Below are positions 1 through 57,326 of a stretch of 57,326 bases of DNA, one piece after another. Position 1 is the first letter of the stretch. The number at the start of each line of letters is the position of its first letter. Location of the stretch: NCBI GenBank assembly GCA_030533385.1, contig JAUNJG010000008.1, forward strand, positions 1-57,326, read 5' to 3'. Source of the stretch: Eubacteriales bacterium. GTDB taxonomy: Bacteria; Bacillota; Clostridia; Lachnospirales; Lachnospiraceae. The notes under the pieces are model-generated. The model saw nothing but the letters and a program-made list of their open reading frames with translations, searched no databases and had not been told where the DNA came from. The position numbers were made by a program, and so were the translations under genes.

Positions 1-3000
1 TGGTCTCCGTTGCCGGCGTGGTGATCGTTCCTTCATCCCATTTATGGCCTGTGGCTGGGATTGACTCGCATCCGCTTAGAATTGCTCCACATACAGAACA
101 TTTTGTTCCCGCCGTCCTGCCTTTCTCAGTACAGGTTGGCTCTACTTTTGGCACCTCTACTTCTGTATGGCCTGTGGCCGGGATCGGCTCGCATCCGCTT
201 AGGATTTCTCCGCATACAGAACATTTTGTTCCCGCCGTCCTGCCTTCCTCAGTACAGGTTGGCTCTACTTTTGGCACCTCTACTTCTGTATGGCCTGTGG
301 CCGGGATCGGCTCGCATCCGCTTAGGATTTCTCCGCATACAGAACATTTTGTTCCCGCCGTCCTGCCTTCCTCAGTACAGGTTGGCTCTACCTTTGGCAC
401 GTCTACTTCTGTATGGATATGACCCGGTTCCAGTTTCGGAATACTCTCCGTCCTGGTCTCTCCGCATACGGTACAGGTGTAGGTTTTCACTCCTTCACTG
501 GTCTCCGTTGCCGGTGTGGTGATCGTTCCTTCATCCCATTTATGGCCTGTGGCCGGGATTGGCTTACATCCGCTTAGGATTTCTCCACATACAGAGCATT
601 TTGTTCCCGCCGTCCTGCCTTCCTCAGTACAGGTTGGCTCTACCTTTGGCACGTCTACTTCTGTATGGATATGACCCGGTTCCAGTTTCGGAATACTCTC
701 CGTCCTGGTCTCTCCGCATACGGTACAGGTGTAGGTTTTCACTCCTTCACTGGTCTCCGTTGCCGGTGTGGTGATCGTTCCTTCATCCCATTTATGGCCT
801 GTGGCCGGGATTGGCTTACATCCGCTTAGGATTTCTCCACATACAGAGCATTTTGTTCCCGCCGTCCTGCCTTCCTCAGTACAGGTTGGCTCTACCTTTG
901 GCACGTCTACTTCTGTATGGATATGACCCGGTTCCAGTTTCGGAATACTCTCCGTCCTGGTCTCTCCGCATACGGTACAGGTGTAGGTTTTCACTCCTTC
1001 ACTGGTCTCCGTTGCCGGTGTGGTGATCGTTCCTTCATCCCATTTATGGCCTGTGGCCGGGATTGGCTTACATCCGCTTAGGATTTCTCCACATACAGAG
1101 CATTTTGTTCCCGCCGTCCTGCCTTCTTCAGTACAGGTTGGCTCTATCCTTGGCACGCTCACTTCTGTATGGATATGATCCGGCTTGATATCAAGAATAA
1201 AACTATAAAACTCTGTTCTGTTTCCATCACTCACTTCACAGCGGTAATATGTTTTTTCTGTTATGACTTCTGTGGTAATGCTGTCTCTACCCACTCCTAA
1301 TGAATCATAGCCATATTCCTCCGGATTGTACTTATACCATTTATAGCTGATTCCATCCGGATTGAAGCTGCTTGACACTTCCACCTTCAGCTCATAGGCT
1401 TTGTCTTTTTCACAGAGATACTCATCCCTCGAGCTATATTTTTCTACACCGATATAGCCCTGTACGGTCAGCGTCTCTCCAAAGCCAAGAGTAAAATAAT
1501 AGGTTTCAGTCCTGTTCTCATCACTCACTTCACAGCGGTATTCTGTCTTTCCTTTTATGGCTTCTGTAGTAATGCTGTCTCTGAACACTCCTAATGAATT
1601 ATACTCATATTTATTTGGATTGTACTTATACCATTTATAGCTGATTTCATCCGATGCATAGCTGCTTGACGCCTCCACCTTCAGCTCATAGGTTTCGTCT
1701 TTTTCACAAAGATATTCATCCCCTGAACTATATTTCTCTACACCGATATAGCCCTGTACGGTCAGTGTTTCTCCAAAGTCAAGAGTATAATAATAGGTTT
1801 CAGTCCTGTTTCCATCACTCACAATACAACGGTACTGTGCCTTTTCTTTTATACCTTCAATGGTGATGCTGTCCCCGCTCTCTCCCAAATCCTTATACTC
1901 TTTATACCATTGATAAGTGATTCCGTCTGGAGCATAGCTGCTTGACGCTTCCATCTTCAATTCGTAGGCTTGGCCTTCTTTACAACTATACTTATTCCTT
2001 CCATCATATTTTTCCTTGTTGATATATTGCTGTACACTCAGTGTTTCCCCAAAGCCAAGGGTAAAATGACAGATTTCAGTCCTGTTCCTATCACTCACTT
2101 CACAGCGGTATTCTGTCTTTCCTGTTATGGCCTCTGTAGTGATACTGTCTCCACTTTCCTTCAATGGAACGTACTCATATTCCTTCGGATTGTACTTGTA
2201 CCATTGATAAGTGATTCCATCCGATGCATAGCTGCTTGACGCCTCCACTTTCAGCTCATAGGTTTTGTCTTTTTCACAGAGATACTCATCCTCTCCGTCA
2301 TATTTTTCTACACCGATATAGCTCTGTACAGTCAGCGTTTCCCCAAAGCCAAGTTTAAAGTCATAAGAATTGGTTCTATATCCATCACTCACTTCACAGC
2401 GGTACTCTGTCTTTCCTGCTATGGCTTCTGTGGTGATGCTCTTTCCATCTCCTTTCAATGGAACGTACTCATATTCCTCAGAGTTATACTTGTACCATTT
2501 GTAGGTAATTCCTTCCGATGCATAGCTGCTTGATGCGTCTACCTTCAGCTCGTAGTTCTTGCCTTCTTCACAGAGATACTCATCCTTTCCGTCATATTTT
2601 TCCTTATTGATATATTGCTGTACACTCAGTGTTTCCCCGAAGCCAAGGGTAAAATAGCAGTTTTCAGTTCTGTTTCCATCACTCACTTCACATCGGTACT
2701 CTGCCTTTCCTGTTATAGCTTCTGTGGTGATGCTGTCTCCCTCTATTCTCAATGGAACGTACCCATATCCCTTAGAGCTATTCTTGTACCATTTGTAGGT
2801 AATTTCATCCGATGCATAGCTGCTTGATGCCTCCACCTTCAATTCATAGGTTTTACCCACTTCACAATTATACTCGTCCCTCCATGAATACTCGTATGTG
2901 TTTCCATCGATATATTGCTGTACGGTCAATGTTTTCCCGAAGCCAAGTTTAAAATAGCAAACTTCAGTCCTATTTCCATCACTCACTTCACAGCGGTATT

Positions 3001-5635
3001 CTACCCTTTCTTTTATGGCTTCTGTGGTGATGCTGCCTCCCTTTTCTTCCAATGGAACGTACTCATACTCCTTCGGATTGTACTTGCACCATTTGTAGGT
3101 GATATCTTCCGAAGCATAACTGCTTGACGCCTTTACCTTCAGCTCATAGTTCTTGCCTTCTTCACAGAGATACTCATCCTTTCCGTCATATTTTTCCTTG
3201 TTGACATATTGCCGTACGGTCAGCGTTTCTCCGAAGCCAAGTTTAAAATAGCAGATTTCAGTCCTGTTTCCGTCACTCACTTCACAGCGGTATTCTACCC
3301 TTTCTTTTATAGCTTCTGTGGTGATGCTGTCTCTGTCTCCCTCCAATCTCTCATAGTCTTTATACCATTGATAGGTAAGCCCTTCTTGATTGAAGCTGCT
3401 TGACGCCTCCACCTTCAATTCACAGGCTTTGTCCTTTTCACAGATATATTCGTCCTCTGAATATTTATAGGTTTTTCCATCAATATATTGCTGCACTGTC
3501 AGCGATTCTCCGAAGCCAAGTTTAAAACTATAAGAGTAAGTCCTATATCCATCACTCACTTCACAGCGGTATTCTTCCTTTCCTTTTATGGCTTCTGTGG
3601 TGATGCTGCCTCCCTCTTCTTTCAATGAAACATATTCATCTTCCTTGGAGTCATACTTGTACCATTGGTGAGTGATGCCATCTGAATCATAGCTGCTTGA
3701 CGCCTCCACCTTCAATTCGTAGGTTTTATCCTTTTCGCAGACATACTCATTATATAAATATCTATAAAATTCTCCGTTGATGTATTGGTCTACCGTCAGC
3801 GTATCCCCAAAGCCCAGATTAAATTTATAAGTGTTAGTCTTATATCCATCACTCACTTCACAGCGGTATTCCACCTTCTCTGTTATAGCTTCTGTGGTGA
3901 TGCTGTTTCCGCCTTCCTCCAACTTCTCATAGCCTTTATACCATTGATAGGTAAGCCCTTCTTGATTGAAGCTGCTTGACGCCTCCACCTTCAATTCGTA
4001 GGTTTTGTCTTTTTCACAGAGATACTCATTATATGAATACCTATAAGATTCTCCATTGATATATTGGCCTACCGTCAAAGTTTCCCCAAAGCCCAGATTA
4101 AAATCATAGGATTTGGTCACATTTCCATCACTCACTTCACAGATGTACTCCGTCTTTCTTGTTATGGCTTCTGTGGTGATACTGTTTCCGCCTTCCTCTA
4201 ATGAAATGTAATCACTTTGTTCCGGATCCCATTTACGCCATTGATAAGTAATATCTTGATTAAAGCTGCTTGACGCCTCTACCTTCAATTCATAGGTTTT
4301 ATTCTTTTCACAGACATACTCATCATATGAATACTCATAAGCTTCTCCATTGATGTATTGGCCTACCGTCAGCGTATCCCCAAAGCCCAGATTAAAATAA
4401 TAGGATTTGGTCACATTTCCATCACTCACTTCACAACGATATTCTGCCTTCTCTACCATTTTTTCAATGGTAATGCTGTTTCCGCTTCCCTCTATCTCCT
4501 CATAGTCTTTGTACCATCGATAGGTGATTTCCTGATTGAATCTGCTTGACGCCTCCACCTTCAATTCGTAGGTTTTGTCCTTTTCACAGATATACTCATC
4601 ATATGAATACTCATAAGCTTCTCCATTGATGTATTGGCCTACCGTCAGCGTATCCCCAAAGCCCAGATTAAAATAATAGGATTTGGTCACATTTCCATCA
4701 CTTACTTCACAGCGATATTTTGCCTTCTCTGCCATCTTTTCAATGGTAAAGCTATTTCCGCTTCCCTCTATCTCCCCATAATTTTTATACCATTGATAGG
4801 TAAGCCCCTCTTGATTGAAACTGCTTGACGCCTCTACCTTCAATTCGTAGGTTTTATCCTTTTCACAGGCATACTCATCCCATGATGAATACTCATAAGC
4901 TTCCCCATTGATATATTGGTCTACGGTCAACGTATCCCCAAAGCCCAGATTAAAATAATAGGATTTGGATACATTTCCATCACTCACTTCACAGCGATAT
5001 TCTGCCTCCTCTGCCATTTTTTCAATGGTAATGCTGTTTCCGCTTTCCTGCTGTATTTCCTCATAGTCTTTGTACCATTGATAGGTGATTTCTTGACTGA
5101 AACTGCTTGACGCCTCTACCTTCAATTCGTAGGTTTTATCCTTTTCACAGGCATACTCATCCCATGATGAATACTCATAAGCTTCCCCATTGATGTATTG
5201 GTCTACCGTCAGCGTATCCCCAAAGCCCAGATTAAAATCATAAGAATAACTCTCATTTCCGTCACTCACTTCACAACGATATTCTGCCTTCTCTGCCATC
5301 TTTTCAATGGTAAAGCTATTTCCGTCCTCCTCCAATGAAATGTACTCATATTGCTCCGGATCCCATTTATACCATTGATAGATGATTCCATCCGGATCGT
5401 AGCTGCTCGACGCCTCCACCTTCAATTCGTAGGTTTTGTCCTTTTCACAGACATACTCATCATATGAATACTCATAAGCTTCATCATTGATATATCCCTG
5501 CATCGTCAAAGACTCCCCCTCGAAGGCGTATGCCGCAGCTTCCGCCCACTCAGGCAGACATAAAACCAGTCCCCCGACGAAAAATAGAGCTATAAACAGC
5601 CATAGTTTTCTTGTCAGCCATTTCTTTTGTTTCAT
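1..5635 (-). CDS. Large secreted Ig-like repeat surface protein (3' end beyond left edge)
   Basis: The minus-strand frame opens at ATG 5635 (GGAGGAG six bases upstream) and stays open to base 1, so at least 1878 codons are present and the C-terminus is missing. A signal peptide comes first (MKQKKWLTRKLW, then a hydrophobic run ending near an Ala-Glu-Ala site, about residues 1-33). Fifteen tandem Ig-like repeats of roughly 92-100 residues follow to about residue 1480. Each contains YELKVEASSS, a YQWYK strand and YRCEVSDGN, and ends near LGFGETLTV. The remainder (bases 1-1180) consists of cysteine-paired modules such as TKCSVCGEIL and YTCTVCGETR separated by PATGHKW. Such modules are common in Clostridia surface proteins. 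Adhesion or cell-surface display is inferred; no enzyme domain is visible. A close paralogue lies just upstream at 6040-9222. Confidence 0.9.
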   Translation of the reverse strand, partial: MKQKKWLTRKLWLFIALFFVGGLVLCLPEWAEAAAYAFEGESLTMQGYINDEAYEYSYDEYVCEKDKTYELKVEASSSYDPDGIIYQWYKWDPEQYEYISLEEDGNSFTIEKMAEKAEYRCEVSDGNESYSYDFNLGFGDTLTVDQYINGEAYEYSSWDEYACEKDKTYELKVEASSSFSQEITYQWYKDYEEIQQESGNSITIEKMAEEAEYRCEVSDGNVSKSYYFNLGFGDTLTVDQYINGEAYEYSSWDEYACEKDKTYELKVEASSSFNQEGLTYQWYKNYGEIEGSGNSFTIEKMAEKAKYRCEVSDGNVTKSYYFNLGFGDTLTVGQYINGEAYEYSYDEYICEKDKTYELKVEASSRFNQEITYRWYKDYEEIEGSGNSITIEKMVEKAEYRCEVSDGNVTKSYYFNLGFGDTLTVGQYINGEAYEYSYDEYVCEKNKTYELKVEASSSFNQDITYQWRKWDPEQSDYISLEEGGNSITTEAITRKTEYICEVSDGNVTKSYDFNLGFGETLTVGQYINGESYRYSYNEYLCEKDKTYELKVEASSSFNQEGLTYQWYKGYEKLEEGGNSITTEAITEKVEYRCEVSDGYKTNTYKFNLGFGDTLTVDQYINGEFYRYLYNEYVCEKDKTYELKVEASSSYDSDGITHQWYKYDSKEDEYVSLKEEGGSITTEAIKGKEEYRCEVSDGYRTYSYSFKLGFGESLTVQQYIDGKTYKYSEDEYICEKDKACELKVEASSSFNQEGLTYQWYKDYERLEGDRDSITTEAIKERVEYRCEVSDGNRTEICYFKLGFGETLTVRQYVNKEKYDGKDEYLCEEGKNYELKVKASSSYASEDITYKWCKYNPKEYEYVPLEEKGGSITTEAIKERVEYRCEVSDGNRTEVCYFKLGFGKTLTVQQYIDGNTYEYSWRDEYNCEVGKTYELKVEASSSYASDEITYKWYKNSSKGYGYVPLRIEGDSITTEAITGKAEYRCEVSDGNRTENCYFTLGFGETLSVQQYINKEKYDGKDEYLCEEGKNYELKVDASSSYASEGITYKWYKYNSEEYEYVPLKGDGKSITTEAIAGKTEYRCEVSDGYRTNSYDFKLGFGETLTVQSYIGVEKYDGEDEYLCEKDKTYELKVEASSSYASDGITYQWYKYNPKEYEYVPLKESGDSITTEAITGKTEYRCEVSDRNRTEICHFTLGFGETLSVQQYINKEKYDGRNKYSCKEGQAYELKMEASSSYAPDGITYQWYKEYKDLGESGDSITIEGIKEKAQYRCIVSDGNRTETYYYTLDFGETLTVQGYIGVEKYSSGDEYLCEKDETYELKVEASSSYASDEISYKWYKYNPNKYEYNSLGVFRDSITTEAIKGKTEYRCEVSDENRTETYYFTLGFGETLTVQGYIGVEKYSSRDEYLCEKDKAYELKVEVSSSFNPDGISYKWYKYNPEEYGYDSLGVGRDSITTEVITEKTYYRCEVSDGNRTEFYSFILDIKPDHIHTEVSVPRIEPTCTEEGRTAGTKCSVCGEILSGCKPIPATGHKWDEGTITTPATETSEGVKTYTCTVCGETRTESIPKLEPGHIHTEVDVPKVEPTCTEEGRTAGTKCSVCGEILSGCKPIPATGHKWDEGTITTPATETSEGVKTYTCTVCGETRTESIPKLEPGHIHTEVDVPKVEPTCTEEGRTAGTKCSVCGEILSGCKPIPATGHKWDEGTITTPATETSEGVKTYTCTVCGETRTESIPKLEPGHIHTEVDVPKVEPTCTEEGRTAGTKCSVCGEILSGCEPIPATGHTEVEVPKVEPTCTEEGRTAGTKCSVCGEILSGCEPIPATGHTEVEVPKVEPTCTEKGRTAGTKCSVCGAILSGCESIPATGHKWDEGTITTPATET
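165..410 (-). repeat. Two 123-bp tandem repeats (half-type CxxC module)
   Basis: The motif gtatggcctgtgg occurs at 165 and 288, with a variant junction at 411, giving a 123-bp (41-codon) period. Each unit carries one CSVCGEIL module and the GHTEVEV linker, without the HKWDEGT part found in the 252-bp units. The array continues towards base 1 with a slightly diverged copy, so its full length cannot be seen. Confidence 0.88.
411..1166 (-). repeat. Three 252-bp near-identical tandem repeats
   Basis: The period is exact: the motif gtatggatatga starts at 411, 663, 915 and 1167. Units 1 and 2 look identical by eye, and unit 3 diverges only in its last 40 bases. Each unit encodes 84 residues holding two CxxC modules and the PATGHKWDEGT linker. 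The near identity implies recent expansion, so copy number is likely to vary between strains or be misassembled. Confidence 0.92.
1190..5560 (-). repeat. Fifteen tandem Ig-like domain repeats (about 276-300 bp each)
   Basis: The plus-strand signature agctgcttgacgcctccacc, or a close variant, recurs near 1371, 1661, 1935, 2229, 2525, 2818, 3118, 3400, 3691, 3967, 4262, 4540, 4825, 5105 and 5401. That is a period of 276-300 bp. The copies encode the ASSS strand of each Ig-like domain. Neighbouring copies are more alike than distant ones: the Asn-Gln type inserts cluster at 3.1-5.1 kb and the Ala-Ser-Asp type at 1.6-3.1 kb. This suggests local duplication and gene conversion. Confidence 0.9.
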
Positions 5636-5992
5636 AAGCTTCTCCTCCTTTTCATTGTGTTTCCCTGGCCTCCTTTTTATAAAATTGTCGGCTGCCAGAA
5701 TACATATTTTTCACCCCGAAAACGCATCTTAATAATGCATATATATCCATTAATATATCATCTTTTTTTTAAAAATCATTATATTTTATTGCTTTCTTTG
5801 TGTATTTTTTTTTAAATTTTTTCTATGTGTAATTAATAATATTATCTCTAATATCAGAGCGTATAAGCATACTTTACAATGATAAATAATTGAAAAATAT
5901 TCTTAACAAAAACAAGCTATAAAAAGGAGCATCAGCACTTTTTGAAAAAGTTGAATGACGATTTTTTCGTTTTTTCAATCACCATTGCAAAA
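5636..5992 (-). promoter_or_regulatory. AT-rich upstream region of the Ig-repeat gene, with a motif shared with its paralogue
   Basis: This 357-base gene-free stretch is very AT-rich. It contains tatatccattaatatatca at 5742-5760. A 17-of-19 match, tatatcaattagtatatca, lies at 9440-9458 upstream of the paralogous gene. On the minus strand TATATTAAT or GATATAT here could serve as a -10, but I see no convincing -35. No other gene or RNA is recognised. A promoter or operator role is inferred only from the shared motif. Confidence 0.45.
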
Positions 5993-6018
5993 CGACCCGG
6001 AGTAAACACTCCGGGTCG
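5993..6018 (-). terminator. Intrinsic terminator of the interrupted surface-protein gene
   Basis: The arms CGACCCGGAGT and ACTCCGGGTCG pair perfectly over 11 bp around a four-base loop. On the minus strand they are followed by TTTT. The hairpin lies 22 bases past the stop at 6040. Confidence 0.85.
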
Positions 6019-6039
6019 CTCGTCCTTGCAATCAATTCT

Positions 6040-9000
6040 TTATTTTACTCTCACTTTTTTGCCTAATCCTTTTGCTCTCAGAATCTTCTGATATGCTTTC
6101 ACTTTTCCTTTCGGAACCTTCACCACTGCTTTCGGAGAAATATTCTTGAATGCGTTCTTGCCAATCGCTTTTGCTTTCAGCTTTTTACTCTTAATCACAA
6201 CTCGTTTCAGGTTCTTACACTTCAGAAATGCATTCTTGCCAATCTTAGTGATTTTGGCCGGGATGACAACCTTTTTCAACTTCTTATTGTTCCTGAATGC
6301 ATTGGCTGCTATGGAAGTCACCGCATATTTTTTGCCGTCAATTGTCACAGATGCCGGTACCACTACTGCGGCCTTTGCCGCTTTCGCTTTCACATATTCC
6401 ACAGTACTGCTGCCAGTCACCTCATAGATGTCACTGCTCTTTTGGTCTTCGACGACAGAACCTGTCGTCGGTGCGGCAGGAGCTGCCGGCGTCGTTGGAG
6501 CTACCGGGGCGACAGGGACTGTCGGAGCTGTCGAATCGGCAGGCTTTTTATCCTGTGTGACAGGAAGCTTCGGAATACTCTCCGTCCTGGTCTCTCCGCA
6601 TACGGTACAGGTATAGGTTTTTACTCCTTCACTGGTCTCCGTTGCCGGCGTGGTGATCGTTCCTTCATCCCATTTATGGCCTGTGGCCGGGATTGACTCT
6701 CTTTCTTCATATCCGCATTTTTCACATATGCGAACAATCTCACCATCTTCCGTACAGGTTGGAGCCTTCTTATTTTCCTGCCATTTATGATGGCATACGG
6801 TAATTTGACCTACAGCGCCTACTTCTGTATCGTCCTTCTCCGCATAGACTTCAAACCAGAGCGTTCCAAACTGATCATCTTCCAGTTTAGCCAGCTCAAT
6901 CTCCTTATCATTAATCACCTTCTCGATCAGATCAAACTCTACATCTGTCCAATGTCCATTCCAATCAGCAGTAAAGGTATAACCTTCCATCTCTTCCGTC
7001 TGGTGAACACCTTTTTCGTCTATAAAGTAACGGATAACCTTCGGATTTAAGTCATCGACATTTACCTTAGTTCCCGGCTCTTTATACACCCCATCACATT
7101 CCAGAGTATAATAAGTATCTCTAATATAAAGGTCAAAGAAACAGCTCTGTACTTCCTCTTCACCAAGAAACGCCGTTACGGTGATGCCCACATTTCTTCC
7201 GTCGGTTTCAGGATTTGCCGTTACGGTAATCTCTTCTCCTTCTGTACCACTGAGCGCAATGGCATCCTCTCCATAATCTATACTCCATTTATAGGTCACT
7301 CCACTGACATCACCCTGGAAATGTTCGTTTTCCTCGTCATAGCACTGGCGATCTATCACGGCTGTCAGCTTCATGGAAGCTTCCGAAAGCATTTCATGGG
7401 TATTGGTGTCTGGTTCGATATCCAGGTACCAGACATCATTATTAACCCACACATTGATGTCTTTTGTATCCGTCTCACCATCTTTTCCATATAGCTCATA
7501 CTCTGCCTCTATGATCGCATGACCATACGTCAGGGCATGGATATTCCAGCCATTTTCATCTTCATCATTTATTTCTACCACCGGTTCTCCTGATGGTTCG
7601 TCCGCATTCGGCGTGATAAGCGTCAGCTTTGTAATCTGAACTTCATCATCCATTCCATATGGATTCTCACCATTGTTTACATGATATCCAATAGTTTTAC
7701 TTACCCACTTATCCCACTTAGGGAGCATATAAATGTCTGACGAAATATCGTATTCTTCCCACGGTTCACATACTTCCAGCCAGATTTCATCCGACTCACA
7801 TATTACTTCATCACCTACGAGCACCTTAGCAGAAACACGAATACTCTGTCCAACCTCTAATGGAGCTTCCCCATCTAACAGACCGGTTCCATCAATGATG
7901 ATGCCGTTTCCATCCTCGGAGACAAATGCACGACCTTCCTCAATTAAATTATGAATAGGGTCATTGTTTTCTTCTTCACCATCCACTGTCACATACCAAT
8001 TCACATCACATGTTTTATCATTGATATTTTCTGTATTGAATGGAATCGTAACTTCAGGCTCATCTGTGTAAATATAGTCTCTGCCTCCTATCTTATCCCA
8101 GTCTATCCATATAGAATAATCAAGATCTTCTAACCAGTAATAACAACTTGCCACATCTTCCCACTCTTCATTTTCTCCATTCCACATTTCTGCGTACAAG
8201 AAAAGATCCGTACCCCAGTCTCCTTTTCGGGTTATGGTAAACGGAGGTGCTCCGATTGAATCATCTTCTGTCAAAGGCTTACTATCTCCATCCACAATAT
8301 CCACTGCATCCGTATCCCATTTCCAGCGGTACCGGATATCTTCTGTTACTGTCTCTGGCTCTTTCCCCAATTGATATAATTCAAGGGACGGTTCGATTGT
8401 ATCAGATGCTCCAATCTCCATGCCTGAATTAATTTCCTTTGCATTGATTTTGTAATATTCATTTGCGATAGTGACAGGATAATCAAACGTAGCAACAACT
8501 TTACCGTCAATCAGAATATCCAGCTGAACGATCTCCTGGGCATAGCCTGCCTCCGCCGATTCCCCCGTTAAAGATTTCGCCGCTACGGTTATCTCATTTT
8601 CCCTTTCGCCTTTGGAGATAGTAATAAAGTTATTACCGTTATCATCTGCAATCTTCCAGTCATATTCTATGCTGGCTATATCCCCTTGGTATTCTTCCCC
8701 CTCGTCAACATCGTAACAGTTTCGGATAACATCCGCTGTGAGTGACAAAGATGCCTCCGGCAAAAGAAAATCGGAACCGGTGTCCGAGATAACATTCACG
8801 TCCCATGTTTCACTCACTACAAATACACGGATTTCCCGGCTTCCGTTCCTTTCCCTTTCTCCATCCCGAATGACATATTCCACCGTCAAAGTGGCATCTC
8901 AAAAACTGTCACCAGCTTTTATGCACCAGCCATCCTCGTCTTCCCAGGCATCGACCATCACGATATCTTCTCGATTTGAGGAAATATCCTTGATTTCAAC

Positions 9001-9222
9001 GTCATCAACTTCATAATTTTCTTGCAAATTATAGCCATCGATATGCCTGTTACAATCATACTGATGGCCCGGAAGAAGCCTCAGTTCTTCACACAAATCC
9101 ACATCATAGCCATCTGTTTCTGCTGCCTTTGCTTGCTCAGGCAGACATAGCGTCAAACCTCCCAGAAAGAACAGAGCTATCACCATCCATAGTTTTCTTG
9201 CCAGCCATTGCTTTTGTTTCAT
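6040..9222 (-). pseudogene. Secreted surface protein with C-terminal LRR_5 domain, interrupted by one in-frame TGA
   Basis: The gene starts at ATG 9222 with a signal peptide (MKQKQWLARKLW...) nearly identical in plan to the neighbouring Ig-repeat protein. The frame is broken only by TGA at 8899-8901: 107 codons, TGA, then 952 codons in the same frame to 6040. The text around it reads KAGDSF-stop-DATLTVEYV. The bacterial Ig-like pattern would fit a Gly there, so GGA to TGA is the likely single change. The downstream part has several Ig-like segments, then CxxC/GHKWDEGT modules, then a Pro/Ala/Thr linker. It ends in a BspA-like LRR_5 and Lys-rich tail (IGKNAF..., GLGKKVRVK), a typical Lachnospiraceae surface-protein terminus. 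Bases 6569-6695 match 435-561 of the neighbour at about 124 of 127 positions. A TTG at 8889 could restart translation but would give no signal peptide. A sequencing error is possible. Confidence 0.85.
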
Positions 9223-9318
9223 ACCCTTACCCCCTTTTACATGACATTTCTCCCATCGGCCTTTTTAACTACCGTCGGACTGTACATTTTGTGGTTCTCT
9301 GATTGCGTCATTTTACCA

Positions 9319-9438
9319 TCAGGCAGACGGGCAATACCCACATACGGTTGAAAGGCGAGATGTACGGCGAATACCGTTGGCACCATTACGGGACTCCCTG
9401 CACACTCAAATACACTTTCGGATATTCTCCATCTGTCT
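9319..9438. repeat. Imperfect palindromic element, copy 1
   Basis: This stretch begins AGGCAGACGG and ends GGATATTCTCCATCTGTCT, so its ends can pair over about nine of ten positions. A second copy with the same end sequences is at 55651-55709. It lies in the gene-free interval 9223-9477 upstream of the interrupted surface gene, beside the shared AT-rich motif at 9440-9458. The rest of that interval shows no gene. Confidence 0.5.
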
Positions 9439-9523
9439 ATATATCAATTAGTATATCATTGATTGATGTGACATCCTCCCTCGCCTAAAGAGGCGGGGGC
9501 TTCCTCTTGCATAAAGCAAACAG

Positions 9524-9655
9524 TCAGTTCTCGCTCAAGTATTCATTGGCTATCTGTCTTGATTGCTTATGTAAAAAATCTTTTCTTTGATCAGCAACCT
9601 TCTCATGAAGTTTAGCAACTTTGATACGCCGTCTACACAGTTTGTTGTATAACTT
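9524..9655 (-). pseudogene. TnpB remnant (internal fragment, about 43 codons)
   Basis: The minus-strand frame 9655-9524 reads KLYNKLCRRRIKVAKLHEKV, then ADQRKDFLHK and IANEY, and ends in TGA. This matches the conserved TnpB segment before the first catalytic Asp (R.K.A.LHEK.A.QR.DFLHK). The normal protein is about 370 residues. The N-terminal half, the RuvC-like acidic residues and the zinc finger are missing, and the frame is closed by TAG just upstream. The right-end hairpin follows within 45 bases, so an internal deletion removed nearly all of tnpB. Confidence 0.7.
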
Positions 9656-9679
9656 CTATGATTTATTAATACGCCTTGT

Positions 9680-10081
9680 TCAATGCTTTTCACCCTGACT
9701 TTCTATATACTTCCTGATAACATCTATTGGTGTATCACCTGTTGTAAGTAAGCAAAAACTCTGACTCCAAAAGTATTCTTTCCATAGCTTTTGACGTATT
9801 TGCGGAAATTCTTTTTTGAGCAATCTGCTGCTTGCGCTCTTATAAGCGTTTATGAATTTACTTAATTCACTTTTGGGGTGTGCTTTGAAACGAATATGAA
9901 TATGGTCTTTCTCGTGATTCCACTCTTGTAAGGTTATGTTGTATTTCGGAGCAATGTACTCAAAAATTTCTTTCGCTCTGTCGGAAACTATATGATCGAA
10001 AACTTCCCGACGATACTTCACCACAAGCACAAGATGATAATTCAACAAAAACACTGAATGAGCATTACTGTCTAATTTCAT
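9680..10081 (-). CDS. tnpA: IS200/IS605-family Y1 transposase TnpA
   Basis: The protein has 133 residues, the usual length for this single-domain HUH nuclease. It would cleave and rejoin single-stranded ends of the element in the cytoplasm. The HUH motif is DHIHI (His60 and His62), and the catalytic tyrosine is Tyr125 in VIRKYIESQ. The N-terminal HLVLVVKYRREVF strand is typical of the family. No frameshift is visible, so the transposase could be active. It is transcribed away from serC and towards the tnpB remnant and the surface-protein gene. Confidence 0.92.
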   Translation of the reverse strand: MKLDSNAHSVFLLNYHLVLVVKYRREVFDHIVSDRAKEIFEYIAPKYNITLQEWNHEKDHIHIRFKAHPKSELSKFINAYKSASSRLLKKEFPQIRQKLWKEYFWSQSFCLLTTGDTPIDVIRKYIESQGEKH

Positions 10082-10332
10082 TGTATATCAGTCCTTCTAT
10101 TTATTTTGACTGATTATATTGTATCATATATTTTTATGTTTGCAAAGATGGAGGGACGCAATTCATCCTCCATCTAAGAGAAGAGGGACTTCTTGCTGGT
10201 TTATGTTAAGTTTTCTTTTATTGTTCGTATCGCCCTCTATATTATCTGAAAAAACAATCAATTCCTACAAAAATATCACTCTAATAACAGAGAAGAGATT
10301 TTCCGATTGTCTGATGCCGGTTCATAAAAAAA

Positions 10333-10392
10333 GCCCCGTTCTATATATCCGACACATACAGCCTTTGCGGCACAGGATATATAGAACGAGGC
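10333..10392 (-). terminator. Long hairpin terminator after serC
   Basis: GCCCCGTTCTATATATCC and GGATATATAGAACGAGGC pair over about 18 bp. On the minus strand the hairpin is followed by TTTTTTT. It ends the serC transcript 16 bases beyond its stop. The rest of the gene-free stretch 10082-10408 holds the left end of the IS element and about 150 bases with nothing recognised. Confidence 0.85.
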
Positions 10393-10408
10393 AAATTTTC
10401 AAAATAAT

Positions 10409-11491
10409 CTACCCGTTATTTTTTTCAAACTCTCTCATAAATGCTACCAGCTTTTCCACGCCTTCTATCGGCATGGCATTGTAGATGGAAGCGCGCATTC
10501 CTCCGACTGTTCTGTGACCTTTCAAGTTCACAAAGCCCGCCTCGGCCGCCTCAGCAACGAATTTGGCATCCAAGTCTTTATCTCCGGTAATGAAAGGAAC
10601 GTTCATCAGAGAACGGTCCTTTTTCTCTACAGTTCCCTGGAACATCTTGCTCTCATCGAGGAAATCATAAAGAATCTTCGCCTTCTTTTCATTATACTCT
10701 TTCATCGCTGCCAAACCGCCCTGTTTTTTCAGCCATTTGAATACTTTGCCACAGATATAAATGCCATAACATGGTGGTGTATTGTACAAAGAATCCTTGT
10801 CTGCCTGCGTTTTATATTTGAGCATGGTCGGTGTGCCTTCCATCACATCGTCGCGGATCAAATCCTCCCGGACGATGACGATAACCACGCCCGCCGGCCC
10901 TACGTTTTTCTGAACTCCGCCAAAAAGAAGTCCGTATTTTTCTACATCATGTGGCTCAGAGAGAAAACAGGAGGATACGTCTGCCACTAAAGTTTTACCT
11001 TTTGTATTTGGCAGCTCTTTAAATTTTGTTCCATAAATCGTATTATTTTCGCAAATGTATACATAGTCCGCATCATCATCTACCGGCAAATCAGAACAAT
11101 CCGGGATGTAGGAAAACGTCTTATCCTCGGAAGAAGCAATCTTCACTGCCTTTCCATAGCGGCAGGCTTCCTGATAAGCTTTCTTTGCCCACTGTCCGGT
11201 AATGATAAAATCAGCGACACCGTTTTTCATCAGGTTCATCGGGATTGCAGAAAACTGCTGAGATGCTCCTCCCTGCAGGAAGAGAACCTTATAATTTTCC
11301 GGGATGTTCATCAACTCCCTCAAATCTTTTTCCGCTTCCTTCATGATGGTATCATACACCTTGGAGCGGTGGCTCATCTCCATGACGGACATACCGCTGC
11401 CCTTGTAATCCATCATCTCCGCCGCTGCTTCCTGCAGCACCTCCTCCGGCAGCACTGCCGGACCTGCTGAAAAGTTATATACTCTTGCCAT
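10409..11491 (-). CDS. serC: Phosphoserine aminotransferase SerC
   Basis: This PLP enzyme converts 3-phosphohydroxypyruvate and glutamate to phosphoserine, the second step of serine synthesis. The 360 residues match the family. The N-terminus RVYNFSAGPAVLPEEVL is diagnostic, FLQGGASQQF is the cofactor-phosphate region, and the PLP lysine is in GGVQKNVGPAG near residue 195. I choose the second ATG (11491): AGGAGG is eight bases from it but only two from the ATG at 11497. It follows cysK after 87 bases with no terminator between, so serine and cysteine synthesis are probably co-transcribed. No serA or serB is in the window. Confidence 0.95.
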   Translation of the reverse strand: MARVYNFSAGPAVLPEEVLQEAAAEMMDYKGSGMSVMEMSHRSKVYDTIMKEAEKDLRELMNIPENYKVLFLQGGASQQFSAIPMNLMKNGVADFIITGQWAKKAYQEACRYGKAVKIASSEDKTFSYIPDCSDLPVDDDADYVYICENNTIYGTKFKELPNTKGKTLVADVSSCFLSEPHDVEKYGLLFGGVQKNVGPAGVVIVIVREDLIRDDVMEGTPTMLKYKTQADKDSLYNTPPCYGIYICGKVFKWLKKQGGLAAMKEYNEKKAKILYDFLDESKMFQGTVEKKDRSLMNVPFITGDKDLDAKFVAEAAEAGFVNLKGHRTVGGMRASIYNAMPIEGVEKLVAFMREFEKNNG

Positions 11492-11578
11492 TGTCATATC
11501 CTCCTGTAAATGTTTTTTCTACTGGTTGCTATTATATACCCTATTCTGCATCTTGGCAAATGCTTTCTTGCATCTCGT

Positions 11579-12481
11579 TTATAACAGACCTGTGCTAAAA
11601 TAGCGTTCTATTCGGTCAGGAAGCACTGTGGCAATGATTTTATCGCTTCCATATTTCTCCGCCATTTTTTTGCAAGCCCAAATATTTGCGCCGGATGAAG
11701 TTCCGCAGAGCAGCCCCTGCACTTTTGCCAACTCTCGAGTAGTATCCATCGCATCTTCATCCGTCACTGTCACCACCTCGTCAATCAGCGCCGTATCCAA
11801 AACTTCCGGAATGAAGCCGTCCCCGATGCCCTGAATCTGATGCAATCCCGGCTCATCTCCGAGAAGTGCCGATACATTTTTAGGCTCCACGGCGCAGACG
11901 ATGAGATCCGGATTTTTTTCTTTTAGATACTTGCTGATTCCCTGCAGGGTGCCGCCGCTGCCAAGCCCGGACACAAAAATGTCTACCTTTCCCCCAAGTG
12001 CCTCGTAAATTTCCGGTGCCGTGGTAAGATAATGAATCTCCGGATTGTGCGGATTTTCAAACTGTTGCGGCATAAAATACTCCTCGGATTGGGAGACGAT
12101 GCGGTTGGCCTCCGCCACGCAGCCATCAAGGCTCAAATGTGCCGGGGTAAGTACCAGCTCCGCTCCCAAGGCCCGGATAATTTTTTTTCGCTCCTCGCTC
12201 ATGTTTTCCGGCATCACGATAATCACTCGATATCCCATTCTCACACCGCAAAGAGCAAGGCCGATACCGGTATTCCCCGAAGTCGGCTCCACGATGGTCA
12301 TTCCTTTTTTTAGTTTTCCTTCTTTTTCTGCCTGTTCCAGCATATTTTTTGCCACCCTGTCCTTGATGCTCCCGCCCAGGTTCAAAAACTCTGCCTTGGC
12401 AAAGATATGGCATCCTGTCGTCTCGCTCAAATCAACGATAGGGGTATTTCCAATCATGTCCAGTACATTTTTTACTATCAT
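11579..12481 (-). CDS. cysK: Cysteine synthase (O-acetylserine sulfhydrylase)
   Basis: This PLP fold-type II enzyme makes cysteine from O-acetylserine and sulfide. Visible motifs are IGNTP at the N-terminus, the PLP lysine in GGSIKDRVA, the substrate loop TSGNTG, the GSGGTL phosphate loop and the C-terminal ERYFSTGLL. At 300 residues it is complete and of normal length. ATG 12481 is preferred because GAGG lies six bases upstream; an in-frame TTG at 12493 is the alternative. It heads the cysK-serC pair behind a leader of about 270 bases. The cysB-type alternative (cystathionine beta-synthase family) is less likely given the length. Confidence 0.94.
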   Translation of the reverse strand: MIVKNVLDMIGNTPIVDLSETTGCHIFAKAEFLNLGGSIKDRVAKNMLEQAEKEGKLKKGMTIVEPTSGNTGIGLALCGVRMGYRVIIVMPENMSEERKKIIRALGAELVLTPAHLSLDGCVAEANRIVSQSEEYFMPQQFENPHNPEIHYLTTAPEIYEALGGKVDIFVSGLGSGGTLQGISKYLKEKNPDLIVCAVEPKNVSALLGDEPGLHQIQGIGDGFIPEVLDTALIDEVVTVTDEDAMDTTRELAKVQGLLCGTSSGANIWACKKMAEKYGSDKIIATVLPDRIERYFSTGLL

Positions 12482-13006
12482 AACTTTCCTCAACCTTTCT
12501 GCTCAATATTTCTTATATTGCTATATGTGATACCATCCGACCATGCGCCTGATAAAAAATATCATCCGGTGCAAACCGTCACCGTCCCATACCAGAGAAA
12601 TTTCGGTATCCTTTATTTCAGGCATCCTTCTCCGGCTAGCGGAAGTAAATTTTCCATCCACAGGACGATCTGCCCCAACCGGATTTTTGCCGTGATAACA
12701 CAACTAACCAAAGTCAGCCGGGAAACAAAGATGCCGTTGGCCGAATAATTTCATTAATAATGGAAAGTATACCATAAAAATGACGATTCAGCCAAAGAAA
12801 CTTGACAAAGTACCTGTTCCCACATACAATGTTCCATATTAGTCCGGTCACATTCTGCGAAGCGACAGTCTGACGAAGAATATCTATCTGCTCTAACAGA
12901 CGGGCGTTATCCGAAGACATCTCCTGACCTGCGTCGCAAGAGACAGGATGGAGAAGGATGGACCGGTTTTTGTATGTTATCCCCATTTGTCCGGGAGGAG
13001 GCCACC
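12482..13006 (-). promoter_or_regulatory. cysK promoter and long leader; divergent from the 13007 gene
   Basis: This stretch has no secure gene. On the minus strand TGGTATACT (-10 at 12766-12771, with extended TG) has TTGGCT 18 bases upstream at 12790-12795. Transcription from there would give a leader of about 270 bases before cysK. The leader lacks a T-box core or a SAM riboswitch signature that I can recognise. A 60-codon frame at 12521-12703 (TTG start, containing MPEIKDTEISLVWDGDG) lies inside it but has no clear ribosome site. I see no terminator between it and cysK. Confidence 0.5.
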
Positions 13007-13276
13007 ATGAGAATCTGGTGTAAATTATTTTCTAAAAATCATATGCAAAAGGATATCGTGATTGAAAATTATGATATGAAGATGTCCAGAACGGCAAAGG
13101 TTTACGACAGCCTGGAACAGGCCTGCTACGCCTTCGACCTGGAAAAGCCTCTTTGGCTGGACAAAAACAAGCGAGAGTTCATCCGCCATGCCCGCACCCG
13201 ATTTTATCAGGATAACTTTATTGAAGAGATTGATTTTGATTATCTGGATTTCCAGGTTATCGAAGAAGATATATGA
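13007..13276 (+). CDS. Conserved hypothetical protein, 89 residues
   Basis: ATG 13007 follows GGGAGGAGG at good spacing; an upstream ATG at 12974 has no such site. The protein is acidic at its C-terminus and contains IWCKLFSKNHMQKD, ACYAFDLEKPLWLDKN and TRFYQDNFIEEIDFDYLDFQV. I recall similar short proteins in many Lachnospiraceae, but no function is known to me. It has no signal peptide or membrane segment. It is divergent from cysK and ends at a terminator shared with pepD. Confidence 0.8.
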   Translation: MRIWCKLFSKNHMQKDIVIENYDMKMSRTAKVYDSLEQACYAFDLEKPLWLDKNKREFIRHARTRFYQDNFIEEIDFDYLDFQVIEEDI

Positions 13277-13282
13277 ATAAAT

Positions 13283-13351
13283 GCCGGAGAATGTGCATGA
13301 AATACAGGCTATCGACCAGCTTCCCGCCTGCAACCCGACACATTCTCCGGC
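13283..13351. terminator. Bidirectional terminator between the 13007 gene and pepD
   Basis: GCCGGAGAATGTG pairs with CACATTCTCCGGC around a loop of about 43 bases. TCTTTTT follows on the plus strand, just after the stop at 13276. The same hairpin lies six bases past the pepD stop on the other strand. Confidence 0.75.
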
Positions 13352-13356
13352 TCTTT

Positions 13357-14799
13357 TTATCTCAGCGCTTCCAGTGTTTTTATTACCAGCTCCCAGGTGC
13401 GCTGGACAGAAGAAATACTGAGAACTTCATGAACCGTGTGGATATCCTTCATTTCAGGTCCAATGGACACGGCATCCAATCCTTCCAGCCTGGACGCAAA
13501 GATTCCACATTCCAGCCCGGCGTGAATCCCCTCCACCACCGGTGCTTTTTTATATAATTTTTTGAATACATCTACCAGCACATCCCTCAGTCTGGATTGC
13601 TCTTTGTATTCCCAACCAGGATAATTTCCCGAGACTTCAGAAGTACCTCCCAGCAATTCTGCCAACGCCCTCACTTTGTCAATCAAAAACTGTTTTTCAC
13701 TCTCGCTGGAGCTTCTCAGTGCGTAGGACATGCATACCCTGTTTTCTTCCGTTCGCAAGACTCCCAGGTTCAGGGAAGTCTGCACCATCCCTTTCATGGA
13801 AGGATTCATGCGCTGAATACCGTTTGGCATATGGAGGAGCGCCTGTATCACAGAATCTCCATCCCGCACAGTCATTACCTTTCTTTCTTCGTTTCCAAAA
13901 TAATCTACATGAATCGTCGCATTCGGTTCTGTAATTTTATATTCCGCAGATACAATCTCAAAGATGACGCCAATCATCTCTTTAATTTCTTTTTGTTTAT
14001 GCGCCGGAATGGCCACCAGAGCCTCACAGGATAAGGCAATGGCATTGTCCTTTTCTCCTCCGTTGACGGAAATCAGGCGGGCATGCTTTCTGATACTGTA
14101 GAGGATTCTCCCCATCACCACATTGGCATTGGCTCTTCCTTTGTTAATCTCCACACCCGAATGTCCTCCGCAAAATCCATCAATGACAATCCGAAGCATC
14201 GCCGTCTGAATGGACTCCGTCTGATAAGGGAAACAGCAGACCGCCGAGGCGCCGCCCGCACAACTTACCGTGAACACCCCTTCGTCTTCAGAATCCATAT
14301 TCAAAAACATACGGCCTTTTAAATCTGACATATCCATAAAGTCCGCACCCAGCATGCCAATTTCCTCATCGACGGTGATGACGGCTTCCAAAGGTGGGTG
14401 AGCCAGGCTGTCGTCATCTAAAATCGCCAAAGTATATGCCACGGCGATTCCGTCATCTCCTCCCAGAGAAGTTCCCCTCGCAGAAATATAATCACCATTT
14501 ATTTCCAAATCCAGTCCTTCTTTTTCCATATCTTTGGAACAGCCTGCCTCCTTTACGGCAACCATATCCATATGTCCCTGCAAAATAACCGGGGCGGCAT
14601 TTTCATAGCCTTTGGATCCCTCTTTCCAGATGATGACATTATATTTCTCATCCTGGCGGTACTTTAATCCCCGCACCTTCGCAAAAGAAACCAAATAATC
14701 ACTGATTTGTTTTACATTTCCTGATCCGTGGGGAATGGAACAAATCTCTTCAAAAAAACGAAATACATTCTGCGGTTTTAATTCTGTTAATACTCCCAC
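13357..14799 (-). CDS. pepD: Aminoacyl-histidine dipeptidase (M20 family, PepD)
   Basis: This cytoplasmic zinc dipeptidase cleaves Xaa-His and related dipeptides. The metal-site motifs of the M20 family are visible: GHMDMV (His76, Asp78), GGDDGIAVAY (Asp115) and TVDEEIGMLGA (Glu145-146), with a late HTVHE histidine. The 480 residues match the PepD/PepV-like group. GTG 14799 is chosen because AGGAGG lies seven bases upstream; the frame is open further, to 14895, without a better site. It faces the 13007 gene and shares its terminator. Confidence 0.93.
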   Translation of the reverse strand: MGVLTELKPQNVFRFFEEICSIPHGSGNVKQISDYLVSFAKVRGLKYRQDEKYNVIIWKEGSKGYENAAPVILQGHMDMVAVKEAGCSKDMEKEGLDLEINGDYISARGTSLGGDDGIAVAYTLAILDDDSLAHPPLEAVITVDEEIGMLGADFMDMSDLKGRMFLNMDSEDEGVFTVSCAGGASAVCCFPYQTESIQTAMLRIVIDGFCGGHSGVEINKGRANANVVMGRILYSIRKHARLISVNGGEKDNAIALSCEALVAIPAHKQKEIKEMIGVIFEIVSAEYKITEPNATIHVDYFGNEERKVMTVRDGDSVIQALLHMPNGIQRMNPSMKGMVQTSLNLGVLRTEENRVCMSYALRSSSESEKQFLIDKVRALAELLGGTSEVSGNYPGWEYKEQSRLRDVLVDVFKKLYKKAPVVEGIHAGLECGIFASRLEGLDAVSIGPEMKDIHTVHEVLSISSVQRTWELVIKTLEALR

Positions 14800-14944
14800 T
14801 GCGCAACCTCCTGTCTTCTCTGGGAAAACGCAAAACCTCCGACTCCCGGATGCATCTGCAAACCTTTCCCTAATCTTTCTGTCCTCTTCCTGCATTCTCT
14901 ATCGATAAAAGCCTCCGACTTGATGGCAGCACGCTTGCATCATA

Positions 14945-15340
14945 TCAGCAATCTCTGCCCTTTGTACCGCCGGAATGCCGGGACGTTCCTGTATTTTTTT
15001 TATCGGAGCGAACGTACTCTGCGCCCCGCTTTTCTATCTGTCCGGTTTTTACCATATAGACAAGGAGCTGATTTACAAAGTCACCGGTATCCTTCACCAC
15101 CGCTTTGTTGGCGGAAAAAGGTGCCCTCGCCTCCAGCCCTTCACAAAGCTTCTCTGCCTCTTTGATGGTGATGCTACCCTTTTGTTTTAAATATTTATTG
15201 ATGCGTCCCTGTCCCTTGCCAAACAACAGCTTCATCAAATCTCCTGTCTGATTGCTTTGTTTAATCATGCCCCAGCCGTACAAAATCATTGTGGCCAGAG
15301 CGAAAAAAATAATTCCTAAAATAATCGTGCTGATTTTCAT
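14945..15340 (-). CDS. Small membrane-anchored protein of unknown function
   Basis: The product has 131 residues. A single N-terminal membrane segment (about residues 5-24) is followed by a basic soluble part: INKYLKQKGSITIKEAEKL, ANKAVVKDTGDFVNQLLVYMV and GQIEKRG. The soluble part has a winged-helix-like rhythm, but I do not recognise the family. Its ATG overlaps the stop of the upstream PqqD-like gene in an ATGA junction, so the two are translationally coupled and probably work together. Confidence 0.75.
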   Translation of the reverse strand: MKISTIILGIIFFALATMILYGWGMIKQSNQTGDLMKLLFGKGQGRINKYLKQKGSITIKEAEKLCEGLEARAPFSANKAVVKDTGDFVNQLLVYMVKTGQIEKRGAEYVRSDKKNTGTSRHSGGTKGRDC

Positions 15341-15708
15341 TCTCTACCCATCCTTTTTATGTCAGAGCGAAAACTTACATATCCATTTTCTTCTAGAATT
15401 CCAAAATAGGCAGACAACCGTTCATAAAGTTGCATCCCCGCCTCTTTGTGCTTTTTTTCTAAAATCTTTCCTATCTCATAGATGGACGTGTTCCCATCTA
15501 TTTGCCGCCACACAAAACTTCCGTACTTATCCAGCTTGATAAAGCTAAACCGCGGCTTTTTAAAAAGCTTTTGGGCAAGGGTATTGTAAAATCCGGTGTT
15601 CTCCACCGTGATTTCCACCAACCCATCTTCTAATGTCTCCCATTTTTTTTCAACAACGGGAATGTAATCCAAATAATTTTTATCGCTTTTTCTTTTTTTC
15701 TTTCCCAT
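15337..15708 (-). CDS. PqqD-like protein
   Basis: The product has 123 residues with a Lys-rich start. The segment LAQKLFKKPRFSFIKLDKYGSFVWRQIDGNTSIYEIGKIL fits the PqqD / RiPP-recognition fold (winged helix that binds precursor peptides). Such domains usually accompany radical-SAM maturases, but none is encoded nearby, so a peptide-maturation role is not supported here. It is the first gene of a pair with the membrane-anchored protein at 14945-15340. Confidence 0.75.
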   Translation of the reverse strand: MGKKKRKSDKNYLDYIPVVEKKWETLEDGLVEITVENTGFYNTLAQKLFKKPRFSFIKLDKYGSFVWRQIDGNTSIYEIGKILEKKHKEAGMQLYERLSAYFGILEENGYVSFRSDIKRMGRE

Positions 15709-15831
15709 ATTTTCCTTCTATATAAATACCTTTATCTTGTATCTGTCTGCAATCTTTTGTATAATATTTTTATCTTGTTAAAGAAGGCGCACCGCCTTGC
15801 ATCCCACATTGTTACGCCTCGCAAAAACAAA

Positions 15832-15861
15832 GGACACCGCCGCACTAATGCAGCAGCGTCC
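15832..15861 (-). terminator. Terminator after the OPT transporter gene
   Basis: On the minus strand GGACGCTGCTGC pairs with GCGGCGGTGTCC (G-U pairs allowed) around a short loop, followed by TTTGTTTTTG. It lies 15 bases beyond the transporter stop at 15877. Confidence 0.75.
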
Positions 15862-15876
15862 CATGTATATATAGTA

Positions 15877-17820
15877 TTACTTTTCTTCTTTTGTGTCAAT
15901 TTCTACTATATTTTTTTTGCGGCAGCAGAAAATCAAAGTAGCCAGCAGTCCTGCGAAGACAGCCAGACCTACCCAGTTTCCGACAGAAGCAAAGCTGTCA
16001 CCGTAGATTCCGGACATATCAAAATCTACGTTCACAACGGCCAACACGGCAAGAAGGATACCAACCAGACCTTCCCCGGCAATCAGGCCGGAAGAATACA
16101 AAATTCCTGCCTCCACGGAATTGCGTTTCTGTTTCTCATTGTCATATTTTTTCTTATCCTCCACATACCATTTAATAAGTCCACCGACATAAATCGGCGC
16201 ACTCATATGGATTGGAAGATAAAGACCCACCGCAAAGGCGAGAACCGGAATACCAATCACTTCCACGGCAAGAGCCATAAATACACCAATGAAAATCAGG
16301 GTCCATGGAAGAGTACCTCCCATAACGCCCTCCACAATCATCTTCATGAGGGATGCCTGCGGCGCAGGGATGGCCTCGGAACCAAAGCCCCAGGCAGCAT
16401 TCAGAAGATACATCACTCCTCCGATGGCGAAAGCAGAGATGAAAGCTCCAATCATCTCTCCAATCTGCTGCTTTTTAGGCGTCGCACCCACGATATAACC
16501 ACATTTTAAGTCCTGGGAAGTATCTCCTGCGATAGCCGCAATGATACAGATGACCGTACCCACTGTGATAGCCGCCACCATGCCGGCTGTTCCCGTCATT
16601 CCGGTACTCTTAAATACAACTGTCGTCAGTATCAATGTGGCAATGGCCATGCCGGACACCGGATTGTTGCTGCTACCCACAATACCTACCATGCGGGAGG
16701 AGACAGTGGCAAAGAAAAATCCGAAGATGACGACAATAGCTGCTCCTACCGGGCTAATCGGAATCGCCGGAACAAGCCACATGATGATAGCAATCAAAAC
16801 AACCCCAATAATCACGCTCTTCATGGAGATATCCTGCTGCGTTCTCTCTCCTCCGGCAACATTTTTACCAAAACCTTTTATCGCCTGCCCGAAGGTTTTT
16901 ACCATAGTCGGCAGGGATTTTATCAGACTCAGGATACCGCCGGCAGCCACGGCTCCCGCACCGATGTAGCGAATGTACTGACTCCATATACTGCCAGGAT
17001 CAAGCTGATTAAACGGAATAGCGTTTCCCGCATCATCTAAAATAGAAGAAGCCGCATCTCCCCCGAAGAAGGAAATGGCAGGAATCAACACCAGGTAAGA
17101 TAAAATACCTCCGGCAAACATATAGCTGGAAATGTTAAGGCCACAAATATAGCCAACGCCGGCTAAGGCAGGCAACACGTCCATTCCGATGCCACAGGTA
17201 TAATTTTTGCTGTAAATATCAAAGTTTACACTGCTCGGGAATAATTTCAAACCGTCAGCGATAAATTTATAGGCAGCAGAAATCCCCAGACCCGCAAATA
17301 CGACCTTTGACTTATCTCCGCCTTCTTCCCCGGCAAGAAGTACTTCCGCACAGGCCGTTCCTTCCGGATAAGGAAGAATGCCGTGTTCCTCCACAATGAG
17401 GGCAGTCCGCAGAGGAACCATAAATAATACGCCAAGGAAACCGCCGCAAAGAGCGATGATGGCTATGGTAATAAAACTTGGATTCTCACACTTTCCTTCC
17501 TCCGCCCACATGAAAATGGCAGGAAGAGTAAAAATTGCTCCGGCTGCCAGAGATTCTCCGGCCGAACCGATCGTTTGTACCATGTTATTTTCCAGGATGG
17601 AGTCTTTTCTTAAAACGACACGAATCACACCCATGGAAATAACGGCCGCAGGGATGGAGGCGGATACGGTCATGCCGACCCTCAATCCCAGATAAGCATT
17701 TGCTCCACCAAATATTACTGCGAGGATAACACCAAGAATAATCGAAGTCGCTGTAAATTCAGGCACTATCTTATCCGCAGGAATAAAAGGCTTAAATTCC
17801 TTACTACTGTTATTATCCAT
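15877..17820 (-). CDS. OPT-family oligopeptide transporter
   Basis: This is a 647-residue multi-pass membrane protein of the OPT/YSL superfamily, which imports small peptides or metal chelates by proton symport. The N-terminal signature is clear (TATSIILGVILAVIFGGANAYLGLRVGMTVSASIPAAV), and about 14-16 hydrophobic helices can be counted. SSNNPVSGMAIATL, in the middle, is another typical OPT segment. The full length and both ends look intact. Start ATG 17820 lies behind a short AGGAG-like site. It is monocistronic, bounded by its own promoter and terminator. Substrate is unknown. Confidence 0.92.
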   Translation of the reverse strand: MDNNSSKEFKPFIPADKIVPEFTATSIILGVILAVIFGGANAYLGLRVGMTVSASIPAAVISMGVIRVVLRKDSILENNMVQTIGSAGESLAAGAIFTLPAIFMWAEEGKCENPSFITIAIIALCGGFLGVLFMVPLRTALIVEEHGILPYPEGTACAEVLLAGEEGGDKSKVVFAGLGISAAYKFIADGLKLFPSSVNFDIYSKNYTCGIGMDVLPALAGVGYICGLNISSYMFAGGILSYLVLIPAISFFGGDAASSILDDAGNAIPFNQLDPGSIWSQYIRYIGAGAVAAGGILSLIKSLPTMVKTFGQAIKGFGKNVAGGERTQQDISMKSVIIGVVLIAIIMWLVPAIPISPVGAAIVVIFGFFFATVSSRMVGIVGSSNNPVSGMAIATLILTTVVFKSTGMTGTAGMVAAITVGTVICIIAAIAGDTSQDLKCGYIVGATPKKQQIGEMIGAFISAFAIGGVMYLLNAAWGFGSEAIPAPQASLMKMIVEGVMGGTLPWTLIFIGVFMALAVEVIGIPVLAFAVGLYLPIHMSAPIYVGGLIKWYVEDKKKYDNEKQKRNSVEAGILYSSGLIAGEGLVGILLAVLAVVNVDFDMSGIYGDSFASVGNWVGLAVFAGLLATLIFCCRKKNIVEIDTKEEK

Positions 17821-17914
17821 TGTTTTTTCTCCTGTTCTTTAGGATTTTTTGAAATGTAACTGTTTTTTTGAATGACAAAGGCTGCCTCACTTCATCTTCA
17901 AAAGAACCAACGCT

Positions 17915-17943
17915 ATTATACTATATATTACATGTAAAAACAA
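17915..17943 (-). promoter_or_regulatory. Promoter of the OPT transporter gene
   Basis: On the minus strand TATAAT (17915-17920) is preceded by TTGTTT (17938-17943) at 17 bases. It lies about 95 bases upstream of the start codon. Confidence 0.55.
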
Positions 17944-18023
17944 AGAAAATTTTAAATTTCTCTGTTTTTTTCTTACAATTTTCTGGTTTTTATTACATTT
18001 TTTTGACGAAAGGATTTTTTTGT

Positions 18024-19013
18024 ATGAAACGAACAATATTATGGTTTCTAAGTTTTTGTTTTTTATTCTTGTCTGCATGTGAAAGTTTATCCAAAAAAGA
18101 GACCCCCTCGCCTCCCCATGACAGCACTGTCTCCTCCCGGACAAAAAAGAGCTCACCTTCCTCTGAGAAGCAAACAGAGACATCTACGGAAACGATTCCG
18201 GAACAGATGGTCACCTCCACACAGGATACCCCACAGAACACGGAGGATGCCACTTTTCAAACAGACGACACGGAACCTTCTACGGAAGAAATCGACTCCT
18301 ATGTTGACCCTTCCACCCTGCCAAATGATATGGCTGCCTGGTGGTTCCGACGAAACGAAGAAAACAAACCTCCTTCTGCTCAGGATGAAATCGATCTGGC
18401 AAAATATGATGCTTTCTATGTCATGGATTATGAGGAGGGGGAACAACCGGTCTATCTTACCTTCGACTGCGGCTACGAAAATGGCTACACTGCGGGAATG
18501 CTGGATGTTTTAAAGGAACATGATGCCACCGCAACCTTTTTTGTCTGCCAATATTTTATTGAAGATCAACCGGAGCTTGTAAAGAGAATGAAGGAGGAGG
18601 GACATCTTGTCGGCAATCATACTTCCAACCACATCTGTATGCCGGATCATGACGAGAAGACGATACGGGAGGAAATTCTCTCCAACGCCGCATGTATGAA
18701 AGAGCTTACCGGATACGACATGGATATGTTTTTCCGTCCTCCAAAGGGAGAATACAGCGAACGCACCTTGCAGATTACAAAAAATATGGGATATGCCACC
18801 GTATTTTGGAGCCTGGCTTACGGGGATTACGATGTGGACGACCAACCCGGAGCAGATTATGTGATAAACCACTTTAACCAATACATCCATCCGGGGGCCG
18901 TCCCGCTGATTCACAATATTTCTGAATGCAACGCCCAGGCATTAGATACTGTTTTGACCAATTTAGAAGATGAAGGCTACACCTTCAGAAGTCTGGAAGA
19001 TTTTAACCGCTGA
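18024..19013 (+). CDS. PdaA-like polysaccharide deacetylase lipoprotein
   Basis: The product is an extracytoplasmic deacetylase predicted to act on peptidoglycan sugars. Residues 1-19 form a lipoprotein signal with lipobox LSAC (Cys19). A Ser/Thr/Glu-rich linker runs to about residue 100, followed by the NodB-fold domain. That domain has YLTFDCGYENGYT (Asp148) and the metal histidines in GNHTSNH (His199, His203). It also has the RPPKGEYSE loop and a late HPGAVPLIHNIS. WWFRRNEENKPPSAQ before the domain is characteristic of the PdaA group (N-acetylmuramic deacetylase of spore cortex). PdaA usually has Asn where this protein has Cys (TFDNG). ATG 18024 is chosen (GAAAGGA upstream) over an earlier in-frame ATG at 17868. 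Confidence 0.9.
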   Translation: MKRTILWFLSFCFLFLSACESLSKKETPSPPHDSTVSSRTKKSSPSSEKQTETSTETIPEQMVTSTQDTPQNTEDATFQTDDTEPSTEEIDSYVDPSTLPNDMAAWWFRRNEENKPPSAQDEIDLAKYDAFYVMDYEEGEQPVYLTFDCGYENGYTAGMLDVLKEHDATATFFVCQYFIEDQPELVKRMKEEGHLVGNHTSNHICMPDHDEKTIREEILSNAACMKELTGYDMDMFFRPPKGEYSERTLQITKNMGYATVFWSLAYGDYDVDDQPGADYVINHFNQYIHPGAVPLIHNISECNAQALDTVLTNLEDEGYTFRSLEDFNR

Positions 19014-19034
19014 GAGCCGCAAGCCGCTCTCAGC
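19011..19034. terminator. Short hairpin between convergent genes
   Basis: CTGAGAGC pairs with GCTCTCAG around a seven-base loop, immediately after the deacetylase stop. There is no clear U-run, so it may be only a weak bidirectional terminator. Confidence 0.4.
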
Positions 19035-19038
19035 TAAT

Positions 19039-19710
19039 TCAGGCGAAAAATTCCTGTAACACTTCCTCCAGAAGTTTTTCTTCCTCGGGAGATACCGACA
19101 AAGCTGTCCTCTTCTTTTTTCTGTTTTCCTGTGCATAAGAAAGAAGCTTCCGGCTGCGCGCCCGCCGGTCATCGGCATCTCCCACGGCCTCCCTGCCGCT
19201 TATGGTATTTTCCAGTACATTTTCCAGATAGTCATTCATATTGACGATAACCTGATGCCTCTTCTCAGAAGCTCTTAAAAAGGTGTCTAAAAACAACAGG
19301 CCGCAGGCTGCCGTTATGCCCGTTAAATAAGTAATCATCACTTCAGACAGCTCCTTTCCCTGCTGGGACGCCGCCAGCGCCCCAGCCGCACCGGCTATGG
19401 CGCATCCCGCAATGGAAAGTCTTTCCAGCATCAGCCAGGAGGAGCAGGTAAATCCCATCACCTTCTTTCTCTGAAATAATCTGTCCACAAAAGTCTCCAC
19501 ATTGTTTACTTTGACATTCATTTCATGGTAATCTTCATATCTTTTTTTCAGAGATATCAGCCATTTTTTCTTCGTCTTTCCTATTTGAGCCGTCGCCTTT
19601 ATCATGCTTCTGTAAGAAATTTCGAGAACAAACCAGCTTATTACTCCGAGAACACAGCAGGCCAGCACAGCCTTCATAAACATGGCACTATTTATTATGT
19701 ATTCAAACAT
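19039..19710 (-). CDS. Membrane protein of unknown function, 223 residues
   Basis: Three hydrophobic segments are visible, near residues 10-32, 98-115 and 125-145. The first two are separated by a basic, coiled region (KKWLISLKKRYEDYHEMN). The cytoplasmic C-terminal third is charged (RRARSRKLLSYAQENRKKKR, then SPEEEKLLEEVLQEFF). I recall similar uncharacterised proteins in Lachnospiraceae, but no domain is recognised. It is a single-gene unit behind its own promoter with a long leader. Confidence 0.75.
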   Translation of the reverse strand: MFEYIINSAMFMKAVLACCVLGVISWFVLEISYRSMIKATAQIGKTKKKWLISLKKRYEDYHEMNVKVNNVETFVDRLFQRKKVMGFTCSSWLMLERLSIAGCAIAGAAGALAASQQGKELSEVMITYLTGITAACGLLFLDTFLRASEKRHQVIVNMNDYLENVLENTISGREAVGDADDRRARSRKLLSYAQENRKKKRTALSVSPEEEKLLEEVLQEFFA

Positions 19711-19891
19711 AGTCTTCCCTCCTGTCTGAAAACTTTCCTATTGTTGCTCATCCGACAAGACCTGTTCTACTCGACGGCAAGAGAATGGCACCGGTTTCCA
19801 TCCCTTATTTTTGAAGATTTCTCCGCCAGGATATTCTCCAAACGACTCCGTCCCTGCCTTTTCCAAATATTGTCTGTCCGGATTTGTCCCA

Positions 19892-19920
19892 ATTATACGA
19901 GATTCCCTGGCCTTTGAAAA
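19892..19920 (-). promoter_or_regulatory. Promoter for the 19039 membrane-protein gene
   Basis: On the minus strand a perfect TATAAT (19892-19897) is preceded by TTTTCA (19915-19920) at 17 bases. The transcript would carry a leader of about 175 bases. The promoter begins right after the mtnN terminator. Confidence 0.6.
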
Positions 19921-19941
19921 GGGGGATTCGCTCGTAAAAAA

Positions 19942-19972
19942 AACCCTTCCTCTGCCAAAAAGAGAAAGGGTT
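19942..19972 (-). terminator. Terminator of mtnN
   Basis: On the minus strand AACCCTTTCTC pairs with GAGGAAGGGTT and is followed by eight T residues. It lies 15 bases past the mtnN stop. Confidence 0.9.
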
Positions 19973-19987
19973 CTGATTTCTTTTTCA

Positions 19988-20692
19988 TTATTTGCTCATT
20001 TTCAAAAACATGGCCGCAAGAAGCTTTACGGTATGGATGATGGCCTGCTCCTCAAAAGTGCTGTAAGCGACCGGCGCACTATTGTCCGCCTTATCGGAAA
20101 TCGCACGGATGATGACAAATGGGATGTGGTTAAGCGTTGCCACATGAGCCATCGCCGCACCTTCCATCTCGGCACAATATCCACCAAACTCCTTCACCAG
20201 CTCTTCTTTTTTTTCATTGCTGGAAATGAACTGGTCTCCGGTTACCACTCTGCCCACGAAGCACTGAATCTCCGGATTGACAATCTCGCAGGCTTCCTTT
20301 GCCATGTCCACCAGTTCTGTATCCGCCCGGAACACCGAGGACTCCATCCTTGGAATCTCCCCCCTTTGATGTCCCAGCCCTGTCACATCAAAATCGTGCT
20401 GAATGGCATCGCTGGAAATGACGATATCGCCCACATTGATGTCTTTGTAAAGGCCGCCGGCTACCCCGGTATTGATGACCATGTCAACCTCGTACACGTC
20501 CGCCAGAATCTGTGTGCAAACTGCCATGTTTACCTTGCCAATGCCGCTTCTGACCACGACCGCCTCCTGTTTCCAGAGCGTCCCTTTGTGAAAGGTCATC
20601 CCCGCCATCGTCTTGCTCTCTTCGTTCTCCATCTGAGCAATCAGGGAGGCAACTTCTTCCTCCATCGCTCCAATCACACCGATACAAACCAT
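19988..20692 (-). CDS. mtnN: 5'-methylthioadenosine / S-adenosylhomocysteine nucleosidase
   Basis: The enzyme hydrolyses MTA and SAH to adenine and the thio-sugar, feeding methionine salvage and the activated methyl cycle. The PNP/UDP-phosphorylase fold motifs are present: IGVIGAMEEE at the N-terminus, VVRSGIGKVNMA, the NTGVAGGL loop, the nucleoside-binding CAEMEGAAMAHVA and the late IRAISDKAD with the catalytic Asp. At 234 residues it is of normal length. The ATG at 20692 is preferred (GGAGG eight bases upstream) over the ATG at 20707. It stands alone, divergent from the TSCPD-murG pair. Confidence 0.95.
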   Translation of the reverse strand: MVCIGVIGAMEEEVASLIAQMENEESKTMAGMTFHKGTLWKQEAVVVRSGIGKVNMAVCTQILADVYEVDMVINTGVAGGLYKDINVGDIVISSDAIQHDFDVTGLGHQRGEIPRMESSVFRADTELVDMAKEACEIVNPEIQCFVGRVVTGDQFISSNEKKEELVKEFGGYCAEMEGAAMAHVATLNHIPFVIIRAISDKADNSAPVAYSTFEEQAIIHTVKLLAAMFLKMSK

Positions 20693-21071
20693 ATCCTCAT
20701 CCTCCATCTTTGCATATTATGGACTATTATAACACACTTTTCCTTCTCATGTACACCGCAAAGTCGCCTTCGTTTCCTCTTTGTTTTTTATAAAAAATCT
20801 TTTGATTCATGTAATATTTCGTAAATTTTGCACCTGTGCATTTTCAGGAAAAGATGATATACTGAGTGCAATGCTCCTGACAAGAACGTATTGGCAGTCA
20901 GGAGTACTTTTTACACACATTCGACAACCTTTAATCCAGGCAGAAGAAAATATCCTTCGTGCATCAGGCACACACCCTGTCACCTTCGACCTGATTGAAT
21001 TAAAATAAATCTTCACATCAGGCGTGTCCGGATACTGCCATCTGCCTTACACAAGAAAGAGAGGGATTGAC
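20693..21071 (+). promoter_or_regulatory. Divergent intergenic region with a terminator-like leader hairpin
   Basis: No secure gene is seen in these 379 bases. On the plus strand a possible -10, TATACT, is at 20858-20863. It is followed almost at once by a hairpin, CTCCTGAC with GTCAGGAG (20874-20904), and then TACTTTTTA. That is the form of an early terminator before the TSCPD-murG genes. It could be an attenuator, or the end of a very short RNA. A 75-codon frame over 20781-21008 lacks a ribosome site and is not called. Confidence 0.4.
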
Positions 21072-21320
21072 ATGTACACTTACAAAACGCAGGGAACCTG
21101 CGCAAAAGAGATTCAGCTTGACATTGAGGGGGACGTCATCAAAGAGGTTCGCTTCATCGGAGGATGTATGGGAAACACCACCGGCGTCAGCGCCCTGGCC
21201 AAAAACCGCCAAGTGGATGAAGTTATTGAAATCCTGCAAGGCATCGACTGTTCCGGACGCGGCACTTCCTGTCCTGACCAGCTCGCACGGGCTTTGACCA
21301 CCTATAAACAGCAGGCATAA
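21072..21320 (+). CDS. TSCPD domain protein (TIGR03905 type)
   Basis: The product has 82 residues with the TSCPD motif near the C-terminus (GRGTSCPDQLARAL) and Cys residues in GGCMGNTTG and GIDCSG. The same domain occurs at the end of some class II ribonucleotide reductases. The stand-alone form has no established role, though cysteine-based metal or nucleotide binding is plausible. ATG 21072 follows AGAGAGGG; the frame extends upstream to 21024 without a site. It lies 21 bases before murG, so the two are probably co-transcribed. Confidence 0.88.
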   Translation: MYTYKTQGTCAKEIQLDIEGDVIKEVRFIGGCMGNTTGVSALAKNRQVDEVIEILQGIDCSGRGTSCPDQLARALTTYKQQA

Positions 21321-21341
21321 TCATTTTCAGGAGGCATTTTC

Positions 21342-22406
21342 ATGAAGCGTATTCTTATGACCGGCGGCGGAACTGCCGGACATGTGACACCGAACATGGC
21401 TTTGATTCCCGGTCTGAAAGAAAAGGGTTACGACATCCATTATGTAGGCTCTCACAAGGGAATCGAGCGAAAGCTTATCGAGGAGATGGGGATTCCTTAT
21501 CACGCTATCTCTTCCGGAAAGCTTCGGCGGTACTTTGACCTTAAAAATTTTTCTGACCCTTTTCGGGTTTTAAAGGGCTATGCGGAGGCTTCCCATTTAA
21601 TAAAGAAGCTGAAACCGGACATTATCTTTTCTAAAGGCGGGTTTGTGTCCGTTCCCGTCGTTTTGGCAGCAAAGCGAAGACGCGTACCGGCTATCATCCA
21701 CGAGTCGGATTTGACACCGGGACTGGCCAATCGAATCTGTATCCCATATTGCACCAAAGTCTGCTGCAATTTCCCCGAAACATTAAAGCATCTCCCTGAG
21801 GACAAGGCGGTACTCAGTGGCTCTCCCATCCGCCAGGAACTATTTTCGGGAAGCAGGGAAGAAGCCTTTCGCCTTTGCGGCTTTTCAGGCAATAAACCAG
21901 TTTTGATGGTCATGGGAGGAAGTCTTGGCGCTGTCGCCATCAATGAGGCTCTTCGCACCAATCTGGACGCACTGCTGGAACAGTTTTTTATTATTCATCT
22001 GTGCGGAAAGGGAAATTACGACAAAGCCTTGGAAAATAAAGAAGGCTACAAACAGTTTGAATATGCAAAAAAAGAACTTCCGCATTTGTTTGCTGCCACG
22101 GATTTAATCATTTCCCGCGCCGGGGCAAATGCCATCTGCGAGCTTCTGGCACTGAAAAAACCAAACATTCTCATTCCACTTCCTGCTTCCCAAAGTCGCG
22201 GAGATCAGCTGTTAAATGCGGCTTCCTTTGAAAAGTCAGGTTACAGCTATGTTTTGCAGGAAGAGGAGATGACCGGTGACAGTCTGTTAAAAGCCGTTCA
22301 GTATGTATATGAAGAAAGAGAAGATTACATCCAGGCATTGAATGAGAGCAAATTAAATGATTCCATTGGCATCATCACTGATTTAATCCTGACATATACC
22401 CTTTGA
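21342..22406 (+). CDS. murG: MurG glycosyltransferase (lipid II synthesis)
   Basis: MurG adds GlcNAc from UDP-GlcNAc to lipid I on the inner face of the membrane, making lipid II. The GT28-family motifs are clear: [12 protein letters not shown] at the N-terminus, [30 protein letters not shown] and the nucleotide-binding [11 protein letters not shown] with [11 protein letters not shown]. The 354 residues are typical. It is placed outside a division/cell-wall cluster, beside a TSCPD gene. A stand-alone or second murG is familiar to me from Lachnospiraceae, but whether this genome has another copy cannot be seen. AGGAGG precedes ATG 21342. Confidence 0.94.
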
Positions 22407-22488
22407 TCTCTCTTCTCCCAACTCTTTCTCCGCTTCTGGAGCAGGATGCGTTTTATCCGCACTCCTGCCCACCCTGGCGGAACCTTTC

Positions 22489-23244
22489 TCATGCAAAATC
22501 TATCTCTAGCATCACCGGACAATGATCCGATCCAAGCACTTCCGTCTTGATTTCCGCTTCTTTCATCCTTCCCGCTTCCCGCTCGGACAACAGAAAATAA
22601 TCAATTCTCCACCCTGCATTTCTCTCCCTCGCCTTAAACCGATAAGACCACCAGGAATATTCCACTTTGTCCGGATATTTTGTCCGATAGGTGTCAATAA
22701 AGCCGGAAGAAAGTAATTCCTGAAATTTTTCTCTTTCTTCATCGGTAAATCCGGCATTTTTTCGATTTGCCTTAGGGTTTTTAAGGTCAATTTCCTGCGC
22801 CGCCACATTGAGATCTCCCGTGACAATCACCGGCTTATGGGCGTCCAACTCCTTTAAGTAGCCTCGAAAATCATCTTCCCATTTCATTCTGTAGTCCAGT
22901 CTGGCCAGCTCTGTCTGAGAATTTGGGGTATACACCGTGACAAAATAAAAATCATCGTATTCCAGAGTGATAACTCTGCCCTCATGATCATGTTCTTCGA
23001 TGCCGATACCATAGAAAACTTTCAGCGGCTTTTTCTTTGCAAAGACCGCCGTTCCCGAATATCCCTTTTTCTCCGCATAATTCCAGTAACATTCATATCC
23101 TTCCGGAGCAAAATCAATCTGTCCTTCTTGAAGTTTCGTCTCCTGCACGCAAAAAATGTCTGCATTCTCCTCTTTAAAAAAGTCCTCAAAGCCTTTCTTC
23201 ATACAGGCCCTCAACCCATTTACATTCCATGAAATCAGTTTCAT
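22489..23244 (-). CDS. xthA: Exodeoxyribonuclease III / AP endonuclease
   Basis: This 251-residue base-excision-repair nuclease cleaves at abasic sites and has 3'-5' exonuclease activity. The EEP-superfamily motifs are present: MKLISWNVNGLRA, FCVQETKLQ (metal-binding Glu), TGDLNVA (Asp/Asn) and the terminal GSDHCPVML with the catalytic His. The ATG at 23244 follows GGAGG at five bases; an upstream in-frame start at 23280 is less likely. It is the downstream partner of the LD-carboxypeptidase gene, 42 bases away. Confidence 0.95.
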   Translation of the reverse strand: MKLISWNVNGLRACMKKGFEDFFKEENADIFCVQETKLQEGQIDFAPEGYECYWNYAEKKGYSGTAVFAKKKPLKVFYGIGIEEHDHEGRVITLEYDDFYFVTVYTPNSQTELARLDYRMKWEDDFRGYLKELDAHKPVIVTGDLNVAAQEIDLKNPKANRKNAGFTDEEREKFQELLSSGFIDTYRTKYPDKVEYSWWSYRFKARERNAGWRIDYFLLSEREAGRMKEAEIKTEVLGSDHCPVMLEIDFA

Positions 23245-23286
23245 AAATTCCTCCTTCACTTTTCTTTCGTACTTTGTCAAAATTTT

Positions 23287-24321
23287 TTAGCGACACTCCA
23301 TCTTTATAGAAATATCATTGCCCTTTACTGTCACGCTCCCGTAACTGCCGCAAATCAACGGCATCATCGGTGCCAGATGCCCGATATCCGCATCCATGAC
23401 AATCGGCACTTTATAATCAGAGAGAACATCAATGACCGCTTTGTACTGGTCAAGTCCTAAAAACTCTTCCCCATAGCACAATGGTCTTCCAATCAAAAAT
23501 CCTTTCGTCCGCTCAAACCATCCTGCATGTTTGAGCTGCCACAGCGCTCTGCGGATTCCCATGGGATTAAACTCACAGGATTCCAGAAACCAGACAATAC
23601 CTTCCTCTTTATATTTTTCATTAAATTCTTTTACTTTGTCAAATTTTGTTCCGCACAAAGTCACCAGACTGTCAAGACAGCCCCCCAGAAGTCTTCCTTC
23701 CATCTGACAGTCTTCCTCCGGGTAAGAATGAAGTATCCGAGGCTCCGTCACATTATAGGGACAAAGAGGAGCTTCCTCCGTCTTCAGACTTTCTTTTTCC
23801 CATAAATCATAACCATTCACTACATTCTGCGTGCCGGTCAGCAGCCCCAGCGCATCGTTTAAACTCGGATGCCATGGTTCCATGCCGAATGCGGCGGCGC
23901 AAGGCCCATAAATGGAGGCAGTATCACACAGCGTTGCCAGAAGAAACGTAAGGTTCGTATTGTCGGAAAATCCCATAAACCATTTTGGTTTTCCGTTTCT
24001 GATGGCCTCAAAATCCACATAATCCAGAATTTCACACATTAACTCTCCGCCCCCGCAGGAAATCAATACATCATTTTCCGAAGAAGCATACCACTGGTTC
24101 CATTCCTCCGCACATTTTTTCGGGGTATTGCTAATCCCTATCCCACATCCTTCGTACACATTTGGGCCATAATCTAATGTGTACCCTTTTTGTTTCCATT
24201 TTTTTGCTGCATTATCAAAAGCACTACGATAAGGCTCTATATTGCAGCCAAAAGATGGTGCAACAAACCCTATTGTACTCTTTTCTTGCAAAAATTTAGC
24301 AAATTTCATACTTTCTGTCAT
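23287..24321 (-). CDS. S66-family LD-carboxypeptidase / MccF-like peptidase
   Basis: The 344-residue serine peptidase has the S66 fold. The nucleophile elbow is MGFSDNTNL near residue 119, and IGFVAPSFG and SCGGGELMCEILDYVDF are typical of the N-terminal half. WFLESCEFNPMGIRR holds the catalytic Glu, and DIGHLAPMMPL contains the catalytic His. Family members trim murein tetrapeptides (LdcA) or cleave microcin C-like conjugates (MccF). The length and motif spacing here favour the MccF-like branch, but the substrate is not decided by sequence. It has no signal peptide, so it acts in the cytoplasm. The start is uncertain between ATG 24321 and ATG 24309. Confidence 0.85.
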   Translation of the reverse strand: MTESMKFAKFLQEKSTIGFVAPSFGCNIEPYRSAFDNAAKKWKQKGYTLDYGPNVYEGCGIGISNTPKKCAEEWNQWYASSENDVLISCGGGELMCEILDYVDFEAIRNGKPKWFMGFSDNTNLTFLLATLCDTASIYGPCAAAFGMEPWHPSLNDALGLLTGTQNVVNGYDLWEKESLKTEEAPLCPYNVTEPRILHSYPEEDCQMEGRLLGGCLDSLVTLCGTKFDKVKEFNEKYKEEGIVWFLESCEFNPMGIRRALWQLKHAGWFERTKGFLIGRPLCYGEEFLGLDQYKAVIDVLSDYKVPIVMDADIGHLAPMMPLICGSYGSVTVKGNDISIKMECR

Positions 24322-24382
24322 CCTTTCTTTTTTATATTTCTCCTTTAATTATTTCAATCTGTTACAAATTTATTAAATCTGC

Positions 24383-24411
24383 TTGACACATCGTAATATA
24401 TATATTAATAT
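24383..24411 (+). promoter_or_regulatory. Promoter of the secreted amidase gene, with AT palindrome
   Basis: TTGACA (24383-24388) lies 17 bases before TAATAT (24406-24411). The spacer and -10 form an AT palindrome centred on TTAA (ATATATTAATATAT). A resemblance to the AT-rich motif upstream of the two surface genes exists but is loose. Confidence 0.65.
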
Positions 24412-24454
24412 ATGTCGAGTAGAATTAATATTTTTTCAATAAAGGAGATGCGTT

Positions 24455-25414
24455 TTGCGAAACATTAAATCAAAATTATTTGTTCACATACTATCATTGA
24501 CACTCATCGGCGGAAGTCTTTTTTCAACATCTTCTGCCGTTTATGCTGAATCGGCACCTGCTGACATTGTTACAGAGGCGGCAGATTCCACGGATAATAA
24601 TCAGGATGACTCTCTTTCAGACACAGAAGGAAGTTCCGAGGAAAGTACGGAAAACTCCTCGTCTGATTCTTCCTCTGATACTACAGAGACTCAGCCGGAG
24701 GACTCTTCCTCTGACGACACCACAGAAACTAAGCCGGAGGACTCTTCCTCTGACACCACCGAGACTCAGCCGGAGGACTCTTCCTCCGACACTACAGAGA
24801 CTCAGCCGGAGAATCCTTCTTCTGAACCTGCTCCGGCCAAACCTGCTCCACCCGTCACCACGGTGAAGAAAGGAGCCGGCTCTAAGAAAAAGCAGAAACG
24901 TTCCGACGAAAATTTAACTCGCTGGATGGATACCTGTGAAAAAGTCGGAAAAAATCTCAGAAAGAAAAAGTTCCGGTATGGAAACCGCGGCACTCGCTCT
25001 ACTTATAGCTCTGCGCTGTCAAATGGAAAACGTTCCAACTGTGCCTTATATGTTTCCTGGTGTCTTCAGGAATACGGCGCCTTAAAAAAGGGACGAACCT
25101 TTTATGTCAGACGCAGCGGTTCCATCAAGAAAAACTTTAAGCGCTGGGGACGCAAAGTCAAAGTCATTCGTGTCAACAGCGGCTGTTCTTCCGCAAACCT
25201 TCAAAAAGGTGATGTTGTCTGCTGGTCCGGCATCGGCCACTGCAACATCTATGCCGGAACAAACAGTTCCGGAGATCGCCTGTGGTTCGACGCCGGAAAA
25301 TCTGCCACTTACAGCGGCCGCTCCGGCAGTCGATATGAAAATGTAGGAGCCAAAACCCAAAGTTATCTGGATTCCAGGCATATCTCTTATATCGTCAGAA
25401 TCAAAGGCATCTGA
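24455..25414 (+). CDS. Secreted NlpC/P60- or CHAP-like cysteine amidase with acidic repeat linker
   Basis: The TTG at 24455 is the start (GGAG seven bases upstream); no ATG fits. A signal peptide (residues 1-31, ending VYA) is followed by a Ser/Thr/Asp/Glu-rich linker. The linker has four copies of an 11-residue repeat, EDSSSDTTETQ or a close variant (about residues 70-120). A Pro/Ala hinge and a Lys-rich stretch come next. The catalytic domain covers residues 155-319. SNCALYVSW gives the nucleophile Cys196 and GIGHCNIYAG gives His262. A cell-wall hydrolase role is inferred. The repeated linker suggests that this domain is displayed through the wall. Confidence 0.82.
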   Translation: MRNIKSKLFVHILSLTLIGGSLFSTSSAVYAESAPADIVTEAADSTDNNQDDSLSDTEGSSEESTENSSSDSSSDTTETQPEDSSSDDTTETKPEDSSSDTTETQPEDSSSDTTETQPENPSSEPAPAKPAPPVTTVKKGAGSKKKQKRSDENLTRWMDTCEKVGKNLRKKKFRYGNRGTRSTYSSALSNGKRSNCALYVSWCLQEYGALKKGRTFYVRRSGSIKKNFKRWGRKVKVIRVNSGCSSANLQKGDVVCWSGIGHCNIYAGTNSSGDRLWFDAGKSATYSGRSGSRYENVGAKTQSYLDSRHISYIVRIKGI

Positions 25415-25417
25415 TTT

Positions 25418-26197
25418 TTATTTCATTATGGCGTCTACCGCATCTAAAAAAGCGGCGCGCAGTCCTGCTCGTTCCAGAGCGCCCACTCCCCGGATGGTTG
25501 TTCCTGCCGGGGAGCATACATTATCTTTTAACACTCCCGGATGTTCTCCCGTCTCCCGCTGCAATTTTGCACTTCCAAGTATCATCTGCGACACCAGTGC
25601 ATACGCCTGCGCTCTTGGCAGTCCGTATTTTACTCCCACATCTCCCAGAGCTTCTATAATCATATCCACGAAAGCCGGTCCACATCCCGTCAACGCACCC
25701 CCGATTCCCATCAAGTGAGTCGGCAGCTCCTCCACAAGTCCCAGCACGGAAAACAATTCTTTTACTTCTTCTTTTTCTTTTTTTTCTAAAGAGCTTGTCT
25801 GCTCAAAAAGCATAACGCCCTCCGACACCATAGCAGGTGTATTCGGCATGATAAACTGCACCCTCGTGGAGGAATCTACCAGCTTTGCGTAAGCAGCAAA
25901 ATCCCATCCCACAGCCACGGACAACAGGGCTTTCCCTTTGAATCCTTCCTTATATTGACGAAGAATCTCCTCCACCTGATAAGGCTTACACGCCATCAAC
26001 AGGGTATCAGACGCCTGCAAAAGCTCTTCCATGGAAGCACACGGAACAAAACCGATGGCCTCCGCATTTTTCTTTAATTTATCCTGATTCGGAGCAAAGG
26101 CATAGAGATCCTCTCCTCTTTTTTTCCCACTTTTTATGATTCCTTCTGCGATGGCCTTCGCCATATTTCCCATTCCGATAAAACCTAATGTCTTCAT
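25418..26197 (-). CDS. proC: Pyrroline-5-carboxylate reductase
   Basis: ProC reduces pyrroline-5-carboxylate to proline with NAD(P)H. The Rossmann motif is GFIGMGNMAKAI at the very N-terminus. The middle has FIMPNTPAMV. The C-terminal dimerisation helix bundle contains GALTGCGPAFV and the diagnostic PAGTTIRGVGALE. At 259 residues the length is normal. ATG 26197 (AAGGA eight bases upstream) is preferred over ATG 26206. It converges on the secreted amidase gene with only three bases between the stops, so antisense readthrough is likely at the junction. Confidence 0.95.
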   Translation of the reverse strand: MKTLGFIGMGNMAKAIAEGIIKSGKKRGEDLYAFAPNQDKLKKNAEAIGFVPCASMEELLQASDTLLMACKPYQVEEILRQYKEGFKGKALLSVAVGWDFAAYAKLVDSSTRVQFIMPNTPAMVSEGVMLFEQTSSLEKKEKEEVKELFSVLGLVEELPTHLMGIGGALTGCGPAFVDMIIEALGDVGVKYGLPRAQAYALVSQMILGSAKLQRETGEHPGVLKDNVCSPAGTTIRGVGALERAGLRAAFLDAVDAIMK

Positions 26198-26467
26198 TCT
26201 GTCCATCCTTTCTTTATGTTTTTCTTTTTATATTCCTTATAATCAGTATCATGGAACCATAACATTCTTTCCATTTGACCTGATGGGCATAGCATACAAA
26301 TGCAGATACTGCCCATTCAACCAGTGTACCACATAAAAAAATTTTTGTCCCTTCCATTGTGGAAAAAAATCTTCCGTGGTATGATTCATATATCCTGTCA
26401 GCCTTGCTGACCTTTTCCGGCCGCCAGCCGCCAGCAGATTTACAGTCGAAAACCAGGAGGATTTTTT

Positions 26468-27463
26468 ATGAGCATACAAACGATTGCGACACAAAAATTA
26501 GAAATCTTGTGGCAGCCTGCAAAAACCGGAGTGCGGATTCTCCGTATATATGGGGAGCATCCTCTTCTTCATCTGCCGGAAAAAATAGAAGGTATGCCTG
26601 TGACGGAAATTGGCGCTTACTGCTTTTCACGCTCGGAGCCTTCCTTACCGGAAAAATATTTTCGTTACAGGATAGGACTTTCTTCTGACAGCACCCACTC
26701 TCTCTTTCCTTTGAGCGGGGACGCAGTGGAAGAGATTATTCTGCCCGGCACAGTGACAACCCTGCACAACGCCGCCTTCTACAACTGCCGGCGGCTTCAC
26801 ACTTTACATGCAGGACAATGTCTGAATGCCATCGGAAGCGATGAGTTTACTAATTGCATGAGACTTCACAGAATCATTTTTTCTTCAACAGAGAAGAACG
26901 CCTCGGCTCTCTCCCTCCTTTTGGAGCGGCTCTCCGGGCATCTGGAAGTTCAATTTCATTCGCAGGGTACCATGACGTCCGCTCTAATCTTTCCGGAATA
27001 TTATGAATGGCTGGATGAAATCTCCCCCGCCCACATTTTCAGCCGGAGCATCCACGGGGAAGGCTTTCGCATGAGAAAATGCTTTACGAACGGTGGAATC
27101 GACCATATGAAATATGACCGTTGTTTTGACAATGCCTTAAAATCTGAGACGGATTCCACTCTGTGTCAGATTGCTTCCTGCCGTCTGCGCTGGCCCGTCG
27201 GCCTTTCTGATTCTTTCCGCACTTCCTACGAAAATGCACTTCGAGAAAGAATCCATGAGGCATTGTCTATGGCAATCAAAGAAAAAGACAGGGATTTTCT
27301 TCTATTCCTTTGCAGACATTATTTTTCTGCCAAAGAGTTTCAGAACGCCGCCTCCCAATGCATTGAGGCGGACTGGGGAGAGGGCAGCGCACTTCTTATC
27401 GAGGCGCAGCACAGACAGTGCAGTCCCTCCCGAAAATGCTTCTCTTTCGATGACAACTGGTAA
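26468..27463 (+). CDS. Cytoplasmic LRR_5 (BspA-like) repeat protein of a MoxR/vWA operon
   Basis: The 331-residue product has no signal peptide. Its N-terminal half carries BspA-type leucine-rich segments (LPEKIEGMPVTEIGAYCF, then EEIILPGTVTTLHNAAFYNCRRLHTLH). The C-terminal half is helical, with no family I recognise, and contains cysteines (LRMRKCF-like, FLLFLCRHYFS, ASQCIEADW). AGGAGG precedes ATG 26468. It is followed after 29 bases by a vWA protein and then a MoxR ATPase. That order suggests it is the sensor or substrate-binding part of the machine. Function is inferred from context only. Confidence 0.75.
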   Translation: MSIQTIATQKLEILWQPAKTGVRILRIYGEHPLLHLPEKIEGMPVTEIGAYCFSRSEPSLPEKYFRYRIGLSSDSTHSLFPLSGDAVEEIILPGTVTTLHNAAFYNCRRLHTLHAGQCLNAIGSDEFTNCMRLHRIIFSSTEKNASALSLLLERLSGHLEVQFHSQGTMTSALIFPEYYEWLDEISPAHIFSRSIHGEGFRMRKCFTNGGIDHMKYDRCFDNALKSETDSTLCQIASCRLRWPVGLSDSFRTSYENALRERIHEALSMAIKEKDRDFLLFLCRHYFSAKEFQNAASQCIEADWGEGSALLIEAQHRQCSPSRKCFSFDDNW

Positions 27464-27492
27464 CGAATTAACACTTTGGAAAGGATGATGTT

Positions 27493-28797
27493 ATGACACC
27501 CTCTCTATCTCAGAGAGAATGGGAAAACAATATGAGCGTTCGTATTCTGGAGCTTGTCCGAAACGAACTTTATCTTGATTTCCGCTATCTTGATATGGCT
27601 CTTTCCTCCCTCGTATTTTCTCCCAAAGAGGAGTTAAAAACGATAGCTACCGACGGCGCTTCTTTGTTTTTCTCGCGAGAACAAATATTACGGGTTTTTA
27701 AAAATAACCCTCTTTTTCTTAACCGCACTTATCTTCACAGCGTTCTTCACTGCATCTTCCGCCATCTGTGGATGCGGAAAAACCGGGAACCGGTTCTTTG
27801 GAATATTGCCTGCGATATCGCTGTGGAGCAGGTCATTGATTCTTTTGATAAAAACTCTACAAAGCGGGCGCTTTCTCTTGTGCGCTCCCGCTATTACGAG
27901 CATCTGAAAAAAGAAAAAATCCCTGTCACTGCGGCAGCTGTTTACCGGGACTTGCTCTCTGTCACCGACCCGGAGGAACAACTTGAACTACAACTCGAAT
28001 TTTATACCGATGACCACCGGTTCTGGCCAAGGGATGCTTCTTCTTCTCTCTCCTCCGAGGCCATCGGAAAACAGTGGGAAAAGATTGGACGAAGAGCCTC
28101 TAAAGACATCGAACTGCGGGGAAACCAGAGTTCCTCCGCCCTCTCCTCCGTGACTTCACAGATTGCGCTGGGAAAAAGTCGAAGAAGTTATCAGGAGTTT
28201 CTTAAAAAATTTACCGTATTGCAGGAAGAACTTCACTGTAATTACGACGAATTTGACTTGAATTATTACACTTACGGCCTTCAGATTTATCAAAATATGC
28301 CATTAATTGAACCGTTGGAGACAAGAGAAGTAAAAAAAATATCCGAGTTTGTCATTGTGATAGATACCAGTTATTCTACCGATGGACTTCTGGTCAGACG
28401 TTTTTTGCGGGAAACTTTTCGCATTATCACACAGAGAGACAGTTTTTTTAAAAAAAGCCATATCAGAATTCTTCAATGTGATAATCAGGTTCGATCTGAT
28501 ACAGTCATTACATCGGAGTCTGATATTGAACGGCTCTTACAAAACTTTTCTCTCATCGGTGGCGGCGGCACGGATTTTCGCCCTGCCTTTGCCTATGTGG
28601 ATAAGCTTTTATCCCAGGGAACACTGCGTCACTTAAAAGGCCTTTTATACTTTACAGACGGACAAGGTATATATCCTGCCAGACGTCCCCCCTATGACAC
28701 TGCCTTTTTATTTATGGGCGACGCGGACGCCGTTCGTCCCGTTGCTCCCGTCTGGGCAATGGTTATGCATCTTAATGAGGAGGATTTCGACCTATGA
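27493..28797 (+). CDS. vWA-domain protein with degenerate metallopeptidase-like N-terminus (DUF2201 type)
   Basis: The product has 434 residues. The N-terminal part resembles the DUF2201 / COG3864 metallopeptidase-like domain, including WNIACDIAVEQVI. The expected HExxH motif reads HSVLH (His82, Ser83, His86), so the catalytic Glu is missing. The C-terminal vWA domain has an intact MIDAS: DTSYS (Asp291, Ser293, Ser295), GGGGTDFRPAF and YFTDGQG. GGAAAGGA lies seven bases before ATG 27493. Its stop overlaps the ATG of the MoxR gene (ATGA), which is the usual coupling of vWA proteins with MoxR ATPases. A scaffold role is more likely than a protease role. Confidence 0.85.
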   Translation: MTPSLSQREWENNMSVRILELVRNELYLDFRYLDMALSSLVFSPKEELKTIATDGASLFFSREQILRVFKNNPLFLNRTYLHSVLHCIFRHLWMRKNREPVLWNIACDIAVEQVIDSFDKNSTKRALSLVRSRYYEHLKKEKIPVTAAAVYRDLLSVTDPEEQLELQLEFYTDDHRFWPRDASSSLSSEAIGKQWEKIGRRASKDIELRGNQSSSALSSVTSQIALGKSRRSYQEFLKKFTVLQEELHCNYDEFDLNYYTYGLQIYQNMPLIEPLETREVKKISEFVIVIDTSYSTDGLLVRRFLRETFRIITQRDSFFKKSHIRILQCDNQVRSDTVITSESDIERLLQNFSLIGGGGTDFRPAFAYVDKLLSQGTLRHLKGLLYFTDGQGIYPARRPPYDTAFLFMGDADAVRPVAPVWAMVMHLNEEDFDL

Positions 28798-30329
28798 ATA
28801 TCAAAAAAGCAAAAGAAGACATTAAAAACACTGTCCGGGCTTACCTGGACAAAGATGATTTTGGACAGTATCGCATTCCCCATCTGCGCCAGCGTCCCAT
28901 TCTCCTGATGGGGCCTCCGGGCATCGGAAAAACACAGATTATGGAGCAGATTGCCAGAGAATGCGACATCGGCCTTGTCTCCTACACCATCACTCATCAC
29001 ACCAGGCAAAGCGCCGTCGGCCTGCCTTTTATCCGGGAAGAGACATTCCACGGAAAAACCTACTCTGTCACCGAATATACGATGAGTGAAATCATCGCCA
29101 GCATCTATCACTATATGGAAGAAACCGGAAAAAAGGAAGGTATCCTTTTTATCGACGAGATAAACTGTGTCTCTGAAACCCTGGCTCCCACTATGCTCCA
29201 ATTTCTTCAATGCAAAACTTTCGGAAATCAGGCAGTTCCCGAAGGCTGGATTATCACTGCCGCCGGAAACCCTCCCGAATACAACAAAAGCGTCAAGGAG
29301 TTCGATTTCGTCACCCTTGACCGGGTTCGGAAAATCACTCTGGAAGCAAATCTGGAAGTTTTCCGCAGCTATGCCCGCATGAGAGGACTCCATCCGTTTA
29401 TATTAAGCTACCTGGAACTTCGCCCGCAGAATTTTTACCGCACGGAAAATGACGTGGACGGCTTACAGTTTGTCACTGCGAGAGGCTGGGAAGACTTGAG
29501 CAGCTTGATTTTTTCTTACGAAAGTCTCGGCATTTCCGTCGACGAGGACGTCATCGGGCAATTTCTACAGCATGAGGAAGTGGCAAAAGATGTCGCCGCC
29601 TACTATGACTTGTACAAAAAATATAAAGAAGACTACGATATCAGCCTCATTCTCACCGGGGAGGTCAGCACCGGCATATTCGAGCGACTTTTCCATGCCT
29701 CCTTTGATGAACGGCTCAGCTGTGTGGAACTGCTTGCCAATGGCGTTCACAATTATGCCTCCCACGCCATGGACCTGGATGCAGTCACCGACTACTGCTA
29801 CGAATTTTTGAAACACTATCGCCGTTCTTTAAAGGAGGGCGTTTCCAGCCGCCTCCCAGCCCAAAATCTGTGGCTGGCCCATGTGGAAGACCGAAAACAT
29901 AATTTTTTATTGAAAGAAAAAACCGGACTGGTCACCCCGGAAGAAAAGAAAAGACATCTTTATATTATGGATTTGCTGCGACAGTGGATTCCGAGCGGAA
30001 ACAGTACGCCGCAGGATGCATTCCAACATGTAGAGCAGGGATTTCGCCAGCTTTGCGCCGACCGGGAAGACGCTTTGACAAAAACGTCCGCCGCCTTAAA
30101 TCACAGCTTCTCCTTCATGGAGGAAGCCTTTGGAGAAGGCCAGGAAATGGTGGTATTTGTCACCGACCTCACTCTGGACGCCGATATCTCCTCCTATATT
30201 GCACAAAATGGATGTGAAAAATATTTCCAATACAACAAAACCCTTCTCATTGGCACACAGCGGGCAACCATCTTAAAAGAACTGAATCGGGATGATATCT
30301 ATTCTGACAGCATGCAGTGGGATTTCTAG
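28794..30329 (+). CDS. MoxR-type AAA+ ATPase
   Basis: The 511-residue AAA+ protein has Walker A GPPGIGKT (residues 40-47), Walker B GILFIDEIN (Asp121, Glu122) and a sensor-like ITAAGNPPEYN. It is longer than a usual MoxR protein (about 330), with a helical C-terminal extension after residue 330. MoxR ATPases act with vWA partners as chaperone-like remodelling machines, and here the gene overlaps the vWA gene by four bases. The LRR / vWA / MoxR trio forms one operon. Ternary MoxR-vWA sets have been proposed from comparative genomics to act in biological conflict or protein maturation. The role here is unknown. Confidence 0.9.
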   Translation: MNIKKAKEDIKNTVRAYLDKDDFGQYRIPHLRQRPILLMGPPGIGKTQIMEQIARECDIGLVSYTITHHTRQSAVGLPFIREETFHGKTYSVTEYTMSEIIASIYHYMEETGKKEGILFIDEINCVSETLAPTMLQFLQCKTFGNQAVPEGWIITAAGNPPEYNKSVKEFDFVTLDRVRKITLEANLEVFRSYARMRGLHPFILSYLELRPQNFYRTENDVDGLQFVTARGWEDLSSLIFSYESLGISVDEDVIGQFLQHEEVAKDVAAYYDLYKKYKEDYDISLILTGEVSTGIFERLFHASFDERLSCVELLANGVHNYASHAMDLDAVTDYCYEFLKHYRRSLKEGVSSRLPAQNLWLAHVEDRKHNFLLKEKTGLVTPEEKKRHLYIMDLLRQWIPSGNSTPQDAFQHVEQGFRQLCADREDALTKTSAALNHSFSFMEEAFGEGQEMVVFVTDLTLDADISSYIAQNGCEKYFQYNKTLLIGTQRATILKELNRDDIYSDSMQWDF

Positions 30330-30401
30330 GTTTCATCTCCTGCGCCGCCTGCGAAACAGAACTTCTGATTCTGATAACCGATGTATGTCCACAAAAAACA
30401 A

Positions 30402-30431
30402 GCTCCTCTGAAAACCCATTTTCAGAGGAGC
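30402..30431 (-). terminator. Strong hairpin between the MoxR gene and tRNA-Leu
   Basis: GCTCCTCTGAAAA pairs perfectly with TTTTCAGAGGAGC around CCCA. On the minus strand it is followed by TTGTTTTTTG, so it works best for leftward transcripts. It lies six bases beyond the TAG that ends the integrase-like tail at 30437. It may also stop the MoxR operon. Confidence 0.75.
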
Positions 30432-30436
30432 CTACT

Positions 30437-30544
30437 CTAGTCAGTTGCTTTTCTTTTTCTGCAAAACTTTGGTTGAAGTTTGGTTGAAATTTGATTGAAG
30501 TCAAACTTTTTTAGATTTATGTTCTTATCCCAGGGAACTGTCAT
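30437..30544 (-). pseudogene. Possible C-terminal remnant of a tyrosine integrase
   Basis: A 35-codon minus-strand frame contains KKFDFNQISTKLQPKF and ends in TAG, with a strong terminator just after. Asn/Lys/Phe/Thr-rich tails of this kind terminate many Firmicute phage-type integrases, and the frame lies directly downstream of a tRNA gene. There is no catalytic domain and no ribosome site. Chance is a fair alternative. Confidence 0.25.
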
Positions 30545-30588
30545 TTTATACTGATGCGATGTCATTTGTCAGAACTGATAATACAAAA

Positions 30589-30616
30589 AGCCCGGACATC
30601 CTAAGATGTTCGGACT
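30589..30616 (-). terminator. Terminator of tRNA-Leu
   Basis: On the minus strand AGTCCGAACATC pairs with GATGTCCGGGCT (one mismatch, one G-U) around TTAG, followed by TTTTTG. It begins 13 bases past the tRNA. Confidence 0.8.
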
Positions 30617-30628
30617 TTCATTGTTATA

Positions 30629-30714
30629 TGCGGATAACAAGACTTGAACTTGCATGAGCGATATTGCTCACTAGAACCTGAATCTAGCGCGTCTGCCAAT
30701 TCCGCCATATCCGC
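30629..30714 (-). tRNA. tRNA-Leu (anticodon CAG)
   Basis: The 86-base RNA has the acceptor stem GCGGATA/TATCCGC with discriminator A. The D-arm is GGCGGAATTGGCAGACGC, typical of leucine tRNAs. The anticodon stem-loop is CTAGA-TTCAGGT-TCTAG (anticodon CAG). It has a long variable arm (TGAGCAATATCGCTCA) and the T-arm GCAAGTTCAAGTCTTGT. The CCA end is not encoded. A TTGCTT - 17 - TATTAT promoter lies just upstream (30727-30755). Confidence 0.96.
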
Positions 30715-30726
30715 TTACAAGAACAA

Positions 30727-30755
30727 ATAATACCACATCTCAAAACAAAAAGCAA
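30727..30755 (-). promoter_or_regulatory. Promoter of tRNA-Leu
   Basis: On the minus strand TTGCTT (30750-30755) lies 17 bases before TATTAT (30727-30732), about 10 bases upstream of the mature 5' end. Confidence 0.75.
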
Positions 30756-30839
30756 GCACTTTTTTAAAAAAGTTTACGCACAATTTTTGCTGACCGTAAA
30801 ATCCCGGAGAAAACGGTGTTTTGCCGAACGGAGGGATGC

Positions 30840-30864
30840 GGGCTGAACGATAAACGTTCAGCCC
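30840..30864 (-). terminator. Hairpin after the FGGY kinase gene
   Basis: GGGCTGAACG pairs with CGTTCAGCCC around five bases, seven bases past the stop at 30871. On the minus strand no U-run follows, so its strength is uncertain. Confidence 0.55.
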
Positions 30865-30870
30865 TCCTCT

Positions 30871-32400
30871 TTACAAAGAAAGTTCTTTTTTCATGTCCCA
30901 ATATTTCATCATCACTTCATTGAGAACGCACCATTCCTTATATCGTTTTTCATATATCGGATAGGTGGAGACATCCGGCAGTACCGCCTCCTTGGTTTTT
31001 ACTGCATGAACGAAGGCTTCTTCATAGCCGTTGTAAACACCGGCTCCGATTCCGGCGGCAATGGCCACGCCCAGAGCGCCGGTTTCCTCACAGTCTACGC
31101 CGATAATCGGAACCTGAAGGACATTGGCAAAAATCTGGTTCCAGACCCGGCTTCTTGCGGTTCCTCCGGTAAGGCGGATGGTGGAAAGCGGCAATCCGGC
31201 ATTTTTCAGGAAATCCACATGATGTTTATGGATGAATGCCACTCCTTCTGCCACGGAATAGCAAATGTCAGCATAAGAGGTATTCATGGTAATGTTGAAG
31301 AAGTTGGCTTTTGCATTGACATGAATACTTGGCTGCGCCACAAAAGGACTGAAAAACACCTTCGCCTTCTCAATCGGCACCATTTCTATCAACTCATCTA
31401 ATACATCATAATAGGAAATTCCTCTATCTTTTGCTTCCTTTTTGGCTTCGCCGCTCAGCACTCTGGTAAACCATTCATAATTGGAGCCGGAAGCGCCGGT
31501 GTAGGAGCAGTTCAGATATTCTCCTTTTTTCAGATACGGCATATTGGAGGAGGCGTTAGGAATGATTCTCGTTGAGTGGGTTTCGTTGATACACCAGCTT
31601 CCTGCCACTGCTGTATACACACCCTCCTCCGTGGCTCCTGCCCCCACCAGACAAGCCAGAATGTCCATCATGCCGGCCACAACCGGGGTTCCTTCCTTCA
31701 GACCGGTCAGGGCAGATGCCTCGGCGGTCACCCTGCCCACGATTTCTGAAGGCTCTCCGGCCAGCTTCGGCAGCGCATCATAGACTTCTTCGATTCCATA
31801 GAGCTTCATCAGTTCTCTGGAATATTCCATGGTATCCATATCGATCATAAAGGATCCGCCAAAGCAATTCATATCCGTGGCAAACTCTCCGGTCAGACGA
31901 TACATGATATAATCCTTGAACATTAAGATACCGCCGATTTTCTGATAAACCTCCGGTTCATGCTCTTTATACCATCGAATAATCGGTCCCGGTTCTCCGG
32001 CAAAAAGCGTGCCCTTCACAATATCATTGATCTTCTCATATACACCGGTTTCCTGATACATGGCAATGATATCATCGGCCCGATGGTCCTGTGAGAAAAC
32101 TCCCGGTGCAATGGTCTCACCGTTTTTCCCCACGACTACCACTCCGTTACCAAAAGAGGTGACACCGATTCCCCTGATTGTTTCCGGCGCCACGGCAGCT
32201 TTTTGCAGCGCTTCTCTGATACAGTTGGAAATCAGCTTCCAAAGCTCATCCACATCAAATTCTTCAAAGCCTTCTCCCCGTTTTTTAAAGTGCATACTCG
32301 GCGTGGAGGCCGTGGAAACAATCGTTCCCTCGGTATCAAAAATAACCACCTTACTCGACGTATTTCCCGCATCAATTCCAATTAAATATTCCTGTTTCAT
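30871..32400 (-). CDS. FGGY-family carbohydrate kinase
   Basis: This ATP-dependent sugar or polyol kinase of 509 residues has the FGGY/ASKHA fold. It begins YLIGIDAGNTSSKVVIFD (phosphate 1 loop). DHRAD marks the catalytic Asp region, and the C-terminal FGGY signature region is LSTIRLTGGTARSRVWNQIFANVL. The closest groups I recall are L-xylulose- and L-ribulose-type kinases. GlpK is encoded separately nearby, so glycerol is not the expected substrate. It is the last gene of an SDR / class II aldolase / kinase unit, which suggests oxidation, phosphorylation and cleavage of an unknown polyol or sugar. Confidence 0.88.
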   Translation of the reverse strand: MKQEYLIGIDAGNTSSKVVIFDTEGTIVSTASTPSMHFKKRGEGFEEFDVDELWKLISNCIREALQKAAVAPETIRGIGVTSFGNGVVVVGKNGETIAPGVFSQDHRADDIIAMYQETGVYEKINDIVKGTLFAGEPGPIIRWYKEHEPEVYQKIGGILMFKDYIMYRLTGEFATDMNCFGGSFMIDMDTMEYSRELMKLYGIEEVYDALPKLAGEPSEIVGRVTAEASALTGLKEGTPVVAGMMDILACLVGAGATEEGVYTAVAGSWCINETHSTRIIPNASSNMPYLKKGEYLNCSYTGASGSNYEWFTRVLSGEAKKEAKDRGISYYDVLDELIEMVPIEKAKVFFSPFVAQPSIHVNAKANFFNITMNTSYADICYSVAEGVAFIHKHHVDFLKNAGLPLSTIRLTGGTARSRVWNQIFANVLQVPIIGVDCEETGALGVAIAAGIGAGVYNGYEEAFVHAVKTKEAVLPDVSTYPIYEKRYKEWCVLNEVMMKYWDMKKELSL

Positions 32401-32421
32401 AATAACCCTCTCCTCGTTGTC

Positions 32422-33294
32422 CTATGCTTTTCCCACGGAACCTGTCAATTCCATTTTTTCGATTACAACCTGCTTCAATGCCTCCAGCGGTTTTTCCGTT
32501 GCTTTGCTGACCCATATGGCCAGAGATGCCGCATTGTCCAGCTTCTTTTTTAATTCTCCATAGTAAGCCGTCAGCATTTCTGAATAAATATTCAGCTTGC
32601 AAATTCCCTTTTCCACCGCCATCCGAATCTGTTCATCCGGCGTTCCGGAGCCTCCGTGCATCACAAGGGGTACCGTGGAAATACGATTTAATTCCTCCAG
32701 CCGCTCAAAATCCAGGACAGGCGTATGGACATAAACGCCGTGCGCCGTGCCTACGGCCACCGCCAGGCAATCCACCTGAGTTTCTCTGACAAAACGCTCC
32801 AGCTCCTGGGGAGCCGTTAGAAAATCCGTCGGATTATCATAGTTTCCGTCGGCTTTTGCTTCCCCGGAAACAATGCCGTCTCCCACATGACCCAGCTCTG
32901 CTTCCACCGTTACTCCCTTTGCATGGGCGTATTCCACGGCCTCCCTCGTCAGCCGGATATTTTCTTCCAGCGAGTAGGTGGAAGCGTCATACATCACAGA
33001 GGTAAAGCCCGAATCCACACATTTTTTCAGAAAATCCATGTCTCTGGCATGGTCCAGATGAAGGCACACCGGAACGGAAGCCTTTTGTGCCATATCTCTC
33101 AGACAATATGTCCAGTACGGCAGCATATTACCTTCCAAATCTATGGGAAGGCCCATGATGATAACCGGGGAATGCTTTTCCTCTGCCGCCTCTATGATTT
33201 TCATTGCCATTTCCAGGGTACTGGCATCAAAGGCCGGCACCCCATACCCTTCTTTTCTCGCCTTTTCCAAGATTGGTTTTATCGTAACAAGCAT
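32422..33294 (-). CDS. Class II (zinc) fructose-bisphosphate aldolase family protein
   Basis: The 290-residue product is a zinc-dependent aldolase of the FbaA/GatY/KbaY family, cleaving a ketose phosphate to dihydroxyacetone phosphate and an aldehyde. The metal and active-site motifs are intact: LHLDHARDMD, VEAELGHVGDG, AVGTAHGVY and LVMHGGSGTPDEQI, followed by KLNIYSEM. At this length it is nearer the tagatose-type (GatY/KbaY) members than to glycolytic FbaA of Gram-negatives. It lies 21 bases upstream of the FGGY kinase and 44 bases after the SDR gene, so the three are co-transcribed. Substrate is not determined. Confidence 0.9.
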   Translation of the reverse strand: MLVTIKPILEKARKEGYGVPAFDASTLEMAMKIIEAAEEKHSPVIIMGLPIDLEGNMLPYWTYCLRDMAQKASVPVCLHLDHARDMDFLKKCVDSGFTSVMYDASTYSLEENIRLTREAVEYAHAKGVTVEAELGHVGDGIVSGEAKADGNYDNPTDFLTAPQELERFVRETQVDCLAVAVGTAHGVYVHTPVLDFERLEELNRISTVPLVMHGGSGTPDEQIRMAVEKGICKLNIYSEMLTAYYGELKKKLDNAASLAIWVSKATEKPLEALKQVVIEKMELTGSVGKA

Positions 33295-33338
33295 CCGCCC
33301 CTTCTCCTTTCTATCCGGCTGTTTACGCCGCCAGCTCC

Positions 33339-34097
33339 TTAGCGCATCAACATTCCTCCTGTGGCATCCATCGTCATACCGGTCAGATAATCTGCCCGGC
33401 AGGATGCCAGAAATACGATACAGCCTGCCACATCCTCCGGTTCTGCAATTCGTCCGACAGGAATCCGGCTTTTATAGTAGGCTTCTCTTTCTGCCAGACT
33501 TTTTTCTGTCATGGAAGTACGAACCATCCCCGGCGCCACCGCATTGATATTGATTCCATATTTCGCCACCTCTCTTGCCTGGGAAATCATAAAGGTCACA
33601 AGTCCGGCTTTTGACGCGGCATAATGGGCGTGGCCGGTGGTGGAGCCATGGAACGCCGCCTGGGATACTACATTGACAATCTTCCCTTTTCTTTCTGTTT
33701 CCAGAAGATGATTGACCATCAGCCGGCTTAAAATATAAGGAACCTCCAGATTCATATAAATGGTTCTTTCAAATTCCGATTTCTCCATATCCTTCACATA
33801 GGCTGTCGGCCATATGCCGGCATTATTCACCAGAATATCCAGAGTTTTCCTTTGCTGTAAGCTTTCCTCAAACAGACGTTCCGCCTCGTTTTCTCTTGAA
33901 AGATCTGCCGCTACGGCGATGGTCTCCACCGAATATCGGGTGGATATTTCTGCGGCAATCTTTTGTGCCTTTTCCTGATTTCTGCCCGAAATTATCACGT
34001 TGGCACCTTCTTGGGCAAAGAGTTCTGCCGCTGCCTTCCCCACTCCGCCCGTGCTGCCTGTCACCAATACATTTTTGTTTTTTAATCCTAAATCCAT
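33339..34097 (-). CDS. SDR-family oxidoreductase
   Basis: This is a 252-residue classical short-chain dehydrogenase. The cofactor motif is TGSTGGVGK (residues about 13-21), NNAG is present, and the catalytic Ser and YxxxK are in VSQAAFHGS and HYAASKAG. The C-terminal PGMVRTSMT and GMTMDATGGM segments are typical. ATG 34097 lies six bases after GGGGGG; the ATG at 34103 lies within that site. It begins the downstream sugar module behind glpP, 115 bases away. A polyol dehydrogenase role is inferred from the aldolase and kinase that follow. Note that no glycerol dehydrogenase is encoded in the window. Confidence 0.9.
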   Translation of the reverse strand: MDLGLKNKNVLVTGSTGGVGKAAAELFAQEGANVIISGRNQEKAQKIAAEISTRYSVETIAVAADLSRENEAERLFEESLQQRKTLDILVNNAGIWPTAYVKDMEKSEFERTIYMNLEVPYILSRLMVNHLLETERKGKIVNVVSQAAFHGSTTGHAHYAASKAGLVTFMISQAREVAKYGININAVAPGMVRTSMTEKSLAEREAYYKSRIPVGRIAEPEDVAGCIVFLASCRADYLTGMTMDATGGMLMR

Positions 34098-34212
34098 AAT
34101 CATCCCCCCTTATCATTACCATTTAGAATCATTCTTGTCTGACAGCAAAATCCATTTCTTTCTCCATATCCGTTTCACTCTGCCGGTACCTTCAAATAAA
34201 ACAGCGAAATCA

Positions 34213-34767
34213 TTATACTCTCAAGGACCACAGCTCTCTGGTGCTTGTCATCACTCCCCTGAATCCAGATTCTTTACACAACCTCACTTTCTCCTCTGTA
34301 TTCACAAAGCCTGCCGCATAATAATCTCCTTGCCACACCTCCTGAAATTTCGGCAAAAATTCAACGGCATGATAGTACGGCCTCAGTTCAACGGCATCAA
34401 ATTTTACTTCTCTCATAAATCTTAGCGCATTTTGTACAGAGATAGAATCTATCAGCGTAATTCTGTAAATAATTTTTAGTTTTAGATTCTTCATCATATG
34501 AAGCTTCGTCACACTGGATCCAATCAACGCATCCACATGATATAACTGTTTTAACATTTGAAATGCTATTTTATCGTTTCCCAGTCCTCCCACCAGTTCA
34601 TGATTAATCAACACCTTCTTTCCTGCTTTATGACATCTATCTGTCCATTGCTGCAAATTCCCGATATGGGATCCGGAAGGTTGAATGTATTCATTTTTCA
34701 GCGACAACGCATAGTTTAAATAACGAATTTCCCGAACTGACGGTATAATCCGAAACTCTTTCTCCAT
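34213..34767 (-). CDS. glpP: GlpP, glycerol-3-phosphate-responsive antiterminator
   Basis: The 184-residue product matches the G3P antiterminator family (PF04309 as I recall). GSHIGNLQQWTDRCHKAGKK, LINHELVGGLGNDKIA, DALIGSSVTKLHMMK and AVELRPYYHA are characteristic, within a TIM-barrel-like sequence. In Bacillus the protein binds leader mRNA of glp genes when G3P is present and allows readthrough of a terminator. Candidate targets with shared motifs and hairpins lie in this window at 38020-38117 and 39729-39806. It is the last gene of the glp set. Confidence 0.93.
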   Translation of the reverse strand: MEKEFRIIPSVREIRYLNYALSLKNEYIQPSGSHIGNLQQWTDRCHKAGKKVLINHELVGGLGNDKIAFQMLKQLYHVDALIGSSVTKLHMMKNLKLKIIYRITLIDSISVQNALRFMREVKFDAVELRPYYHAVEFLPKFQEVWQGDYYAAGFVNTEEKVRLCKESGFRGVMTSTRELWSLRV

Positions 34768-34830
34768 ACTTTCTCCTCATCTTTTTATATAGAATTATTA
34801 TAGAAGTGTTCTTTCTCCTATCATCACTAT

Positions 34831-35205
34831 CTACCTCTTATTATTTATTGTTTTACAGGCCACCAGGTTCACCTGACTTCCCGCAAGATTTTCCTTGATA
34901 ACCTCACCCATTTTTACCGGATGCTGCAAACAAATTTCCCGAATTTCTTCCATGGCTTTTTGCATCAAATTTTTTGGAATCGGCGCCTGAGATTTTACCG
35001 GAACCAGACATTCCTTTCCTTCCATCACAGCATAGACCGTACTGGTCAGCATCCGCTCCGGATTCACCCATTCCTTCTGCGCAAACACTTCCCCTCTCGG
35101 GCAATGGTTTCCTTCTACTTTTTCTACCTGATTTTTATCATTAATCATCACTCGCAGCGCACAACCGGAAGGACAGGTTGTACAGCACATGGTTACTTCT
35201 TTCAT
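34831..35205 (-). CDS. DUF1667 protein
   Basis: The 124-residue product starts with a cysteine cluster (MCCTTCPSGCALRV and GNHCPRGE) that could bind an Fe-S centre or zinc. It continues with NPERMLTSTV and VPVKSQAPIPK, the hallmark of DUF1667. This family is regularly the third gene of anaerobic GlpA-like / FAD-NAD oxidoreductase operons in Firmicutes, as here (17 bases after the second flavoprotein). It is probably the electron-transfer or membrane-linking subunit, a role like GlpC, but this is inference. Confidence 0.9.
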   Translation of the reverse strand: MKEVTMCCTTCPSGCALRVMINDKNQVEKVEGNHCPRGEVFAQKEWVNPERMLTSTVYAVMEGKECLVPVKSQAPIPKNLMQKAMEEIREICLQHPVKMGEVIKENLAGSQVNLVACKTINNKR

Positions 35206-35222
35206 AAAGAATTCCTCCTCTT

Positions 35223-36488
35223 TTATTCCCCGGTTTTTATGGTTACGGTGATGGCTCCTTCCGTCTCCTGCAGCGCCTCTGCCTTTACGGAAATGCTTTC
35301 CATAATACTTGGCACGAATTTTTTATTTGTACGGCTTTCAAACAGAACGGTTTCACCGGCTTTCACCACAATTTTTCCCTCGTCCACAGGACGGCCTACA
35401 CGGAATTTAATTTTCACCATCGGAGTTTTATTTGGATAAACAACGGATGGCACCGTATAGCGCACCGCGCCTGCCGGAACGACTTCCCGGCCTTTTTCTG
35501 CCTCTTTTGCTTCCGCTTTCTTTTTTACATACTCTGCCGCAAACTGTCCGGCATCTTCCGCCTCCCTGGTAACCTGATCCACCAAATCATGGACATGAAG
35601 CACATTTCCACAGGCAAAAATACCCTCTGTGGATGTCTCCAGCGTATTGTCCACCTTCGGCCCGCTGGTTGTCGGATTTAATTCCACGCCTGCCTTTTTG
35701 GACAATTCATTTTCCGGTATTAACCCGATGGATAACAGGAGCGTATCACATGGTATGATTTCTTCGGTTCCCGGAATCGGCTGCAGCTTCTCGTCCACGG
35801 CGGCCACTTCCACCGCCTGCACTCTTTGGGAGCCGATTACTTTCGTCACCGTCGTGCTGAGATGGAGCGGAATGGAAAAATCATCCAGACAATTTTTTAT
35901 GTTACGATACAGGCCGTTGGCATATGGCATCAATTCATAGACGCCCATTACCTTCATGCCCTCCAGAGTCAGCCTTCTTGCCATAATCAGGCCAATATCA
36001 CCGGAGCCTAAAATGACCACCTTGCTTCCCGGACGGAAATTTTCCAGATTGACATAGCGCTGAGCCAGGCCGGCTGTAAAAATACCTGCCGGACGGGTTC
36101 CCGGTATTTTAATCTGCCCCCTCGTTCTCTCCCGGCAGCCCATGGCCAGGACAATGGCTCCCGCTTCAAAAATCTGCATTCCCTTCTCCGTCATGGCGAT
36201 AATCTGCCGTTCCTTTGTCACATCGATAACCATGGTATTAAGGTAACAGGAAATATCGGTTTCTTCCACCATGTCAATATAGCGCTGCGCATATTCCGGC
36301 CCTGTCAGCTCCTCTTTAAATACATGAAGGCCGAATCCGCTGTGAATACATTGATTTAAAATGCCCCCCAGCTCATCATTTCTCTCTAAAACAGCTACTT
36401 TTTCTACGGTTTCCCTTGCCTTTAAGGCTGCCGCCAATCCGGCCGGTCCTCCGCCAATGACTACCACATCGTATTTTTTTGTATTCAT
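35223..36488 (-). CDS. FAD/NAD(P)-binding oxidoreductase, GlpB-position subunit
   Basis: The product has 421 residues and two Rossmann folds: VVIGGGPAGLAAAL at residue 8 for FAD and KVVILGSGDIGLIMARRL near residue 155 for NAD(P). CRERTRG and the late GIFACGNVLHVHDLVD are typical of the pyridine-nucleotide-disulfide family. A C-terminal beta-rich region follows residue 340. It lies 9 bases after the GlpA-like gene and before DUF1667. The set resembles an anaerobic glycerol-3-phosphate dehydrogenase complex in which this subunit passes electrons to NAD or to another carrier. Confidence 0.88.
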   Translation of the reverse strand: MNTKKYDVVVIGGGPAGLAAALKARETVEKVAVLERNDELGGILNQCIHSGFGLHVFKEELTGPEYAQRYIDMVEETDISCYLNTMVIDVTKERQIIAMTEKGMQIFEAGAIVLAMGCRERTRGQIKIPGTRPAGIFTAGLAQRYVNLENFRPGSKVVILGSGDIGLIMARRLTLEGMKVMGVYELMPYANGLYRNIKNCLDDFSIPLHLSTTVTKVIGSQRVQAVEVAAVDEKLQPIPGTEEIIPCDTLLLSIGLIPENELSKKAGVELNPTTSGPKVDNTLETSTEGIFACGNVLHVHDLVDQVTREAEDAGQFAAEYVKKKAEAKEAEKGREVVPAGAVRYTVPSVVYPNKTPMVKIKFRVGRPVDEGKIVVKAGETVLFESRTNKKFVPSIMESISVKAEALQETEGAITVTIKTGE

Positions 36489-36497
36489 TGTTTCACC

Positions 36498-37937
36498 TCA
36501 CCCCTTCACTTTTCCAAACAATACCTGTGCGCCTTTTTCTTCAAATAGGACTTCCTCCTCCGGGATTCCCAGCTCTCTGGACAATATCTGCATCACCTTA
36601 TATTGGCAAAATCCGCTCTGGCAGCGTCCCATTCCTGCCCTTGTCCTCCGTTTTACTCCCTCTACGGTTCTTGCCCCCAGAGTTCTGTGTATGGCCGCCA
36701 CAATTTCTCCCTCCGGTACGGTTTCACACCGGCAGACAATTTTTCCCCACTGAGGATTTTGCAAAATCATGGCATCCTGCTCCTCCAGGCTCATTTCGCT
36801 GAAATCCGGAACCGGCTTCCGGTACGGGTCGTAATCCGGTTTCTCTTTTAAATCCAAACCGGCGTCAGCCAGTAAATCTCTGACATATTCCGCGATGGCA
36901 GGAGAGGAGGCGATGCCCGGCGACTGGATTCCCGCCGCATGGATAAATCCCTTCACAGTATCTGATTCCTTTATATAAAAATCGTTTCCATTGTCAAGAG
37001 CCACCGGCCTCTGCCCTGCAAAGGTACGGATTACCCACCTTTCATCGAAGTCCGGTATGAGCAGCCTGGCTCCCTCTATTAATTCCTCAATTCCTTTCTT
37101 ATCGTTGGTGACATCGTATTTATCCTCCCGCATGGTTGCCGTGGAACCGATGATGCAATTTCCCGATACTGTTGGAATCAGGGCGATTCCCTTTGTGTCC
37201 GGCCCCGGGCACGGGAACATGACGGTGTGAATCGGAACAACCTTGTCCAGCACGCAGAGATTTCCGTGGCGTCCCTGCATTTTAAATTCATGGATTCCCG
37301 CCATGGCCGCCACATCGTCTGCATGGACGCCGGCCGCATTTACTACAAACCTTGTCTCATATTCTTTATCTTCCGTGCATACAAGGAAGTCCTCTTCCCC
37401 TCTTTTTGTAATGCCTCTCACCTTCTGGCAAAGGCCCAGCTCCACGCCGTTATCCATGGCATTTTCCATAAATGCGATGGCGACCTCAAAGGGATCTACC
37501 ATGACAGTGGTATTGGCCAGCAGGGCTCCAAGTGCCTTCGGGTTAATGTGCGGCTCCCTTGCCCGAAGCTGCTCTGCATTGAGCTTCTCCACACCCTCTA
37601 CTCCATTTACTTTTGCATTTTCTAAAAGCTCATCTACTTTTTTCAAATCTCTGTCGGAATATGCCACAACCAGCGTTCCGGTATGGCGGATATGAAATCC
37701 CAGCTCCTTTGATAATCTCGGAAACATTCTGGCTCCCGGAGGATTCAGCTTTGCCTTTAACGTTCCCGGATGCGGGTCATAACCCGGATGGATTACGCCT
37801 CCGTTCTGCTTCGTGGCAGAAATGGCAATGTCCGTCCCTTCCTCCAGCAAAATCGTTTTCAGCTGAAATTTTGCCAGCTCATGGGCAATCGCAGTGCCCG
37901 TGATTCCTCCTCCGATGATTACTACATCATACTTCAT
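36498..37937 (-). CDS. GlpA-like glycerol-3-phosphate dehydrogenase (FAD, [2Fe-2S])
   Basis: The 479-residue product has a DAO-type flavoprotein domain. The dinucleotide-binding motif VVIIGGGITGTAIAHEL is at residue 4, and RFVVNAAGVHADDVA and GIQSPGIASSPA are conserved in this group. A C-terminal BFD-like iron-sulfur module carries four cysteines in CRCETV and GRCQSGFCQ. This is the plan of anaerobic G3P dehydrogenase large subunits, which oxidise G3P to dihydroxyacetone phosphate. It follows glpK and precedes the second flavoprotein and DUF1667. A hairpin leader at 38020-38117 separates it from glpK. An L-2-hydroxyglutarate oxidase-type activity is the main alternative. Confidence 0.88.
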   Translation of the reverse strand: MKYDVVIIGGGITGTAIAHELAKFQLKTILLEEGTDIAISATKQNGGVIHPGYDPHPGTLKAKLNPPGARMFPRLSKELGFHIRHTGTLVVAYSDRDLKKVDELLENAKVNGVEGVEKLNAEQLRAREPHINPKALGALLANTTVMVDPFEVAIAFMENAMDNGVELGLCQKVRGITKRGEEDFLVCTEDKEYETRFVVNAAGVHADDVAAMAGIHEFKMQGRHGNLCVLDKVVPIHTVMFPCPGPDTKGIALIPTVSGNCIIGSTATMREDKYDVTNDKKGIEELIEGARLLIPDFDERWVIRTFAGQRPVALDNGNDFYIKESDTVKGFIHAAGIQSPGIASSPAIAEYVRDLLADAGLDLKEKPDYDPYRKPVPDFSEMSLEEQDAMILQNPQWGKIVCRCETVPEGEIVAAIHRTLGARTVEGVKRRTRAGMGRCQSGFCQYKVMQILSRELGIPEEEVLFEEKGAQVLFGKVKG

Positions 37938-38019
37938 ATCTTGCTCCTTTCTCTTCCTGATCAGGACAAGCCTTTCTCAGCCTCTGCGGCCACAGGTAAT
38001 CTCTTTCCTTTTAATTATG

Positions 38020-38117
38020 AAGAAGGTCCTGCCGACACACGGTAACATTTTTATCTGTTTTGGTATTGTCCGGCAGGACCTTCTTATCACTTGCCCCCGT
38101 TATCTATTTTGTTGTTA
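38020..38117 (-). promoter_or_regulatory. Leader of the GlpA-like gene: hairpin and motifs shared with the glpK leader
   Basis: On the minus strand TAACAACAAAA (38107-38117) is followed after 24 bases by AAGGTCCTGC. That motif lies in a 15-bp perfect stem, AAGAAGGTCCTGCCG with CGGCAGGACCTTCTT (38020-38085), around a 36-base loop. The glpK leader has the same two motifs in the same order. The 3' arm is followed by CATAATT rather than a U-run. It may therefore be a processing or stabilising hairpin, or an atypical GlpP target. GlpP binding is inferred. Confidence 0.55.
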
Positions 38118-38140
38118 CATTTTACTGTGTATGGTAAGCT

Positions 38141-39625
38141 TTACAGCCAGTCTTTACTCTTTTCCACGGCCTTGCACCACTGTTTATAAAGACTTTCTCT
38201 TGTTTCCTCATCCATTTTTGGAGTAAATACCTTATCCGCCTCCCAAAGCTCTTTAATTTCGTCCTCGCTCTTGAAAATTCCACAGCCAAGGCCTGCCAGA
38301 TAGCATGCTCCCAGCGCTGTTGTTTCAATATCCTTCGGACGCACTACGTTACAATTTAAAATGTCTGCCTGGAACTGCATAAGGAAATCATTCTGGGAGG
38401 CACCTCCGTCCACCTTCAGCTCTTTTAATTTGATGCCGGAGTTCCGTTCCATCTCCTCCAGCAAATCTCTTGTCTGATAAGCCATGGATTCCAGGGCGGC
38501 TCTTGCCATCTGCTCCTTCGTTGTTGCGGCTGTGATACCGATGAGCATTCCTCTTGCTCCCGTGTTCCAGTGAGGCGCGCCAAGACCGGTGAAAGCCGGA
38601 ACGAAGAACAATCCTCCGTTATCCGGGATGCTCTCTGCCATTTCTTCTGTCTGGGCTGAGGTTTCCACAATATTCATCTTATCTCTGAGCCACTGCACCA
38701 CCTGGCCTGCAATCAAAATGCTGGCTCCCATGGAATATTTCACCTTTCCGTCTTTGCCCCAAGCCACTGTAAGTAAGCCTTTTTCTGTTTCCGGCGCAGT
38801 GTCTCCCGTGTACATCAGAGGAACCGCGCTGGTTCCATATGTATTTTTTGCCGCACCCTCTTCGAAGCATGCCTGTCCGAACAATGCCGCAGACTGGTCT
38901 CCCGCAATACCTGTAATCGGAATCTCCGCTCCAAAATATTCCGGGTCTGTGTATCCGAAAATTCCAACAGAAGGTTTTATTTCCGGCAGCATACATTTTG
39001 GAATATTCAGCATGGCAAGCAGCTCGTCATCCCATTTTAATTCGTGGGCGTTCATCACCATGCTTCTTGCCGCATTGGAATAATCGGTGGCATGTACTTT
39101 TCCTTTTGTTAAATTGTAAAGAAGCCAGCAGTCAATACTTCCGAATAACAGTTCTCCTTTTTCTGCTCTCTCCTGCGCTCCCTCCACATTATCGAGAATC
39201 CAGCGGATTTTTGAGCCGGAATAGGTCGGGTCAATGACAAGCCCCGTTTTTTGGTTTACCATGTCATTATATCCCTTTTTGATTAAATCAGCACAAATAT
39301 CAGCTGTTCGCCGGCATCCCCATACAATAGTAGGGGCAATTGGCTCTCCCGTTGCCTTATCCCATATAGTCGTTGTCTCCCTCTGGTTCGTGATACCTAT
39401 GGCGGTGATATCTTTTCCGCTTAATCCGGCTTTTTTAATAGCGCTCTGTGCCATTCTCAGGGTAACGTCCCATACAGTTTTTCCATTTTGTTCCCACCAG
39501 CCGGAATTTGGATAAAACTGCTCATACTCTTCATAATCATAAGCGATCATTTTACCCTTTTCATTATAAACAGCTCCTCTTGAACCTGTGGTTCCCTGAT
39601 CCATTACCAAAATATACTTTGCCAT
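38141..39625 (-). CDS. glpK: Glycerol kinase
   Basis: GlpK phosphorylates glycerol to sn-glycerol-3-phosphate with ATP. The 494 residues are of standard length. Typical motifs are YILVMDQGTTGSRGAVYN, GITNQRETTTIWDKATGEP with IVWGCRRTAD, GIAGDQSAALFGQACF, and KELKVDGGASQNDFLMQFQAD with GACYLAGLG near the C-terminus. ATG 39625 follows AGAGGAGG at good spacing. An intrinsic terminator in its leader (39729-39777) implies control by antitermination through GlpP. No glycerol facilitator gene is in the window. Confidence 0.97.
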   Translation of the reverse strand: MAKYILVMDQGTTGSRGAVYNEKGKMIAYDYEEYEQFYPNSGWWEQNGKTVWDVTLRMAQSAIKKAGLSGKDITAIGITNQRETTTIWDKATGEPIAPTIVWGCRRTADICADLIKKGYNDMVNQKTGLVIDPTYSGSKIRWILDNVEGAQERAEKGELLFGSIDCWLLYNLTKGKVHATDYSNAARSMVMNAHELKWDDELLAMLNIPKCMLPEIKPSVGIFGYTDPEYFGAEIPITGIAGDQSAALFGQACFEEGAAKNTYGTSAVPLMYTGDTAPETEKGLLTVAWGKDGKVKYSMGASILIAGQVVQWLRDKMNIVETSAQTEEMAESIPDNGGLFFVPAFTGLGAPHWNTGARGMLIGITAATTKEQMARAALESMAYQTRDLLEEMERNSGIKLKELKVDGGASQNDFLMQFQADILNCNVVRPKDIETTALGACYLAGLGCGIFKSEDEIKELWEADKVFTPKMDEETRESLYKQWCKAVEKSKDWL

Positions 39626-39728
39626 TTTGTAACCTCCTCTTTTTATATTGTTATCAGGCAAAATTCTTTTATTTTGCTGATTAGATTTCTTCTAAAATCA
39701 GGCTGCCAAATTTTCTCCGGTAAAAAAG

Positions 39729-39777
39729 AAGCCCTGCTTAATAAGACCGTACCCACGGCCTTATTAAGCAGGACCTT
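39729..39777 (-). terminator. Leader terminator of glpK (candidate GlpP target)
   Basis: On the minus strand AAGGTCCTGCTTAATAAG pairs with CTTATTAAGCAGGGCTT around a 14-base loop (which has its own short stem) and is followed by CTTTTTT. It lies 104 bases upstream of the glpK ATG, so full-length transcription needs readthrough. TAACAACAAAA sits upstream at 39796-39806. Both this motif and AAGGTCCTGC recur before the GlpA-like gene. The same hairpin could instead simply end the dhaL transcript. Confidence 0.75.
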
Positions 39778-39899
39778 AACTCTTTCCTACACAGCTTTTG
39801 TTGTTAATTGTAACAGCTCCACCCACACTTCCCCTGACGGTTAAAATCATATAAATATGCTTCATCCTACTGAAAGTATGGCTGAACTATCCTATGGCT

Positions 39900-40553
39900 T
39901 TATACATCCGGCATGTCATTATAGAATATTTCTAAAATCTCTGCGGCGGATGCTGCGCCAGGGTCTAAATGTCCAATGGCACGCTCTCCCAGCCTCATGG
40001 CACGTCCTTTCGTTGCCACAATATTCCTGGTGGACTCCAGTCCTTCTTTGCCCGCTTCCACAGCCTTTGCCATGGCTTCCTTCGCCGGGGTTCCCTTTTC
40101 ATATTCTGCCTTCATGGTTTCAACAGCAGGAACAAAGGTATCCAGCATGGTTTTTTCTCCGGTTGTGGATTTTCCCCGTTTTTTGATAATGGCAACTCCA
40201 GTCTCCATCATCTCAATAAACTCTGCAAAGGTTGCCCCTTCTTCCGGCCCCTTCTTTTTAATCGGAAGTCCGAATTTCATAAAAAAGCTTCCGTAAAGAG
40301 GTCCTGAAGAGCCTCCCACCTTATCAAGAAGAGCAGTCCCAACGTTTTTGTAGAAATCTTTCACACTCAGTTCTTTCCACGCTTCGATATTTTTATTGAC
40401 CTCGCGAAAGCCAATGGAAAGATTCATTCCATGGTCACCATCTCCGATGGCGGAATCCAGCTCCGTAAAGTACTCTTTTCTGTTTTCTGCCAAAACAATT
40501 AAGTCTCTGATTACCTGAACAAAATATTCCTTCTCTAATATATACTCTTTCAT
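39900..40553 (-). CDS. dhaL: Dihydroxyacetone kinase subunit DhaL
   Basis: DhaL is the ADP-binding subunit of the PTS-dependent dihydroxyacetone kinase. It passes phosphate from DhaM to dihydroxyacetone bound on DhaK. The signature metal-nucleotide motif is LDSAIGDGDHGMNLSIGF (residues about 29-45), with GGSSGPLYGSFF and DPGAASAAEI later. At 217 residues it is complete. It lies 67 bases after dhaK. A structured leader separates it from glpK. Confidence 0.95.
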   Translation of the reverse strand: MKEYILEKEYFVQVIRDLIVLAENRKEYFTELDSAIGDGDHGMNLSIGFREVNKNIEAWKELSVKDFYKNVGTALLDKVGGSSGPLYGSFFMKFGLPIKKKGPEEGATFAEFIEMMETGVAIIKKRGKSTTGEKTMLDTFVPAVETMKAEYEKGTPAKEAMAKAVEAGKEGLESTRNIVATKGRAMRLGERAIGHLDPGAASAAEILEIFYNDMPDV

Positions 40554-40620
40554 TATTATCGCCTTTATTTATTAGATGGCTGTCTTTTTCAATCTATGAT
40601 GACAGCAGACTCATTGATGA

Positions 40621-41637
40621 TTATTTCTGAGTAAAGTATGGAGTGTCACAAGGTGCATCCATCAATTCTTTTAACTCATCATCCAGCTTCATCAAAGTGA
40701 CTGACATTCCTGCCATATCCATGGAACATGCAAATGGGCCAACCAAAGCTTTGTATACCTTGATGCCTTTTTCTTCCAGAACCTGCGCCACTCTGCGGTA
40801 GCAGATATGTAAGTCAATCAGCGGCGTTGCGCCAAGACTATTGACCAGAACATAAACCTCGTCGCCTTCTACAAAAGGAAGATCTTTGATAATTGGCTCC
40901 ATAATCTCGTCGATTACCTTATCAGCCGTATCAATTTTTCCTCTTCTTACGCCAGGTTCTCCGTGGATACCCATACCGATTTCCATATCGCCGTCTTCCA
41001 TATCAAAGATAGGGCCACCCTTGGAAGGAAGTGTAGCGGAGGACATAGCTACGCCCATGGAACGGGTATTGGCATTTGCTTTTTCTGCCGCAGCCACTAC
41101 CTCATCCAAATCAGCGCCTGTGGCAGCTTTTGCTCCGGCTACCTTAAATACGAAAAAGTCGCCTGCAATTCCACGTCTGTCCGGAATATTGTCAGAAGAA
41201 ACCACGTCGTCTGTTACCAGTACAGTTTCCACTCTGATATCATCTTCCTCGTCTGCTTTTTCCGCACCCATATCAAAGTTCATCACGTCACCGGCGTAGT
41301 TACCATACAAATAAATACAGCCTTTTCCGTTATCGCAAGCCTTCGCAGCAGCATAGCAAGGATCCGGGGATGGCGAAGTATTGATGTTTCCAATCACAAC
41401 TCCGTCGGCAAAATCTTCTCCCACATATCCGATAAACAGAGGTTCGTGCCCGGAACCGCCGCCGATAATGACACCAACCTTATCTTTGGTGCCGGCATCC
41501 TTTGCCACCACAACACGGCCCTGCGCTTCTTCCAAATCGCACATTTTTACATAATCTTTATGTGCCCCCACATAGCCTTCAATCATCTCTTCTACCACAT
41601 CGTAAGGATCATTAAACAATCTTTTAATTTTGGCCAT
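40621..41637 (-). CDS. dhaK: Dihydroxyacetone kinase subunit DhaK
   Basis: DhaK binds dihydroxyacetone covalently through a histidine hemiaminal and receives phosphate from DhaL. VIIGGGSGHEPLFIGYVGED is the conserved N-terminal motif. GNYAGDVMNFDMGAE and GIHGEPGVRRG (the latter containing the substrate His) are clear. The 338 residues are typical. AGGAGG precedes ATG 41637 by eight bases. It is between dhaM and dhaL, but a leader of about 218 bases with a CAGAGA/TCTCTG hairpin (41704-41723) separates it from dhaM. Confidence 0.96.
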   Translation of the reverse strand: MAKIKRLFNDPYDVVEEMIEGYVGAHKDYVKMCDLEEAQGRVVVAKDAGTKDKVGVIIGGGSGHEPLFIGYVGEDFADGVVIGNINTSPSPDPCYAAAKACDNGKGCIYLYGNYAGDVMNFDMGAEKADEEDDIRVETVLVTDDVVSSDNIPDRRGIAGDFFVFKVAGAKAATGADLDEVVAAAEKANANTRSMGVAMSSATLPSKGGPIFDMEDGDMEIGMGIHGEPGVRRGKIDTADKVIDEIMEPIIKDLPFVEGDEVYVLVNSLGATPLIDLHICYRRVAQVLEEKGIKVYKALVGPFACSMDMAGMSVTLMKLDDELKELMDAPCDTPYFTQK

Positions 41638-41855
41638 GACAATTACCTCCTGAAATCATACATATAAAAGCCATATAGTTGAAACCTCTCTCAGAGCGTA
41701 CATCAGAGAAAAAGTTCTCTCTGGTTCAGGGTGACACGCACTCACACGCCCTTTTCTGAGGTAGGTATCCCTTCTCGTCTGCTGTATTATCACTATTTGA
41801 TATTTCCCTGACGTCTCTGCTTTCCGAAACAATCAGAAAAACGGGACAATCATCA
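41638..41855 (-). other. Structured leader between dhaM and dhaK
   Basis: The 218 bases hold at least one stable hairpin, CAGAGA with TCTCTG (41704-41723), followed on the minus strand by CTCTGAGAGAGG, which could pair with it alternatively. I cannot match it to a known riboswitch. No open frame of note is seen. Confidence 0.35.
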
Positions 41856-42254
41856 TCAAAGTTTATGTGTATTCCTTGCCTCCTCAGATATGCGAATCAC
41901 CTCATCGACATCATCTGATATCGTAGCCTGAACCACTCCTGCCAGCGCACCCTCCACCAAAGGTGCATCTACAAGCTGTACCTTATCTGCCAAATCTTCA
42001 TCTATGATATCCATGGCGGTCTCCGCACTCAAAATAGAACTCCCTAAATCCGCATACACGAGAATGTGATCGCAATCTTCCATGGATTCAATCGCTTTCT
42101 GGATTCGGATGGCGCTTGTTCCAATCCTTCCCCCGTCTGCTCCTCCCGCAGCCTCAACCGGAACCGAACCATCGTTCATCTCATTTACAAGCTCCTTTAA
42201 TCCTTTTGCTATGTACTCACTGTGAGACACAAGCACAACGCCTATTTTCGCCAT
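41856..42254 (-). CDS. dhaM: Dihydroxyacetone kinase phosphoryl donor subunit DhaM (EIIA-type)
   Basis: The 132-residue product has only the EIIA-Man-like domain that takes phosphate from HPr and gives it to DhaL. The N-terminus IGVVLVSHSEYIAKGLKEL contains the phosphorylated His (His11). Later, VYADLGSSILSAETA and LVDAPLVEGALAGV are typical of DhaM. ATG 42254 is used, with AAAGGA about ten bases upstream. The frame extends to 42332 without a better start. The HPr- and EI-like domains of the E. coli protein are absent, as is common in Firmicutes. Confidence 0.94.
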   Translation of the reverse strand: MAKIGVVLVSHSEYIAKGLKELVNEMNDGSVPVEAAGGADGGRIGTSAIRIQKAIESMEDCDHILVYADLGSSILSAETAMDIIDEDLADKVQLVDAPLVEGALAGVVQATISDDVDEVIRISEEARNTHKL

Positions 42255-42563
42255 AAGAGATATGTCCTTTCTGCCAACCATGTCACACACGACAGGCATT
42301 TGCATTTTATTTGACTGTCCATTATTAACCAACGTTTTTTTAATTGTTACAACTCCATAGTTATTTTATCCTATTATTTTAAAAAATTCAAGATATTTAT
42401 GACCATTATATACAAAACCAAAGATGGCATAGCCAAATCATTACTTTTTCCATGCGTCTGATAATAGACAACCTCCAATGAAAACTCCCTTACAGAAAAA
42501 AGTCTGTTATCAGACATTTGTCGTTCTGTTCTCTTTCATGAACACCCCGGAACTGTAAACTGC
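42255..42563 (-). promoter_or_regulatory. Intergenic region with dhaM promoter and an inverted repeat
   Basis: On the minus strand TTGAAT (42386-42391) lies 17 bases before TAAAAT (42363-42368), a good promoter about 110 bases before the dhaM ATG. Between it and tpiA, GTCTGATAA and TTATCAGAC form a 9-bp inverted repeat with a long loop (42456-42515). It may be the end of the tpiA transcript, though the U-run is misplaced. Confidence 0.55.
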
Positions 42564-43340
42564 TTACCGACTTTCCTGTAAAACGTCCCGGATGATTTTA
42601 TTGAAATTATCCGCATTCCATGCAGAACGTCCGATAAACAATCCGTCAATATGTTCCATCTTGCTAAGACCCACCGCATTTTCCGGATTGACGCTTCCTC
42701 CATAAAGAACCGGAATTTCGGTGCCTTCTTCCCCAAATAATTCTTTGAGTGTCTCTTTAATCACAATATGAATTTCTTCTGCATATTCTTTGGTGGCAGG
42801 TTTTCCATTGACCCCAATGGCCCACACCGGCTCGTAAGCAACCCAAAGCTTTTTTGTCATTTCTTTTGTCACGCCATACAATCCTTTTTTCAATTGAATC
42901 CGAATCGTCTCCGCAGAAATTCCATATTCTTTTTCTTCTTCTGTTTCGCCCACACATAAAAGGGTGGTAAAATCATGACGCAAAGCACAAAGCACTTTTT
43001 TATTTTCCTCTTCATCCGTCTCACCAAGGACATGTCTTCTCTCAGAATGACCAATCATGACCAGATCTGTTCCGACTTCCTGAAGCATCAGAGGAGAGAT
43101 TTCCCCGGTAAACTGCCCCTGTTCTTCCCAACCCATATTCTGTGCCCCTATCATCAGCAACTCTTCATCCTTTGTCTCGTTGGCATCTTTTAGGGTTGTG
43201 TAGGAAGGGATAACAAAAAGGGTAATTTTCTCACGGCTGATGTCCTTCGTCGCCTCCTGAAGAGACTTCACAAACTCTACCGTATCTTTGATGGTCTTAT
43301 ACATTTTCGTGTTCGTTCCAAAATAAAACCTTTTCTTCAT
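42564..43340 (-). CDS. tpiA: Triosephosphate isomerase (divergent paralogue type)
   Basis: The 258-residue TIM barrel has catalytic residues in place: Lys12 in GTNTKMYKT, His98 in IGHSERRHVLGE and Glu169 in VAYEPVWAIG, with the phosphate loop YGGSVNPENA. The first motif deviates from the usual NWKMN, with Trp replaced by Thr. Such variants are often second copies tied to glycerol, dihydroxyacetone or tetritol pathways. It would interconvert DHAP from the Dha/Glp routes with GAP. A tetrulose-phosphate isomerase activity is an alternative. It begins 28 bases after the lipoprotein gene at 43369. Confidence 0.9.
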   Translation of the reverse strand: MKKRFYFGTNTKMYKTIKDTVEFVKSLQEATKDISREKITLFVIPSYTTLKDANETKDEELLMIGAQNMGWEEQGQFTGEISPLMLQEVGTDLVMIGHSERRHVLGETDEEENKKVLCALRHDFTTLLCVGETEEEKEYGISAETIRIQLKKGLYGVTKEMTKKLWVAYEPVWAIGVNGKPATKEYAEEIHIVIKETLKELFGEEGTEIPVLYGGSVNPENAVGLSKMEHIDGLFIGRSAWNADNFNKIIRDVLQESR

Positions 43341-43368
43341 GGAATGGAAACCCTCCTCTGATTATAAA

Positions 43369-44487
43369 TTATTCTGCCTGTGCGCTCTCTTCTCCTTCTA
43401 CTACATTAGCGTAACTCATGAGTGCCTTCAGCATTTTATTGTACACAATATCCTCTTTGATTTCGTCTTCTGTGTAGTATTCCATCACTTCTGCCTCATC
43501 TTCATATCCATAATCATCAATAAATGTCTGGATTTCCTTTTTGTAGTCCTCGTCGGAAACGGTGATGCCTTCTGCTTTCACCAGAAGATCCTGTACACAA
43601 CGCTGCTTCAAAGACTGCTGTGCATATTCTTCTACGGTTGCTCCATAGTATTCTTTTATGAACTCTTCCACGTTCATTCCAAAATAATCTGCCCACTCTT
43701 CATTTTCTATTGTCTGATTTTCAATCTCCTGCTGTACGATATCTTCAGGAAAAGCTTTTTTCTGCTTACAATTGTCCATCACCTGTTCCCACAAATCATC
43801 CTGTACTGTTTGCTCTGCCTCGCTGGCATAAGCATCTTCCAGCTCTTTTCTTGTCTGCTCTTTATATTCTTCTACCGTGTCACACTCTGTATTTTCTTTG
43901 ATAAATGCATCGGTAATTTCAGGGATGACTTCTTCCTGGATGCTGTTTATCGTCACTTCCATCTTACACTCTTTTCCGGCAACGGTATCATCATCATAGT
44001 CTGAAGGGAAGGTGTACTGAATCGCCACCGTGTCTCCCACCTTTGCTCCGGTCAGCTCGGCATCTAAATCATAGACATCCTCAATGCTGTACTCTCCGTC
44101 ACCAATCTGCGTGTCTATATCGCTCTCCGAGTAGTCCTCATTTTTCTTCCCGTCAATCGTGCAGGTGTAGTCCATGTTGACAAAATCTCCCTTCTGCACG
44201 GTATCACGATCTGTAATTTCTTTATAATCCGCATAGTCTTCTGCCAAAAGCTCCAACTGTTCTTTCACTTCTTTTTCGCTCACCTTCACCGGTTCCATGG
44301 TCACAGTCAGACCTTTATATTCTCCCAGCTCCATGTACTCATCGGCATCCAGCTTTACCTCTGTAACTTCCGCAGTCTTTCCGGCTTCCGTCGTACCTTT
44401 CTCCGGGGCCTTTTCTGAGCTTCCACACCCACTCATCACTAAAATTGCAGTGCCAAACAATGCAGCTGATATTAATTTTTTCGTCAT
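43369..44487 (-). CDS. Trigger-factor-like peptidyl-prolyl isomerase lipoprotein
   Basis: The 372-residue product has a lipoprotein signal with VMSGC (Cys about residue 21), so it acts outside the membrane. An FKBP-like PPIase domain follows at about residues 80-185 (VQKGDFVNMDYTCTIDGK, LTGAKVGDTVAIQYTFPSDY). The C-terminal region is a helical trigger-factor-type chaperone domain (EVIPEITDAFIKEN, then EYKEQTRKELEDAYA). It is unusually acidic. A role in folding exported proteins is inferred. It precedes tpiA by 28 bases with no terminator, so readthrough into the glycerol genes is possible. Confidence 0.88.
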   Translation of the reverse strand: MTKKLISAALFGTAILVMSGCGSSEKAPEKGTTEAGKTAEVTEVKLDADEYMELGEYKGLTVTMEPVKVSEKEVKEQLELLAEDYADYKEITDRDTVQKGDFVNMDYTCTIDGKKNEDYSESDIDTQIGDGEYSIEDVYDLDAELTGAKVGDTVAIQYTFPSDYDDDTVAGKECKMEVTINSIQEEVIPEITDAFIKENTECDTVEEYKEQTRKELEDAYASEAEQTVQDDLWEQVMDNCKQKKAFPEDIVQQEIENQTIENEEWADYFGMNVEEFIKEYYGATVEEYAQQSLKQRCVQDLLVKAEGITVSDEDYKKEIQTFIDDYGYEDEAEVMEYYTEDEIKEDIVYNKMLKALMSYANVVEGEESAQAE

Positions 44488-44635
44488 AAATACACCTCAT
44501 TTTCTTTTTGTTTCAATTTATCTGGATGATATTTACTCTACCATCACAGCAAAAAAAACACAACCGCTTTCACAATACTTTCATACACGAAAGTAACTCC
44601 GAATTAATATCTTTCGACTCTCCCGTTCTTTCTCC

Positions 44636-46339
44636 TTATTTTCGCTCCAATTTCGCCTGACGATACCTGCTGATACACGCCATCAATTCCTGCTTTCTCG
44701 GAAGAACGGGCTGTCCACAGGAATAATTTTTCGACACAAAATATTCAAATCCAACTTTATCAATACGTTGATATATGTCATCAGCCAGACTGCAAATCTC
44801 CGTTCCCTTTTTCACGTTGGACAATATCCATGCCATCAGATAGGCAAGCCCGATGGTTTGTCCGTCATCGGACAGCTGTTCCAGATAGCGGACGTCGATG
44901 GACTCCCTGTCGATGAGTACCGTGTCCGTTCCCATGGCTTTTACCTTCAACCTTCCCGTTTTTTCCGGCATCAGCTTTCTGGCAAATACCGGAAGCTTCG
45001 TATCGTCTTCCGGATAAAGTCCCAGGATTCCTTCTGATTCACAGATGGCTTTTGCCTGTTTTGTCACATCCTTCACTTCATAATGATCCATCTGCAATAC
45101 ACAGTCTGCCACTGACAGATAGTCACCCGAACTTCCCACCACAATGATAAAAGATACTCCGTGACGCTCACTGAGAGAACGGATGTGACAAAGCAGAGTA
45201 GTAATCGGTTCTTTTTCTTCTGATACAAGACGAGCCATCACCTTGTCCCGAATCATAAAGTTGGTTGCCGACGTGTCTTCATCCAATAATAAAAGACGAG
45301 AGCCCGTCTCCAAAGCCTCTATGAGATTCGCCGCCTGCGAGGTACTTCCGCTGGCATTTTCTGTGGAGAAATCCGTGGTATCCTGCTTATTAGGAAGATG
45401 ATTGATGAACATGGAAATATCTGTGTGCTTCACACTCCGTCCATCCTCCGCCCGGATTTTCATAGCTGTCTCTCTCGCTGCCACATATTCTCTTCCGTCC
45501 CCGGCAATGTGGTTATAAACGCCTTGCTCCAATGCTTTGAGAAGGGTGGACTTTCCATGATAACCGCCCCCTGTCACCACCGTGATACCTTCCGGGATGC
45601 CCATGCCCGTAATTTCTCCCTTGTGAGGAAGAGTAACGGAGATTCTTTTTTCTGGCGGAGAAGAAAATGCCACCGCATTTTTCATCGGCAAATCTGACAC
45701 GCCGCTCTCCCTTGGCAAAATGGATCCGTCAGCCACAAAGGCTGCCAGCCCCCGCACTTCCAGCTCTTTTCTCAACGCTTCCTGATCATCTGCCAGCCAG
45801 ATGGCACTTTGAAGCCGCTCTTTAGATTTGGCATCCCAGTTTTTATAAATCAGACAACTTTCTGCCAGCTTCGGCAATACTTCAAACAAAAGCTGTCCCA
45901 TCTCCCTTGCCAAAATACTTCTTCCTCTGGCTGGAAATCCCATCTCAAACCGCAGCTCCATTTTATCTTCAGAAAAGACAACGGCGATTCGCTCCATCAC
46001 CTTCTGTCCCGTCCGACAGGTTGTGATTCTTCCGCTTTTTCCTGAACCCATGACACTTTTATCCATGCGGCGCAGACTTCCTCCAAACCGCCGCAATACC
46101 TGATCTTCCAGAGAAAGCTTCCTCACCTTGCTTCTCTGATATTCTTCCGGAAATCCGTGATTCCTCTTGCTGATCTCAAACCGCAATCTGGAAGGGGAAG
46201 CAAACGGGTCCCCCTGCACATGATCTATATGCAACACATATCTCCCATAATCATAAGAACCTGCCAGACTCTTATACATTCCATAACTTTTATGATCCAT
46301 TTTCGGCAGCATCCGCCGCAAATCTTCTATCTTATTCAT
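44636..46339 (-). CDS. ABC-class P-loop ATPase of unknown function (COG3044 type)
   Basis: The 567-residue cytoplasmic protein belongs to the predicted ATPases of the ABC class. It has the Walker A-like GGGYHGKSTLLKAL near residue 255 and RLLLLDEDTSATNFMIRD as Walker B. IIVVGSSGDYLSVAD is a switch-like segment. The N-terminal half (SYGMYKSLAGSYDYGRY, DPFASPSRLRF) is typical of the family. No membrane partner is nearby, so it is not a transporter subunit. ATG 46339 or the GTG just before it is the start, with GGAGG upstream. It follows the TopB fusion by 104 bases and may be co-transcribed with it. Confidence 0.88.
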   Translation of the reverse strand: MNKIEDLRRMLPKMDHKSYGMYKSLAGSYDYGRYVLHIDHVQGDPFASPSRLRFEISKRNHGFPEEYQRSKVRKLSLEDQVLRRFGGSLRRMDKSVMGSGKSGRITTCRTGQKVMERIAVVFSEDKMELRFEMGFPARGRSILAREMGQLLFEVLPKLAESCLIYKNWDAKSKERLQSAIWLADDQEALRKELEVRGLAAFVADGSILPRESGVSDLPMKNAVAFSSPPEKRISVTLPHKGEITGMGIPEGITVVTGGGYHGKSTLLKALEQGVYNHIAGDGREYVAARETAMKIRAEDGRSVKHTDISMFINHLPNKQDTTDFSTENASGSTSQAANLIEALETGSRLLLLDEDTSATNFMIRDKVMARLVSEEKEPITTLLCHIRSLSERHGVSFIIVVGSSGDYLSVADCVLQMDHYEVKDVTKQAKAICESEGILGLYPEDDTKLPVFARKLMPEKTGRLKVKAMGTDTVLIDRESIDVRYLEQLSDDGQTIGLAYLMAWILSNVKKGTEICSLADDIYQRIDKVGFEYFVSKNYSCGQPVLPRKQELMACISRYRQAKLERK

Positions 46340-46443
46340 CACACTACAACCTCCTTTTTCTCTGTCTATCTCCCACTTACACAACTTCCATAACGCTCTT
46401 TCGTATATTTATCACAATTGTTACTCTCCCAATCCAACCTCAT

Positions 46444-49400
46444 TCATCTATCCCGCAATTTAAAGAAAAAAAAGCTTTGCACCTCCAAACTGCCCGACAG
46501 CAGCCGGTCAACAGAAATCCAGTCTCCAAAAGCGCTGGTGGCTCGCTTTGGCAGATAATTAGAATCCAGCAGAAGGAACTTCTTTGTCTTCTTATCATAA
46601 TCTGCAATCGCCACATAATGCCCCGGCACATGAACCACCGCCACATCTCCCTGCTGCAATTTTTCTTTCAACAAATCAATGCTGCCGCTTCGCCCGTCCC
46701 AGGCAAAATTATATTTTTTTCCAAATTTTTTACAGGCCGCTTTGAAAATACCGTCATCGGTTCCGCTGCCCACAATCCGATAATTTTTCTCCACCGCATA
46801 ATCCGCCAGCTCCATTACATCCATGTACTGACCGGAAAGGGCATATACTGCATTGACCGCTGATAAAATACCGCATCCCGCTGTTCCCATGCTGCCTCCT
46901 CCGCCATAGGGTGTGCCGCACCACTGGGGGTCATATTGAGTAAAGACCATGGGCCGCTCACTTTCAACCATCTTTTCCACTGCGCTGACTCTCCACTGTG
47001 TCTGCTTCGCATTCCTGCCATCGGTGAGCATCCAATGATTTCTTTCATTTTGGGCGACAAACTGACGGGTACTTACACTCTGTATGGCAAAGGAGCCGAC
47101 ATTTCTGTAAAAGCAAAACAGTCCATTCTCCCCGTCTTCCTCCTCTGTCCAGCACAGCTTTCCTCCATCTTCCGGTTTCACAGCCAGATACTTCCCCGTT
47201 TCCTGATTTTTCACGAAATATTCCCGGGCAGACACCGCCGTCAATTCTACGATATAAGGATTATAATTTTTAAAATTCGCCTGCTCTTTCATAGGAAGTC
47301 CGCCGTCTTCATCATCCTCGTAGCCACATTGCAGACGATAAATCCCATCAGCCAGGACTTGTTTCTCTCTCCCGTCATAACGCAAGCTGTCAGAAAAGTC
47401 TTCCTTTGTCATCCAACCGGTGGCGTACCCTCCCTTCGTCTCATATACAACCTGCCGTCCGCCATCATTCTCACTGACTGCTATCACGCCGGAATACTTC
47501 TTGGCCTTGTCCTGCACCTGACTAAAAGAGGAATCAGCGTACACATGCATGGTCTTTCTGATGGTGACGTACACCCCCGGATATTCCGGGTTTTCCAGGA
47601 AAGTACCCAAAGAAAACCAACCCGAACCTGCCTTCTCTCCGCTGACATAGTCTCCGTACAACCCTCTCTCAGAAGAAGCATATGCCGTCAGCTTCAGCCC
47701 GCTGCCATCCACCTGCGCCATCTCTTTTGACAGAGCGGCATCTTCATACACCGGCACGCTATCACATTGAATGGATTGGGCAGCCAACGGCTTTTCTCCC
47801 ATGTCATAAGGAAGAGAAGCTGCCTGAGTACGCAGACCGGATGCCATGAGGGCAGACAGGCAAAATAAAACGGCCAGACATAACTTCAGATTGGCAAGAG
47901 CATCGGCAAGACTGCTGTTCACCTGCTCTTTTTCTTCTTTTTTCATCTTTTTCATGTAGTTTGCCACATCTTTTCTGGATACCCCGGCACCCTCTTTTTT
48001 CCGACGCTCTTCAAAAGCCTTCATAGATTCCTTATGACCGCAGACGCAGACAAATTTCTGATTGTCTTTTTGACCAATCAATTCCATTTTTTTATGACAG
48101 ACCGGACAGCGGGCATTGGTCAGACGGGAAACTCGTTCCCGATGTCCACATTCTCTATCCTGGCATACCAGCATTTTTCCCTGTTTTCCGTTGACGGCCA
48201 GCATCCGCTTTCCACATTCTGGACAGATTTTATTGGTGAGGTTCTCATGGCGGAAGGTCCCGCTTCCCCCCTGAATCTCTCCGGTCAATTCTCTGGTATA
48301 GGAACGGATTTCTTTCATGAAGGCGTCCTGGCGCAGTTTTCCGGAAGCAATGGCAGACAGTTTCCCTTCCCATTCCGCCGTCAGCTCCGGTTTCTTTAAA
48401 TCTTCCGGAACAAGAGATAATAGTTGTCTTGCCTTGCCGGTGATATGGATTTCATTCTCTTTTTTCTCAATGAGAAAGGAACGAAAGAGCTTATCAATGA
48501 TATCGGCCCTTGTGGCCACCGTGCCAAGTCCTCCCGTTTCCTGCAAGGTTTTCGCAGCCTGCTTATCTCTGCTCTCCATATATTTTACCGGATTTTCCAT
48601 GGCCTGCAAAAGCGTTCCCTCCGTAAATCTGGCAGGAGGCTTTGTCTTGCCCTCCGTCCTGATTAAAACCGGAACACCGATTTTTTCTCCTTTGACCCAT
48701 GCAGGAAGCACCGTCTCCTCCTGCCCTCCCTCGTCAGATAATACTTCTTTATACCCTCTTTGCACCGGGACATTTCCCTTCGCCACGAAGGTCTCTCCTC
48801 CGCAGACTACAGTCACCGTAGTCTGCTCATATTCATACGGCGGATAAAGTACCGCCAGAAATCTGCGGACAACCAAATCAAAAATTTTCTTTTCGTCCAC
48901 AGAAAGCTGCGCCAATATGGCCGGCTGTTCCGTGGGAATGATGGCATGATGATCTGACACCTTTTTATCGTTGACAAAGGATGCATTGCCCCTGATATTT
49001 CCTCTCAAAATATGATTGGCATAAGTGCGGTACGGCCCCACCGCCACCGCCTTCACTCTGTCCTTCAACGTTTCCGCCACATCCACCGTCAGATAGCGGG
49101 AATCTGTTCTCGGATAAGTAAGTATTTTATGACGCTCATAAAGACTTTGCATCAGATTCAGAGTCTGCTTGGCAGAAAAACCAAATCGCTGGTTGGCATC
49201 TCTTTGGAGAGAAGTTAAATCATACAGTCCTTCCAGACGAGAAGATTTTTTCGTCTTCTTCACCCCGGTAACCTGTCCTTCTCCCACCTTTGCCTTCTCA
49301 TAGGCATTCTCTCTCGTTTCCTTAGAAAAAAGAGAAGAACTGCCACTTTTCTTTTCCTGCCAGGTAAAGGTCGTCCCCTTCCACTTCGCCTGCAAACCAT

Positions 49401-50040
49401 AATAAGACTTTGGCACAAAATGGCGAATTTCTTCCTCTCTGGCAGCAATCATGGCAAGAGTTGGCGTCTGTACCCTTCCGCAGGAAAGCTGAGCGTTGTA
49501 TTTACAAGTCAGTGCCCTGGTGGCATTGATTCCCACCAGCCAGTCGGCCTCAGCTCTCGCCACCGCCGCCCGGTACAGATTTTCATATTCCTTTCCATTT
49601 TTCAGATGGGCAAAGCCGTCCCGAATGGCCTTGTCCGTGACAGAGGAGATCCAAAGACGCTTCAACGGTTTTTTATTGCCCGCCTTGGCAAGAATCCACC
49701 TTGCCACCAATTCTCCCTCTCGCCCTGCGTCGGTGGCAATGATAATTTCCGAGACATCCTTCCGGATAATCTGTCCTTTCACCGCCTGAAAGTGTCCTCT
49801 CGTCTGAGGAATTACCACCAGTTTGAGCCGCTCCGGCATCATGGGCAAATCTTCCATCCTCCATGTTTGAAGCTTTTTGTCGTACCCTTCCGGATCGGCC
49901 AGCGTCACCAGGTGTCCCAGTCCCCAGGTTACGATATAATCTTTTCCTTCGATATAGTTTTTTGTCTGTTTTGTACAGTGAAGCACTCTGGCGATATCTC
50001 TGCCCACCGAGGGCTTCTCTGCAAGTACTAACTTCTTCAT
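46444..50040 (-). CDS. topB: DNA topoisomerase III fused in frame to a secreted-type C39-like peptidase
   Basis: The 1198-residue frame joins two unlike proteins. Residues 1-720 form a complete TopB: MKKLVLAEKPSVGRDIARVL Toprim start, DAGREGE acidic motif, catalytic Tyr309 in LTYPRTDSRY, and two CxxC zinc modules. They end in NSSLADALANLKL, as TopB proteins normally do. With no stop, a hydrophobic run follows (CLAVLFCLSALMASGLRTQAA, residues 721-741). It looks like a signal peptide without its basic start. Next comes a beta-rich region to about residue 1020 and a Peptidase_C39_2-like domain with Cys1056 (GTAGCGILSAV), His1141 (GHYVAIADYD) and LLLDSN. ATG 50040 follows GGAG by seven bases. The natural state is probably two genes. 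A deletion at about 47880 that removed the topB stop and the start of the peptidase gene would explain it. Assembly error is the alternative. Confidence 0.88.
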   Translation of the reverse strand: MKKLVLAEKPSVGRDIARVLHCTKQTKNYIEGKDYIVTWGLGHLVTLADPEGYDKKLQTWRMEDLPMMPERLKLVVIPQTRGHFQAVKGQIIRKDVSEIIIATDAGREGELVARWILAKAGNKKPLKRLWISSVTDKAIRDGFAHLKNGKEYENLYRAAVARAEADWLVGINATRALTCKYNAQLSCGRVQTPTLAMIAAREEEIRHFVPKSYYGLQAKWKGTTFTWQEKKSGSSSLFSKETRENAYEKAKVGEGQVTGVKKTKKSSRLEGLYDLTSLQRDANQRFGFSAKQTLNLMQSLYERHKILTYPRTDSRYLTVDVAETLKDRVKAVAVGPYRTYANHILRGNIRGNASFVNDKKVSDHHAIIPTEQPAILAQLSVDEKKIFDLVVRRFLAVLYPPYEYEQTTVTVVCGGETFVAKGNVPVQRGYKEVLSDEGGQEETVLPAWVKGEKIGVPVLIRTEGKTKPPARFTEGTLLQAMENPVKYMESRDKQAAKTLQETGGLGTVATRADIIDKLFRSFLIEKKENEIHITGKARQLLSLVPEDLKKPELTAEWEGKLSAIASGKLRQDAFMKEIRSYTRELTGEIQGGSGTFRHENLTNKICPECGKRMLAVNGKQGKMLVCQDRECGHRERVSRLTNARCPVCHKKMELIGQKDNQKFVCVCGHKESMKAFEERRKKEGAGVSRKDVANYMKKMKKEEKEQVNSSLADALANLKLCLAVLFCLSALMASGLRTQAASLPYDMGEKPLAAQSIQCDSVPVYEDAALSKEMAQVDGSGLKLTAYASSERGLYGDYVSGEKAGSGWFSLGTFLENPEYPGVYVTIRKTMHVYADSSFSQVQDKAKKYSGVIAVSENDGGRQVVYETKGGYATGWMTKEDFSDSLRYDGREKQVLADGIYRLQCGYEDDEDGGLPMKEQANFKNYNPYIVELTAVSAREYFVKNQETGKYLAVKPEDGGKLCWTEEEDGENGLFCFYRNVGSFAIQSVSTRQFVAQNERNHWMLTDGRNAKQTQWRVSAVEKMVESERPMVFTQYDPQWCGTPYGGGGSMGTAGCGILSAVNAVYALSGQYMDVMELADYAVEKNYRIVGSGTDDGIFKAACKKFGKKYNFAWDGRSGSIDLLKEKLQQGDVAVVHVPGHYVAIADYDKKTKKFLLLDSNYLPKRATSAFGDWISVDRLLSGSLEVQSFFFFKLRDR

Positions 50041-50156
50041 AATGCCACTCCGTTTTTTCTCCGACATTTTATCGGATTTCTTTTCATTTTTCCTATCCAC
50101 TGCTGTTTTCTTCGATAGGCGATAATATGCTCATCCTTATACAAGACGGACAGAAA

Positions 50157-50798
50157 TCATCTCCTGTCTCCCATATATTTTTTCAATTCCGGCAGGCTGA
50201 CATCGCATTTTCTTTCCAACCCTTCTAAAATAGAAGCCAGTCCATCTTTCACATGAACCGCATCAATGCCTAATGCTTTTGCCGCCTCGCAGTTCGCCTT
50301 TAAATCATCAAAAAATACTGCATTTTCCGGCGAAATGTCATAACGTTTCAACAAAGTTTCATAAATATCTCTGTGGGGCTTTATCTGATGAACATCAAAA
50401 GAGAAAACTTCACCGTCCACCAGGGAAAGAAAAGGGAAATTGGGACGGGTATGTTCCAGCAAGGTTTTTCCGTAATTCGACAAAATATATATTTTAAATC
50501 CCTTTTCATGGAGGGTGGAAACCAAATCCTCAGAATAATCAAAAGGAACACAAATCTCATAAAAATGCTTCCAGATGTGATTCATTTCCTCTGCATATTC
50601 CGGCGCCTCTTTCTTCATCTGCGCAAAAATTGTTTCATCTCCCCGGATTCCCCAGTCAAAATCTTCCCAGAGCGGACTTTGAAACATCGCCTTTGCCAAC
50701 CCTTCTTTTTTCTTTTTATCATATCCCATATCATCCAGTAAATTTCTCCAGCGGAAATTTACCAGAACCATCCCCATATCAAAAATGATTGTCTTCAT
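50157..50798 (-). CDS. HAD-superfamily hydrolase (YihX-like, subfamily IA)
   Basis: The 213-residue hydrolase starts TIIFDMGMVLVNF, giving the nucleophile Asp7. The second Asp of the usual DxD is Gly, as in the YihX-like group. YILSNYGK is motif II, the lysine is in HQIKPHRDIYETLL and the acidic motif is VFFDDLKANCEAAKALG. A sugar-phosphate or nucleotide phosphatase activity is likely; the substrate is unknown. It lies between lysS and topB, 116 bases before the latter, on the same strand. Confidence 0.88.
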   Translation of the reverse strand: MKTIIFDMGMVLVNFRWRNLLDDMGYDKKKKEGLAKAMFQSPLWEDFDWGIRGDETIFAQMKKEAPEYAEEMNHIWKHFYEICVPFDYSEDLVSTLHEKGFKIYILSNYGKTLLEHTRPNFPFLSLVDGEVFSFDVHQIKPHRDIYETLLKRYDISPENAVFFDDLKANCEAAKALGIDAVHVKDGLASILEGLERKCDVSLPELKKYMGDRR

Positions 50799-50849
50799 TC
50801 GTATTCCTCCATTCTCCTGACAAATTTCCTCCTACTAAACATACAAAAA

Positions 50850-50885
50850 GGCGCACAGACAATCTTCCTGTATCGTCTGTACGCC
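50850..50885 (-). terminator. Terminator after lysS
   Basis: On the minus strand GGCGTACAGAC pairs with GTCTGTGCGCC (one G-U) and is followed by TTTTTG. It ends the lysS transcript about 100 bases past its stop. Confidence 0.85.
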
Positions 50886-50982
50886 CCTATCTTCCGTCTT
50901 CTTCTGCCATATTCTTTGCCAAAAGAAAAGAAAATATTTTTTCTTACAGTGTGCGAAAAACTTCCGGCAGTTTACAGACCGA

Positions 50983-53028
50983 TTAATGAATAGCTGTCCC
51001 TTCCGGTACGCTGTCGTCCACAAAGATAACCTTGCAGCCGCAATCGTCATGAGTCGCTGCCAAAAGCATACCGTTGCTCTTGATACCGGCAAATTTTGCC
51101 GGTTTTAAGTTCGCCATAACAATAATTTTCTTTCCGATAAGCTCTTCCGGCGTATACTCATCACGGATGGAAGATACGATCACTCTGTCCCCCAGACCGT
51201 CAAACAACGTCAACTTCAGAAGTTTTTCTGCGTTTTTCACAACCTCACAGGCAGTAATTTTGCAGACGCGCATATCCATCTTGTCAAACTCGTCAATGGT
51301 AATCTGAGATTTCACCGGCTCGATGGCACTCCGTCTGGCTTCTTCTTCCGCCGCCGCTTTGGCTGCCGCCGCTTCCTCTGCAGCGATTCTCTCCGCCTCT
51401 GCCTTTGCCGCCTCTGCCAGCTTCTTCTCCTCCTCGGTCTGCGGCGTGGAAAAGTCCAGCAGCCCCAGATATCTTTGTGGCTCCACAGCGTACAAGAACA
51501 GATACAGTCTCGGTCCCGCCGCCTTTCCAATCATGAGATTGTAGGCATTTTTAAAGAAGTTGGCCTGCACTGCCTTTTTATTTTCCTCATTAAAGTTCGG
51601 ATCCGCTTCTCTCGGAATCGTATAGATAAATGTGTTAAGTTCATCTAAGTTATACTCGCCTTTTTCGATATAATCATGAAGAAGCTGAATCTCTTTTTTC
51701 TCTACCTCGGATAAGGTATTGTAATAATCCCAGTTTCTGTAACCCAACAGGGTATTCATATTCTGCGGCGCACATTTTTCCAACCAGTACTTTGCCAGAT
51801 CCAGCCTCTCGGCAAACTCTTCCTTTGAATATGGATTGCCGATTTTTTCAAAAACGGTCTCCAGCATGTCCGGGTTAAAATCTACCACAGAACCGAAGTT
51901 CACAATCTGCTGCATCGGCACCGGATAGAGAGTTCTTCCCTCAATCATGCAGTTGTGCATGATGCCTTCGATGTAATCAAAATTTTTTCCTTTGCCCGCC
52001 TGATAAACTTTGAGCATTTTATCGAACTCAAAATACTGGCGAAGAATCTCATCATCGAAACAGAAATCAAATGCCTTGTTCGGCTCTGATTTAGAATAAA
52101 GCCACAAAATTACTTCCGGCTGATAAATCTCCAATAATGTTTCCGGCGTCAGATTCAGACCGGTGGAACCGGACATTTTGCCCGTAGTTCCCTTGATGCC
52201 GATGAACTCATACCCCTTAAACATCGGCGCATTGATGCCGAAAATCTTTTTAGCAATGATTTTGCTGGTGTCATAACTTCCACCCGGACTTGCGTGGTCC
52301 TTGCCGCCCGGCTCAAAATCGACGCCCTCCACCATCCAGCGCATCGGCCAGTCAATCTTCCATGCCAGCTTACAGTTGAAATCCTTGCGGAAATCCCAGG
52401 TGCCGCTGTGGCCGCATTTACAGGTGTACTCGCAGGTCGTTCCGTCCTCGGAGGAGGATAAGATGGTCGTCTCGTCCTTTCCACAAACCGGACAGTAGAT
52501 ACTCACCGGATAGTAAGCTTCCCTCTCCTCCGGTGTTGCTTCCTGCTGGCGGAACTTATCTAAAATATCAAAAATTTCTTTTCTCTTCTGAATCGCCTGA
52601 ATCACATATTCTGCGTACTTACCACTCCGGTAATTCTCGCTCTGTCTTCTGGCATCCACCTTAATGCCAAAGCGGGACAGAGAAGCTTCAAACTCTTTTT
52701 CAAAATGCTCGGCATAAGAACCACAACATCCATAAGGGTCTTTCACATCCACATAAGGCTTTCCGATGTCCTCCTCCAGCTCCGGCGCAATTTCCTTTAC
52801 GTTTACCGGAACTTTGCGAAAACGGTCAAACTCATCCCAGGAAAATAACAGACGGGCTTTTTTTCCCTGTTTTAACAATGCTTTATATACAAAATAGCTG
52901 GTAGCAATGTCTCTGAAATTACCAATGTGAATGGAACCGGACGGGCTGATTCCCGCTGCACAAACGTACTCCTCCTTATCCGGGGACCTCTTAATAATAT
53001 CTTTTGCAATCTTCTCAGACCAATGCAT
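50983..53028 (-). CDS. lysS: Class I lysyl-tRNA synthetase with C-terminal OB-fold tRNA-binding domain
   Basis: The 681-residue enzyme charges tRNA-Lys. It is the class I type: the HIGH-like motif is GSIHIGN (residues 31-37) and the KMSKS-like motif is KMSGSTG (about 284-290). A zinc-type CPVCG...CKCG segment and WPMRWMVEGVDFEPGGKDH are also typical. The core ends near residue 525. An Ala/Glu-rich helical linker (about 526-570) joins it to a MetRS/Trbp111-like OB-fold (about 575-681; FDKMDMRVCKI, IVMANLKPAKFAG, GMLLAATHD). Class I LysRS is usually about 520 residues. ATG 53028 has AGGAGG seven bases upstream. Confidence 0.93.
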   Translation of the reverse strand: MHWSEKIAKDIIKRSPDKEEYVCAAGISPSGSIHIGNFRDIATSYFVYKALLKQGKKARLLFSWDEFDRFRKVPVNVKEIAPELEEDIGKPYVDVKDPYGCCGSYAEHFEKEFEASLSRFGIKVDARRQSENYRSGKYAEYVIQAIQKRKEIFDILDKFRQQEATPEEREAYYPVSIYCPVCGKDETTILSSSEDGTTCEYTCKCGHSGTWDFRKDFNCKLAWKIDWPMRWMVEGVDFEPGGKDHASPGGSYDTSKIIAKKIFGINAPMFKGYEFIGIKGTTGKMSGSTGLNLTPETLLEIYQPEVILWLYSKSEPNKAFDFCFDDEILRQYFEFDKMLKVYQAGKGKNFDYIEGIMHNCMIEGRTLYPVPMQQIVNFGSVVDFNPDMLETVFEKIGNPYSKEEFAERLDLAKYWLEKCAPQNMNTLLGYRNWDYYNTLSEVEKKEIQLLHDYIEKGEYNLDELNTFIYTIPREADPNFNEENKKAVQANFFKNAYNLMIGKAAGPRLYLFLYAVEPQRYLGLLDFSTPQTEEEKKLAEAAKAEAERIAAEEAAAAKAAAEEEARRSAIEPVKSQITIDEFDKMDMRVCKITACEVVKNAEKLLKLTLFDGLGDRVIVSSIRDEYTPEELIGKKIIVMANLKPAKFAGIKSNGMLLAATHDDCGCKVIFVDDSVPEGTAIH

Positions 53029-53200
53029 TCCTTTTCCTCCTAAACTAACCCTATGGTTTTTATCTCGATTCACCACCTGCGCTCTGATTCCAGGCGGGAA
53101 CTTACTCACATCTAACGCAAATACCCCATCGGCATTTGCCATAGAGAGCCATTTTCCTCATCTTTTCTCATCATAGAAAAAAGCTCATAGTCAATTAGAA

Positions 53201-53229
53201 ATTATAGCAAATGCCATGGGGCATTTCAA
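53201..53229 (-). promoter_or_regulatory. lysS promoter
   Basis: On the minus strand TTGAAA (53224-53229) lies 17 bases before TATAAT (53201-53206). The leader is about 165 bases long. I see no T-box signature in it. Confidence 0.75.
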
Positions 53230-53231
53230 GA

Positions 53232-53279
53232 TAAACTTATATTTTATTATCTTAGTAAACTTATATTTCATTATCTTAG
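53232..53279. repeat. 24-bp tandem repeat, two copies
   Basis: Bases 53232-53255 and 53256-53279 differ at one position (taaacttatatttt... versus taaacttatatttc...). The second copy contains the stop codon of the symporter gene. The first copy reaches the -35 of lysS within three bases. Confidence 0.9.
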
Positions 53280-54610
53280 CATATATCTGCGGCAGTATTT
53301 TTTTCCAAACCTTGATATGCCGCTAAATCAAGCTGGTTTTCTTCCGTCGCAGCAACCAGAACCGCCGCCGTCGCAGCTCCCACCACGTTCGTGGCCGTGC
53401 GTGCCATGTCTATGATGCTGGAAACCGGTGAAAGCAGCACAATGACCTCAACCGGAAGCCCCGCCGCGACAAAAAGCGCCGTGGCCGTGATGGTCGCCGT
53501 CCCCGGAACTCCAACGCTCCCCACAGCTACAATGAGTGCCAGGACAATCAGAAAGCCATATTGCATCGGCGTGTAAGTAATTCCCAGAATCTGCACGGCA
53601 AACACCGCCAGCAAGACCGGCCACATTCCGGCGCATCCCGGCATTCCAAGGTTTGCGCCCAGACTGGCGACAAAAGAGGCAATATCCTCGTTGACCCCCA
53701 TCTTTTTCAACTGTGTGACTGTAACCGGAATGGTCCCAACACTACTTTGAGAAGTAAAGGCAACTACCCCGGCCGGCCAGATTTTTTTGAAAAATGGAAT
53801 CGGATTCAATTTGCCAATCACCCACAAAAGGACACCTTCCACCAGGAAAGTCTGGATGGCGCACACTACATAAGCAAGAACCAGCACGCTCAGGAGCGGC
53901 AGCAGATCCCCCAGAGAACTCCGGCTTACTGCCCTGGCAATCAGAGATAGAACTGCGTAAGGAGTAAAAGAAATCACAATACTGACCACTTTTCCCATCA
54001 CCTTGTCCCCGGCATCAATGAAGGCCTTGAACGGCGCCGCTTTTTCAGGCTCTTCTTCCGAAAATTTATTAAATGCGATGCTCACCAGAATCAGAAAAAT
54101 CACAATGGGAACTACCTCTCCACCAACCCAATGGGCTGCCAGATTTTGAGGAAATAAGGAGACCAGCGTATCAACGATTGTCGGCACTTCGGCAGCCTCG
54201 TAATCCGTCGCCAGTTCATAAGTAAACCCTGCTCCAACATTTGTGACAATTGCGGCAACCAGCGTGATCACACTGGCTGTCAGCGTATTTAGCAACAAAA
54301 ATACAACCGTTTTCCAGCCGATGTTTTTCAGCCGGATGGACAATCCAAGGTTGGTGATGCTGGAAATGATGCTGAATGCCAGCAGAGGAATCACCAAAGC
54401 GGAAATCACACGAGAATACACGGCGCCAAAGGCGGCAACATATGTGTAATGTCCCTTAAAAACCAAACCAACCACGATTCCAAACGCCGTTGCCAAAATG
54501 GTGCAGACACCAAAATCCCATTGTTTTTTCTTATCCAAATAATACAACACTGCGAAAAAAGCCAGCGTCAACAGCAAAGCTCCCCATTCTAAAGGTTCAA
54601 AACTCATCAT
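53276..54610 (-). CDS. Dicarboxylate/amino acid:cation symporter, probably L-cystine uptake (TcyP-like)
   Basis: The 444-residue DAACS-family membrane protein has about eight helices and two re-entrant loops. The substrate and ion motifs are SQSSVGTIPVTVTQL, SLGANLGMPGCAG, VPGTATITATAL and the C-terminal DMARTATNVVGAA. The SSVGTIPVT and GMPGCAG pattern is closer to cystine transporters (TcyP/YdjN) than to glutamate carriers (SSSGTLP, NMDG), so cystine is the likely substrate. AGGAGG lies six bases before ATG 54610. The gene is preceded by a terminator and a Cys-containing leader peptide, which fits control by cysteine supply. Confidence 0.82.
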   Translation of the reverse strand: MMSFEPLEWGALLLTLAFFAVLYYLDKKKQWDFGVCTILATAFGIVVGLVFKGHYTYVAAFGAVYSRVISALVIPLLAFSIISSITNLGLSIRLKNIGWKTVVFLLLNTLTASVITLVAAIVTNVGAGFTYELATDYEAAEVPTIVDTLVSLFPQNLAAHWVGGEVVPIVIFLILVSIAFNKFSEEEPEKAAPFKAFIDAGDKVMGKVVSIVISFTPYAVLSLIARAVSRSSLGDLLPLLSVLVLAYVVCAIQTFLVEGVLLWVIGKLNPIPFFKKIWPAGVVAFTSQSSVGTIPVTVTQLKKMGVNEDIASFVASLGANLGMPGCAGMWPVLLAVFAVQILGITYTPMQYGFLIVLALIVAVGSVGVPGTATITATALFVAAGLPVEVIVLLSPVSSIIDMARTATNVVGAATAAVLVAATEENQLDLAAYQGLEKNTAADIC

Positions 54611-54723
54611 TATTTTCCTCCTAAATCAATAAATAAACTGAAATCATCGTTCTCATCTTTCATCATGAAGCAATCTCTCTCGTATTCAAGATGCTTCTGT
54701 TCCGGTTCCAATCAATAAAAAAA

Positions 54724-54748
54724 CCGGAAGCTTTTGACAAGCTCCCGG
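54724..54748 (-). terminator. Leader terminator (attenuator) upstream of the symporter
   Basis: On the minus strand CCGGGAGCTT and AAGCTTCCGG pair over ten bases (one G-U-type mismatch at the CCGG ends at most) around GTCAA, followed by seven T residues. It lies between the leader peptide stop (54777) and the symporter start (54610). Its 5' arm can pair instead with 54837-54846 inside the leader ORF. Confidence 0.9.
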
Positions 54749-54776
54749 ACAAATGGCAAATAAGATAACAGGCAGG

Positions 54777-54902
54777 TTACAACTGTGTATCACGTCGAGG
54801 TGCAAACAAGCATAACTGCACCCCAGCCATATTATATGCCCGGGAGTTTAACATTCGACAACACATGCTGCTATTAAATTTATAAGTTGCGAATCCAGTC
54901 AT
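54777..54902 (-). CDS. 41-residue leader peptide upstream of the symporter
   Basis: ATG 54902 has GGAG nine bases upstream and runs to TAA at 54777. The peptide begins MTGFATYKFNSSMCCRMLNS and continues through NMAGVQLCLFAP to RRDTQL. Codons 14 and 15 are TGT TGT and codon 31 is TGC. It lies between a consensus promoter and an intrinsic terminator, so it looks like a regulatory leader rather than a functional protein. The stop is 28 bases before the terminator hairpin. A ribosome that reached it would leave the terminator free to form. Stalling at Cys14-Cys15 would expose the antiterminator segment at codons 19-22. Confidence 0.75.
   Translation of the reverse strand: MTGFATYKFNSSMCCRMLNSRAYNMAGVQLCLFAPRRDTQL
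54800..54826 (-). other. Internal hairpin of the leader RNA
   Basis: GGTGCA pairs with TGCACC around about 12 bases within leader codons 27-36 on the minus strand, with G-C flanks extending it. It could act as the pause or alternative hairpin of the attenuator. Confidence 0.55.
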
Positions 54903-54946
54903 TGTTTCCGTCTCCTTTCCAGCAATCTGCTTCAACTAATGAGACC

Positions 54947-54980
54947 ATTATATTACTATTTACCTACTATGTCAATAGGT
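54947..54980 (-). promoter_or_regulatory. Consensus promoter with overlapping palindrome (candidate Rrf2/CymR-type operator)
   Basis: On the minus strand TTGACA (54970-54975) is exactly 17 bases from TATAAT (54947-54952), a perfect sigma-A consensus. ACCTATTGACATAGTAGGT (54962-54980) surrounds the -35, with perfect 5-bp arms ACCTA and TAGGT. Such a strong promoter needs repression, and the arms look like those I recall for Rrf2-family (IscR/CymR) sites. The regulator assignment is inference. Confidence 0.7.
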
Positions 54981-55087
54981 TTTAAAGATATTTTTTTTGT
55001 AAACGTTGTCTGAATCTTAGCTGTTTAATCCTTCATTTTGATTTTCCCACTCTCTGCCACTGATGGCATCCGAATCACGAAGAACAT

Positions 55088-55453
55088 TCATCCGCAGCAT
55101 TTTCGACTTACCGCCATGCCAAGCCAGATTCCCATCAGGCACAACAGTACGCTGCTTATCATGTACAATACAGAAAGACCATGTCTTCCGTTTTCCATCA
55201 ATATAAAGCTTTCCAACGAGAAAGTAGAAAAAGTGGTAAATCCGCCACAAAGTCCTGTCTTTAAAAACATCATCCAAGACTGGGATATATTTTTTTGAGC
55301 AGCCAGTCCCGTCACAAAACCAATCATAATCGCTCCTATCACATTGGTGCATAATGTCAATACCGGGAACTGTCCCTTCCATAATATCAGGCTGATGGCG
55401 TATCGCATCATGGAGCCAAGGGCGCCTCCCATACCCACAAATAAAAAATTCAT
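55088..55453 (-). CDS. crcB: Fluoride channel CrcB (Fluc)
   Basis: The 121-residue four-helix membrane protein has the family signature GGFTTFSTFS (residues about 71-80) and the N-terminal GGALGSMMRY with the conserved Arg. Fluc channels are dual-topology dimers that export fluoride. Many Firmicutes encode two diverged copies in tandem, but only one is here. GGAGG precedes ATG 55453. A promoter TTGTTA - 17 - TAGATA lies at 55512-55540. No fluoride riboswitch is recognised upstream. It ends 107 bases before the symporter promoter region. Confidence 0.95.
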   Translation of the reverse strand: MNFLFVGMGGALGSMMRYAISLILWKGQFPVLTLCTNVIGAIMIGFVTGLAAQKNISQSWMMFLKTGLCGGFTTFSTFSLESFILMENGRHGLSVLYMISSVLLCLMGIWLGMAVSRKCCG

Positions 55454-55511
55454 CGGTATCCTCCTTTTTTTACTTTTCTGATTCTTTTACTTTGACAATT
55501 GATATTCGTTC

Positions 55512-55540
55512 TATCTATGCCAAATATGCCGTCATAACAA
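55512..55540 (-). promoter_or_regulatory. Probable crcB promoter
   Basis: On the minus strand TTGTTA (55535-55540) lies 17 bases before TAGATA (55512-55517), about 55 bases upstream of the crcB start. Confidence 0.45.
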
Positions 55541-55544
55541 AGAG

Positions 55545-55640
55545 AATTGCATCTCCTGCACTTCGCTTGCAGCACACAACAAAACAGAACTGCGTCTCTT
55601 CGCAGATAACTCCGCACGGCTCGCAATTCTGTTTCACCGA
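55545..55640. other. Structured non-coding stretch with nested inverted repeats
   Basis: AAACAGAACTGCG and CGCAATTCTGTTT form nearly complete arms about 40 bases apart. AGAATTGC and GCAATTCT offer a competing pairing. Together with the palindrome at 55651-55709 this fills the interval between crcB and the SRP RNA. No gene is seen. Confidence 0.45.
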
Positions 55641-55650
55641 TCGTCTAATG

Positions 55651-55709
55651 ATTAGGCAGACGGATAGTATCCGAACACGCCTGAGTCAGCGGATATTCTC
55701 CGTCTGCCT
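55651..55709. repeat. Palindromic element, copy 2
   Basis: TAGGCAGACGGA and TCCGTCTGCCTA are perfect 12-base arms, with an inner TATCCG/CGGATA pair. The right half GGATATTCTCCGTCTGCCT matches 9420-9438 at 17 of 19 positions. On the minus strand it lies after the SRP RNA, so it might also act as its terminator. Confidence 0.65.
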
Positions 55710-55805
55710 ATTTAAAAAAAAATGCCGATAACCCTATACTTCTGTACAGAAATCATCAGCTTATCAGCAGCTCAGCCGCGCCGTGAACCGCCTGTTTTCA
55801 CTTTT

Positions 55806-56074
55806 TTACCGTGCGGTTGGCTTTGTACGACTGTCAACAGACGTTACCTCTACAGTTAGCTCGAACCAGGCACCCTTGCGGCACACAGAAAAACACTTCT
55901 TAGTGCTGCTTCGTTCCCGACCTGACACGGTTCAAAGGTCTCTGTTGCGCAAGACCCAATTGTCAACACCACTTATAAAGGGCAGCTCCATCCACAGAAC
56001 ATCCGGGGCCAACCATCACTCCTGCTATAGCGGATTGCAGGTACAGGACGCCGCTAACTCCCCAGCTGCACGGT
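55806..56074 (-). ncRNA. ffs: Signal recognition particle RNA, large bacterial type
   Basis: The minus strand begins ACCGTGCAGCTGGGGAGTTA and ends near CAACCGCACGGT, so the 5' and 3' ends pair. The domain IV core GTGTCAGGTC...GAAGCAGCACTAAG near 55905-55935 is the Ffh-binding loop; it reads GGGAACGAAGCAGC, a small variation on the usual GGAAGGAAGCAGC. The length of about 269 bases fits the Gram-positive 6S-like SRP RNA with an Alu domain. A consensus promoter is just upstream, and tadA next door is a frequent neighbour in Firmicutes. Confidence 0.92.
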
Positions 56075-56081
56075 AAGTATC

Positions 56082-56110
56082 AGTATAAATGATTTTCAAA
56101 CATCTGTCAA
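56082..56110 (-). promoter_or_regulatory. SRP RNA promoter
   Basis: On the minus strand TTGACA (56105-56110) lies 17 bases before TATACT (56082-56087), eight bases upstream of the RNA 5' end. Confidence 0.85.
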
Positions 56111-56150
56111 TGTTCTTTTTCACTCTTTCACTCATGCACTTTTCGCCCTT

Positions 56151-56699
56151 TCACTCATGCTCGCAACGATTCATCCGTAACATCTCCGGTTCGCAGCTAC
56201 CATTATTCTCCGCTTTTTCTGCTTTTTCTTTCTTTTTTTTCTCCCGAAGCCCCCGAAAAAATGTCGAGAGCATCTCTGAACATTCTTCTTCCAAAACGCC
56301 TCTTGTCACTTCCACCTGATGATTAAATTCTTTCATTTCCAGAAGATTTAGAATAGATCCACCACAGCCCGCCTTCGGATTCATGCTGCCAATGACCACC
56401 CTCGGAATCCTCGCCTGCACAATGGCGCCCGCACACATCTGACATGGCTCTAAAGTGATGTACATGGTACATTCCTCCAAACGCCAGTCTCCTGCCTTTT
56501 TGCAGGCTTTACTGATGGCCAGCAGCTCTGCGTGAGCCAGCACTGTCTTATTTTTATTTCTCTTATTGTAACCTCTGGCAACAATACGCCCATCGCTGAC
56601 AATGACACAGCCGATGGGCACATCTCCGATGTCCTCCGCCTTTTTTGCCTGACGGATGGCCTCCTTCATAAATCTTTCGTCTTCTGTATATTTTTTCAT
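56151..56699 (-). CDS. tadA: tRNA-adenosine(34) deaminase TadA
   Basis: TadA deaminates A34 of tRNA-Arg(ACG) to inosine. The zinc and catalytic motifs are HAE (residues 56-58) and PCQMC (Cys86, Cys89), with IGCVIV and NPKAGCGG typical of the family. The 182 residues exceed the usual 150-160 because of a basic Lys/Glu tail after residue 150 (REKKKKEKAEKAENN). It is followed by the SRP RNA on the same strand. The end of the gene and the next bases carry a GCATGAGTGAAAG direct repeat. Confidence 0.95.
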   Translation of the reverse strand: MKKYTEDERFMKEAIRQAKKAEDIGDVPIGCVIVSDGRIVARGYNKRNKNKTVLAHAELLAISKACKKAGDWRLEECTMYITLEPCQMCAGAIVQARIPRVVIGSMNPKAGCGGSILNLLEMKEFNHQVEVTRGVLEEECSEMLSTFFRGLREKKKKEKAEKAENNGSCEPEMLRMNRCEHE

Positions 56700-56726
56700 T
56701 CTTTATTTTTCCTTCTCCTTACATTG

Positions 56727-57326
56727 TTATTCATTCGACTGAGCAGAAAGCAAATGCAGCCAATATCCAAATCCTCCCGTTTTAATTCGATTTTCCGTCA
56801 TGGACAAAAACAGCGGAAATTGATAAATCTGTGCCATGTACCGCTCTCTGTTCCCATAAATACCTGGAACTCCCACACAGTATCTTTCTTCTCCTCCGTA
56901 TCGAACTTTTCCTGCCAGCAAATGCTGGTATATCCGGTATCCATTTTTCAAAAATTGATTATTCGCCAATTCCCTTTCCTCCGGCGGAAGCATTTCAAGC
57001 TGTTCTATCGTTATCTGCACACCCTGACCAAAGGCCGGATTAAAAATGTTATCCACTTTCCTTCCTTTTTCCTGCAATTCTATCCACATTTTTTCAAAAA
57101 ATGTATCCTTTTTCTGAGGAAGAGGCTTCTCCACTTCTGCCTTCTCAATATCGGATTCTTCTTTCTCCTCCTTCTCCCATCCTTCTTCACACTCTTTTTT
57201 CTCTGCGTCTTCCCCGCATTTTCCCTCGTCTTCTTCTTTCTTCTCCTTTTCCTTCCCTTCTTCACACTCTCTTTTCTCTGCGTCTTCCCCGCATTTTCCC
57301 TCGTCTTCTTCTTTCTTCTCCTTTTC
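56727..57326 (-). CDS. Unrecognised protein with acidic 24-residue repeats (5' end beyond right edge)
   Basis: The minus-strand frame is open from 57326 to the stop at 56727, so 199 residues are visible and the start is missing. The visible N-terminal part has two tandem 24-residue repeats rich in Glu and Lys, with two Cys each (EGKCGEDAEK.ECEEG). The C-terminal 125 residues form a compact domain with FNPAFGQGVQITIEQLEML, PPEERELANNQFLKNGYR and RYCVGVPGIYGNRERYMAQI. I think this is a Lachnospiraceae-specific family, but I cannot name it. It lies 27 bases upstream of tadA. Confidence 0.8.
   Translation of the reverse strand, partial: EKEKKEEDEGKCGEDAEKRECEEGKEKEKKEEDEGKCGEDAEKKECEEGWEKEEKEESDIEKAEVEKPLPQKKDTFFEKMWIELQEKGRKVDNIFNPAFGQGVQITIEQLEMLPPEERELANNQFLKNGYRIYQHLLAGKVRYGGEERYCVGVPGIYGNRERYMAQIYQFPLFLSMTENRIKTGGFGYWLHLLSAQSNE
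57183..57326 (-). repeat. 72-bp tandem repeats at the right edge
   Basis: Two 72-bp units are almost identical and encode the acidic 24-residue repeats. The array reaches base 57326, so its length is unknown. Confidence 0.85.

Follow-up and report, generated by a model that had tools for sequence, protein, structure and literature searches.

T-boxes are taken as the standard sensor of amino-acid supply in Bacillota. Known attenuators mostly occur one per operon and are not known to form a shared sequence family. In Rhodobacterales, cysS is preceded by uORFC-8-2, a leader ORF with an intrinsic terminator whose tandem cysteine codons are usually codons 14 and 15, and for which sensing of Cys-tRNA is proposed in the relevant passages of PMC8632094. 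The original prediction noted that Cys-rich leader ORFs have been reported in actinobacteria: leader ORFs with runs of cysteine codons precede the mycobacterial cys operons and the cbs genes of P. acnes and B. longum, with no obvious or conserved terminator hairpin according to the passages of PMC1262725 that describe them. The control in M. smegmatis is termed translation attenuation in the part of PMC13236596 that deals with it; that paper cites Canestrari 2020, whose title speaks of leaderless ORFs. Cys-specific T-boxes control cysP1, cysP2 and cysKE of C. perfringens, as stated in the corresponding passages of PMC2940859.

The leader described here lies in a stretch of 57,326 nucleotides of Lachnospiraceae DNA, the whole of which we refer to as the window. 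It is very probably a trp-type leader-peptide transcription attenuator, which would read charged tRNA-Cys and open the gene of a probable cystine importer when cysteine is scarce. The original prediction had proposed a promoter, a leader ORF with TGT TGT, a terminator and a ten-pair alternative pairing, and all of these details were recovered on the sequence (Table 1), with ten continuous pairs, one of them G-U, between CUCCCGGGCA (54846-54837) and UGUCCGGGAG (54751-54742). Absent from it were a second helix, AUGGC/GCCAU, and the intervening hairpin at 54824-54797. Met codons 13 and 17 flank Cys codons 14 and 15 of the leader ORF, the distance from the first base of Cys codon 15 to the 5' arm of the antiterminator is 14 nt (in the window as well as in alignment A4), and the terminator hairpin begins 28 nt past the stop codon of the ORF. 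The features of a trp-type attenuator are thus present, i.e., a leader ORF with tandem Cys codons that is predicted to be translated, an intrinsic terminator between this ORF and the gene, and an alternative antiterminator that overlaps the 5' arm of the terminator and would be free under a stalled ribosome.

Table 1. Positions, strand and basis of assignment for the leader features and the controlled gene in the window
Feature	Position	Strand	Basis
Promoter TTGACA-17-TATAAT, sigma-70-like	54947..54975	-	12/12 consensus positions
Imperfect dyad CCTATTGACATAGTAGG over the -35 box, candidate operator	54963..54979	-	Copies upstream of sister attenuators
Ribosome-binding site of leader ORF, AAGGAGA	54911..54917	-	Read from sequence
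Leader ORF, 41 codons + stop, MTGFATYKFNSSMCCRMLNSRAYNMAGVQLCLFAPRRDTQL	54777..54902	-	Start ATG, from sequence
Tandem Cys codons 14-15 (TGT TGT), predicted stall site	54858..54863	-	Sequence; block conserved in alignment A4
Antiterminator 5' arm CUCCCGGGCA, within leader ORF	54837..54846	-	Sequence, folds, duplex energy, covariation
Second antiterminator helix, 5' side AUGGC	54826..54830	-	Fold; 5/5 pairs changed on both sides in A5
Hairpin GGGGUGCA...UGCACCUC within antiterminator	54797..54824	-	Folds
Second antiterminator helix, 3' side GCCAU	54753..54757	-	Fold; covariation in A5
Antiterminator 3' arm UGUCCGGGAG, overlaps terminator 5' arm	54742..54751	-	Folds, duplex energy, covariation
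Intrinsic terminator hairpin	54724..54748	-	10 pairs, 6 G-C
Terminator U tract, seven T (TTTTTTT)	54717..54723	-	From sequence
Controlled gene, SDF-family (PF00375) amino acid:cation symporter, 444 aa	53276..54610	-	Pfam, 310.8 bits

Two other features of the window lie near this locus on the same (minus) strand. Downstream of the symporter gene, at 50983-53142, is a class I lysyl-tRNA synthetase (TIGR00467, 386 bits), which has at its C terminus a tRNA-binding domain resembling that of MetG and is preceded by its own promoter-like site at 53229-53201. At 55809-56073 there is a large bacterial SRP RNA (178.8 bits).

With enough Cys-tRNA, the ribosome would run on to the stop codon, which lies 28 nt short of the terminator, and hold the leader arm off its partner, and transcription would end. 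With little Cys-tRNA, it would stall when Cys codon 14 or 15 occupies the A site, which would bring its front edge to about the start of the arm, at 54846. The arm at 54846-54837 (with 54830-54826) could then capture 54751-54742 (with 54757-54753) while the 3' half of the terminator has yet to be transcribed and, once this antiterminator had formed, RNA polymerase would run on into the symporter gene. The alternative helix and its covariation are read directly from the sequence and its comparison with relatives; the response of the leader to cysteine is what we infer. The mechanism originally predicted, a stalled ribosome that lets an antiterminator form, holds in silico, both in the folds and in the covariation of the arms across relatives.

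When the whole leader was folded, the terminator formed, with a total energy that was not unusual (z = -1.5) and a terminator probability in the window of 0.99, or 1.00 with a ribosome at the stop codon. By contrast, RNA starting at 54847, as with Cys codon 15 in the A site, had the antiterminator as its minimum-energy fold (-43.0 kcal/mol, z = -3.1), and the antiterminator was also the minimum-energy fold before the 3' arm of the terminator was made (-40.9 kcal/mol, z = -3.2). The duplex between the leader segment and the 5' arm of the terminator had an energy of -20.2 kcal/mol in the window, equalled in none of 300 shuffles. The arms differ greatly in sequence among the terminator-bearing symporter loci, yet match each other within a locus. 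Thus, the number of shuffles (of 300) that reached the energy of the natural duplex was 0 in L022, L043 and L048, 1 in L017 and L042, 3 in L040, 10 in L091, 16 in L013, 22 in L026 and L041, and 38 in L038. There was no enrichment in L083, L084 and L027, where 73, 63 and 171 of 300 shuffles, respectively, were as low, and L085 could not be scored. Combining one locus for each of nine lineages of our own choosing (the window, L013, L017, L022, L027, L042, L043, L083 and L091) by Fisher's method gave p = 3.6e-8.

In equilibrium folding with a complete terminator, the stalled RNA still favoured the terminator in 14 of 15 loci; with four U of the tail, the terminator probability of the stalled RNA was 0.72 in the window and 0.95-1.00 in the loci of the Butyrivibrio group. 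The exception was L017, whose whole leader also failed to form the terminator when unstalled (0.03). A switch must therefore depend on the order of folding during transcription and, because equilibrium folding with the full terminator fails to switch most loci, RNA truncated before the 3' arm was used. Under these conditions, i.e., before the 3' arm of the terminator exists, the probability of arm pairing was modestly above that of shuffles (Fisher p = 0.009). The shuffle control of the equilibrium fold was void for L083 and L084 (200/200), because the part shuffled there comprises just a few bases.

A close symporter (E 1e-90 or better) occurs in nine of 397 genomes of the family, including the window's own. 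Scanning genome contigs with the window symporter sequence alone yielded no relatives, and alignment A1 was needed; a scan with it gave 397 symporter relatives, of which the best 80 were kept. These, less the truncated locus L039 but with the window, L007 and L009 added, provided 82 upstream regions. A short ORF with a ribosome site and Cys-Cys was present within 400 nt upstream at 29 of the 82 loci, a count that includes related loci unthinned; 100 shuffles gave 1.16 such loci on average and never more than 4. Among the other residue doublets none reached this enrichment, the next being Asn (12 versus 2.0). Within the Lachnospiraceae, the 29 loci belong to Butyrivibrio, Lachnoclostridium, Anaerocolumna and Herbinix MAGs, and elsewhere to Ruminococcaceae MAGs, Thomasclavelia, Absicoccus, Erysipelotrichaceae MAGs, Intestinibacillus, Sedimentibacter, an Olsenella MAG and unplaced clostridial MAGs. 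In three further cases, L013 (Pseudoflavonifractor), L048 and L090, leaders are present that fail the ribosome-site rule only. The idea that leaders of related symporters would keep the Cys codons and the alternative pairing, on which the original prediction had staked itself, therefore stands for the Butyrivibrio group, Pseudoflavonifractor, Ruminococcaceae MAGs and some others, but not for the 53 of 82 symporter loci without a ribosome-site ORF containing Cys-Cys. Even within the Butyrivibrio genus group, the symporter is found in 8 of 79 genomes, and of the seven with a readable start three have the leader and four do not. In B. hungatei, the start of the leader is seemingly fused to the ribosome site of the symporter.

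At 20 loci, mostly without a clear Cys leader, Rfam gave nothing above the gathering score around the start of the symporter. An Aerococcus MAG has a T-box-like leader before the symporter (L092:2405-2663), scoring 83.5 bits against a gathering score of 93 bits. By our reading its probable specifier segment has UGC followed by a purine, and a second antiterminator-like module lies at L092:2744-2806. A relative of the symporter behind a T-box-like leader makes a swap between two tRNA sensors testable.

Cys-run leaders without a visible terminator were observed at eight related loci (L062, L065, L068, L069, L074, L078, L081 and L086). The Ser codon right after the first Cys cluster is TCC in all eight, whereas the other 14 Ser codons in the same leaders are not TCC, excepting a repeat of the motif in L086. 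A TCC at this position would place an anti-Shine-Dalgarno sequence, CUCCU or UUCCU, within the stall site, and it is possible that such leaders represent a translational version of the system. Sequestration of the Shine-Dalgarno sequence was modelled for terminator-less leaders at 18 loci, 16 of which could be computed. In L024, L062, L074 and L078, one or more stalled states made the sequence clearly more accessible, but there was hardly any gain in L065, L069, L081 and L088, and a ribosome at the stop codon also freed the sequence in L024, L062 and L074. As a general mechanism for leaders without a terminator, sequestration is thus only partly supported by these predictions.

Other variants were seen at symporter loci. 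In L024 and L029, a hairpin starting from the leader stop codon would cover the symporter start region, and its arms differ between the two by a compensating pair (TTAACTGTC/GACAGTTAA versus TAAACTGTC/GACAGTTTA). The leader in L025 reads RCYYYF, without a Cys run, and is a relative of the RCCCCF leader in L030; it may have decayed or have exchanged its Cys codons for Tyr codons. In Bifidobacterium and relatives (L045, L050, L056, L058, L059, L060 and L064), there are short ORFs with a Cys run at or close to the end, which lies about 250-350 nt ahead of the symporter. Most of them have no clear ribosome site, and they resemble the poly-Cys ORFs reported in actinobacteria.

The attenuator also occurs away from symporter genes. 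A search of 24 genomes of the genus with the leader peptide revealed a second copy in the window's own genome (G000:C138:76165-76248, E 1.5e-5) and further copies in two other genomes; one match, L121, was rejected because it appears within an unrelated coding region. A covariance model, R1, was built from 11 leaders with the antiterminator included. Among the 397 genomes of the family, R1 matched 58 places, spread over 44 genomes (counting that of the window) and 41 of 334 genera; a single genome had as many as four. Across the class, 291 sampled genomes yielded 15 places in ten genomes, the window's own two aside, and a leader with Cys codons at the block could be read in 12 of the 15; a match in G922 (E 0.006) was judged to be probably false. 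Applied to 304,557 bases of retrieved loci, chosen in most cases because of an R1 match, the model gave 71 matches, one in each of 71 sources and none elsewhere. When run on 14 sources, it recovered L013, L017, L022, L026 and L042, none of which had been used in training, but missed L027 and L091.

Because A4 is nearly invariant in the arms, the larger set of leaders was used to look for covariation. In A5, which contains 71 leaders fitted to R1, 93.2% of cells were paired and changes on both sides occurred in 12 of 15 pairs (53 cells), compared with a mean of 8.7 such cells in shuffles, none of 500 of which reached the observed value, and with at most nine pairs and 21 cells in slid controls, although these counts lean towards pairing since R1 was built with the antiterminator. 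As R1 knows the pairing, a second model, R2, was built from the leader half alone, using sequence only, 14 sequences and leaving out the second arm. Searching the same 397 genomes with R2 gave 56 places, of which 49 coincided with R1 places; the seven found by R2 only all had E values above 0.001. Forty-four of the 49 shared places had not been used to train R2. Taking the second arm from the R1 match allowed 41 of the 44 to be scored: own arms had a duplex energy of -22.95 kcal/mol versus -20.15 kcal/mol for swapped arms, a difference attained in 0 of 10,000 permutations. When the second arm was located from the leader stop codon alone, i.e., blind to both R1 and the first arm (42 of 44 scored), the values were -23.22 and -20.52 kcal/mol, again with 0 of 10,000 permutations, and the own duplex was better than the row mean in 35 of 42. 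In these 42 relatives the terminator started at a median of 29 nt past the leader stop, compared with 28 nt in the window. In a wider set, 64 of 67 leaders could be scored and 48 of the 64 were better than the row mean (0 of 5,000 permutations); all of these permutation tests treat the leaders without regard to relatedness. Typical exchanges between the arms are CCCGGGCA/TGCCCGGG, CCCAGGCA/TGCCTGGG and CCCGGACA/TGTCCGGG.

The attenuator reading is supported above all by this covariation, which is the strongest evidence short of experiment. Short ORFs are common, and one with two Cys codons might stand before an ordinary terminator by chance; this is hardly credible, however, given leaders at 29 of 82 loci against 1.16 expected, 58 R1 places in 44 genomes, and arms that covary.

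The genes behind the 57 R1 places other than that in the window were assigned partly by HMM and partly by shared sequence, and 47 of the 57 serve cysteine or methionine synthesis or uptake. Genes resembling O-acetylhomoserine sulfhydrylase account for 25, i.e., 24 recognized by a shared N-terminal sequence, plus L144 (409 bits, under the cut-off). The HMM-scanned member of the 24 follows the second leader copy of the window's genome (L122) and is an O-acetylhomoserine aminocarboxypropyltransferase/cysteine synthase (TIGR01326, 585 bits, cut-off 495.1). That leader copy shares the promoter dyad, leader motif, arms and terminator with the window's, and as judged from sequence it would control an O-acetylhomoserine/O-acetylserine sulfhydrylase gene. 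Six genes belong to the cystathionine-lyase/synthase family (the one scanned, L153, was under the equivalog cut-offs), one is cysteine synthase A (L132, 461 bits, cut-off 350.95), 11 encode family-3 solute-binding proteins (L140, L156 and L158 by Pfam, the others by a shared motif), and two each are MetQ-like and MetN-like, with scores under the cut-offs. None of the 57 was read as cysS. By our assignment, ten lie outside cysteine or methionine synthesis or uptake. Among these, four encode proteins alike at the N terminus, the one scanned having a GST_C_2 domain (L160), and single cases are Prok-JAB (L177), a cyclase (L154), an SDR (L164) and a PepT-like protein (L170); the gene in L166 had no NCBIfam match at 1e-40. 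The tenth, behind the R1 leader in L142 (L142:1743-3152), is a fragment of a gene for a glycyl radical enzyme like (2S)-3-sulfopropanediol dehydratase (780 bits, cut-off 1000), a pairing that would tie sulfonate use to cysteine need.

A lipoprotein of about 560 aa under R1 control (L156:603-2285) has both family-3 solute-binding and NlpA/MetQ domains, as found by Pfam in L156 only; L161, L165, L167 and L171 have proteins judged similar by length and motif. Such a fusion is possibly one protein for both cystine and methionine.

With copies before sulfhydrylase, cysteine synthase, cystathionine-lyase-family, MetN/MetQ-like and family-3 binding-protein genes, the family looks like a sulfur-amino-acid regulon. 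Of the other 70 leaders in A5, the one closest to the window's stands before a sulfhydrylase gene from a different genus (L124; 65% nucleotide identity across the alignment), which suggests movement of the cassette between genes. The original prediction of a single attenuator before one symporter is thus supported as to the attenuator, but the element is one of a family spread over several operons. We tentatively propose, as a possibility that falls short of even odds, that a homologous attenuator cassette with riboswitch-like mobility runs a sulfur-amino-acid regulon in many Lachnospiraceae and related clostridia, reading both tRNA-Cys and tRNA-Met and serving in place of the Cys T-boxes of other clostridia.

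The control block itself was examined in 67 leaders, i.e., the 57 places, the window and nine others. At least two Cys residues were present in the block in 63 of the 67 and Cys-Cys in 56, counts that are partly built in because R1 favours the letters of Cys codons. Within the nine-residue block, Cys made up 27.4% of residues versus 6.8% elsewhere, and Met 26.0% (157/603) versus 5.3% (99/1868). Since Met is as enriched as Cys around the block, both may be read, and the leader could be a combined sulfur-amino-acid sensor, responding to methionine as well as cysteine; MetN- and MetQ-like genes among those regulated fit this idea. We nevertheless regard it as rather unlikely. Cys runs without such Met codons precede the symporter in Herbinix, Anaerocolumna and relatives, which suggests that Cys suffices; the ATG triplets may be retained for reasons of RNA structure or decoding; and the block was defined by its Cys residues in leaders that are related to one another.

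The peptide motif MCCRMxxSRAxxMAG is conserved in relatives, with variation, and Cys pairs are able to bind metals or form disulfides. The nascent MCC peptide might therefore be an arrest peptide or a sensor of metal or redox state, with tRNA charging not being the signal. This seems improbable, because the residues on either side of the block vary freely, the block itself takes forms from Cys runs to MCMC and MCW, and the regulated genes fit cysteine supply. Moreover, SRA and MAG are encoded by the codons that form the two antiterminator helices, so that the RNA explains much of the conservation of the peptide.

If tRNA-Cys is the signal at the attenuator, initiation may still be controlled as well. 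The dyad CCTATTGACATAGTAGG covers part of the -35 box in the window, and it recurs exactly, again over the -35 box, at L122 (the second attenuator of the window's genome) and at L119. Near copies are present in L116, L117 and L013, and within the window it has no other match at up to three mismatches. Lying over the -35 box it is a candidate repressor site, and control may thus be twofold. That a regulator bound at this dyad, or a ligand riboswitch, is the real control and the ORF incidental is highly improbable. No Rfam family, T-box included, matches the window's copy of the leader (54600-55020) at E 1 or below; the conserved letters are those of the Cys codons and the two arms, with no separate aptamer; and ORFs with Cys codons are kept in other lineages in which the RNA is quite different. 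Dyads resembling CATACTAnnnTAGTAGG were also noticed upstream of the gene in some relatives, such as L024, L029, L051 and L078, including some without a Cys-Cys leader.

The symporter is a probable cyst(e)ine importer, its substrate being judged from sequence. It belongs to PF00375 (SDF) and shares 33% identity with E. coli TcyP, the only named cystine symporter used for comparison; relatives of the window's symporter are named dicarboxylate/amino acid:cation symporters in their source records. Cystine as substrate would be favoured by the Cys leaders, by the identity with TcyP and by the Cys T-boxes of C. perfringens symporters; counting against it are the best NCBIfam model, GltP (132 bits, far under the cut-off of 638), and the best relative of solved structure, an aspartate transporter (E 4e-62).

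How does this leader compare with the systems described previously? A T-box and the window leader would share uncharged tRNA-Cys as the signal, and the targets are alike, since symporters and CysK are under Cys T-boxes in the passages of PMC2940859. However, a T-box binds the tRNA directly, whereas the window leader gives no match at E 1 or below to the T-box model, whose hallmarks are a Stem I with a specifier loop and the T-box bulge. Six T-box matches were found in the genome of the window, two of them over the cut-off; by our reading the genes behind them are leuA-, tyrS-, ileS-, aspS-, pheS- and trpD-like, and none is a cysteine gene. In a search that covered mainly freely accessible papers we found no published Cys-leader attenuator in Bacillota or as a multi-operon family, though one may be in print elsewhere, and the relevant passages of PMC11109978 and PMC6429828 do not describe the family.

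If the proposal is correct, common gut commensals have a second route to the tRNA-Cys signal, via a leader peptide, with one family placed over several operons. The R1 family would predict genes that serve cysteine, including uncharacterised symporters, family-3 binding proteins (at least one of them a MetQ-like fusion) and the sulfopropanediol-dehydratase-like enzyme, and as a covarying RNA model it allows the regulon to be sought elsewhere.

Like uORFC-8-2 as described in passages of PMC8632094, the window leader has tandem Cys codons (14-15) and an intrinsic terminator, but uORFC-8-2 is found exclusively before cysS in Alphaproteobacteria, whereas here the host is one of the Bacillota and the genes are those of uptake and synthesis, the one downstream in the window encoding an SDF symporter. 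With the mycobacterial poly-Cys ORFs, as far as the passages of PMC1262725 describe them, it has in common runs of Cys codons in short ORFs upstream of cysteine genes, and differs in that an intrinsic terminator and a ribosome-binding site belong to it. With trp- and his-type attenuation it shares a leader peptide with tandem codons for the regulated amino acid and mutually exclusive antiterminator and terminator, but here one homologous cassette stands before several different operons, at up to four places per genome. The mechanism is therefore a known one, and what is new is a homologous family of Cys-leader attenuators, with Met-rich control blocks, across operons in Bacillota.
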